A stretch of DNA of 37,216 bases. It comes from Kaiparowitsia implicata GSE-PSE-MK54-09C. GTDB lineage: Bacteria; Cyanobacteriota; Cyanobacteriia; Elainellales; Elainellaceae. A model generated the notes under the pieces. It saw only the letters and a list, made by a program, of their open reading frames with translations. It made no database searches and was not told the origin of the DNA. The DNA lies in contig JAHHHI010000017.1 of the NCBI GenBank assembly GCA_019359435.1, positions 1 through 37,216 of the forward strand, given 5' to 3'. Below, one piece after another: positions 1 to 37,216 of the stretch (the stretch's first letter is position 1; each line of letters begins with the position of its first letter). The position numbers were made by a program, and so were the translations under genes.

Positions 1-62
1 TCACCGCCCTTAAAGGCTTCGATTGCTTTTTGGCGCAGGTCGTTACTGTAAGGAGCAGGCAT
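1..62 (-). mobile_element. IS630-family transposase, N-terminal fragment cut by window edge
   Basis: Read leftward from an ATG at 60-62, the frame gives MPAPYSNDLRQKAIEAFKGG and runs off the window. This matches the start of the helix-turn-helix region of cyanobacterial IS630/Tc1-type transposases. Only about 20 residues are visible, so catalytic residues and intactness cannot be judged. The family call rests on the characteristic N-terminal string, recalled rather than searched. Confidence 0.7.
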
Positions 63-393
63 AGTTGTATCTCAACGCTTCTTTCCTCCTACAATAACGT
101 CCTAATCTGCCTCAGTAGTGCCATAATGCTCCGAGAGATTCACAATTTAGCTCGTTAACCTGCGCTTTTGGTCAATGCATTACGGCTGGTGCCCAACGCA
201 TCCTATCGCACTCCACCAGCTGATCTCACTCGCGCAACACGGCCTGGGTGCGATCGCCCCGCCGATAATTTTGGGGGCAATAAACGCCATCACCTTTTGC
301 ATGGTGCCGTCGGCGATCGCCTGTGCGGACAGAGTGCCGCCGCATTCTCACAAGACCGACAGACAGCCCTGGTGATAGAGATGGGCGATCGCC
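63..393. other. Gene-free stretch between the IS630 fragment and modBC
   Basis: No convincing coding region is seen on either strand. The short open frames here lack ribosome-binding sites and recognisable motifs. Three HIP1-like GCGATCGC sites lie inside. The outer end of the IS630 element, with its terminal repeat and TA target, should fall in the first 100 bases or so, but I could not place it without the other end. Confidence 0.5.
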
Positions 394-2238
394 TCAGGGC
401 TTTAGCAACAATAGTTGCAATGCTTCCAGGCAGACAAACCACGGCATCGGGCGGTCTTTCAACCCGTTCCACTTTTCCTTAAACACTTCCGCCTGAAGGT
501 GATAATCATCGGAGTTTGCAGGAGGCTCCCCTAGTTTCAAATACAGCGTCATGCGGTGAGGGGTTTCACTCGTTGCAGCTAACCAGGCCAGAAAGGTGTT
601 CGTCTGTGTAGGGGTGTCTAAAAACGTAATCTGATGGGCACGCATACCCACGTGAGTATGTCGGGACGAAACGGGCTCGACCGTTTGCAGGGTACAGTTC
701 CAGTCGAGGGCATGAATTTTTTGCTCAGCCATCGGCTGGATGCGAGAGTAATTTTTACACCCCGTCAGTTGAGCGACCGTTAGGGTGCCAGGATGGTCAA
801 AAATGGTTTGCTTTTGCCCTGCTGCCACGACCTGTCCAGCAGAGAGCACCAGCAGGTTTTGACAAACGCGGTAGGCTTCTTCTAGGTTATGGCTGACGAA
901 GAGGGTCAGGCCGCTGTAATTGGATAGGGTTTTAATCAGTTGCTTTTCGAGTTCGCTGCGTAAATGGGTGTCGAGGGCGGAAAAGGGTTCGTCTAACAGC
1001 AATACATCCGGTTCTGGGGCTAAGGCTCTGGCTAGCGCGACCCGCTGTTGTTGCCCACCGGAGAGCTGATGGGGATAGCGATCGCCCAATTTCTCTAAAT
1101 GCACCAACGTCAACTGCTGGTTGACCCGGAGCGATCGCGGCTTAGGGGGTAGGTGCCGTAGGCCGAAGGCAATATTCTGGGCCACTGTCATATGGGGAAA
1201 CAACGCATAGTTTTGAAACACCAAGCCTACTTTGCGCTGATGGCTTGGTAAATTAATGCCCCGTTTTGAGTCAAACAAGGTTCGACTATTGAGCACAATG
1301 CGTCCCTGGGTAGGAGTTTCTACACCCGCAATACAGCGCAGCAGCATGCTTTTACCAGAACCCGATGCCCCTAACACGCCAAGGGTTTCTTTCTGAGCCA
1401 TAAAAGCCACATCGAGGGTAAATTGCGTCAACTGCTTTTGAATGTTTACCCGTATGCCTGGATCGGCTATGCCCTGCTCAAGGTTCGGGGTTCCTGGCTG
1501 CGAAGCCGCCACAGGCGTAACCGGCTGGTTCCTATCCTCCTGAGCGCTGATCACCTGAGGCTGACTGCCTTGAATTCGGTGCTCGTAGTACGCTTGCCAC
1601 ACATTCGTAGCCACAATGCCAGACAGTGAGATGACCAGAATAACTGTGACCCACAGCCACGCCTCATTCATAGCTCCTGCTTCTACCGCAAAGTAGATGG
1701 CCATCGGCACGGTCTGAGTTTGACCGGGAATATTTCCAGCCAACATCAGAGTGGCCCCAAATTCCCCCAGGGAGCGGGCAAATGCCAGGGTTGTGCCAGC
1801 CAAAATGCCTGGAATGGAGAGGGGCAGCAAAATTCGCCAGAACACGTATGCTCTAGAGGCTCCCAGCGTTTGGGCAACCTGTAACAGGCTGAGATCGACC
1901 TGTTCAAAAGCGCCCAAAGCTGTTTTGTACATTAAGGGAAAGGAAACAACAGTTGCCGCGACCACCGCTGCATACCAAGTGAAAACAATCGTGAAATCAA
2001 ACAGGGCGGTTAGTTTTCCCAGTGGGCCATGCTTGCCAAATAATAAAAGCAGCAAAAAGCCCACAACGGTTGGCGGCAGAATCAGCGGTGCCACAAAAAT
2101 GCCCTCAATCAGTGATTTCCAGCGTCCGCGATAGCCTAACATCCAGTTAGCTGCCGCAATGCCGATGATAAACGTGGCGATCGTGGCGAGTCCTGCGGTT
2201 TTGATGGAAATCCAAAGTGGAGTTAAGTCAACGACCAT
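394..2238 (-). CDS. modBC: Fused molybdate ABC transporter permease / ATPase (ModBC)
   Basis: A 614-residue fusion that supplies both the membrane channel and the ATP-hydrolysing subunit of a molybdate importer in the inner membrane. Residues 1-220 form a ModB-type permease with about five hydrophobic helices and the EAA-like loop (VAQTLGASRAYVFWRILLP). From about residue 265 an ABC ATPase follows, with Walker A GASGSGKS, signature [15 protein letters not shown] and Walker B VLLLDEP. A C-terminal region of about 130 residues occupies the position of the regulatory, oxyanion-binding part of ModC. Fused ModBC proteins are known from Anabaena. It starts 47 bases after modA on the same strand, so the two are probably one operon. 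No strong ribosome-binding site is seen. Sulfate or tungstate as substrate cannot be excluded. Confidence 0.9.
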   Translation of the reverse strand: MVVDLTPLWISIKTAGLATIATFIIGIAAANWMLGYRGRWKSLIEGIFVAPLILPPTVVGFLLLLLFGKHGPLGKLTALFDFTIVFTWYAAVVAATVVSFPLMYKTALGAFEQVDLSLLQVAQTLGASRAYVFWRILLPLSIPGILAGTTLAFARSLGEFGATLMLAGNIPGQTQTVPMAIYFAVEAGAMNEAWLWVTVILVISLSGIVATNVWQAYYEHRIQGSQPQVISAQEDRNQPVTPVAASQPGTPNLEQGIADPGIRVNIQKQLTQFTLDVAFMAQKETLGVLGASGSGKSMLLRCIAGVETPTQGRIVLNSRTLFDSKRGINLPSHQRKVGLVFQNYALFPHMTVAQNIAFGLRHLPPKPRSLRVNQQLTLVHLEKLGDRYPHQLSGGQQQRVALARALAPEPDVLLLDEPFSALDTHLRSELEKQLIKTLSNYSGLTLFVSHNLEEAYRVCQNLLVLSAGQVVAAGQKQTIFDHPGTLTVAQLTGCKNYSRIQPMAEQKIHALDWNCTLQTVEPVSSRHTHVGMRAHQITFLDTPTQTNTFLAWLAATSETPHRMTLYLKLGEPPANSDDYHLQAEVFKEKWNGLKDRPMPWFVCLEALQLLLLKP

Positions 2239-2285
2239 AACAGTGAAGAACAGTGAGGTGCGATGCAGTTTATACAGACGGCTGA

Positions 2286-3107
2286 CTATTCACGTGTGCC
2301 AAAACCATGTCGGCTGAAGACGGCTTGTGCTTCCTGGCTCGTCAAGAATTGGGTATAGGTATGGGCGGCTTGCGGGTTGCGGCTGGCTGCGATCGCCGCG
2401 ATCGGATAGACGATAGGAGTGTGCAAATCGGCAGAAGCCGTGGCAACGTTTCGCACCTGATGTGAAATCTGAGCATCGGTGGTGTAAACAACACCGGCAT
2501 CGGCATTACCGCTCTCAACGGTGCCTAAAACATTTCGCACCGAATTGCCATACACGAACTTAGGACGCAACTGATCCAAAATGCCCAGGCTACGGAACAT
2601 CTCCTCAGCATATTGCCCAGCCGGTACGCTGCGGGGCTCTCCGACTGAGATGCGATTAATGGCTGGGTTAGTGAGGTGCTGAAACTCTGTTAGCTCCAGC
2701 GTTGAATCACGGGGCACGACCAACGCCAGACTGTTGGTCAGCAAATCACGACGAGTCTCTTTGACAATTAAATTCTTTTCCTGCAACGCATCCATTTGTT
2801 CGGACGCTGCTGAAATAAACAGAGCTACAGAAGCACCCTGCTCAATTTGCTGCTGAAGTGAACCGGACGCCGCAAAGTTGTAGTTCACTTGAATGGCTGG
2901 ATTCGCCGATTCAAAAGTCGGATCTAGCTCCTCAAGCGCATCTTGCAAGCTGGCAGCAGCAGAGACGAGCAAGGTAATCGGTTCTGCCGATGGACGGGAA
3001 GACGCGACTGGACTGGGTGAGGGTTGATTCACCGTGCGCACGCCGCATGCTGCCAACAAACCCACCAAAGCTAGCACCCAAACCCATCGTCCTTGCGTCA
3101 GCCTCAT
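2286..3107 (-). CDS. modA: Molybdate-binding lipoprotein ModA
   Basis: A 273-residue periplasmic substrate-binding protein that hands molybdate to the ModBC transporter encoded just downstream. The N-terminus (MRLTQGRWVWVLALVGLLAAC) is a lipoprotein signal with lipobox LAAC, so the mature protein is probably anchored at Cys21. The body has the ModA pattern: VSAAASLQDAL near residue 50, FAASGSLQQQIEQGA with the oxyanion-binding serine, SVGEPRSVPAGQYAEE, and GNADAGVVYTTDA. It is the first gene of the leftward modA-modBC pair. No ModE site was recognised upstream. Confidence 0.92.
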   Translation of the reverse strand: MRLTQGRWVWVLALVGLLAACGVRTVNQPSPSPVASSRPSAEPITLLVSAAASLQDALEELDPTFESANPAIQVNYNFAASGSLQQQIEQGASVALFISAASEQMDALQEKNLIVKETRRDLLTNSLALVVPRDSTLELTEFQHLTNPAINRISVGEPRSVPAGQYAEEMFRSLGILDQLRPKFVYGNSVRNVLGTVESGNADAGVVYTTDAQISHQVRNVATASADLHTPIVYPIAAIAASRNPQAAHTYTQFLTSQEAQAVFSRHGFGTRE

Positions 3108-3588
3108 CGTTGTTCAAACCTGTTTTTCAAATCGCATCATGCAAGTATTGCCAGCACATCGCCCGTATTCTTGCATTGAATCCATCACCTATCACCTCAT
3201 GGAGGGCGGGTGCCCTCAGGTTCATTGTCTTGCTGGGATTAGGTAATATCAATTCCAAAAATTTGGGCTACAAATGGGGGGCAAGGAGGCTTCGCCCCCT
3301 TGTGGAGAACTGAGTTCCCCACCCCCTCCTCAAACAATCCGTCGTTCTGATTTAGAGAATTGATATAACGCTCTTCGTTGGTTCTCGGATTTAAAGTGCC
3401 GAAACCTCGAGAATGGGTTGGGTGCTGAGTATAACAATTAACGTATATGCGCGGGTTCACCTGTTCTCTGCCCAAAGCCAAAGTTTTAGGCATTGGTCGA
3501 ACTGACGGTTTAGCTCGGTTCGCTTGCAGAGTACGACAGGTTCCTAGGGCAGATGTTGGCGATCGCCCTCAGCAAAACGCCAAAATTC
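3108..3588. other. Gene-free region upstream of modA
   Basis: About 480 bases separate modA from the DUF1643 gene, both of which read leftward. The region must hold the modA promoter and holds the 121-bp inverted-repeat element. The short frames seen here lack motifs and ribosome-binding sites. Confidence 0.5.
3246..3366. repeat. MITE-like element, 121 bp, with 10-bp inverted ends
   Basis: ATATCAATTC at 3246-3255 is repeated in inverted orientation as GAATTGATAT at 3357-3366. Between them lies a G-rich hairpin region around 3276-3300, with GGGGGC pairing with GCCCCC. It lies upstream of modA and contains no plausible gene. No target duplication was established and no second copy is in the window, so the mobile origin is inferred from form only. 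Confidence 0.4.
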
Positions 3589-4095
3589 CTATTGCCCAAA
3601 ATCCTGCAGAGAAAAGTTCTGGAGTAGGGTGTGACGCGACACGTACAGAGGGTGGCGGGGCTGACGCGCTTGAGTGAATCCGAGGCAATACTGGGGCTTG
3701 TGGGGGGCAACCGTATATAGCAGAGTGAGCAACGTGCGATCGCGCCCCTGCCAAGTGCCCCCATTGCCCCAAGCCAGCAGAATCGCATCGGCCTTTTCGA
3801 CCGTGCGGCAGATAGTGTGGTCGTTCTCCTTCCCCACCGGCTGCGGTATTCGTCGCAGATCGGCAGGTCGCGTTGCACAAGCCGCAAATAAATTCACCAC
3901 ATCCAGCGCCCCAAACCCCCAAACCTGCGACAGCCCAACACAGCGGCGCAACGTTGCATCGTTGTGGGTGGCATCTGCGGTGCTGGGGTTCAGCATCACC
4001 ACCATCAAACGCGGCGCAGCGCGTTCCCAGCTGCGCCACAGCCGATAGCGATAGCGACCCGTTGGGTCGAAGATAGCGCCAGACTGCTCAATCAA
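3589..4095 (-). CDS. DUF1643 domain protein
   Basis: A 168-residue protein of unknown function matching the DUF1643 family. The family signature is clear: GRYRYRLWRSW near residue 13, VVMLNPSTADATHNDATLRRC (residues 32-52), WGFGALDVVNLFA, and the downstream AILLAWGNGG. The ATG at 4093-4095 opens directly into family sequence. There is no signal peptide, so it is presumably cytosolic. The family occurs widely in bacteria and phages with no settled activity. It is separated from proB by about 190 bases that contain a dispersed repeat. Confidence 0.85.
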   Translation of the reverse strand: MIEQSGAIFDPTGRYRYRLWRSWERAAPRLMVVMLNPSTADATHNDATLRRCVGLSQVWGFGALDVVNLFAACATRPADLRRIPQPVGKENDHTICRTVEKADAILLAWGNGGTWQGRDRTLLTLLYTVAPHKPQYCLGFTQARQPRHPLYVSRHTLLQNFSLQDFGQ

Positions 4096-4156
4096 ACTTA
4101 ACTGTCCTGTGAGTGGGTTAAGCCCGGGTTAACGCTTGCCGTTAGCGCCAGAGTCT

Positions 4157-4215
4157 TAAGGCGTGTCACCAATTCTGACTACAAGCCTTATTTCATCAGC
4201 GTTGCCACGCCCGAC
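4157..4215 (-). repeat. 59-bp dispersed element, copy 1
   Basis: Read on the minus strand this stretch begins GTCGGGCGTGGCAACGCT and ends GAATTGGTGACACGCC. It matches 8988-9046 on the plus strand without gaps at about 80 percent (my count: 12 mismatches in 59). Its ends are inverted relative to each other (GGGCGTGGCA versus the complement of TGACACGCC), as in a very small MITE. Confidence 0.6.
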
Positions 4216-4228
4216 TAACCAACAGGCT

Positions 4229-4251
4229 AGGGGCTGTAACCCCTTATTTTT
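4229..4251 (+). terminator. Hairpin followed by a T-rich tract
   Basis: AGGGG at 4229-4233 pairs with CCCCT at 4240-4244 around a 6-base loop. TATTTTT follows on the plus strand. The form is that of an intrinsic terminator, but both flanking genes read leftward. It either stops an unseen plus-strand transcript or belongs to the neighbouring repeat. The stem is short. Confidence 0.3.
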
Positions 4252-4281
4252 GGGTCAGCCGCAGTCAAATCATGACAGCCT

Positions 4282-5406
4282 CTAGCTCAGCACCAGATTA
4301 TCGCGGTGGATGACCGTCGCCTCGCCTGCATAGCCTAGAATTTTAGGAATCTCGTCCGAGTGGTGTCCTCGAATTTTCTGAAGTTCAGTGTTGGCATAGT
4401 TCACAATGCCTCGCGCTACTTCTGTGCCGCGCTGGTCGCAGATTTGCACTGCATCCCCCGCCTGAAACTCACCTTCAATTTCGTTGATCCCGGCGGCTAG
4501 CAGCGACTTCCCAGCCGTTTGAATAGCGGCGATCGCCCCACTATCCAAATACAGTTTGCCTGCGGGAATCAGTCCGTGGGCAATCCAGCGTTTGCGTGCA
4601 TTTTGGGGATCAAGCTCCGCCTCAAACTGAGTGCCCAACGCCTCGCCCGCCAAAATTTTGAGGATATTATGGGGCGATCGCCCTTCTGTAATCACCGTAC
4701 GCACTCCGGCAGCTGTTGCAATGCGAGCCGCTGCAATCTTCGTCACCATGCCCCCAGTGCCCCAACCCGAGCCGCGATCGCCGATGGCGACATTCAGCGC
4801 CATCAGCGTGTCAATATCCTCCACCACGCTAATGGGCGTCGCAGTGGGGTCTTGACGCGGATCGGCAGAATAGAGCTGATCCACATCCGTCAGCAGAAAC
4901 AGCCAGTCTGCTTCGACCAAACTAGCCACCTGCGCCGACAAGGTATCGTTATCGCCAAATTTCAGCTCATCGACGGCTAAGGTGTCGTTTTCATTCACAA
5001 TCGGCACCACCCCCAAGGTCAGCAATTGCCGAAAGGTGCGATACGCGTTGACATATCGGCTGCGCTGCACCAAATCGCTGCGGGTAATCAACACCTGAGC
5101 AATGGGCTGGTCTAACGAAGAAAAAAAGTCATCATACACTCGCATCAGTCGCCCCTGCCCTACCGCAGCAACCGCTTGCTTCATCGCCATCGTGCGAGGC
5201 CGCTCTCGAATGCCCAGCCTAGTGCAGCCGACCCCCACCGCCCCCGACGACACTAAAATTACGTCATAGCCCTGCTGCTTCAGCGTACACAGCACTTCTA
5301 CTAGCGTTGCAATAGTAGACAGCGCCAACCGCCCAGTACTGGGATGGGTGAGGCTAGATGTGCCAATTTTAATGACGAGCGTTTGAGACGGGCTCGATAT
5401 AGGCAT
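4282..5406 (-). CDS. proB: Glutamate 5-kinase
   Basis: A 374-residue enzyme that phosphorylates L-glutamate to gamma-glutamyl phosphate with ATP, the first step of proline synthesis in the cytosol. The amino-acid kinase domain (residues 1-260) shows [48 protein letters not shown], the ATP-binding segment LLTDVDQLY, and [18 protein letters not shown]-terminal PUA domain (about 285-365) is present, as in full-length bacterial ProB. It is the last gene of the leftward DUF3727-mltG-yqeG-proB row, but a gap of about 780 bases from the yqeG start to the proB start, including 259 intergenic bases, suggests its own promoter. Proline feedback inhibition is usual for the family. Confidence 0.95.
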
Positions 5407-5665
5407 GAGTGCAGTGAAACGCTAGAGAGAATGAACCCACAAGTGAAAAGGCTGACAAAACACTCGACGCCATAGCAAAACGCCAGCCCTCTATTGGTGA
5501 GAGCCAGCGCCTTGCAGCAGTCTAAACGGTATTTATGGACGAGGTCTTTATATCAGCGACCCCTTTTATTACTTTTATCATGGCCGAAAATCTGAGGAAA
5601 CGTTTTGTTTTTAATCTTCTCTTTAGGTTTAGTAGTATTAAGCAATGTAACGCTTAGAGGCTGGC

Positions 5666-6190
5666 TTACTCTTGCCATGGAGCGAGCGATGCGCCCAGAA
5701 TCTGAGACACCCACACCTCTGCGGCGTGCACGGGATAGCGCTTATTGGTCTGGCTGGGGTTGACCATGGGGTCTACCAAAATGGTGAACATGCCGAGGCG
5801 ATTGCCCGCTAGCACATCAGTAAATAGGCGATCGCCCACCATCGCGATTTGTTCAATGGGCATATTCATAGAACTTGCCGCCTCTCGCAGTTTGCGGCGC
5901 GATGGCTTGCGTGCCCCTACGAGATAGGGCAGCCTCAGCGATGCGGCAATGCCGCCGATGCGAGTGCGGCTGATATTGTTGCTAACGAGCCAGATCGACG
6001 CAACCGGACGAATCTGCTCTAGCCATTGCGTTAGTTCGTCCGACGCCTGCTTCAAACTAACTGGCACAAGGGTTTCATCCACATCTAGGATTAACCCCTT
6101 GAGCCCATGCCGTTCTAGCAAGGCTGGCGTCAGGGTCGTAATTGGCCCACCCAGTACCACATCCGGCTGTAGCAGTTTTCCCCAAGACAT
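5666..6190 (-). CDS. YqeG-family HAD-IIIA phosphatase
   Basis: A HAD-superfamily hydrolase of about 174 residues. Motif I is LILDVDETLVP, with the nucleophile and acid/base aspartates in DVDET. Motif II is the serine of WLVSNN, and motif III/IV is VGDRLFTDVLAGN. It is of the YqeG / PGP-phosphatase-like type. Cyanobacterial members typically begin MSW.KLLQPD, so I place the start at the ATG at 6188-6190 rather than the TTG five codons upstream. It lies 87 bases downstream of mltG on the same strand. The substrate is uncertain; phosphatidylglycerophosphate is a possibility from related families. Confidence 0.85.
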   Translation of the reverse strand: MSWGKLLQPDVVLGGPITTLTPALLERHGLKGLILDVDETLVPVSLKQASDELTQWLEQIRPVASIWLVSNNISRTRIGGIAASLRLPYLVGARKPSRRKLREAASSMNMPIEQIAMVGDRLFTDVLAGNRLGMFTILVDPMVNPSQTNKRYPVHAAEVWVSQILGASLAPWQE

Positions 6191-6277
6191 AGACAGGTGG
6201 CACAACGCAAAAACGAGAACAGTGCAAGAGCAAGAACGTGCAAAAACAAGAGCAGTTAAATCAGGATGTCACAAGCG

Positions 6278-7396
6278 TTAATTTGCAGCTCCGGCGGTAG
6301 AAGGGCGATCGCGCGCAGACAGATCCGCATCCACTGCTGCTTTTGCCGCCTCATGCTCGGCTAGAGTTCGGCTAAAAATATGGGTGCCATCATAGCGCGC
6401 CATGAAGTATAGATACTCCGTCTCACCCGGATCGATCGACTCTTGCAGACTGGCATAGCCCGGCGCCGCAATAGGCGTGGGGGTCAACCCCGGATTAATG
6501 TAGGTGTTGTAAGGCGAGGGTTGCGCTACCTGCGCATAAGTCAACGGTTGCTCTACCGTTTGGCGAATCCCCAACCCATACTCCACCGTGGGGTCTGCAC
6601 CCAGGGGCATGCCCATCTCTAGCCGTCGGGCAAAAACAGCTGCGATTGTGGGGCGTTCTTCATCCACCACTGCCTCTTTTTCTACAATGCTAGAGAGCGT
6701 CACCCACTCAAGCAGAGAATAGCGGCTCGGTGACTGGCTGTCTTGATACAGCGGCAAAGCCACCTGTTCAAACTGCAGCAGCATTTGATCAACAATTGCC
6801 TCTGGTGTAATGTCTCCCGCAATGCTGTAAGTATCGGGAAACAAAAAGCCCTCTAACATCGGGATATCGTCGGGTAGCCACGGGTAGCGGTCGCGCGGCA
6901 CCGTATCTACCGCCTGCAAAAATTCATCAGCCGTAAAGAAGTCTCGTTCTTCAAAATATTCCGCCATCTGAGCCAGCGTCCACCCTTCGGGAATCGTAAA
7001 GCTCAACTGCATGACATCGCCCCGACGGAGCTTCTCAGAGATTTCTGTTAACGACTCAGCTGGAGAGATCTCATACACCCCGGCTTGGTAGGTGCCCTCT
7101 TGCTGTTGCAACGTCTGCCATCGTGTCCACACATCCCAAGCCCGACTAGAGCGAATCAGTCCTGCGTTTTCGAGCGTTTCGCCAATTTCTCCAGCGGTGC
7201 TGCCCGATGCAATCTCGATCTGAACGGGCTGAATCGGCTCAACCGGCTGCGCTGAACCCTCTACTCCTGCCGCGACCGCACCCACAGGTGCACTAGCCCA
7301 ACTCCACCAGCGCCATCCTTGCCAGCCAAACAGCCCGATGACCACGGGCAGCAGCAGCAGATAGAAAAACCATCGGGAGATTCGTCTTGCAGTCAT
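6278..7396 (-). CDS. mltG: Endolytic murein transglycosylase MltG
   Basis: A 372-residue inner-membrane enzyme that cleaves nascent glycan strands and is thought to set their length. One N-terminal transmembrane helix (WFFYLLLLPVVIGLFGW) is followed by a LysM-like region (IEIASGSTAGEIGETLENAGLI). The YceG catalytic core follows, with the catalytic glutamate in SSIVEKEA, the LEGFLFPDTY segment, ADPTVEYGLG, and SPYNTYINPGLTPTPIAAPG. The ATG at 7394-7396 directly precedes a positively charged stretch before the helix. The gap to the upstream DUF3727 gene is 33 bases, so co-transcription is likely. Confidence 0.93.
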   Translation of the reverse strand: MTARRISRWFFYLLLLPVVIGLFGWQGWRWWSWASAPVGAVAAGVEGSAQPVEPIQPVQIEIASGSTAGEIGETLENAGLIRSSRAWDVWTRWQTLQQQEGTYQAGVYEISPAESLTEISEKLRRGDVMQLSFTIPEGWTLAQMAEYFEERDFFTADEFLQAVDTVPRDRYPWLPDDIPMLEGFLFPDTYSIAGDITPEAIVDQMLLQFEQVALPLYQDSQSPSRYSLLEWVTLSSIVEKEAVVDEERPTIAAVFARRLEMGMPLGADPTVEYGLGIRQTVEQPLTYAQVAQPSPYNTYINPGLTPTPIAAPGYASLQESIDPGETEYLYFMARYDGTHIFSRTLAEHEAAKAAVDADLSARDRPSTAGAAN

Positions 7397-7429
7397 AACA
7401 CCGGGAGGAATAACGACACTCGTGGAAGG

Positions 7430-7987
7430 TTAATCTTCCATCGCTTCGAAAAGTTTTGACTCAAGCTGCGATCGCACTGCCTGAAACTCTTCAGGAGAGA
7501 GCAATTGGGGCAACCCCTTGCTGTCTACCCGAGCAAAAAATAGCAGCGGGTCGAGCGGGGTGCAAATATCATAGGCCTGCTCTTCATGATAGAAAAAGGC
7601 TAGCCGCTGAAACTGCTCAGCTTCAAAGTCTTCACCCTCATCCGCTAAATCTAGCGTGATGGTTTCTTCTTCATTAAGCTCGGGCAAGTCGCCCGCTGCC
7701 GTCAAGCTAAACGCAGTACGCTGTAGTGTCAGCTCTTGTTCAGCCAGCACCGCCTTTGCGGTTTCAAACACCTTATCAATTTCGTCATCATCTAAGTCGA
7801 CCAGGGTTTCGACTTCTTCATCTTCTTCGTCGACTTCCCAAGCAAAAATTTCAATTGGCGAATCAACCGGAAGCAGCAGCACGTAATCCGTTCCGTCTAC
7901 TTCTAGTGAATGCTCAACATAGCAGAGAAGCGTCTTCCCACCTTCGTCGGTCAGGGTAACAGTGGACGCTTCTTCTTCCATACCCAT
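7430..7987 (-). CDS. DUF3727 / DUF1292-type conserved cyanobacterial protein
   Basis: An acidic cytosolic protein of unknown function. The N-terminal half (VTLTDEGGKTLLCYVEHSLEVDG to PVDSPIEIFAWE) resembles DUF1292, and the second half (FQRLAFFYHEEQAYDICTPLDPLLFFAR) is typical of cyanobacterial DUF3727 proteins. The open frame extends upstream to 8062, but an AAGGA ribosome-binding site sits eight bases before the ATG at 7985-7987. The upstream ATG at 7996 overlaps that site, so I prefer 7987. In other cyanobacteria this gene commonly sits beside mltG and ruvX; ruvX is absent here. Confidence 0.85.
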   Translation of the reverse strand: MGMEEEASTVTLTDEGGKTLLCYVEHSLEVDGTDYVLLLPVDSPIEIFAWEVDEEDEEVETLVDLDDDEIDKVFETAKAVLAEQELTLQRTAFSLTAAGDLPELNEEETITLDLADEGEDFEAEQFQRLAFFYHEEQAYDICTPLDPLLFFARVDSKGLPQLLSPEEFQAVRSQLESKLFEAMED

Positions 7988-8276
7988 ATTATTCATCCTT
8001 GAAAAATCGGTTCCTTTCCTACGGTTGACATGCAATTTGCCTGAGACGCAGTGCCGAGCCACTGCGATCGCCCAAGCTCTAAACGCCGCTCAACCTAATG
8101 AGTATACCTGAGAAGGGTAAAACGCTACGCATTGTCAAGGCAGCTTCCACCCTAAGACAGATGCCGAGGGTAAGAACCAAACCGCGCCGCTGCAAGATTA
8201 GCGCCTGCACCCAGGAGACACACACGCTGGCGAATTACGCCGATTTCAGCCGACAGCCTGCCGTCTATAACGTGCT

Positions 8277-8636
8277 CTAAAACTCGCTGCTGTAGGAATC
8301 TGACATCGATTCTTGATCACGCTTAGACCCCAGCAGATCTAACCGATCAACCCGGATCACTGGCTTAGACCGCTCAACCCCAGTACCGCGATCTTGCCAA
8401 TAGTCAAACTTGAGGGTACCAGTCACCCCGATTAGGCTGCCTTTGCGCACGTAATCTGCCGCAATTTGCGCCGTTTTCCCCCAAATTTCTAGAGCAAACC
8501 AGTCCGGTTCATCACTATTGCGCGATCGACGACTAACCGCCAGAGTCAGGTTGCACACTACATTACCCGACTCAAAATATTTCACATCAGGGTCGCGCCC
8601 TGCGCGGCCTACCAGCGTTACACAATTTAGGCTCAT
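8277..8636 (-). CDS. ssb: Single-stranded DNA-binding protein
   Basis: A 119-residue OB-fold protein that coats single-stranded DNA during replication and repair. It begins MSLNCVTLVGRAGRDPDVKY and contains DWFALEIWGKTAQIAADYV and LIGVTGTLKFDYW, the usual SSB core. The length fits the short cyanobacterial form. The C-terminus (DSYSSEF) ends in Glu-Phe but lacks the long acidic DDDIPF-type tail of E. coli SSB. It is preceded by a likely minus-10 element at 8714-8719 and followed by about 290 bases before the DUF3727 start. Confidence 0.93.
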   Translation of the reverse strand: MSLNCVTLVGRAGRDPDVKYFESGNVVCNLTLAVSRRSRNSDEPDWFALEIWGKTAQIAADYVRKGSLIGVTGTLKFDYWQDRGTGVERSKPVIRVDRLDLLGSKRDQESMSDSYSSEF

Positions 8637-8713
8637 AGGATTGATGTTTGTATGATGATGCTCTTAAATCTTGGCCCTAGTTTTTGACCCTGTCCTTTGA
8701 TGATCCTCTAATA

Positions 8714-8719
8714 ATTATA
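8714..8719 (-). promoter_or_regulatory. Probable minus-10 box of the ssb promoter
   Basis: Read on the minus strand this is a perfect TATAAT, 78 bases before the ssb ATG. A TTGTAC-like minus-35 candidate lies farther upstream at a spacing of about 21, which is too long. The call therefore rests on the minus-10 box and its position. Confidence 0.45.
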
Positions 8720-8867
8720 GCAGCCGAACTCAGTTAAACAGTACAAAAGTACTGAATTAGGCCATCTCTGAGCCGCCACCTGAAACCTTGCAAGAGCTAG
8801 AGGCTGTCATCAATTAGCCTCTGATATCCCAGAAATCAACTATCCCAGAAATCAATAGTCACAACCC

Positions 8868-8975
8868 CTAGTGCAGCGTCAGCGCTAAGAATTAGGGTTG
8901 ACGTTCCCCGAAGTCTTTCTCGGTATGCCTCCTAGAAGGTGGCGACCCTAAAATTAAGGCTTGACGCTGCACTAG
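8868..8975. repeat. MITE-like element, 108 bp, with 14-bp perfect inverted ends
   Basis: CTAGTGCAGCGTCA at 8868-8881 and TGACGCTGCACTAG at 8962-8975 are perfect inverted repeats. A second, imperfect inverted pair lies inside (AATTAGGGT near 8891 and ACCCTAAAATT near 8945). The outermost CTAG may be part of the repeat or a target duplication. There is no coding content. A sister element (8988-9046) lies 12 bases away. Confidence 0.6.
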
Positions 8976-8987
8976 CCTGGTTTTTGG

Positions 8988-9046
8988 GTCGGGCGTGGCA
9001 ACGCTCATAGCATCAGGCGTTTGGTTGGAATTGATGACACGCCCTA
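8988..9046 (+). repeat. 59-bp dispersed element, copy 2
   Basis: The same unit as 4157-4215 in opposite orientation, of equal length, with 18 identical bases at the start and GAATTG..TGACACGCC near the end. GGGCGTGGCA and TGACACGCCC form nearly perfect 10-bp inverted termini. It lies next to the 108-bp element, suggesting an insertion hot spot in the ssb-mreB gap. Confidence 0.6.
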
Positions 9047-9749
9047 GGGAACTTATCGCCTCAATAGTACGTCATCAAGCCGCAGGGCCAATCAATAAAG
9101 ATGCGCTCGTTGCCAACCCAGCTTGCTCGCATCCCGATGCATCAACCCTTAACTCAAGTAATTTCCTAAATTCGCCTACGATGCACCCGAGCTGAATTGG
9201 CGGGGAACCCACACAGTTTCTAGTGCGCTTAACCAGGCAATTGCAAGGTGTCGACTGGTTTTTATCATCCTACTTCTAAGAGGGCGAGAGGATTCGGGTG
9301 CTAGTGTTGTGTAATCTACACATTCAGGGCATGTCCTTTCTTCATCTAAGTTATCTGAGTTGCAGGCGTATCCTCTCAAAGTGGCGTTTCAGAGTACGTT
9401 GCATGCAGGCAGGCATCAGGGTCATCTATTTACGGTTTCGCTTAGACGTTGGGCCTGGTTAAGCGGCCTAGCTGCGCAGGCTAGCCAGAGACTAATCACT
9501 GGGAAGAGTTGAGGGGTCAATTGAGAAGGTGGTGGGTTTCGTGTGGAGCGATCGCCCTCATCCGCCGCATTTTTAGTCAAAACTGATGTAGACTTCAGCC
9601 CTACGCTGGACGCGCAACATAAAACGTAATAGAATCCACTTCGGTCGCATTCAGATTCACTATAGATTTGAAAGATTCAGATCGCTCCAGCAATCAAGTT
9701 AGTCAGATCTGTCGAATCTTGAATATATCGCATCAGGAGAAAAAGCCCC

Positions 9750-10793
9750 GTGGGAATATTCAGCCGGTTTTCATTATCCCGTGACATGGGCATTGACCTG
9801 GGGACTGCCAATACATTGGTGTACGTCTCTGGCAAAGGCATTGTGCTGCAAGAGCCGTCGGTGGTCGCCATGGACCAAAACCAGAAAATTCCTCTAGCAG
9901 TCGGGGAAGAAGCAAAGAAAATGCTAGGCCGTACTCCCGGAAACGTGGTGGCACTGCGCCCGCTGCGAGATGGGGTGATTGCAGACTTTGACACGGCTGA
10001 GCTGATGCTCAAGCACTTCATCCGCCGTGTGTTTGAGGGCCGCAGTCTGGTGTCTCCGAGGATTGTGATTGGCATTCCCAGCGGGGTGACGGGCGTTGAG
10101 CGTCGCGCCGTGATGGAAGCCGCATCTCAAGCGGGTGCCCAAAAGGTATTTTTGATCGACGAGCCTGTCGCGGCAGCCATTGGGGCCGGATTGCCGGTGG
10201 CCGAACCGACGGGCAACATGATCATTGACATCGGCGGTGGCACGACGGAAGTGGCCGTGTTGAGTTTGCAGGGCACTGTGCTGAGCGAGTCGGTGCGGGT
10301 TGCGGGCGATGAATTGAGCGAAGCTATTTCTCAATACATGAAAAAAGTGCATAACCTCGTGATTGGGGAACGCACCGCAGAAGAAATCAAGATTCATGTG
10401 GGCTCAGCCTATCCCTTTGATGATGAGGGTGAAACATTAATGGAGGTGCGGGGCCTGCATTTGCTGTCTGGCTTACCTCGCACGGTCACGATCAAAAGTC
10501 CTGAAATTCGCGAAGCAATGGCGGAGCCATTGTCTGTCATTATTGAGGCGGTAAAGCGAACCCTAGAGCGTACCCCACCGGAACTGGCAGCAGACATCAT
10601 CGACCGCGGCATTATGCTGGCGGGAGGGGGTGCATTGCTCAAAGGGTTGGATACACTCATCAGCCATGAAACGGGGATTGTTACCCATGTGGCAGCAGAT
10701 CCTCTAAGCTGTGTCGTGTTGGGTACAGGTCGTGTGCTTGAAAACTTCAAGCAGTTAGAGCGGGTGTTTAGCGGCCATTCTCAAAACTTCTAG
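9750..10793 (+). CDS. mreB: Rod-shape-determining actin homologue MreB
   Basis: A 347-residue actin-like ATPase that forms membrane-associated filaments and directs side-wall peptidoglycan synthesis. The N-terminus [22 protein letters not shown] carries an amphipathic lead and the phosphate-1 loop DLGTANT. Further motifs are [16 protein letters not shown], phosphate-2 [24 protein letters not shown] and the adenosine motif [14 protein letters not shown]. The start is a GTG at 9750-9752 with an AGGAGA ribosome-binding site nine bases upstream (9735-9740). It is the first gene of mreBCD, and 199 bases separate it from mreC. Confidence 0.97.
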
Positions 10794-10992
10794 GGCGATC
10801 GCCCGTACACCCCTAAAAAACTCAAGGGCCTGGGCAAATAGCTACTGCTGCTACTGCCAGCCTATGCCTAAAAATAAGGCGCGCGTTAGTCCTGCTGTGA
10901 GTTGATTGAGGGTGGATAGTAGCTTATGGCTGGGTTGGGTCGAGCCTTTCTAAACACCTTGCAGCTTGAACCGTTACGTCTTGAAAGAGTAA

Positions 10993-11751
10993 ATGCTTGT
11001 ATTGCGTCGTTGGTGGAGTCGACATGGTCTGAGGATGGGGCTAGGAGTACTAGCCCTGGTGGGCGCATGGACAATTCGGCAAACGCAGGGTGCAACTTTG
11101 GCAGAGCTCTATCGCTGGCTAACGCTGCCGCTGCAACCCCAAGCCGAGCAGCAACAAGCCATTCTAGAAAACGCTCAGCTTTCAGAACTGCAGCAGCGAC
11201 TGATTGAGCTAGATGCCCAAAATCAGGAGCTTCAGCGCCTACTTAACTACACCCAAGCCCAGACGGGCGAAGGGATTGTTGCACCCGTCATCGGGCGCAG
11301 TGCCGATCGCTGGTGGGAGCAGATTGTGGTAGGCCGCGGTAGAGAGCACGGCATCCGTATTGGATCGGTTGTATCAGGTACGGGTGGTATCGTGGGTCGT
11401 GTGATTCAGGTAACGCCCAATACGAGCCGAGTGCTGCTCGTGAGTGACCCAACCAGCCAAGTGGGCGCTACGGTTAGCCGATCGCGGGTAATGGGCTTTA
11501 TGCGGGGGCGTTCTGGCTCTCAGGCTGTAATGGAATTTTTTGAAAAGGATCCCAATGTGCAGCCCGGCGATGTGGTAGCGACCTCTCCCTACAGTCAGCT
11601 TTTTCCACCTGGGTTACCCATTGGACGAGTAGTCTCGATTGATTTTGAAAAAAGCCCTGCGCCTGAGGCGGTGATTGAACTGGCGGCTCCTGTTGATTAT
11701 TTGGAGTGGGTCACTATCACGACGTCTTTGGAAGGGGGGGCGAATCCTTGA
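10993..11751 (+). CDS. mreC: Rod-shape-determining protein MreC
   Basis: A 252-residue bitopic protein linking MreB filaments to periplasmic peptidoglycan synthases. There is one N-terminal transmembrane helix (about 16-28), then a coiled coil (about 45-90, rich in Gln, Leu and Glu: LSELQQRLIELDAQNQELQRLL). The MreC beta domain follows, with GIVAPVIGRSADRWWEQIVVGRG, GIRIGSVVSGTGGIVGRV, LLVSDPTSQVGATVSRSR and PPGLPIGRV. Its stop codon overlaps the proposed TTG start of mreD (TTGA), indicating translational coupling. Confidence 0.94.
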   Translation: MLVLRRWWSRHGLRMGLGVLALVGAWTIRQTQGATLAELYRWLTLPLQPQAEQQQAILENAQLSELQQRLIELDAQNQELQRLLNYTQAQTGEGIVAPVIGRSADRWWEQIVVGRGREHGIRIGSVVSGTGGIVGRVIQVTPNTSRVLLVSDPTSQVGATVSRSRVMGFMRGRSGSQAVMEFFEKDPNVQPGDVVATSPYSQLFPPGLPIGRVVSIDFEKSPAPEAVIELAAPVDYLEWVTITTSLEGGANP

Positions 11752-12350
11752 GGCGCGTAGGGGATGACATTCTCAAATGGCTGCGATCGCTCAGCCCCAA
11801 TTCTCGCCAGATTGTCAATTGGGCGGTCACAACTTTATCGGTGGTGATGTGCTTGTTGGCGCTGCCACTGCGATTGCCAGGGATGGAGTTGCTGGGCGTG
11901 CCGCCCGATTGGTTGCTGATCTGGGTGGTCGCGTGGAGCGTTAAGCGCTCATTCTGGCAGGGGGCGCTGGCGGGCATTATTCTGGGGTTGGCTCAGGATG
12001 GCATGACTATGGCCCAGCCAACCCATGTCTGGAGCCTGATGGTGGTGGGCATGTTGACGGCACGGCTGCAAAAGCAGCGCTTTATTCAAGAGGATTTTAT
12101 TTCGGTGGCGCTAATTGTATTTGCCATGGCGGTGGTCGCAGAAACGCTAATGGCAATTCAGTTTAGTCTTGGCGGCTGGGGACTGTTCGGCAGCGGCATC
12201 TATCCAGCATTGGTTGAGGTGTGGCAGTATCACCAACAGGTGGCGCTGGCTTCTGCCATTCTCAGCAGCCTCTGGGCTCCGGTGCTTTATTATCCGCTCA
12301 ATCGCTGGTGGGAATTGATGAATTCTCTAGAGCAAATTCCATCTCGATAG
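11748..12350 (+). CDS. mreD: Rod-shape-determining membrane protein MreD
   Basis: A membrane protein of about 200 residues with five or so hydrophobic helices, third partner of the MreBCD elongation complex. An upstream ATG at 11706 lies far inside mreC. The TTG at 11748-11750 overlaps the mreC stop as TTGA and has a strong GGAAGG-type ribosome-binding site at 11730-11740, so I prefer it (N-terminus M/LRRVGDDILKWL). Features typical of MreD are PPDWLLIWVVAWSVKR, GALAGIILGLAQDGMT and LWAPVLYYPLNRWW. Confidence 0.88.
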   Translation: MRRVGDDILKWLRSLSPNSRQIVNWAVTTLSVVMCLLALPLRLPGMELLGVPPDWLLIWVVAWSVKRSFWQGALAGIILGLAQDGMTMAQPTHVWSLMVVGMLTARLQKQRFIQEDFISVALIVFAMAVVAETLMAIQFSLGGWGLFGSGIYPALVEVWQYHQQVALASAILSSLWAPVLYYPLNRWWELMNSLEQIPSR

Positions 12351-12512
12351 GGCGCTGACAACGGTGGTGGTAGTTGAGTCAATTTAAGTCATGCTATTAC
12401 GCTGTGTGAGAGATGCGCTCACAATGACTAAGCGAATGTGAGCGTTCGTATAGCGTTGGTTAGCTCCGTAACTCGGGGCTAAACCAAACTGGCGTTTGGG
12501 GAAAGAGGGTTT

Positions 12513-12541
12513 GAGGGCACCGTGCGTTGCGCAGTGCCCTC
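12513..12541. repeat. Perfect 8-bp stem hairpin
   Basis: GAGGGCAC at 12513-12520 pairs with GTGCCCTC at 12534-12541, with further partial pairing in the loop. It may end mreBCD transcription, but it lies about 160 bases after mreD and has no T tract. Confidence 0.5.
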
Positions 12542-12621
12542 GAATCGTTAACGTACCGTGCGCATCGTGCAGAGTCCATCAAGGGTTTGAGCTGATTCCG
12601 AAAGCGGGTAAGAACCAAACC

Positions 12622-12690
12622 TCGGGGGGACGTCCCCCCGAACCCCCGCTAGGGGACGAAGCACGTCCCCTAGAACCCCTCCGCAAGGGG
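12622..12690. repeat. Three adjacent G/C palindromes
   Basis: The 20-base perfect palindrome TCGGGGGGACGTCCCCCCGA fills 12622-12641. CTAGGGGACG (12649-12658) pairs with CGTCCCCTAG (12664-12673). CCCCT (12676-12680) pairs with AGGGG (12686-12690). The three hairpins share the GGGGAC/GTCCCC theme, as if built from one repeat. Confidence 0.65.
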
Positions 12691-12880
12691 CTTGGGTTGC
12701 ATGGCGTTGGCGTGGGCCGTGGCAGACAGTTGGGCTGATGCGGCAGGGAGATGGGATTTATCTCTGGGTGGGCGATCGCCCAACGTGCAATTTTCCGCAG
12801 CCTTTGATGGATTGAGTCTGACTTTTCTGACTTTATGGTGGGCTCTACGCAACCCGATCGCGGTGCAAGTTGCTCAGTGG

Positions 12881-14668
12881 TTAAAACTGATCGGGTTGAT
12901 CGAGCGGTTCTAGGGGGAGGGTGGGAGCTTTGCCGAGCGATCGCAGCCACATCCAGCCGAGGACGGCGATCGCCAGACATACCCAGCCTGTCATGGGCTG
13001 CAATAGCAAGAAGCCGCCGATGGCAAACATGCCGCCGAATAGCACCAATGTTGCCGCCACACAGCGGATTAGGTCTTTGCCCAAGTCTTGCGCTGAGGGA
13101 AGGCCCGTGCGCGATCGCTGCGTGGCCCAGCCGGGGCCGCCGGGGCGAATCTTGGCATAAAAGGCATCTAGCACCGCATCCGATTCGGGTGGCGTGAGGT
13201 ACATCACCGTCAGCCAGATCACCGCTGTTAGCACTGACGTCACGATTAGCCGCAGGCCAAAGTCAGGAATTTGGATCACTGGCACCACACTGGTGCCTAG
13301 CCCAATGATGAAGCCGCCAATCATCGCCGACAGTTCTGCCGCAGCGCTAATGCGCCACCAAAACCAACGCAGCATCAGCACTAGCCCCGGCCCCGTGCCA
13401 ATGGCAATCACCAGCCGAAACACCGTCGTCACATCCTGTGAGAAAAAGGCCGCGGCGGCACCCAACACGGTCACCACCACCGACGCCAGTCGCCCTGCCA
13501 GCACCAGCTCCGCCTGCGAGGCTTGGGGTCGGTAGAAGCGGCGATACAAATCATTGGTGAGATAGGATGCCCCCCAGTTGATGAGGGTGGACACGGTGCT
13601 CATAAACGCGGCCAGCAGGGACGCTACCACCAGCCCCAGCAGCACCGGCGGCAGAAAATCGAGCATCAGCCGGGGGTAGCCGATTTCGCGATCGCCCAAA
13701 TCTGGATAGAGGGCGATCGCCGCCAAGGCCACCACAATCCACGGCCAAGTGCGAATGATGTAGTGCAACAGATTAAAAAACCAGGTGGCTTTTTCTGCCT
13801 CGGCTTCGTCGCGCGCGGCGGCCAGCCGCTGAATGAATTCGCCCCCGCCATCACTGCGGCGAAACGACCACCACTGCACCATGGCATAAGCAGAAAACGT
13901 GGTCAGAGAAATGCCTGCCGCATCGCTCCAGCGCAAGCCGCCGTCAAACGTAACCGGGATAAAGGCCAACACATCCACATCGGTGGCCTGTTGCGCTTGA
14001 GCCAGCAGGTTTTCCATGCCGCCCAGTTGGGCGATCGCCACCCCCGCCACCACAAACGCCCCGAACAGCGCCAAAAAGAACTGAAAGAAATCCGTAATCA
14101 CCACGCCCCACAGGCCCGAAAATCCGGCGTAGAGCAGCACTAAACCGCTAACCCCCACCACGCTCCACAGCTTTAGGTCGTCGCCGGGGGTAATGCCCAA
14201 ACTCTGCCACAACTCCAGCGCATCCACCACCTTCACCATCGCCAGCATGGCGTAGCCAATGCCAATGCAGTTGATGGGCACGGCAAATAAAAAGGCCTTT
14301 GTGCCCCGCAAGATTGCCGCCATTCGCCCGCCATAGCGCATCTCCGTCAGCTCTGCATCGGTGACAATTTCTGACCGTCGCCACAGTCGCGCAAACACAT
14401 ACAGCAAAATGAGGTGAGAGACGCCAAAGCTCCACCACTCCCAGTTGCCAGCAATGCCGCGATTGCCCACCACACCCGCCACATACAGCGGGGTATCAAT
14501 GGAAAAGGTGGTGGCCGCCATGCTCGTGCCCGCCAACCACCAAGGGAGCGATCGCCCCGACACAAAAAAATCCACCAGGCTGCCCGAGGCCCGGCGCGTC
14601 AGGTAAAGACCCAGCCCCAGGCTGAGCAACAGATACAGCACCACCACCAGCCAATCAATCCATTGCAT
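12881..14668 (-). CDS. Sodium:solute symporter (SSS family)
   Basis: A large integral membrane protein (595 residues from the chosen start) with about 13 hydrophobic helices that couples sodium entry to uptake of an organic solute. The start at the ATG at 14666-14668 gives MQWIDWLVVVLYLLLSLGLGLYL, a standard SSS first helix; an upstream extension of 19 residues has no support. Family features are FFVSGRSLPWWLAGTSMAATTFSIDTP near residue 35, AELTEMRYGG, LLYAGFSGLWGVVITDF, and SLLAAFMSTVSTLINWGASYLTNDLYRRF with the conserved helix-8 sodium-site serines. The substrate cannot be told. It is 60 bases downstream of the GNAT gene on the same strand. Confidence 0.88.
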   Translation of the reverse strand: MQWIDWLVVVLYLLLSLGLGLYLTRRASGSLVDFFVSGRSLPWWLAGTSMAATTFSIDTPLYVAGVVGNRGIAGNWEWWSFGVSHLILLYVFARLWRRSEIVTDAELTEMRYGGRMAAILRGTKAFLFAVPINCIGIGYAMLAMVKVVDALELWQSLGITPGDDLKLWSVVGVSGLVLLYAGFSGLWGVVITDFFQFFLALFGAFVVAGVAIAQLGGMENLLAQAQQATDVDVLAFIPVTFDGGLRWSDAAGISLTTFSAYAMVQWWSFRRSDGGGEFIQRLAAARDEAEAEKATWFFNLLHYIIRTWPWIVVALAAIALYPDLGDREIGYPRLMLDFLPPVLLGLVVASLLAAFMSTVSTLINWGASYLTNDLYRRFYRPQASQAELVLAGRLASVVVTVLGAAAAFFSQDVTTVFRLVIAIGTGPGLVLMLRWFWWRISAAAELSAMIGGFIIGLGTSVVPVIQIPDFGLRLIVTSVLTAVIWLTVMYLTPPESDAVLDAFYAKIRPGGPGWATQRSRTGLPSAQDLGKDLIRCVAATLVLFGGMFAIGGFLLLQPMTGWVCLAIAVLGWMWLRSLGKAPTLPLEPLDQPDQF

Positions 14669-14728
14669 AGGCGCACTCAACTTCTTCTGTGGATGACGCA
14701 ACGCTAAGGTGCAGTTGCGTACCACATC

Positions 14729-15196
14729 TTACAGAAGCACCTGCCGTTCTACCAGATAGCGCCGAAATTCGACCCCATCCCGATCCACCCATTCCGTGTC
14801 ATACACGCGAAAGCCCACCCGCCGAAACAACCCCAGGCTGAATTCACTCGCTTCTGCAAAGAGCCGGAGGATGCCCTGTCGCTGCGCGTGCTCTAGCACG
14901 ACCTGCATCAGCAGCATCCCAATGCCTTGGCGCTGGCAGTCGTGCCGCACATAGGTAGACGCCACATGCCCATCATTGCCAATGCCCACAAACCCAACAA
15001 TCGCGCCTGCATCCTCAGCGACATAAGTGGTTACGCCCAAGATGAACTGGCGAAAGGTATCGGTGTCTGCCCCAAACGATGCCCACATCGCCGTTTGGGC
15101 TGGGGTATAGTGCTGCGGCGCGTGCACCAGCACCGCCTGCCGATACAGCATCGCTAACTCTGAGATATCTGAGGGCTGCGCTAGTCGAATGTTCAT
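14729..15196 (-). CDS. GNAT-family N-acetyltransferase
   Basis: A 155-residue acyltransferase. The N-terminus MNIRLAQPSDISELAMLYRQAV is the usual GNAT start, and the acetyl-CoA-binding motif A is STYVRHDCQRQGIGMLLMQ, containing the R-x-x-G-I/V-G-type loop. FRRVGFRVYDTEWVDRDGVEFRRYLVER closes the fold. The acceptor substrate is unknown. It starts at the ATG at 15194-15196 and lies directly upstream of the symporter gene. The two could share a transcript, but a functional link is only inferred. Confidence 0.85.
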   Translation of the reverse strand: MNIRLAQPSDISELAMLYRQAVLVHAPQHYTPAQTAMWASFGADTDTFRQFILGVTTYVAEDAGAIVGFVGIGNDGHVASTYVRHDCQRQGIGMLLMQVVLEHAQRQGILRLFAEASEFSLGLFRRVGFRVYDTEWVDRDGVEFRRYLVERQVLL

Positions 15197-15688
15197 GGGG
15201 ATGTTGAACGTTAGTTCTTCTTCTCCTTAGGAGACTAAATACACATAAGTCCTGAAATCGTTGCTGTTAGGGCTTTTCCCTCATCCCCCAATCCCTACTC
15301 GCCCATTTTGGGAGAGGGGGACTGAGGGGGTGAGGGTTAAGATGTGGGTACCTAGTAGTCTCCTTAGGAGAAAAAGTCGAGGTCGTAGGAGATTGGGACA
15401 CTTATGCGGCCTAGTGCCTACCAATGCCGCAACTGCTGACACAATTTGGGACGGACTCAACGCAAACGACCATGTGCCGTTTATATCTGAATAGTGTATA
15501 TTCCCCCACGCCTCTTGGCCTATAGCTATATCAAGGGGTTACCGGATTACTGATCCCAGTAAGAACCCGCAGCAGTTAAGTAGTTTGAACCTATCCCATT
15601 TTTCTGGCTTCAGATAGAACCAAATTGACCCGCTCTCTGGGATGCTGGAACCATCTAACGCGACACATTATGACCCGTGGGGTTTCCT
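15197..15688. other. Gap between the divergent GNAT and htpX genes
   Basis: About 490 bases, the left third occupied by the 152-bp element. The remainder must hold the htpX promoter. No gene is supported. Confidence 0.5.
15221..15372. repeat. MITE-like element, 152 bp, with 17-bp inverted ends
   Basis: TTCTCCTTAGGAGACTA (15221-15237) and TAGTCTCCTTAGGAGAA (15356-15372) are inverted repeats with one mismatch. The interior carries a pyrimidine/purine-rich section around a CCCATTTTGGG palindrome, a kind of sequence common between cyanobacterial genes. It lies just upstream of the GNAT start and may carry or disturb its promoter. Confidence 0.55.
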
Positions 15689-16591
15689 ATGGCTAGAATC
15701 AATCAGTTCAAAACGCTAGCATTGCTGGCATTGCTCAGTGGCTTGATTGTGCTGGCAGGCTACCTGCTGGTGGGCAATGAACAAGGCTTGTACTACGGGC
15801 TGGGCTTTGCTGCTTTGAGTAGCTTTGGGTCTTGGTACTATTCTGACCGGGCCGCGCTAACGGCATTTAAGGCCAAGCCCACCCCACGAGACGCGGCTCC
15901 AGAGCTATACGATCGCATTGCCGCATTGAGCGATCGCGCTGGACTGCCCATGCCCACGCTGTATTTGGTGCCCTCAGAGTCGCCCAATGCTTTTGCCACC
16001 GGACGCGACCCCAACCATGCGGCGATCGCCCTTACCGAAGGCATCATCAAGCTACTGCCCGCTGACGAACTCGACGCCGTGATTGCCCACGAGCTAACCC
16101 ATGTCCGCAACCGCGATACCCTGACCCAGGCCGTAGCCGGAACCCTGGCAGGATCGTTGACCTATCTAGGCCGCATTCTTACGCTGGGCGCGCTCTACCT
16201 TCCCATGGCGCGTGTGGGTCGGCGGGGCAACAATCCCATTGCCATTCTATTTTTGCTGGTGGTGGCACCGCTCACGGCAGGCGTGATTCGCATGGCCATT
16301 TCTAGAACTCGGGAATATGCCGCGGATGCCGGAGCCGCAGAAATTACCGAAAACCCACTCGCGCTCGTTCGGGCGCTAGAAACGCTGGAAGCCACGGGGC
16401 AAAAAATCCCCATCCACGGCAATCCGGCGTTTGCCCCACTGTTTATCGTCAATCCCCTCACTAAAGAGGGCTTGATGACGATGTTTATGACCCACCCGCC
16501 TACAGAAGATCGGATTAAGCGGTTGAAAGAGATGGCGGAAAAACGCAACACCGCTGAGGATGCCTCTGCTGCACTTAGCCCCAGCGCTTAG
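15689..16591 (+). CDS. htpX: HtpX-like M48 membrane zinc metalloprotease
   Basis: A 300-residue membrane protease of the M48B type, likely degrading damaged membrane proteins. Two N-terminal helices lie at about 8-28 and 33-50. The zinc site is HELTH at residues 134-138 (AVIAHELTHVRNRD), with the third ligand in REYAADAGAAE near 210. A further hydrophobic pair (AILFLLVVAPLTAGVI) precedes that segment. The C-terminus has the usual FMTHPPTEDRIKRL. I chose the ATG at 15689 over the GTG at 15677 because it has a GTGGGG ribosome-binding-like stretch at a good distance and gives the family N-terminus. Confidence 0.92.
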   Translation: MARINQFKTLALLALLSGLIVLAGYLLVGNEQGLYYGLGFAALSSFGSWYYSDRAALTAFKAKPTPRDAAPELYDRIAALSDRAGLPMPTLYLVPSESPNAFATGRDPNHAAIALTEGIIKLLPADELDAVIAHELTHVRNRDTLTQAVAGTLAGSLTYLGRILTLGALYLPMARVGRRGNNPIAILFLLVVAPLTAGVIRMAISRTREYAADAGAAEITENPLALVRALETLEATGQKIPIHGNPAFAPLFIVNPLTKEGLMTMFMTHPPTEDRIKRLKEMAEKRNTAEDASAALSPSA

Positions 16592-16612
16592 GCGCTCTCT
16601 AACGGGATGAAT

Positions 16613-16626
16613 GGGGCGATCGCCCC
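16613..16626. terminator. Extended HIP1 palindrome after htpX
   Basis: GGGGCGATCGCCCC is a perfect 14-base palindrome centred on HIP1, 22 bases after the htpX stop. It could act as a weak terminator but has no loop or T tract, so it may simply be a HIP1 site. Confidence 0.3.
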
Positions 16627-16767
16627 CTTGCTTTGCCTCACTGTCGAGCAGATTAGCAGCCACGATTTAACGTTAGAGGTCAGTGACGAGCGCCCGACGA
16701 CGCAACGGATGCACAAGCACGCTGGCATGACAGCAGGTGATCGTTCACTCAACGATTTGTTCGGTCT

Positions 16768-17271
16768 TTATGATTTTGGCTTTCCTAATGCGCCTTTGAG
16801 GATCTGTCGAAACTCTCGATATTCATCTTCGGAGAACCAGCGCTTTGGAAAAATTTGAAAGAGCGGGTCAGACTGATAAACCAGAACTATATCCTTTCCC
16901 AATTTGTACTTGTGAAAATCTGTCCACCGCAGGCGTGAGATTCCGCGTGAACTTGTCTCTATGATTTTCACGGCAGTGGGTTCGAGCTCAAAAGGCTCTT
17001 GCATGGTTTTCTGCTGCTTGTATATCTTCTTGGCCAAGTAAGGCACCCACACGCCATAGAACAGAGCAAGACATGCAAGCCATCCAAAAAAGACGAACGT
17101 GATTATGGTGACCTCATTATTAGGAGGCGTGAATATGTGCAGCGAGACGACAGCGAGAAAAGTAAGCAAGAGAACGAAAATGCTGATCCGCGTGACTATG
17201 GGGTGAGGCAGCATGTACAAATATATCGCACGAACATAGTCGGAAGGCTCGAGCTTGCACTGAAGTTTCAT
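16768..17271 (-). CDS. YcxB-like membrane protein
   Basis: A 167-residue protein with two transmembrane helices (about 29-49 and 54-78) and a cytosolic C-terminal domain. The layout and the text FELEPTAVKIIETSSRGISRLRW..FHKY, then IFPKRWFSEDEYREFRQIL, match the YcxB family, whose function is not known. The gene is visibly AT-richer than its neighbours and contains no HIP1 site, consistent with recent acquisition. The start ATG at 17269-17271 is followed by MKLQCKLEPSDYVRA, a typical beginning for the family. Confidence 0.75.
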   Translation of the reverse strand: MKLQCKLEPSDYVRAIYLYMLPHPIVTRISIFVLLLTFLAVVSLHIFTPPNNEVTIITFVFFGWLACLALFYGVWVPYLAKKIYKQQKTMQEPFELEPTAVKIIETSSRGISRLRWTDFHKYKLGKDIVLVYQSDPLFQIFPKRWFSEDEYREFRQILKGALGKPKS

Positions 17272-17299
17272 TTCTTGACCTATATGTAGACGGCCGTAA

Positions 17300-17316
17300 G
17301 GTGGACAGTGCCCACC
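17300..17316. repeat. REP-like palindrome upstream of the RAYT gene
   Basis: GGTGGACAGTGCCCACC is an imperfect palindrome, 54 bases before the RAYT start. It shares the GTGGGCACTGCCCAC core seen three more times downstream of the gene. Confidence 0.6.
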
Positions 17317-17370
17317 ATTCTTCTAGCATTCAATCGGGAATGCTAAGCAAGTTCTTGCCGACCCAACCCT

Positions 17371-17925
17371 ATGCCCAACTATCACCGCGTCTATACTCCC
17401 GGCGGGACAGTTTTTCTAACCCTGGTTACGTTCAACCGCAGACCCATCTTTGCTGAGCCAGAGAATGTGAGACGTTTGCGCTGTGCCACAGCTACCGTCA
17501 AAGCAGAAATGCCGTTTGACATAACGGAGGCAATGGTTTTGCCCGATCATCTTCATCTTTTGTGGACTCTGCCGCCGGGTGACAGCGATTACTCGAAGCG
17601 AGTAGGACGATTAAAGGTGTTGTTTACCCGGTTGCTGCGGGGTAACGGCGTGCTGCCCCAAGATATGTGCCGTTCGCGGCAAAGGCACCGAGAAAGTGAT
17701 GTATGGCAGAGGCGATTTTGGGAACACACGATTCGCAATGAGGCGGATTGGGTGGCGCATGTGAATTATTTGCACTATAACCCGGTAAAACATGGGCTGG
17801 TGCGGTGCCCCCACGAGTGGGAGTATTCAAGTTTTCGGTGGTTTGTGGGGAGAGGAATGTATGAAAAAGATTGGGGATGCGGGGATGTTGAGTTTTCGGG
17901 AAAGGGGTTGGATGTGGGGGAGTGA
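17371..17925 (+). CDS. REP-associated tyrosine transposase (RAYT)
   Basis: A 184-residue single-domain Y1 HUH nuclease of the TnpA-REP type, which nicks and rejoins single-stranded REP hairpins. The HUH histidines are in MVLPDHLHLLW (His60, His62). The likely catalytic tyrosine is Tyr133 in HVNYLHYNPVKHGLV. The N-terminus PNYHRVYTPGGTVFLTLVTFNRRPIF and the end WEYSSFRWFV are family hallmarks. It appears intact. REP-like palindromes lie on both sides and a deletion derivative of the gene follows, so it probably mobilised these repeats. There is no HIP1 site inside. Confidence 0.93.
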   Translation: MPNYHRVYTPGGTVFLTLVTFNRRPIFAEPENVRRLRCATATVKAEMPFDITEAMVLPDHLHLLWTLPPGDSDYSKRVGRLKVLFTRLLRGNGVLPQDMCRSRQRHRESDVWQRRFWEHTIRNEADWVAHVNYLHYNPVKHGLVRCPHEWEYSSFRWFVGRGMYEKDWGCGDVEFSGKGLDVGE

Positions 17926-17934
17926 ATTTGAGCG

Positions 17935-17954
17935 GTAGGCACTGCTCACCCTAC
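17935..17954. repeat. REP-like palindrome with GTAG lead
   Basis: GTAGGCACTGCTCACCCTAC lies ten bases after the RAYT stop. It starts with GTAG, the type of tetranucleotide used by RAYT enzymes beside their hairpins, and ends in its complement CTAC. Confidence 0.6.
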
Positions 17955-17994
17955 GGCTCTGCCACTGCGACCCGGAGTCCGGGCACGAGCCTTG

Positions 17995-18014
17995 GTAGGG
18001 TGGGCACTGCCCAC
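17995..18014. repeat. REP-like palindrome with GTAG lead
   Basis: GTAG at 17995-17998 leads into the palindrome GTGGGCACTGCCCAC (18000-18014), with perfect 7-bp arms about one base. Together with 17935-17954 it forms a pair like a BIME. Confidence 0.65.
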
Positions 18015-18030
18015 TATCTCTGCAAAGACT

Positions 18031-18142
18031 GTAAGATGTTTACGCCATGCTATGGCTACCGTCAAAGCCGATATCCGATATACCTTTCGCGGATGTGGAG
18101 AGGTTGAGTTTTCGGGGAGAGGGTTGGATGTGGGGGAGTGAG
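18031..18142 (+). pseudogene. Internally deleted, decayed copy of the RAYT gene
   Basis: 18031-18075 resembles the RAYT gene around 17467-17513; both contain GGCTACCGTCAAAGC or a one-base variant. 18090-18142 resembles the RAYT 3' end at 17880-17926; both contain TTGAGTTTTCGGG and GGTTGGATGTGGGGGAGTGA. About 370 bases of the middle are missing. It looks like a non-autonomous derivative of the intact gene, bounded by REP palindromes. Confidence 0.75.
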
Positions 18143-18168
18143 GTTGGGCAGTGGGCACTGCCCAACCT
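18141..18168. repeat. Perfect REP-type hairpin, 12-bp stem
   Basis: AGGTTGGGCAGT (18141-18152) pairs perfectly with ACTGCCCAACCT (18157-18168) around the loop GGGC. It closes the RAYT pseudogene and is the best hairpin of the group. Confidence 0.75.
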
Positions 18169-18247
18169 GCAGCATTCTAACGCAGTAGTTTGTCAGACTA
18201 CCTCACACATATCTCACAATTCAATGGAATGTATTCTATTGTCTAGA

Positions 18248-18550
18248 TTATGCATCATGAGGCTTGGTGGGAGATATTTTCAACCTAGCCGAAAATTTAA
18301 CACCAAACTCTAATCCAAGCTCTAGTTCTGCTTCCCAATTAAGGTTTCGTTTTCCACAGGCTTCAGAGAACTTCTCATAAACTGTACCCACTAATTCGCT
18401 GATATCATCAATAACCTTATCTTCATCTAAGAGGAACGGAGCTATTATCACTTCTTCTGTTATGTCATCTGAGTGAATTAGCTCCGCTTTATGAAGAACA
18501 ACTACATTAGGATTTAAAGAAATTACTCTTAGCTTTCTAAGTTCACTCAT
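18248..18550 (-). CDS. Trypco1-like (CU044_2847-type) small protein
   Basis: A 100-residue protein, third gene of a leftward operon. Its ATG lies inside the end of the retropepsin gene (8-base overlap), so translation is probably coupled. The C-terminal part, ISELVGTVYEKFSEAC..WEAELELGLEFGVKFSARLK, resembles the trypsin-co-occurring domain 1 family: an EALDKI-like helix followed by an EFG-K-SA strand. In that family the domain accompanies proteases and other effectors of bacterial conflict or signalling systems. It is AT-rich with no HIP1 site. The family call is from pattern memory and needs a profile search. Confidence 0.6.
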   Translation of the reverse strand: MSELRKLRVISLNPNVVVLHKAELIHSDDITEEVIIAPFLLDEDKVIDDISELVGTVYEKFSEACGKRNLNWEAELELGLEFGVKFSARLKISPTKPHDA

Positions 18551-19094
18551 TTACTTCTTCACTCTGCCTAATAGGAAGAACTTTAGAAAATTCTAAATAC
18601 TTTTTCGGATAATCTATCTTTAAGCAAAGCTCCTGAATTGTCTCCGCTCCTAGAATCCCAAGAATGCTGTACTCTGAAAATTTTTCCGATAACTTACCTA
18701 TTGCAACTTTGGAACGCCCAAGAGAGATTTTCCCCTGAACTTCTTGTCCATCTGGTTCCATTTTTTGCATTATCTCAATATTTTCAACCATTCCTCGTTG
18801 ATACTGGGATCTACTACCTACTCCTTGACCTATCACAGAACCTCTTTGTAACTCTACACCAACAATTTTCGCAACATATTCGCTCAAAACAGTAACTTCA
18901 GCACCTGTATCGATAAGCAAATCAAATGCTTGCCTACCTTTTTTACCCTCTATAAGAACTGGAACAACGCACAATTTCAATCCTTCAAAATTCAGATTCT
19001 TTTCAAGATTGAATGGAAGCACAATCGCCTTATAAAGAAGCTTAGCAGAAGCAATATCTTGGATGGCAACTTTAGGCTGTAAAGGCTCTAACAT
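18543..19094 (-). CDS. Retropepsin-like aspartic protease
   Basis: A 183-residue single-lobe aspartic protease. The catalytic motif is FDLLIDTGAEVTVLS (Asp62-Thr63-Gly64), followed by the flap-like GQGVGSRSQYQRG and the C-terminal ILGAETIQELCLKIDYPKKYLEFSK, which is the second hydrophobic-Gly element and closing strands of retropepsins. Such enzymes work as homodimers. There is no signal peptide. It is the middle gene of the operon, 23 bases after the phycobiliprotein-like gene, and overlaps the Trypco1-like gene. Its substrate is unknown; the neighbouring phycocyanin-like protein is an obvious candidate partner (inference). Confidence 0.85.
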   Translation of the reverse strand: MLEPLQPKVAIQDIASAKLLYKAIVLPFNLEKNLNFEGLKLCVVPVLIEGKKGRQAFDLLIDTGAEVTVLSEYVAKIVGVELQRGSVIGQGVGSRSQYQRGMVENIEIMQKMEPDGQEVQGKISLGRSKVAIGKLSEKFSEYSILGILGAETIQELCLKIDYPKKYLEFSKVLPIRQSEEVNE

Positions 19095-19117
19095 GGTATT
19101 TTTCTTGTGTCTGTCGT

Positions 19118-19879
19118 CTACGCGATGCTTGATTCCGCTCTATCAAAATAGGATGCTAATTCACTCAATAAATCCTGATGTTCAGGTGCAACTATTGGTT
19201 TACTAGTTTTAGCAAGAGGCTCAGGCTTCTCATCAATTTTGTTGGTAAAGAATGTATATATGCTATCTCCACTAAGTTGACCAACTCTGTCAGCCAACTT
19301 GTCTAAATCATGATCATAATATATTATCTCTCCTGCTGATGGAAATCCATTTTCAGACTTAGTAACCTTAATAGTTACCCATTGCTTAGGGTAAAATTTA
19401 CGTATCTCTGAGATTTTTAATTCTCTCAACTCATCTTGCTCTTCCTGAGAGGTAAGTGATCTAAGAGCAACATCCTTCATTTTTTGAATAGCGCTTACGA
19501 CTGAACCAATAGGTACACCTAGCGCAACATAAGTCTCTCTCAACCCATTTAAGCAGCGATCATCCAAAATACTGGCATCACCAGCAATTAGAGCGTAAGT
19601 AATGTAACGCAAGATAAAATCCATATCACGCAGACAAGCTGCCATACGTCGGTTAGTGTAAGCGTTACCACCAGGTTCAATAAGTTGAGGTTGTTCAGCA
19701 AACAACGCGCGAGAAGCAATAACAACGATCGCAGGAGCGTTTTTAGTAATGTGGGATACAGCTTCCAATCGCGCTGTTCCACCAGCAAGCATGGATCTCA
19801 ACTCATCTAATTGAGCACTGCTAAAATACTCGCCTTGTGAATCAGCCTGAGAAATAACTTTTATGAAGGCCTCATTCAT
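19118..19879 (-). CDS. Phycocyanin-beta-like protein with about 90 residues inserted in the second bilin loop
   Basis: A 253-residue protein. Residues 1-143 follow C-phycocyanin beta (CpcB) closely: [49 protein letters not shown] and [22 protein letters not shown]. Retained are Asn72, Arg77-Arg78, the bilin cysteine Cys82, Arg84-Asp85, Asp13 and Arg91 for alpha-subunit contact, and Cys109. CpcB would then have a short loop carrying the second bilin cysteine (about 153). Here residues about 144-236 are foreign, containing [20 protein letters not shown] and [13 protein letters not shown], with no cysteine. The final CpcB helix then resumes ([18 protein letters not shown]). Normal CpcB is about 172 residues. 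A GGAG ribosome-binding site lies nine bases before the ATG. It is first in an operon with a retropepsin and a Trypco1-like gene, AT-rich, with no cpcA nearby. Unlikely to be a normal phycobilisome rod subunit. Confidence 0.88.
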
Positions 19880-20312
19880 AGATTATGGCTCCATCCTTCA
19901 GGACTAACTATTTATAGAGTAGCTGCAATTAAATAGGCTTGCCTAACCGAATACAAATAAATATATAAGATACATTAAGCGATGAAAATCTGCTAGATAG
20001 ACAAACGCACCTTGATCCAGACTTTAAGGAGTTTTTCTAAAATCACACAGTGCCGTATGCATTTAATCTATGTCATCATCATCAGCTCAGGTAGTCTAAC
20101 AATTTATTGATCGCTCCCATCTGCCCATACACTTCTACGGGGTGAGTAGGTCAATAATTTGCCGTCTATTATCCTCAGAGGCTAGAAATACAGCAGATAA
20201 CCTGCATAGCATTCTAGCCCATGAGACCAACGTGTTCTGGTGGGGTCGTCAGTGGATTGGGTCGTCCTGACAAAATATAGAAGTGAACACTTGTTTTATT
20301 TGAGCGTTTGGT
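19880..20312. other. Gene-free region upstream of the phycocyanin-like operon
   Basis: An AT-rich stretch of about 430 bases that must contain the promoter of the leftward three-gene operon; a TATAAA-like box is present on the minus strand about 35 bases before the ATG. No gene is recognised. Confidence 0.45.
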
Positions 20313-20531
20313 TTATTCTTTGCGATACTGGAATCTGATTCCGGTGATACCTACAACGCGCGCTTGGGGTTTTGGGCGCTGATTAGGAGTGTTGGTAGCA
20401 CTCACTAACCAGCTGACCTGACTCCTGGTTCGGGCAGGAGCCAGGCTTTGATGATTATCAAGCGCCTCGCGAATGCTGACAAGTGGTTGGGTCAACCACG
20501 TCCCCAGGCGCGTTTCCTCTACAACACGCAT
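20313..20531 (-). CDS. Small hypothetical protein
   Basis: A possible 72-residue protein, basic and without a signal or membrane segment. The C-terminal half (SWLVSATNTPNQRPKPQARVVGITGIRFQYRKE) has a reasonable composition for a real protein. It would diverge from the small gene at 20549 with only 17 bases between starts, and I see no good ribosome-binding site. It could be a chance frame. Confidence 0.35.
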   Translation of the reverse strand: MRVVEETRLGTWLTQPLVSIREALDNHQSLAPARTRSQVSWLVSATNTPNQRPKPQARVVGITGIRFQYRKE

Positions 20532-20548
20532 TAGCGAGGCAAAAACCC

Positions 20549-20767
20549 ATGAGTTCAGAGATTAAGGCCTTGGTGCGATCGCACCAAGGCGAGAGCAACG
20601 CGCAAATTTGGATCATCGGCACACGCGGCCAGGTGATCCACTTGATGAACGAGCTGTATGTGAAAAAGGTGGCGACGGATCGCGCACAGTTTACGCCGAT
20701 TATTCCCGCGCCGTTTATCGACGGGCAGTATATGACGGTGTTGGTGCGATCGCCCTCGCCGTTGTAG
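20549..20767 (+). CDS. Small conserved-looking hypothetical protein
   Basis: A 72-residue cytosolic protein beginning MSSEIKALVRSHQGESNAQIW and containing IIGTRGQVIHLMNELYVKKVATDRAQFTPIIPAPF. The ordered strand-helix pattern and the in-frame use of two HIP1 sites look like a real gene; I have an impression of similar small cyanobacterial proteins but no family name. The frame extends upstream to 20483, but the ATG at 20549 gives the cleaner N-terminus. A weak hairpin (20773-20791) follows the stop. Confidence 0.6.
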   Translation: MSSEIKALVRSHQGESNAQIWIIGTRGQVIHLMNELYVKKVATDRAQFTPIIPAPFIDGQYMTVLVRSPSPL

Positions 20768-20772
20768 AAAAA

Positions 20773-20791
20773 ACCGCTTCTGCATAGCGGT
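20773..20791 (+). terminator. Short hairpin after the small gene
   Basis: ACCGCT (20773-20778) pairs with AGCGGT (20786-20791), six bases after the stop of the 72-residue gene. It has no T tract, so it is a weak candidate. A second hairpin follows (GGCAGTG 20810-20816 with CACTGCC 20828-20834). Confidence 0.35.
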
Positions 20792-21001
20792 ATAAAAGCG
20801 TACGGTGGTGGCAGTGTGAGTATTTCGCACTGCCCCGCTGTTGCTGCCTCAGAAACGTTTGGGGTGAGACCACAAACGATAAAGCCTGCGTAATTTATTT
20901 CAAGCTATGTTGTATCTGCTACCAAACTGGGCAGGCTACCCATAGAGTCGAGTGCAGGCCAATCTGTCTCGCTCTAACCCCTTTATTCAGAGAACGATAC
21001 T

Positions 21002-21367
21002 ATGGCTCAGCGTGGATTTAAGATGGCGGCGGCGTTTGCTCTCGGTGCGATCGCAGTAGCCAGCAGTGCAGCCATTGCCCAAGCACAGTCGCGGGTCGGT
21101 TGGCTCAGCAGCGGTGAAAGCATTGCGTATGAAGGCTACCTGTTTGCTGATGAGGCAGTAGCAGCCATGTGTGACGACAACTGCTACGACCTAGATATGT
21201 ATCTCTACGATGCAGAAACAGGCGATCTGGTCGCTTCAGATGTCCTAGAAGATTCTGTTCCTATCGTGGTCGCTCCCTACGAGGGCAATTTCTTGGTCGA
21301 GTTGGTGATGGTGAGTTGTGGGGCTGAACCTTGCGAAACCTGGACTGACTCGGATGCCGGATTCTAG
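21002..21367 (+). CDS. Exported small protein of unknown function
   Basis: A 121-residue protein with a clear Sec signal peptide: MAQRGFK, then the hydrophobic core MAAAFALGAIAVASSAAIA, and an AQA cleavage site near residue 28. The mature part is about 90 residues and very acidic, with four cysteines in two close pairs (CDDNC and CGAEPC) that could form disulfides in the periplasm. I recognise no family. A strong hairpin (21443-21477) follows about 75 bases after the stop. Base composition fits the surrounding core genome (HIP1 inside). Confidence 0.75.
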   Translation: MAQRGFKMAAAFALGAIAVASSAAIAQAQSRVGWLSSGESIAYEGYLFADEAVAAMCDDNCYDLDMYLYDAETGDLVASDVLEDSVPIVVAPYEGNFLVELVMVSCGAEPCETWTDSDAGF

Positions 21368-21442
21368 ACTAGGGGCGATCGCAAGATTTCTCTAGGGCGT
21401 TTCGAGACATTGCAACCGTTAGGTTAAATCAAACCCATTATG

Positions 21443-21477
21443 AGTGTGGAGCCTTTGATCTACAAGGGTTCCACACT
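21443..21477 (+). terminator. Long imperfect hairpin after the exported-protein gene
   Basis: AGTGTGGA (21443-21450) pairs with TCCACACT (21470-21477), and the stem continues inward through CCTT/AAGG with bulges. It probably ends the 21002-21367 transcript. It is not followed by a T tract. Confidence 0.4.
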
Positions 21478-21524
21478 TATAAGAACATAAACCAGCATTT
21501 CAACGGCTACAGATTGAAACAGGC

Positions 21525-21698
21525 ATGGGCGATCGCCACCTTAGCGAATCAGCCAGACGCTTTGCCGAAAGCCTCACCCGGAGACTGGAGCATCTCGCAG
21601 CAGAACCCCGTCTCCACTCTAATCGGCAAAAGCGAAATCTAGATCAAACGCAGGGGCGATCGCGTTTGGCAATCGCACTTGCGTTGTCAAAGCATTAA
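21525..21698 (+). CDS. Possible 57-residue small protein
   Basis: The frame from ATG 21525 reads MGDRHLSESARRFAESLTRR and continues to a TAA at 21696-21698. It is rich in Arg, Ala, Leu and Glu and could form an amphipathic helix. It contains two HIP1 sites. Only a weak AGG precedes the start and I recognise no family, so it may be a chance frame. Confidence 0.25.
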   Translation: MGDRHLSESARRFAESLTRRLEHLAAEPRLHSNRQKRNLDQTQGRSRLAIALALSKH

Positions 21699-21814
21699 AC
21701 GATTAAATATATTGAACTGGTAAATGAGGAGTGCTTAAACCTAGCAGCATAGGGCAATCTAACTAAGCAGCTTCCTAGAGAGTTAAATGAAGTATGCCCC
21801 TCCTATTCCTATTC

Positions 21815-21871
21815 CTTTAAGGCTAGGCCTCACTAAAATACTCACTTTAAGGCTAGGCCTCACTAAAATAC
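21815..21871. repeat. Two direct 27-bp repeats, period 30
   Basis: The 27 bases starting CTTTAAGGCTAGGCCTCACT at 21815-21841 recur identically at 21845-21871 with a 3-base spacer. There are only two copies, and no protein-coding context. Confidence 0.8.
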
Positions 21872-22227
21872 GTATCCTAAACTACCTGCAAGCATGTCTT
21901 TATCAGAAATTAATTTTCAGGCTTGAACTGATAAAGAACAGTTATGGATGATGCCATTTGGAAGAGTATATTTCCCAAAAATACTAGGATTCGGTAGAGT
22001 GAACTCAAGCTTTAGTGCATCTACAGGTTTGAAGTTACTAGCTTTTCTAGCAAAAGCGTAAAGGGTTCTTGATCAAACAGAACGTCTGGTTATTTGAGCA
22101 CCAGGTTTAGGTTTAAGCATAGGAGATGGATACGGGCTGATTCGTATGTCTATCCATGTGTCAGCGGTTGTAAATAGGCCATGGTTTTGTCGGTAGCAGG
22201 GGCTATGCCTGCTTTACACCTTATTGG

Positions 22228-22387
22228 CTGATTGCCTGACACAAGTCCCGAAAGCCTTGGAAATACGTTGGCGCAGAGCCGCAGGTCATAGCTTACGGAT
22301 TGGAGCCGAAAGGCTTAATCTAATAGGCTTTAAGGCAGCGCGACTGACGAGAGATCAGGGGTTTCCAGAGATGTGTCAGGCAGTCAG
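22228..22387. repeat. MITE-like element, 160 bp, with 16-bp inverted ends
   Basis: CTGATTGCCTGACACA (22228-22243) is matched in inverted orientation by TGTGTCAGGCAGTCAG (22372-22387) with one mismatch. The inside has no gene; the frame at 22224-22421 simply spans the element. The form suggests a non-autonomous element whose parent transposase is not in the window. Confidence 0.55.
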
Positions 22388-22600
22388 GTTCTTGAGAAAT
22401 CTAAGAATTCCATCTCGCTGAAAATACTTTATTTATCGGGATTCTAGGATTTTCTGTGCCGCCAATGCTTGACACAAAGCATGACCGATATACTACTCGG
22501 CTACTACTGTGTGTCGATATGAATGTAGGCATCAGGAATCGCAAGGGAACTGAAGCTACACTGGATACCAACTTAAATCCATCTATTGGTTGACATCTGT

Positions 22601-23776
22601 ATGCAAGAAAAAAAGCAGACGCTTGGATTGTCGCTTCGCCAGGTTAGGAGCCTCGTTGGCTACTCCTCTTTATACGAATTTGAAGATTTTATCCAATCCC
22701 ATAGTTCCTCCTCTAAGCTATTTCAAATTGCAGATTACTCTACCTTTGAAAAAGGACGCCGAGCCTATAAAGCGCTTCAGTATGTAGATAAAACAGGATC
22801 GACAGGCAACTTTGTGGCTCGACAAATCATTCCAAAAAGTAGTCGATTTGAGCTAAAAGAAGAATATGAGCTATTCTTGCCTACGTTCAACAGTCCGTTT
22901 GAATTATTTACGCTGCAGTCTATTGAAAAATGGCGCGATCGCTGCCAGTATGCCGCCTGTTACATCAATGAAGTTTGGGCTACAGAGCTATTGTCTTGTC
23001 AGTACTTGATGGAACTGATTAAAAAGTTTGACCATATTTTTATCGGTCTGCACCACTGTATAGACGAGGTAGCAAAAATCACAGGGCGACCTTGCACCTA
23101 CTTGCCTATTGGAATTGATGCCGTTAAGTTCTCTCCCTATCCAGCAGTTCCACCTCGCAATATTGATGTATGCAACATTGGTCGCCGTTCTGACATCACC
23201 CATGGCGCACTCTTGGAGTTGGAACAATGTCAAGGATTTTTTTATTACTACGACACTATTGCTAGCCGAAGCGTTGTAAATGCAGCGAAGCAATCAACCT
23301 TTCATGTTAACAGCCATCGCGAACATCGACTCTTGCTAGCAAACTTACTTAAACGCAGTCGATATTTTATTACCAATCGTGCTTTTGTGAATGATCCAAA
23401 ACGAACAGGAGGAAATGGTGAAATTCCATCGCGGTTCTTTGAAGGGGCAGCTGCGGGAACCGTTATGATTGGTGAACCGCCTAAAACTGATGTTTTCAAA
23501 GAGTACTTTAATTGGAGTGACGCCATTATTGAAGTACCGTTTGATGAGCCACAGATTGCTGACATTATTGCTGATTTGGATGCATCACCAGCACGGATAG
23601 AGACCATCCGTAGAAACAACATGGTGCATGCCATTCAACAACATGACTGGCTCCATCGTCTACGGGTGGTTTATGCGTCGTTAGGTTTAGCCCCAACGGA
23701 GCAAATGTTGCAGCGTGCAGAAATCTTGAATGCCTTAGCTTGCCAGATTGAGAGTGGTGCTGAACTAATTGCTTAA
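22601..23776 (+). CDS. Glycosyltransferase, GT-B fold (group 1_2 / CgeB-like)
   Basis: A protein of about 391 residues, probably transferring a sugar from a nucleotide-sugar donor to a surface polysaccharide or glycoconjugate. The N-terminal half carries the acceptor-side fold (QYAACYINEVWATELLSCQYLMELIKKFDHIFIGLH, then TYLPIGIDAVKFSPYP, the typical P-G-D-F linker). The second half has ANLLKRSRYFITNR and GGNGEIPSRFFEGAAAGTVMIGE, the family's donor-binding E..E region. The frame extends to a TTG at 22586, but the ATG at 22601 is the better start. It stands alone between mobile-element remnants, with moderate AT-richness and one HIP1 site. Confidence 0.85.
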   Translation: MQEKKQTLGLSLRQVRSLVGYSSLYEFEDFIQSHSSSSKLFQIADYSTFEKGRRAYKALQYVDKTGSTGNFVARQIIPKSSRFELKEEYELFLPTFNSPFELFTLQSIEKWRDRCQYAACYINEVWATELLSCQYLMELIKKFDHIFIGLHHCIDEVAKITGRPCTYLPIGIDAVKFSPYPAVPPRNIDVCNIGRRSDITHGALLELEQCQGFFYYYDTIASRSVVNAAKQSTFHVNSHREHRLLLANLLKRSRYFITNRAFVNDPKRTGGNGEIPSRFFEGAAAGTVMIGEPPKTDVFKEYFNWSDAIIEVPFDEPQIADIIADLDASPARIETIRRNNMVHAIQQHDWLHRLRVVYASLGLAPTEQMLQRAEILNALACQIESGAELIA

Positions 23777-23891
23777 CACAAGTGGTCAAAAGGCTTGAGA
23801 CCTTGTCAAACGTTGCTAGCACTTGCTCCGGTCCGTCGCGCTACTCACCCATGACCCCAGGGTTGATTCATTGTAAGACGTAAAAATCTGG

Positions 23892-24005
23892 TCAACTTGG
23901 TGGGCGAGCTTTCGTAGAGGTGACCGTTTGCAGCAGTTGCTTGGCCCCCTCCCGCTCTGGGGTACTAGCGGCAACCACCTTAACGGCAATCAAGAGGGGA
24001 GTGCG
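23892..24005 (-). pseudogene. IS5-like DDE transposase fragment
   Basis: Read leftward, an open stretch gives RTPLLIAVKVVAASTPEREG and continues AKQLLQTV before a stop. This resembles the central LIAVKV.AA....REGAK.LL part of IS5-family transposases, just upstream of the GGY/DGG region. Both ends are lost and later fragments are out of frame. It is a remnant only. Confidence 0.55.
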
Positions 24006-24039
24006 TCATACTTTGAGCGGAGAAAATAAATCGGTGGTA

Positions 24040-24255
24040 CTAAATAGGTAATGACGCGTTGTAGTGGTGGATAAAGTTCCATAACAAGCCAATGTGATTA
24101 AGCAGACACTTAGAAAAGGCTAAGCTGCGACGGACAAATCGCGAGACTCGTTGGCGTGAGGTGCAGTTGAAGCGCTCAATATAGCTAGTCTGACCACTCT
24201 GCTTGGGGACTACTTGATGACGTTTCGAGGGCAATACACCTTGGTAAGCCTCCCA
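24040..24255 (-). pseudogene. IS1-family transposase, C-terminal fragment
   Basis: From Trp at 24255 leftward the frame reads WEAYQGVLPSKRHQVVPKQS, then GQTSYIERFNCTSRQRVSRF and HIGLLWNFIHHYNASLPI before a stop at 24040-24042. This is the last 70 or so residues of IS1-type transposases, including the conserved tail. Sequence upstream of WEAYQ is unrelated, so the N-terminal two thirds is gone. The remnant lies between the IS5-like piece and pstB. Confidence 0.85.
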
Positions 24256-24408
24256 TTCAATAGTAATGGTTGGGAGGGGTGTGAAGATTTTAATGATGTA
24301 CAAAGTACCAGATCGCGCCGATGTGATTGCTCAACGTCTTCGAGAACGATAAGGTTTTCCGCATCAACCGCCCGACGTGTTTACTATTCAGCACTACCGC
24401 GAGTGAAA

Positions 24409-25215
24409 TTAACCGAACCGACCGCTGACGTAATCTTGCGTTGACTGCTGAGCCGGATTTTTGAAGATGACCTCTGTGGGCGCATACTCTACCAAGTAAC
24501 CCTGCTTGCTGCCTTTCTCCGTTTCTTGAGCATTGAAGAAAGCCGTGTAGTCTGACACCCGCGCCGCCTGCTGCATGTTGTGAGTGACGATGATGATGGT
24601 GTATTTCTGCTTTAGTTCTTGCATCAGATCTTCGACCTTGAGGGTCGAGATGGGGTCGAGTGCTGAGCAGGGCTCATCCATCAGCAGCACTTCTGGCTCA
24701 ATGGCGATCGCCCGCGCAATACACAAGCGCTGCTGCTGCCCCCCAGACAACGACAGCCCGCTTTCGCCCAGCTTATCCTTTACGTCATCCCATAGCGCTG
24801 CACCCCGAAGCGATCGCTCCACCAGCTCATCCATATTGCCCTGATACCCAGCAACTCGAGGGCCAAAGGCCACGTTTTCATAAATTGATTTAGGGAAAGG
24901 ATTGGGCTTTTGAAATACCATCCCAATTCGTCGCCGCAGCTCGTTAGAGTCAATGGTTGGATTGTAGAGATCTACCCCACGGAAGTAGATTTTGCCATCC
25001 ACGCGAGCACCGGGGATCAGGTCGTTCAATCGGTTGAAACACCGTAGCACCGTACTCTTGCCACATCCTGACGGCCCGATCAGTGCAGTGATTTGGCGCT
25101 CTGGAATATCGACATAGATATCGCGAACAGCCAGAAAAGAGCCGTAATAGTAATTCGCGTTTTCGACTCGAAAAGTTAGATTGGTGTCAATAAATGACGC
25201 TGTATTCGTTTGCAT
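24409..25215 (-). CDS. pstB: Phosphate ABC transporter ATPase PstB
   Basis: The ATP-hydrolysing subunit of the high-affinity phosphate importer Pst. Motifs are Walker [28 protein letters not shown]-loop [17 protein letters not shown], signature [16 protein letters not shown], Walker [15 protein letters not shown] and switch [13 protein letters not shown], ending in YVSGRFG. The frame runs up to 25302 (TTG), but the ATG at 25213-25215 (MQTNTASF) has an AAAGGGA ribosome-binding-like stretch about nine bases upstream; ATG 25236 is an alternative. No pstS, pstC or pstA lies in the window, so it is an orphan or second copy. A Pho-box-like repeat sits upstream. Confidence 0.94.
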
Positions 25216-25468
25216 TGGGCTGTTCCCTTTATTCATTTCGATATCAACAGTCTTTGGGGAAGATTCACCCCTAGAGCCAAATGGCCGATCAAAACTTCGC
25301 AAGCGTCTGGGCTGAACGGTAAAAATCTAGGATACTGCCTATCCTACAAGACTGAGGACGACTGTAGCCAACTGGCTTTTTTGAGCTAGGGAAGTTAGAA
25401 AGACAGAATTAGAGGCGGCACCTGAAATCGCCAGCAATGGACAGATTCTTCAATAGAGTAAAGGATGA

Positions 25469-25487
25469 GTGTAAAGGCGAGGTTAAG
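25469..25487 (-). promoter_or_regulatory. Pho-box-like tandem repeat upstream of pstB
   Basis: Read toward pstB the sequence is CTTAACCT, a 3-base spacer CGC, then CTTTACAC. This is the 8-base repeat with 3-base spacing described for SphR (PhoB-type) binding in cyanobacteria, whose consensus is close to CTTAACCT. The first repeat fits exactly and the second partly. It lies about 250 bases before the preferred pstB start, in the gap between pstB and the RDD gene. Confidence 0.55.
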
Positions 25488-25534
25488 TATTTAAACACAA
25501 TCGGGCACAATCAACGGGCTTATCCTTTAAAAAT

Positions 25535-26341
25535 CTAAATAATCGCGTCGTCGTTCCAAGCGCGATCGCCCCACGCCTGATATACCGCTTCTAGCACATC
25601 GTCAGGGCTGAGGTTGGGCGGCAGGTTGTCTAGCGGTAGGCGATCGCCCACTCGCTGCGTCAGCGTTGCGCTAATGTGCGATCGAGAGGTTGCCGTTAGC
25701 TGCGATCGCCGCTGTAGATAGGCCCGCACCACCGCTAGATCGTCTGCCGTCAAGGTGGCGGAGTGCCCTTGGGCTGCCCACTCTGCCGCAAGCGCGTGCG
25801 CCTGCGTTGAGATATAGATCGGGTTCACGGCTACAGCCGAGGCCTCTTGCACCACCAGCGTACCCGCCAGCAGGTCGCCTAGGCGCTGCTCTCGGGGCGT
25901 CAGCAAAATTAGCAGCAGCCCGATGAACGCGGCATCATCAATGGGGCGCAGGAGCGATCGCAACACGGCCTGGGCGATTCCAACTGGCGTGCCATCGGCT
26001 TTGACCACGCGGATGTTAACCCAGCGCTTGCCCGGCGTTTGCCCCCGCCGCATCACCTCAAACCAAATAAAGTAGCCCGTTGAGAGGATAAAGCTGAGCA
26101 ACAGGGCGATCGCCAATAGCCAAGTCGAGGCTAAGCTGCCATAGCGTGGATCAATCTGCCCAGCGTAGGTAATGACCTGAACAGAGGCAATCAGCCATAC
26201 CGTCCAAAAAGTCGTAAGGGCGATCGCCAGCAAAACATAGTCAATAACAATTGCCAGTGCCCGATTTCCCAGACCCGCCAAGGCAAACTCTAGCTCAGTG
26301 CTTTCGGGCGTGGGCAGCGTAACCCGATTAAAAAAGTGCAT
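25535..26341 (-). CDS. RDD-family membrane protein
   Basis: A 268-residue protein with three transmembrane helices in its first 150 residues. The RDD pattern is present: GNRALAIVIDYVLLAIAL (with Arg and Asp of the name), YFIWFEVMRRGQTPGKRWVNIRVV and AVLRSLLRPID. A cytosolic tail of about 110 residues follows. The function of the family is uncertain, with ion exchange suggested for some members. Its ATG is 12 bases after the upstream membrane-protein gene, so they form an operon. The divergent SpoIIM gene completes a neighbourhood of RDD and SpoIIM seen in many bacteria. Confidence 0.87.
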   Translation of the reverse strand: MHFFNRVTLPTPESTELEFALAGLGNRALAIVIDYVLLAIALTTFWTVWLIASVQVITYAGQIDPRYGSLASTWLLAIALLLSFILSTGYFIWFEVMRRGQTPGKRWVNIRVVKADGTPVGIAQAVLRSLLRPIDDAAFIGLLLILLTPREQRLGDLLAGTLVVQEASAVAVNPIYISTQAHALAAEWAAQGHSATLTADDLAVVRAYLQRRSQLTATSRSHISATLTQRVGDRLPLDNLPPNLSPDDVLEAVYQAWGDRAWNDDAII

Positions 26342-26353
26342 AGCAGTGCAGGG

Positions 26354-27337
26354 TTAAGAGTCAACGGGAAGATCAGCAACAACCAGATCCAGCCCTTCAT
26401 GACGGCTACGCAAATCGTAATAGATCACAGCCTTAATCGTTTGCCATAGCGGCAATAATACAATGCTGATGACCAGCCCCAACGTGACCAAAATCAGCTG
26501 TGACACCACCAGAAACCCACCAGAGTCTTCTGGAAGGAACGCAGCAACCGCCCCATTCACCAAACCCACACTACTCTGCGCCACAATCTGCACCGGCAAT
26601 GTAATCAGCAGCGTAATCAGCAGAACCATGAAAATGCGCCACACATTGCGGCGGGTTAAGGTCCAACTGCGGCCAATGCTCTGAGTCACCGTCGTCGCGG
26701 GCTCAATCGCAAGAGGCAGTTCGGCAATGGCAAACCGAACCCAAAACCAGCAGGCTATCAGCAGTTGCAACAACACAGCCGCCACCACAATTAAGACCGA
26801 AAACACCATCAAGAACGGATTGACGAGTAGGGCCGAGCCAGGATTCTGCAAAAACGCCAATCCCCCCGTTGCCACAAACAAGAAGGCAATGGAAACCGTG
26901 CCTACCAGGTACATGGTGATAAACACGGTCATATAAATTAGCCCAATCAGCAAATTAGCGCCTAAAAAGCTCCGCTGCCGTAGATTGGTGTAGCGCCGCG
27001 CCGCTTGCACAGACTCGGGCTGGTGGATTAATTCTTGATAAGCTAAGCGTGAAATCGCCGCCGCATTTGCCAGGTAGCGCCCTAGACAATAGAAAAAGAG
27101 CACCAACCATGCAGGGATAATGAGCCCCAACAGACTGTAAGAATCGGGCGATAGCGCCAAAAAACCAATGGCTAGGGCGATCGCCACCCCAAAGGGAACT
27201 ATAAGCCACAGCGTGCTCAGTGCCGCCACACCCAGATACGGCTTGAACTGCTGTTTATATAGACGCAGGCCTGCATTCACAATGTTGCCAATGGTTAGTG
27301 GATGCAGCAAGTCTTGAGAGTCTAAGCCAGAAGTCAT
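26354..27337 (-). CDS. Polytopic membrane protein of unknown function
   Basis: About 327 residues with six or so hydrophobic helices and the N-terminal motif LTIGNIVNAGLRLYKQQFKPYLG, which resembles the start of glycerophosphodiester-phosphodiesterase-type membrane domains and similar YciC/DUF families. ELPLAIEPATTVTQSIGRSWTLTRRNVWRIF lies between helices, another feature of that group. The start at 27337 (MTSGLDSQDLL) is preferred over a 19-residue extension. It is first in the operon with the RDD gene and divergent from SpoIIM. The role is unknown. Confidence 0.75.
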   Translation of the reverse strand: MTSGLDSQDLLHPLTIGNIVNAGLRLYKQQFKPYLGVAALSTLWLIVPFGVAIALAIGFLALSPDSYSLLGLIIPAWLVLFFYCLGRYLANAAAISRLAYQELIHQPESVQAARRYTNLRQRSFLGANLLIGLIYMTVFITMYLVGTVSIAFLFVATGGLAFLQNPGSALLVNPFLMVFSVLIVVAAVLLQLLIACWFWVRFAIAELPLAIEPATTVTQSIGRSWTLTRRNVWRIFMVLLITLLITLPVQIVAQSSVGLVNGAVAAFLPEDSGGFLVVSQLILVTLGLVISIVLLPLWQTIKAVIYYDLRSRHEGLDLVVADLPVDS

Positions 27338-27538
27338 GGTGAACGAGGGTGAGGCGATAAAGCTATGGTAGTCTACCCTAAAATCAAGAGCCAACTTAGA
27401 GATCTCACTTGGGCGTTACGAAACTCCACCCGCCGTCATCATCCCCTATCGAGCCGTGGTGTAATGAATCCTGCATCTTAGAAAGACGCTCTGATCAACG
27501 TCCAGGTCGGCTCCAATGGACTTCCCCTCAAAACCACC

Positions 27539-28564
27539 ATGAACATACAGCGCTGGGTTGCCCGCCGTCGTGCCAGTTGGCAAGAGTTAGAACGGCTGCT
27601 TCAACAGGCAGAAAAGCGGGGGGTGCGATCGCTCTCTGCCGCAGAGATTCGCCGCATGGCTAGCCTCTACCGCTCGGTCTCGGGAGATCTGACTCGTGCC
27701 CGCACTCAGGGGCTCGGCAAACGCATGATTTATGAGCTGCAACAGCTGACCACGCGGGGCTACACCCAGGTCTATCAGGGGTCGCGGCGACAAGAGTGGC
27801 AGGCCGTCTGGCAGTTTTATCGCTGGGGTTTCCCTGCTGTGGTGCAAGACTGCGGTGCCTTCATCGCTCTGGCTACAGCCATGTTTGGGCTAGCGGCACT
27901 CACAGCTTGGGGATTAGCCTGGGCTGACCCAGCCTTGATTACAGTAATGGTGCCTCCAGAGCTGATTGCCCAAGTGCGCGATCGCCAAGAGCTTTGGATG
28001 GGGTCGATTCTGGGCATTGAGCCCTTCGCCTCAAGTTCTATCATGATCAACAACATTCAGGTGTCACTGGGGGCGATCGCCGGAGGCATGACGGCGGGGT
28101 TGTTCACTACCTACATCATGCTGGTCAACGGCTTTCTCATCGGCACCCTTGCCGTGTTGGTCGGGCAAAACAACTTGGCGCTCCCTTTCTGGGCGTTCGT
28201 GTTCCCCCACGGTGCGCTCGAGCTTCCGGCTATTTTTCTAGCCGGTGGCGGCGGACTTTTACTCGCGCGGGCGCTTCTGTTTCCGGGTCGCCTCAGTCGC
28301 CAAGATGCACTCAGGCGCGACGGCTTCAAAGCAGTGCAATTGTTGTATGGAATCGTGCCGCTGTTGGCGATCGCCGGTGTGATTGAAGGCTTCTTCTCCC
28401 CCCAACCCGCCATCCCCGATTTGGTGAAATATCTCGTTGGCACTGCCCTGTTTGCAGGCCTAGTCTTCTATTTGCAGCAGCGCCCAGCCAGCCTCGTGCG
28501 CCCCACTAGCCCGGACGAGGCCATGAGGGATGGGTCACGCATCCCTCATGGCCTTGATGGGTGA
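27539..28564 (+). CDS. Stage II sporulation protein M (SpoIIM) family membrane protein
   Basis: A 341-residue protein. An N-terminal soluble helical part (1-95: WVARRRASWQELERLLQQAE, then LYRSVSGDLTRARTQG) precedes five or so transmembrane helices with the SpoIIM signature NNIQVSLGAIAGGMTAGLFTTYIMLVNGFLIG and FWAFVFPHGALELPAIFLAGG. Cyanobacteria do not sporulate; in them the family is linked by gene order to RDD proteins and its role is unknown. The start is the ATG at 27539. The last codons lie in a strong palindrome (28519-28553), so the C-terminal tail after about residue 325 may be poorly conserved. Confidence 0.88.
   Translation: MNIQRWVARRRASWQELERLLQQAEKRGVRSLSAAEIRRMASLYRSVSGDLTRARTQGLGKRMIYELQQLTTRGYTQVYQGSRRQEWQAVWQFYRWGFPAVVQDCGAFIALATAMFGLAALTAWGLAWADPALITVMVPPELIAQVRDRQELWMGSILGIEPFASSSIMINNIQVSLGAIAGGMTAGLFTTYIMLVNGFLIGTLAVLVGQNNLALPFWAFVFPHGALELPAIFLAGGGGLLLARALLFPGRLSRQDALRRDGFKAVQLLYGIVPLLAIAGVIEGFFSPQPAIPDLVKYLVGTALFAGLVFYLQQRPASLVRPTSPDEAMRDGSRIPHGLDG
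28519..28553. terminator. Perfect 14-bp stem hairpin overlapping the SpoIIM-family 3' end
   Basis: GGCCATGAGGGATG (28519-28532) pairs exactly with CATCCCTCATGGCC (28540-28553) around GGTCACG. It encodes the last residues of the SpoIIM-family protein and sits between convergent genes (the LuxR-type gene ends at 28600), so it may serve as a shared terminator. There is no T tract. Confidence 0.6.
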
Positions 28565-28599
28565 CACCTGTCGTTGCTGATCTGTGCTGACACCCTGGC

Positions 28600-28797
28600 T
28601 CACACCAAGTCATGACGGATGGCATACACCACAGCCTGGAGGCGATGATCCACCCCAAGCTTGTTCAGGATGCTGCTCACATGGGTCTTCACCGTATTAG
28701 GGCTCAGATAAAGTGTGGCAGCAATTTCCCGGTTAGACTGACCCTCAGTTACCAACTGAAGGACTTCACGTTCACGAGCCGAAAGAGGAATAGTCAT
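28600..28797 (-). CDS. Small LuxR-type DNA-binding regulator, PedR-like
   Basis: A 65-residue protein consisting of a LuxR/GerE helix-turn-helix alone: LSAREREVLQLVTEGQSNREIAATLYLSPNTVKTHVSSILNKLGVDHR. All core positions are present, including the E-R-E-V-L start and the T-V-K-T-H-V recognition helix. There is no receiver domain. Cyanobacteria have such stand-alone regulators, for example PedR, which responds to photosynthetic electron transport; the exact orthology is uncertain. The gene is complete, with an ATG at 28795-28797, and monocistronic. Confidence 0.85.
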   Translation of the reverse strand: MTIPLSAREREVLQLVTEGQSNREIAATLYLSPNTVKTHVSSILNKLGVDHRLQAVVYAIRHDLV

Positions 28798-29101
28798 GGC
28801 AAAAGCCTGAACTCGACAGCGCTAGAAATATCGCCAGAAACATTGAAACATAAGTACTATATACTATTCTTCGCTAGATGGCGAAACCCTGAATCAGCAT
28901 GAGTTTCACCCCTAATCCGGGGCAGGCTATAGGCAGGCATTACAGGCGATAGACAGCCCCAAATGTCGAGGACTGCAGCGCTTTAATCACGAAGAATTGG
29001 CAAGCCTAAATTGAACTATTCTAAATTTAACTAAACCGTTTAGTAAAGTCAACTTGTGACTCCAGTAAGATAGAGGCGGTAACTCTCTTGGTCTCATTCC
29101 A
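28798..29101. other. Gap between the divergent LuxR-type and TetR genes
   Basis: About 300 AT-rich bases with promoters for both genes and the palindromic operator candidate at 29030-29044. No gene is supported. Confidence 0.5.
29030..29044. promoter_or_regulatory. Palindromic operator candidate for the TetR regulator
   Basis: ACTAAACCGTTTAGT is a perfect palindrome about one base, extended with TTA/TAA on each side, 57 bases before the TetR ATG. Size, symmetry and position fit a TetR-family self-repression site. Confidence 0.6.
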
Positions 29102-29752
29102 ATGCCCACTCCTCCACTCGAGCTCAGCCCAAAAGCAGAAGCCATTCTCGTTGGGGCTTTGGAGGTCTTTACACGGGATGGATACGCGGCTGCCAGCATG
29201 GATCGCATTGCCGCGGCCGCCAAGGTCTCGAAGCCAACGCTCTACAGCTACTTCCAAGATAAGGAGGGGTTGTTTGTGGCGCTGATTCGGCGATTGACCC
29301 AGACTGCAACCCAACAATTGCTAGCGCTTCAAGATGCCCAAAACCCCCAGCTCCAGGACGAGCCGCCAGAGGTGGTGCTGCGCCGACTGGCTCACGCCGT
29401 GTTGGATGTGTTTCTGCAAGAGCGATCGCTCTGCACGATGATGCGGCTGATCATTGGCGAATCCGAGCGCTTTCCTGATCTATCCAAGGCGTTTCTGCGC
29501 GGCATCGAAATTCCGGTCTTAGAAGCGCTGACGCACTACTTCACCGCCCATCCAGAACTCAACCTGCCCAATCCTAAAGGCGCCGCCTATGTGTTTGCAG
29601 GCTCCATCATGTTTTACCTCCTGATCCAAAAGGTGCTGCATGGTGAAGAGGATTACCCTATGGATGCAGAGGGCGTGATCGATAGTCTGATCGCTGTGCT
29701 CACGATGGCTCCTCCAGCCACTCATCTAGATCCGTCATCCTCGTCTCTCTAG
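29102..29752 (+). CDS. TetR/AcrR-family transcriptional regulator
   Basis: A 216-residue dimeric repressor. The N-terminal helix-turn-helix (about 10-55) reads AEAILVGALEVFTRDGYAAASMDRIAAAAKVSKPTLYSYFQDKEGLF, a complete TetR signature. The C-terminal ligand and dimer domain includes MMRLIIGESERFPDLSKAFLRGIEIPVLEALTHYF, as in AcrR-like regulators. It probably represses itself through the palindrome at 29030-29044 and may control the M28 peptidase gene 25 bases downstream, and possibly the MATE exporter beyond it (inference; that gene reads the other way). Confidence 0.9.
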   Translation: MPTPPLELSPKAEAILVGALEVFTRDGYAAASMDRIAAAAKVSKPTLYSYFQDKEGLFVALIRRLTQTATQQLLALQDAQNPQLQDEPPEVVLRRLAHAVLDVFLQERSLCTMMRLIIGESERFPDLSKAFLRGIEIPVLEALTHYFTAHPELNLPNPKGAAYVFAGSIMFYLLIQKVLHGEEDYPMDAEGVIDSLIAVLTMAPPATHLDPSSSSL

Positions 29753-29777
29753 TGCAGGTTTCTATCCTCTATGGTTA

Positions 29778-30671
29778 ATGTTCCGTATGGTTGATGTCCC
29801 AACCTCTGATAGCACGGCTGAGTTGGCGCTGCTGCAGTCCGCACTGCACGCTCATTTGCACGAAATTGTGCGAGAGCGCGACCCGTTTTGGGCGAGCGCA
29901 GGGCATTTTTATGTGCAGCAGTATATTCAGCAGCAGTTAGGGCAATGGGGCCCGGTGGACGCCTTGCCGTTTGAAGTGAATGGGCGCACTCACTACAACC
30001 TAATGCTGAAGCTCCCCGGCACGCGCCAGCATCAGGGGGCAAAAGACCGACCCATTTTGGTAGGGGCTCACTACGATGCGGTGCCGGGCTGCCTTGGGGC
30101 CGATGACAATGCCACCGGCGTAGCGGTGCTGCTAGAACTAGCCCGCGCCTTGGCTCAACAACCGCCGCGGCATCCCGTTTGGCTGGTGGCGTTTGATTTA
30201 GAGGAATTTGGCCTGCAGGGCAGCCACGCCCTGGCTCAGTCTTTGGCTCAGCAGGCGCAACCGCTGCGGCTGATGCTATCGCTAGAAATGCTGGGCTACT
30301 GTGACTCCAATCCCCATTCTCAAACCTACCCGCCGGGGTTAGCGCGCTTTTATCCTAACCGGGGTGACTTTATTGCGCTCATTGGCAACTGGAAAACAAT
30401 TCCCGATATGTGGCATTTGCGGCGATCGCTCGTCAAGCAGGTGCCTTGCGAATGGCTGCCAGCGGGCGATCGCGGCCATCTGGTTCCGGCTACACGCCGG
30501 AGTGACCATGCCCCCTTTTGGGATGCAGGCTATCGCGCCATGATGGTGACGGATACAGCCGATTTGCGGAATCCCCATTATCATCAGGCGAGCGATCGCC
30601 TCGATACACTCAACCTCAATTTTCTGACCCGCATCTGTCAGGGATTAACCGTCGGGTTACAGCGTTTGTAG
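29778..30671 (+). CDS. M28-family zinc aminopeptidase
   Basis: A 297-residue co-catalytic zinc peptidase. Ligands and motifs in order are GAHYDAVPG (His, Asp), ADDNATGVAVLLELA (bridging Asp), FDLEEFGLQGS (catalytic Glu-Glu), RRSDHAPFWDAGYRAMMVTDTADLRNPHYH (Asp and final His). There is no obvious signal peptide, so it is probably cytosolic. The start may be ATG 29778 or 29787; neither has a strong ribosome-binding site. It lies just after TetR on the same strand. Its peptide substrate is unknown. Confidence 0.88.
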   Translation: MFRMVDVPTSDSTAELALLQSALHAHLHEIVRERDPFWASAGHFYVQQYIQQQLGQWGPVDALPFEVNGRTHYNLMLKLPGTRQHQGAKDRPILVGAHYDAVPGCLGADDNATGVAVLLELARALAQQPPRHPVWLVAFDLEEFGLQGSHALAQSLAQQAQPLRLMLSLEMLGYCDSNPHSQTYPPGLARFYPNRGDFIALIGNWKTIPDMWHLRRSLVKQVPCEWLPAGDRGHLVPATRRSDHAPFWDAGYRAMMVTDTADLRNPHYHQASDRLDTLNLNFLTRICQGLTVGLQRL

Positions 30672-30689
30672 GCGTTTGTTGCAAATGCG

Positions 30690-32081
30690 TTAGGACGCGG
30701 GGCTCAGCTCTGAGGGACGAATTTGCATGGCTCGAAATCGCCAAGTGAGCACAACGGCTGCAACCGCTAGGCCAATGGCAAGACCCCACCATAGCCCTTC
30801 GCCCCCAAACCCTAGCCATACGCCCAGCACATAGCCACTGGTGAGCCCCACCCCCCAATAGGCCACAATGCCAATCATCATCGGAATCCGGGTGTCTTTG
30901 AGACCTCGCAATGCTCCGGCAGCAGTGACCTGAATGCCATCCACCACCTGAAACATCGCGGCGATCGCCAGCAGTTTTTGCGCCAGCGCTACGACGGGCT
31001 GATTGGCTGGGTCATCCACATCCAGATACAGCGAGACAATCGCTTCGGGTACCGTCCAAAACACCACTGCCGTGAGCATCATAAACAGGCAACCCATCCC
31101 AATACCGATATACCCGGCGAGGCGGGCTGCTTCGAACTTTTGCTGTCCAATCAACTGCCCCACGCGCACCGTCGTCGCGTAGGAAACACCCAGCGGCACC
31201 ATAAAGGTGATGGCGGCGGTTTGCAGCGCAATCTGGTGGGCCGCTAGGGTAGTCGTGCCCAAATAGCCCATCAGAAATGTGGTTGCGGTAAATAAGCCCA
31301 CTTCCATTCCGGCTAGCACCCCAATGGGCACGCCGATCTGCAACAGCTCTCGCAGCATGGCCCCCGTTACTTGGGGCAGTGGCAGCAACTGCCGCAACCC
31401 CACATATTGCCGCAGGTGGGGATAGCGCAAAATATACACACTGAGTGCAATCACCATGCCGGTAAACGAGAGGGAACTGGCCCAGCCAATGCCCGCCAAT
31501 CCCAAGGCAGGCAACCCCCATTTGCCCAACATTAGCCCGTAGTTAGCGGCAATGTTGAACAGGGTGCCTCCTAGGATGATGATCATCACCGGGCGCGGCT
31601 GCGACAGCGCCGCCACGACATTGCGCAGAACTGCAAACAGCATCCCCGGCAACAGTCCAAACACAACCGCACGCAGATAGGTTTGGCTGAGCAGCACGTT
31701 TTCGGGGCTTTGGCCCAGCGCACGCAGCACGGGAGCCGCGTGCCACAGCAGCAGCGACAGGGGCAGCCCTAGGGCGATCGCCAGCAATAGCCCATGATGC
31801 AGCACCCGCTGCACTTTAGCGCGATCGCCCGCCCCAAACGCCTCTGCCACGAGCGGGCTCACCGCCGACAGCAGCGCGCTCGAGATCAGCAGCAGCGAGG
31901 TAAATACCGTTGCGCCTAGCCCCCCTGCCGCAATGGTCTGGCTACCCAGCCTGCCCATCATCACCGTGTCCACAAACCCGGTGGCCGATTGGGTGAGCTG
32001 GGCAGCGGCTAGAGGCAGCGCTAGCGTCAGAGACGCCCCAACCTCAGCCCGAATTTTTGACCGAAATGCGATGCCATTCAT
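30690..32081 (-). CDS. MATE-family multidrug/toxin exporter
   Basis: A 463-residue membrane protein with 12 hydrophobic helices in two halves. It exports cationic drugs or metabolites with sodium or proton influx. Typical text includes LALPLAAAQLTQSATGFVDTVMMGRLGSQTIAAGGLGATVF (the VDTVMMG..G motif of NorM-like proteins), SPLVAEAFGAGDR, GVPIGVLAGMEVGLF, TTLAAHQIALQTAAITFMVPLGVSYATTVRVGQLIG and QVTAAGALRGLKDTRIPM. The ATG at 32079-32081 begins MNGIAFRSKIRAEV. It is convergent with the M28 gene, with 18 bases between stops. Confidence 0.93.
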   Translation of the reverse strand: MNGIAFRSKIRAEVGASLTLALPLAAAQLTQSATGFVDTVMMGRLGSQTIAAGGLGATVFTSLLLISSALLSAVSPLVAEAFGAGDRAKVQRVLHHGLLLAIALGLPLSLLLWHAAPVLRALGQSPENVLLSQTYLRAVVFGLLPGMLFAVLRNVVAALSQPRPVMIIILGGTLFNIAANYGLMLGKWGLPALGLAGIGWASSLSFTGMVIALSVYILRYPHLRQYVGLRQLLPLPQVTGAMLRELLQIGVPIGVLAGMEVGLFTATTFLMGYLGTTTLAAHQIALQTAAITFMVPLGVSYATTVRVGQLIGQQKFEAARLAGYIGIGMGCLFMMLTAVVFWTVPEAIVSLYLDVDDPANQPVVALAQKLLAIAAMFQVVDGIQVTAAGALRGLKDTRIPMMIGIVAYWGVGLTSGYVLGVWLGFGGEGLWWGLAIGLAVAAVVLTWRFRAMQIRPSELSPAS

Positions 32082-32177
32082 AGCTCAATCAAATCCAACC
32101 CATACAACATGAACAATGTGTGACGGCACCCGCCGAGCAGGCGACGCAGCACACCACAAACCGGGCGATCGCCCCAG

Positions 32178-32537
32178 TTAGAACCACAGGCGAGATTTCA
32201 ACGCATCGCGACCGATATCAGACGCTACCGTCGGGGGTTGGCGATGGCATTCATCAAGCCACACGCGAACCGCCTCTTCACTAGTAAACCGCTGCGTTTG
32301 CCCCGTCGCTCGATGCGTGACCCACCATAAGAATTCCCCATTTGCGTCAGTGGTGCATGTAATACGCACCGGAGATGGGTCAGTTAAGGCACTGAGCACA
32401 GACGATGCGATGGATAGGGCATTGATCCCCCACTGGCGCAGCCGCCATCGTCGGGGCACGAAGCCGCTCTGCCCCGTAAACGGATACGAGTCGGGAATTA
32501 ATTCCAACTCTCGGTATAGCTGTGTTTTCGTTTTCAT
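32178..32537 (-). CDS. Hypothetical cyanobacterial protein
   Basis: About 119 residues from the ATG at 32535-32537 (MKTKTQLYRELELIPDSYPF). The middle has a weak hydrophobic patch (INALSIASSVLSALTD), then a beta-rich part, PVRITCTTDANGEFLWWVTHRATGQTQRFTSEEAVRVWLDE, that looks like a small sheet with a following helix. I recognise no named family. The frame extends a little upstream without support. A HIP1 site lies just after the stop. Confidence 0.7.
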   Translation of the reverse strand: MKTKTQLYRELELIPDSYPFTGQSGFVPRRWRLRQWGINALSIASSVLSALTDPSPVRITCTTDANGEFLWWVTHRATGQTQRFTSEEAVRVWLDECHRQPPTVASDIGRDALKSRLWF

Positions 32538-33639
32538 GATGAACGTTCCAATTGCGTCACGACATGAGCCCGCGCTTCTTAGGCGTCTGCCCAAAGCGCA
32601 TATCCTTCGCCATCCACGCCCTTGCCATCGATGCCCTGCGCTCTAGGGCGATCGCCCCAGCCAAGCCCTCCACTTCCCACCGCCTCTGCAAGTTCTCTAA
32701 ACCGCTCAAGACCGTGAGCCATGAGACCTTATTGCACAACCCATCGAGAGGCCCATGAGATCACAGGAGACGCCCATGAGAAACATCTAGATCTCAGCCA
32801 AGAACCATCAAATCGCCTGCTATCAGACGGTGCAGCCTTATCGCAGACTCATCTGCTGATAAATACACGTAGGCTAAGGGGTTGGGGTGGATGGGAACCG
32901 CGGCCTATCCCAACCCCCGGTCTTGTTGAATCCCACTGAGACTCGCTGAGATGGATCGGCTCAGGACTGTGAGTGTCTCTTGGGCGCAGCGTCTGTAGCG
33001 CCCGAGGGGGCGAGACTGACACCAGCACCCTCGCCGCCTCTGCCGAATTCGAACTACGCGAGGGTGAGGTTCAGCGGGTGAGCCCGAGGGGAACTAGGGA
33101 AATAAGGATGGCGGATTGAACTATCTGTAAAATTGACAGGCCTGTGATCTAGCAATGCGAATAAACGAAGCGATCACCAACCAAATGGATAGAACTGATG
33201 GGTAAGGGAGTGCAGGTTTTTTGCAGAGCAAACTCCCTAATAGACAGGGTCGCGCAGCGTTGACAAACACTAGCCAGGGTCATTGCATACCCGACATGCG
33301 GCGGAGTGTAGGCACAACACGGTCGGCCAGAGCCAGATTTTGCGTGGCGGATGGGTCAATTTGTGTAGACTGTCGCATGGCTAGTGCCTCCCTTGCCGTG
33401 GGTCTTTAGACATACTACAAGACGTGTTTCATGCGCGGCGTCATCCTAAAGGCTCATCCAGTTGGGTGAGTTGCTCGCGTGTGTCTAGGCCAGAAAGCCC
33501 ACCAATCGGTACGGGTTCTACGATTTCATCCGGTTGGATGAGGCTAGATAACACGGCAGAATGAGGCTAACGGGCGATCGCTCCTCGTAGGCTAAAGGTA
33601 TCGACACATCTGATTCCCCAGACGCACCGGACGAACACC
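32538..33639. other. 1.1-kb gene-poor region with a hairpin cluster
   Basis: No convincing gene. The frames at 32552-32758, 32721-32939 and 33221-33409 have no family features, and a 37-residue minus-strand frame (33441-33554) is possibly a decayed gene end. The notable content is the set of four hairpins at 32878-33066. Confidence 0.5.
32878..33066. ncRNA. Candidate structured RNA (four successive hairpins)
   Basis: Four hairpins in a row: GGGGTTGGG (32878-32886) with CCCAACCCC (32909-32917); CTGAG (32946-32950) with CTCAG (32960-32964); GGGCGC (32982-32987) with GCGCCC (32998-33003); and CACCCTCGC (33026-33034) with GCGAGGGTG (33058-33066). The density of pairing in a gene-free region suggests a structured RNA or a folded repeat. 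It does not match what I remember of tmRNA, RNase P RNA, SRP RNA or Yfr1. The strand is unknown. Confidence 0.35.
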
Positions 33640-34041
33640 ATGCCCTACACCTCGTCGCAATTTCTCGCAGTTCTAGTCGGATTGGGATATGCCACAGGTG
33701 GGGACAGACCCGAAGGAGAAACTGCCGCTATTCAAGCGTTTCAGCAAGACTATGCCTTGCGCCCGACAGGCGAGGGCGATCGCCTGACTCAAGAACGGGC
33801 GCGTCAGTTGGTTCGCAATCTGAAGCACAGCCTCAATCTCGTGGTCGAAGCGCAGCTTCCCATTAGCGAGTTTTATGATGGGCAAACCCAGGCAGCCGTA
33901 GCACAGTTTCAGGCAGCGCAGCAGATGCCGCTGACGGGCATTGCCGATCGGGCTTTGCGTCAGGCGTTAGAAGAGCAGGTCAAACATCAGCTGCGGCGGC
34001 AGGTGTCTCGGCTGGTGGACGATCGCCCTCTCATTGCCTAA
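33640..34041 (+). CDS. Peptidoglycan-binding-like repeat protein
   Basis: A 133-residue protein made of two related helical units of the PG_binding_1 type: SQFLAVLVGLGYATGG..GETAAIQAFQQDYALRPTGEGD, then EAQLPISEFYDGQTQAAVAQFQAAQQMPLTGIAD. Each has the LGY / AV..FQ....L..TG pattern. There is no signal peptide, so despite the fold a role in the wall is doubtful. Such stand-alone proteins are common in cyanobacteria. It lies 292 bases before uvrB on the same strand. Confidence 0.75.
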   Translation: MPYTSSQFLAVLVGLGYATGGDRPEGETAAIQAFQQDYALRPTGEGDRLTQERARQLVRNLKHSLNLVVEAQLPISEFYDGQTQAAVAQFQAAQQMPLTGIADRALRQALEEQVKHQLRRQVSRLVDDRPLIA

Positions 34042-34333
34042 CGATCTGCACCGTGCTTGCCCTCAGGCAGCCCGCCTAGTTCCACCGCCTATTCCACCAA
34101 AGTGCAGAACCCGGCGCAGAGGCCAGTTTACCCGTTGGATCTCCCCGGCTCTAGGCCCTTCATTCCTCAAATTCACGTCATCCTGGCTCTCCCCTCAATT
34201 GCCGGTGATTGACTACCCCATATTTAAGAAAAATCCGTCATCATGTAAACCAGGTGCAGATTGAACCCTGCACGGTTGCTGAGGTTTTGAGATAGCCCCA
34301 TCCTTCTAATATTTTTTCTATACGGCCAGCCCT

Positions 34334-36403
34334 ATGGAGTTTCAGATTCAGGCCCCGTTTGAGCCCACCGGTGATCAACCGACGGCGATCGCCCAACTCA
34401 CCACATTGCTCCAGCAGAACAACCAATTTCAAACCCTGCGGGGTGCCACCGGCACCGGCAAAACCCACACCATGGCGCGGGTGATTCAAAACCTGGGCAA
34501 GCCCACGCTGGTGCTCGCCCACAACAAAACCTTGGCCGCGCAGCTCTGCAACGAGTTGCGAGAATTCTTCCCCGACAACGCGGTCGAATATTTCATCAGC
34601 TATTACGACTATTACCAGCCCGAAGCCTATATCCCCGTTACTGACACCTATATTGCCAAAACGGCGTCGATTAACGAAGAAATCGACATGCTGCGCCACT
34701 CCGCCACGCGATCGCTGTTTGAGCGCAAAGACGTGATTGTGGTCGCCTCCATTAGCTGCATCTATGGCTTGGGAATTCCATCGGAATACCTCAACGCCTC
34801 CGTGCCGCTGCGGGTTGGGGAAGAGATGAACCCACGCAGCATTTTGCGCGATTTGGCCGCGATTCAATACGAGCGCAACGATCTGGATGTGGGGCGCGGG
34901 CGGTTTCGCGTTAAGGGCGATGTGCTAGAAATTGGCCCCGCCTATGAAGACCGCATCATTCGGGTTGAGTTTTTTGGCGATGAAATTGACGCGATTCGCT
35001 ACATTGACCCGATCACAGGCACCACAATCCAAAGTATGGATGGCGTCAACATTTATCCCGCTAAGCACTTTGTCACCCCTGGCGACCGGGTCGAAATTGC
35101 CTGCCATGCCATCGAAGCGGAACTGCGAGAACGGCTCGAAGAACTCGAAAAAGAGGGCAAACTGCTAGAGGCACAGCGGCTAGAACAGCGCACCCGCTAT
35201 GACTTAGAGATGATCCGCGAGGTGGGCTACTGCAACGGCGTAGAAAACTACGCGCGGCATCTGGCAGGGCGCATAGCTGGGTCGCCACCGGAATGCTTAC
35301 TCGACTATTTCCCAGACGATTGGCTGCTGGTGATTGATGAGTCTCACGTCACAATTCCGCAGATTCGCGGCATGTACAATGGCGATCGCTCTCGCAAAAT
35401 GGTGCTGATTGACCACGGCTTTCGCCTGCCTAGCGCCGCCGACAACCGCCCGCTTAAGGCTGAAGAATTTTGGGAGAAGGTAAGCCAGTGTGTGTTTGTG
35501 TCAGCCACACCCGGGGTTTGGGAATTGGAGAAGTGCGGCGCAGAGTTTGAGCTAGATGCGGTGGAAGGCCAAGAGGTGCGGGATAGCGATTACCGCTACA
35601 TTGCAGGCACGGGCAAGGTTGTGGAGCAGGTGATTCGCCCGACGGGTGTGCTTGACCCCGAAGTGTTTGTGCGTCCAACCGAAGGCCAGATCGACGATCT
35701 GCTCAGCGAGATTCAAGAGCGGGTGAAGCGCAACGAGCGCACCCTAATCACCACGCTGACCAAGCGCATGGCTGAAGATTTAACAGAATACTTTCAGGAG
35801 CGATCGGTGCGCGTTCGCTACCTGCATTCCGAAATCAACTCCATTGAGCGCATCGAGATTTTGCAAGACCTGCGAGAGGGACACTTTGATGTACTAGTGG
35901 GGGTGAACCTGCTGCGGGAGGGGCTTGACCTCCCCGAGGTATCGTTAGTCGCGATTCTGGATGCAGATAAAGAAGGCTATTTGCGGGCTGAGCGATCGCT
36001 CATTCAAACCATTGGGCGCGCCGCTCGTCACATTCATGGGCAGGCCATTCTCTATGCAGATAACCTCACCCGAAGCATGGAACGCGCCATTAGCGAAACC
36101 CTACGCCGCCGCATTATCCAGATGGAGTACAACGAGGCTCACGGCGTGGTGCCCATGCCCATCATCAAAAAGCAGAAAAACTCTATTCTGCAATTTCTGG
36201 ATGTCTCGCGCCGCATCAATGCGCAAGATTTAGAAGAGATCTGCGAACAAGCCGATGATCTCTCTTTAGACGATATTCCCGATCTGATCGGCAAGCTCGA
36301 AGCCCAGATGAAAGATGCCGCCAAGCGCCTAGAGTTTGAAGAAGCCGCTAAGATGCGCGATCGCATTAAACAACTGCGCGATCGCCTAATTGGCAAGCGC
36401 TAA
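34334..36403 (+). CDS. uvrB: Excinuclease ABC subunit B
   Basis: A 689-residue DNA-damage recognition helicase of nucleotide excision repair; it takes the lesion from UvrA and recruits UvrC. Walker A is GATGTGKT (37-44), the beta-hairpin that probes DNA contains [12 protein letters not shown] (about 93-104), and the DEAD-type motif is [10 protein letters not shown] (about 335). Helicase motifs V and VI are [22 protein letters not shown] and QTIGRAARH. The C-terminal UVR domain [24 protein letters not shown] binds UvrC. Length and ends are normal. The start is the ATG at 34334. Confidence 0.97.
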
Positions 36404-36452
36404 TCCATAGATCGATGGAGGCAGGGCTCATGGTGTGCGTCTCAGGTTTCGG

Positions 36453-36914
36453 CTAGGTGGGTCGCACTCCATAGGTGCGCATTGCCGACTCTACTTGAGA
36501 CTGTTCCGTTGTCTCAGCCGAATACAGCCGATAGCTGGGAGCCACGATCGGCTCAACCGCCTGAGCCTGGACTACAAGAACACTGTGGATCGGGAAGCGT
36601 GGCCCCGCCATCGCTTGCAGTGGGGCAGCCCAATGCGAATAGCTGGCGTCCTGTCTACGAACGTTCTGGGCTGTCCCAATGATCTTGAAGCCCTTCTGAA
36701 CGAAGATGTCGATAAAGCTGACGCACACCTGAGGGTTGAGCACTACGTTTCGCACACTCCTCGGTGACGCAATGTTTGCGATCACGATGTGCTCCGCATC
36801 AAACGGCGCAAAGATCTCCTTCGGCGAGACATTGGGTTGACCCGTTTCGTCAACCGTTGCTAGCCAGCAAAGAACACTGCGATGAGCGGCATGTAAAACT
36901 TCCGGTGAGAGCAT
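36453..36914 (-). CDS. Pyridoxamine 5'-phosphate oxidase-like (PPOX) flavin protein
   Basis: A 153-residue split-barrel protein. LCWLATVDETGQPNVSPKEIFAPFDAEHIVIANIASPRSVRNVVLNPQVCVSFIDIFVQKGFKIIGTA is the typical FMN- or heme-binding PPOX barrel, with the N-V-x-x-N-P-x-V segment. The small-molecule substrate is not predictable. The start is the ATG at 36912-36914. It is convergent with uvrB, 49 bases between ends. Confidence 0.85.
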   Translation of the reverse strand: MLSPEVLHAAHRSVLCWLATVDETGQPNVSPKEIFAPFDAEHIVIANIASPRSVRNVVLNPQVCVSFIDIFVQKGFKIIGTAQNVRRQDASYSHWAAPLQAMAGPRFPIHSVLVVQAQAVEPIVAPSYRLYSAETTEQSQVESAMRTYGVRPT

Positions 36915-37030
36915 GGGCAGATAGGGGTAATGGGATGCCTAACGGCAAAATGCAGCGGCGACAGATAAGCTCAAACTGAGCACCAGCGGCTTTCGTCCGT
37001 CCGTTGCCATGACGTATTTGGCTGCAGGGG

Positions 37031-37216
37031 CTACCTCGGTGCTCTACGCCAACCATTGGCGATCGCCTCTGACTCTGTGCAAAACCACCTCTCCCCGTGT
37101 GCCGGATCGATCTTAGTTGATGCATAATCCTCCATACCCGGAAGATGATACAACTTGTTTCCTGTTGCAATTGAAACATTGCCTTTGATGACACATCCAG
37201 GCTGTGTAATAGATGT
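37031..37216 (-). CDS. Sunset-domain protein, C-terminal part, cut by the window edge
   Basis: The frame enters from the right edge and ends at a stop at 37031-37033. It reads CVIKGNVSIATGNKLYHLPG, then MEDYASTKIDPAHGERWFCT and ESEAIANGWRRAPR. This is the small calcium- or zinc-type sunset domain (C-x-I-K-G-N, K-x-Y-H-x-P-G, T-x-I, G-E-R-W-F-C-T/S, A-x-x-x-G-W-R) found at the C-terminus of exported thermonuclease-like nucleases. The rest of the protein lies outside, so a nuclease is possible but unproven. Confidence 0.8.
   Translation of the reverse strand, partial: TSITQPGCVIKGNVSIATGNKLYHLPGMEDYASTKIDPAHGERWFCTESEAIANGWRRAPR

Follow-up and report, generated by a model that had tools for sequence, protein, structure and literature searches.

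A phycocyanin beta-chain paralogue with an inserted protease-partner domain in a three-gene protease cassette of the cyanobacterium Kaiparowitsia implicata

Phycobiliproteins are textbook light-harvesting parts, and in the beta chain of phycocyanin (CpcB) the loop that carries the second bilin lies on the outside of the disc. An insertion within a phycobiliprotein domain is seen in the core-membrane linker ApcE, where it lies in the PB loop. Phycocyanin also has a described connection to proteolysis, in that the small adaptor NblA links beta-phycocyanin to the Clp protease by binding the N-terminus of beta-phycocyanin (as described in PMC7966870). The Microcystis phage Ma-LMM01 encodes an NblA as well, which is reported to be expressed early (PMC4103541). 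Among named systems, the nearest to the gene cassette presented here is PDC-M08 of PADLOC, to which the resemblance is weak and which is itself only a candidate phage-defence pair.

We analysed a stretch of 37,216 nucleotides from Kaiparowitsia implicata GSE-PSE-MK54-09C, hereafter the window, and the coordinates of its relevant features are listed in Table 1. The first-pass annotation of this DNA had described an open frame between positions 19118 and 19879 without naming its strand. The frame is present on the minus strand, with its ATG at 19879 and the end of its stop codon at 19118, and the plus strand across the same interval contains many stops. Pfam family PF00502 covers residues 7-147 of the product, P0001 (E = 2.4e-54; 183.9 bits against a cut-off of 22.2). 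Its best PDB match is the CpcB chain 7efv_B, aligned over residues 2-140 and again, weakly, at residues 235-253. The last 18 residues scored on average 57.8 against 20 CpcB tails, a value that none of 20000 shuffles reached (maximum 30.0), and no other 18-mer of P0001 scored above 12.9. All three results agree with the original claim that residues 1-143 and the last 18 residues are CpcB-like. The foreign domain of some 90 residues that had been proposed for the second-bilin loop measures about 92 residues and is predicted to fold alone.

Table 1. Coordinates of the fused gene, its parts and the two genes downstream of it (positions in the window)
Feature	Position	Strand	Size or residues	Remarks
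Fused gene P0001, CpcB paralogue with inserted protease-partner domain	19118..19879	minus	253 aa	
CpcB part of P0001	19451..19879	minus	residues 1-143	homology, conserved columns
Cys82 codon of P0001	19634-19636	minus		
Insert of P0001	19175..19450	minus	residues 144-235	replaces second-bilin loop
Predicted folded core of insert	19238-19423	minus	about residues 153-214	helix-strand-strand-helix-strand
CpcB C-terminal helix of P0001	19121..19174	minus	residues 236-253	tail alignment
Retropepsin-like aspartic protease	18543..19094	minus	183 aa	23 bp downstream of fused gene
Third gene	18248..18550	minus	100 aa	overlaps protease gene by 8 bp

With the NCBIfam CpcB equivalog TIGR01339, P0001 scored 216.6 bits, below the cut-off of 279.3. 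An ordinary cpcB, 65% identical to P0001 and adjoined by a chain recognisable as cpcA, sits elsewhere in the same genome (C70:86001), so that P0001 is an extra paralogue. It shares with CpcB the fold family, residues 1-140, the Cys82 pocket and the C-terminal helix. It differs from CpcB in that a domain replaces the second bilin cysteine and its loop, and in that no phycobilisome gene was recognised beside it. The insertion in the ApcE of the same genome (locus L008, recognised by eye) sits in a different loop from that of P0001. Domain-family searches matched no known sensory or output domain in P0001.

The bilin sites of P0001 were compared with those of 38 CpcB rows, selected by a strict tail pattern that left out 32 phycobiliprotein rows (2 allophycocyanin-type, 30 CpcB-like). 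Cys82, Asn72, Arg77, Arg78, Arg84, Asp85, Asp13 and Arg91, all listed at first pass as kept, match residues that are identical in 38 of the 38 rows; we take residues 72, 77, 78, 84 and 85 to be members of the bilin pocket around Cys82. The proposed loss of the second bilin site was borne out as well, as the only cysteines of P0001 are at 82 and 109 and the second bilin cysteine (153/155) is gone. The additional argument from positions 35 and 39 holds in part. Glu39 replaces an Asp that is found in all 38 CpcBs, whereas Thr35 says little, because position 35 varies among them (N 25, S 9, T 3, A 1).

Conserved columns were analysed across all 68 CpcB rows. P0001 is changed at 12 of the 84 columns that are at least 98.5% conserved, seven of these changes being conservative, and departs from the commonest residue at 36 of the 73 variable columns (Fisher p = 2e-6 for variable versus conserved columns). 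Four of the 12 changes, K36A, D39E, N42S and A56S, affect the stretch of residues 35-56, which holds nine conserved columns and is presumably near the second bilin. Ordinary CpcBs depart from the commonest residue at a median of 19 of the 73 variable columns and never at more than 30, which puts P0001 clearly beyond every one compared in its divergence. The median dN between P0001 and the CpcBs is about 0.25, while dS, defined in 27 of 68 pairs, is saturated or, among the pairs listed, at least 2. This speaks for long-term purifying selection on the CpcB part, although the estimate covers the entire branch and some of that time may lie before the fusion. The CpcB tree puts P0001 on a long branch, separate from the 68 other CpcBs, but support for this position is weak (85/70). 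Its median identity to CpcBs is 67%, compared with 85% within the 38 CpcBs, and reaches at most 71% among the matches listed.

Residues 141-253, used as a query over 388 genomes of the class, found besides the window a 90-aa frame in genome G271 (E = 6.4e-10), and the insert is 35% identical over 65 residues to the 78-aa small protein of locus L011 in that genome. As judged by sequence comparison, the insert is homologous to a small protein of about 75-91 aa that is usually encoded by a gene of its own. A small-domain profile built from six members detected 44 places in 21 of the 388 class genomes, where at most the best 14 candidates were scored in some genomes. An overlapping draw of 283 phylum genomes added 6 places in 6 further genomes, so that the two overlapping draws hold 50 places in 27 genomes (from 51 detections, one place in L082 being split by a stop). 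The profile of DUF5678 (PF18929) did not match the insert, and matched four of the six alignment members weakly (best E = 0.047; 14.0 bits against 23.2).

A protease-like frame follows the small domain directly downstream on the same strand at 31 of the 50 places, some of these frames looking broken or lacking an intact DTG. Another two places lie at contig edges and 17 have no protease behind, so that the pairing is not obligatory. The window differs from these cyanobacterial pairs of small protein and retropepsin-like protease in that its domain lies inside a CpcB and a third gene comes after the protease. The first-pass annotation had attached importance to the neighbouring protease, and this gains substance from the homology of the insert to a small protein that is often encoded just upstream of such a protease. 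Small-domain frames exceed 200 aa at only two of the 50 places, the window and genome G519, and both are phycocyanin chains, whereas the other 48 are at most 152 aa long. Among the 36 genomes of the window's family, counting its own, every other match at E = 1e-50 or better stops at or before residue 141, and one relative only, G214, has small-domain genes. An identity survey for other insertions in CpcB scored the best 6 candidates per genome among the matches listed, and the absence of such insertions rests mainly on the profile searches. When the same architecture was sought in other cyanobacteria, as had been suggested at first pass, the CpcB version was found in the window's genome only and an alpha-type fusion was found in G519.

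The small-domain family is varied in its arrangements. Genome G230 holds 11 copies, of which six have no protease behind, and a protease-like partner in G214 (L066:1719-2102) has DKG in place of DTG and is perhaps inactive. A small-domain protein in G495 (L159:1154-1579, minus strand), encoded upstream of a protease, carries at its N-terminus an extension of another kind, about 65 residues long (VQLQIPFQVLVDAIASLKIEEKR...), and the small domain seems to carry varied front modules.

The protease gene of the window scored 29.8 bits with PF13650 (cut-off 24.3). Its product has DTG at residues 62-64 (18903-18911; DTGA) and ILGILG at about residue 144, and a later ILG motif is typical of retropepsin-like proteases. 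The protease motifs are intact. A pattern search of the genome contigs with the protease alone returned no relatives. Locus L011 holds, in this order, the 78-aa small protein, a retropepsin-like protease with 29% identity to that of the window, and a 106-aa protein with 48% identity to the third gene of the window. The sequence of L011 recurs in L032 of Microcystis aeruginosa LEGE 91341 (3204 of 3204 positions). The same three genes in the same order were found in L031 of M. novacekii, to which L155 of genome G527 is identical (3231 of 3231 bases). This leaves two Microcystis genomes with the three-gene cassette, each counted once among the 50 places (as L155 and L070). Because the insert, the protease and the third gene match L011 and L031 in order, the window carries this small-protein cassette with the domain of its first gene inside CpcB. 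All three genes and their order are shared, but the first gene of the Microcystis cassette stands alone, with no phycocyanin. Genome G525, of the same genus group, has a Microcystis-type small gene without a protease behind it (L156:1052-1731, minus strand), and an unrelated-looking 146-aa gene takes that place.

The third gene is rare, with matches in two of the 388 class genomes including the window's own. The profile of Trypco1 (PF19493) did not match it, and was the top hit of the Microcystis copies at 16.6 bits against a cut-off of 24.6. Direct comparison of the third gene with Trypco1 by hhalign gave a probability of 11.7%, against 0.8% for a reversed control. A distant relationship to Trypco1, which has been described beside trypsin-like peptidases in conflict systems (PMC7159879), is possible.

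Base composition sets the block apart from its surroundings. Within P0001, GC3 is 0.315 for the CpcB part, 0.261 for the insert and 0.333 for the tail, and the protease and the third gene have 0.283 and 0.277. The ordinary cpcB of the genome stands at 0.566. Eight further genes of the window were measured, of which seven have values of 0.54-0.65 and one, the glycosyltransferase gene at 22586, has 0.393. The dip in GC spans about 18-20.3 kb of the window. Since the low GC3 is common to the fused gene and its partners, the three genes probably arrived together, as a unit, from a low-GC donor. Viral contigs scanned with CpcB, the third gene and the insert yielded no relative, phage records gave no match to P0001, and PHROGs gave none to P0001, the protease or the third gene. 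Six plasmid records matched P0001, none over more than 66% of the query, and the two inspected among those whose match runs past residue 150 are chains of ordinary length.

The second fusion, in G519 (L158, 703-1731), encodes 342 aa and consists of an alpha-phycocyanin-like chain with the small domain at its C-terminus. The chain matched PF00502 (E = 3.5e-18) and TIGR01338 (E = 1.5e-26; 93 bits, far below the cut-off of 269), its nearest solved relatives are alpha phycocyanins, and a DTG protease follows 5 bp downstream. The bilin cysteine is absent (KCARD has become KAARD), and another cysteine lies seven residues on. The small-domain tree unites the window with the Microcystis type (100/100) and places G519 with the common two-gene type. 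A single-clade origin of the two fusions was rejected (p-AU = 0.003), a test that is limited by the long branch of the window. Because chain, fusion point and domain subtype all differ, the data point to two independent fusion events. That both of the long fusions involve phycocyanin chains is hard to ascribe to chance, though two is few. The G519 chain also contains four tandem repeats of 75 nt (25 aa; DILELLW...PEF), inserted after about residue 27 (L158:780-1070).

The link to defence systems was assessed with the PADLOC models of PDC-M08, where we take 'PDC' to stand for 'phage defence candidate'; the abbreviation is absent from the main text of the two PADLOC publications consulted. The insert alone matched PDC-M08A weakly (E = 0.0013 over 22 residues), as did the small protein of L031 (E = 0.0032). 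Three of the six alignment members matched this model. Among further small proteins, that of L159 matched at 0.022, and those of L160, L026, L016 and L012 and the G519 domain did not match. The window protease matched PDC-M08B (E = 3.4e-7), but so did three retropepsin-like proteins from outside such cassettes, used as a control (E = 2.9e-6 to 4.7e-4), so that this match is mostly generic.

Our preferred reading, which we put forward tentatively and would not yet call probable, makes P0001 the first component of a protease cassette of three genes, with the insert as docking site for the protease and the phycobiliprotein fold as the part responsible for recognition. The cassette would comprise a small partner, the retropepsin-like protease and the third protein, with the partner domain now placed inside a CpcB paralogue and presumably still able to dock the protease. 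The insert probably points outward at the rim of the CpcB fold, since the loop of the second bilin faces the outside of the disc. Its placement and its compatibility with the ring are inferred, as a full-chain AlphaFold model of P0001 made without an alignment was discarded (pLDDT 38.8). The isolated insert, modelled with three sequences (pLDDT 74, core blocks 77-88, pTM 0.59), is predicted to form an independent fold, in the order helix-strand-strand-helix-strand. Fold searches with this model gave no match at E < 0.001 and a best Z of 2.9, a weak match that is no proof of a new fold.

The phycobiliprotein fold would then serve binding rather than mainly light capture, and would show a phycocyanin surface to a binder, which may be an alpha chain, rod linkers, or NblA from the host or a phage. 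Such a binder would either have the protease brought to it, P0001 acting as an adaptor for a target as NblA does for Clp, or trigger the protease, P0001 acting as bait. P0001 keeps a CpcB-like N-terminus and the host genome has NblA. Together with the binding of beta-phycocyanin by NblA and the NblA of a phage, this means that the adaptor and bait readings both follow. NblA-Clp is a works-like comparison only, in which a small adaptor ties phycocyanin to a protease (PMC7966870); adaptor and protease class are unrelated to those of the window, and in P0001 the phycocyanin chain would be a covalent part of the adaptor. The bait for phycobilisome-targeting factors suggested at first pass is compatible with these results and strengthened by them, as a candidate role only.

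Several other explanations have to be weighed against the guided protease, beginning with the gene itself. It was seen in one genome, whose assembly consists of 109 contigs with an estimated contamination of 4.41%, and it might be an artefact of assembly or sequencing. However, such an error would have had to produce two in-frame joints, a foreign codon usage that is uniform over all three pieces and a gene order that is matched in Microcystis, next to a sister fusion in G519. This makes chance or misassembly unlikely, and we regard an artefact as barely conceivable. A real gene could still be a mere passenger, a small gene that landed by chance in a spare cpcB whose shell now simply carries the domain. 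The long branch outside other CpcBs, the reduced median identity and the restriction of this form to a single genome would fit such an accident, but the frame is kept through both joints, the pocket and conserved columns are largely kept, and a second phycocyanin chain was independently fused, and we consider a passenger improbable. The recurrence of the fusion makes a functional tie between phycocyanin chains and the protease pair the best reading. We think it quite improbable, too, that the phycobiliprotein shell is a cage that holds the small domain inactive until protease cleavage or unfolding upon pigment loss frees it, with the protease acting mainly on its own partner. The domain indeed lies between two anchored helices of one fold, from which release needs cleavage or unfolding, and the protease is encoded next in line; yet the G519 domain sits uncaged at a free C-terminus, and 48 of the 50 places encode the small domain in short frames.

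The most substantial rival is the integrated decoy, comparable to the decoy domains built into plant immune receptors. The cassette would be a phage-defence module, in which the CpcB copy baits a phage factor that attacks the phycobilisome, such as phage NblA, and thereby unleashes the protease. The matches of small domain and protease to PDC-M08A and PDC-M08B, the signs of horizontal transfer in the codon usage of the cassette, and the existence of a phage NblA (PMC4103541) are in its favour, as is the G519 chain, which does without a bilin cysteine as a bait may. Against this, the PDC-M08A matches are weak and absent in several relatives, the PDC-M08B match is generic, PDC-M08 is only a candidate system, P0001 keeps its bilin pocket, and no obvious defence genes were seen among the neighbours read by eye at a few loci. 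On balance, we judge a decoy unlikely. It is very unlikely that P0001 is a pigmented sensor of light or redox state acting on the protease by way of a bilin at Cys82; light, redox and starvation sensing were among the roles suggested at first pass. Cys82 and the presumed pocket residues are intact, but to our knowledge phycobiliproteins do not act as photoreceptors of this kind, no sensory or output domain was matched, and the light sensor is left unsupported because the sister fusion lacks the equivalent cysteine, even if another one follows seven residues on. A toxin-antitoxin reading of the cassette was considered and set aside.

Beyond the earlier annotation, the analysis adds a third gene to the cassette, its counterparts in Microcystis, a likely horizontal transfer and a second, independent fusion of the alpha type. 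A literature search, which covered titles and abstract openings and had preprints and most subscription papers outside its scope, found no fusion of phycocyanin or the phycobilisome with a retropepsin or aspartyl protease. Two independent phycocyanin fusions to one protease-partner domain suggest that the fold has a second role, in recognition during proteolysis or conflict with phages, and that antenna proteins can be turned to directing or triggering a protease. The fusions also hint at what the anonymous pairs of small protein and retropepsin in cyanobacteria may recognise. More speculatively, phycocyanin chains of either type, beta or alpha, may have been recruited again and again by cyanobacteria into the small component of a mobile protease cassette, giving either a phycobiliprotein-guided protease or an integrated decoy that guards the phycobilisome against, for example, phage NblA. 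If true, the light-harvesting fold would have a new use, that of a receptor in immunity or quality control.

Some further observations concern the surroundings of the cassette and the plasmid records. A gene for an IS200/Y1-type transposase (PF01797) lies close to the acquired block, at 17371-17925 on the plus strand. A glycosyltransferase-like gene (PF13524) at 22586-23776, also on the plus strand, lies in a second low-GC stretch (GC 0.43, GC3 0.393) and is possibly another acquired gene. On a plasmid of Gloeothece citriformis PCC 7424 (L179), two neighbouring genes are annotated as 'bleomycin hydrolase'; one of them matches P0001 as a phycobiliprotein, and the label looks like a propagated misannotation.
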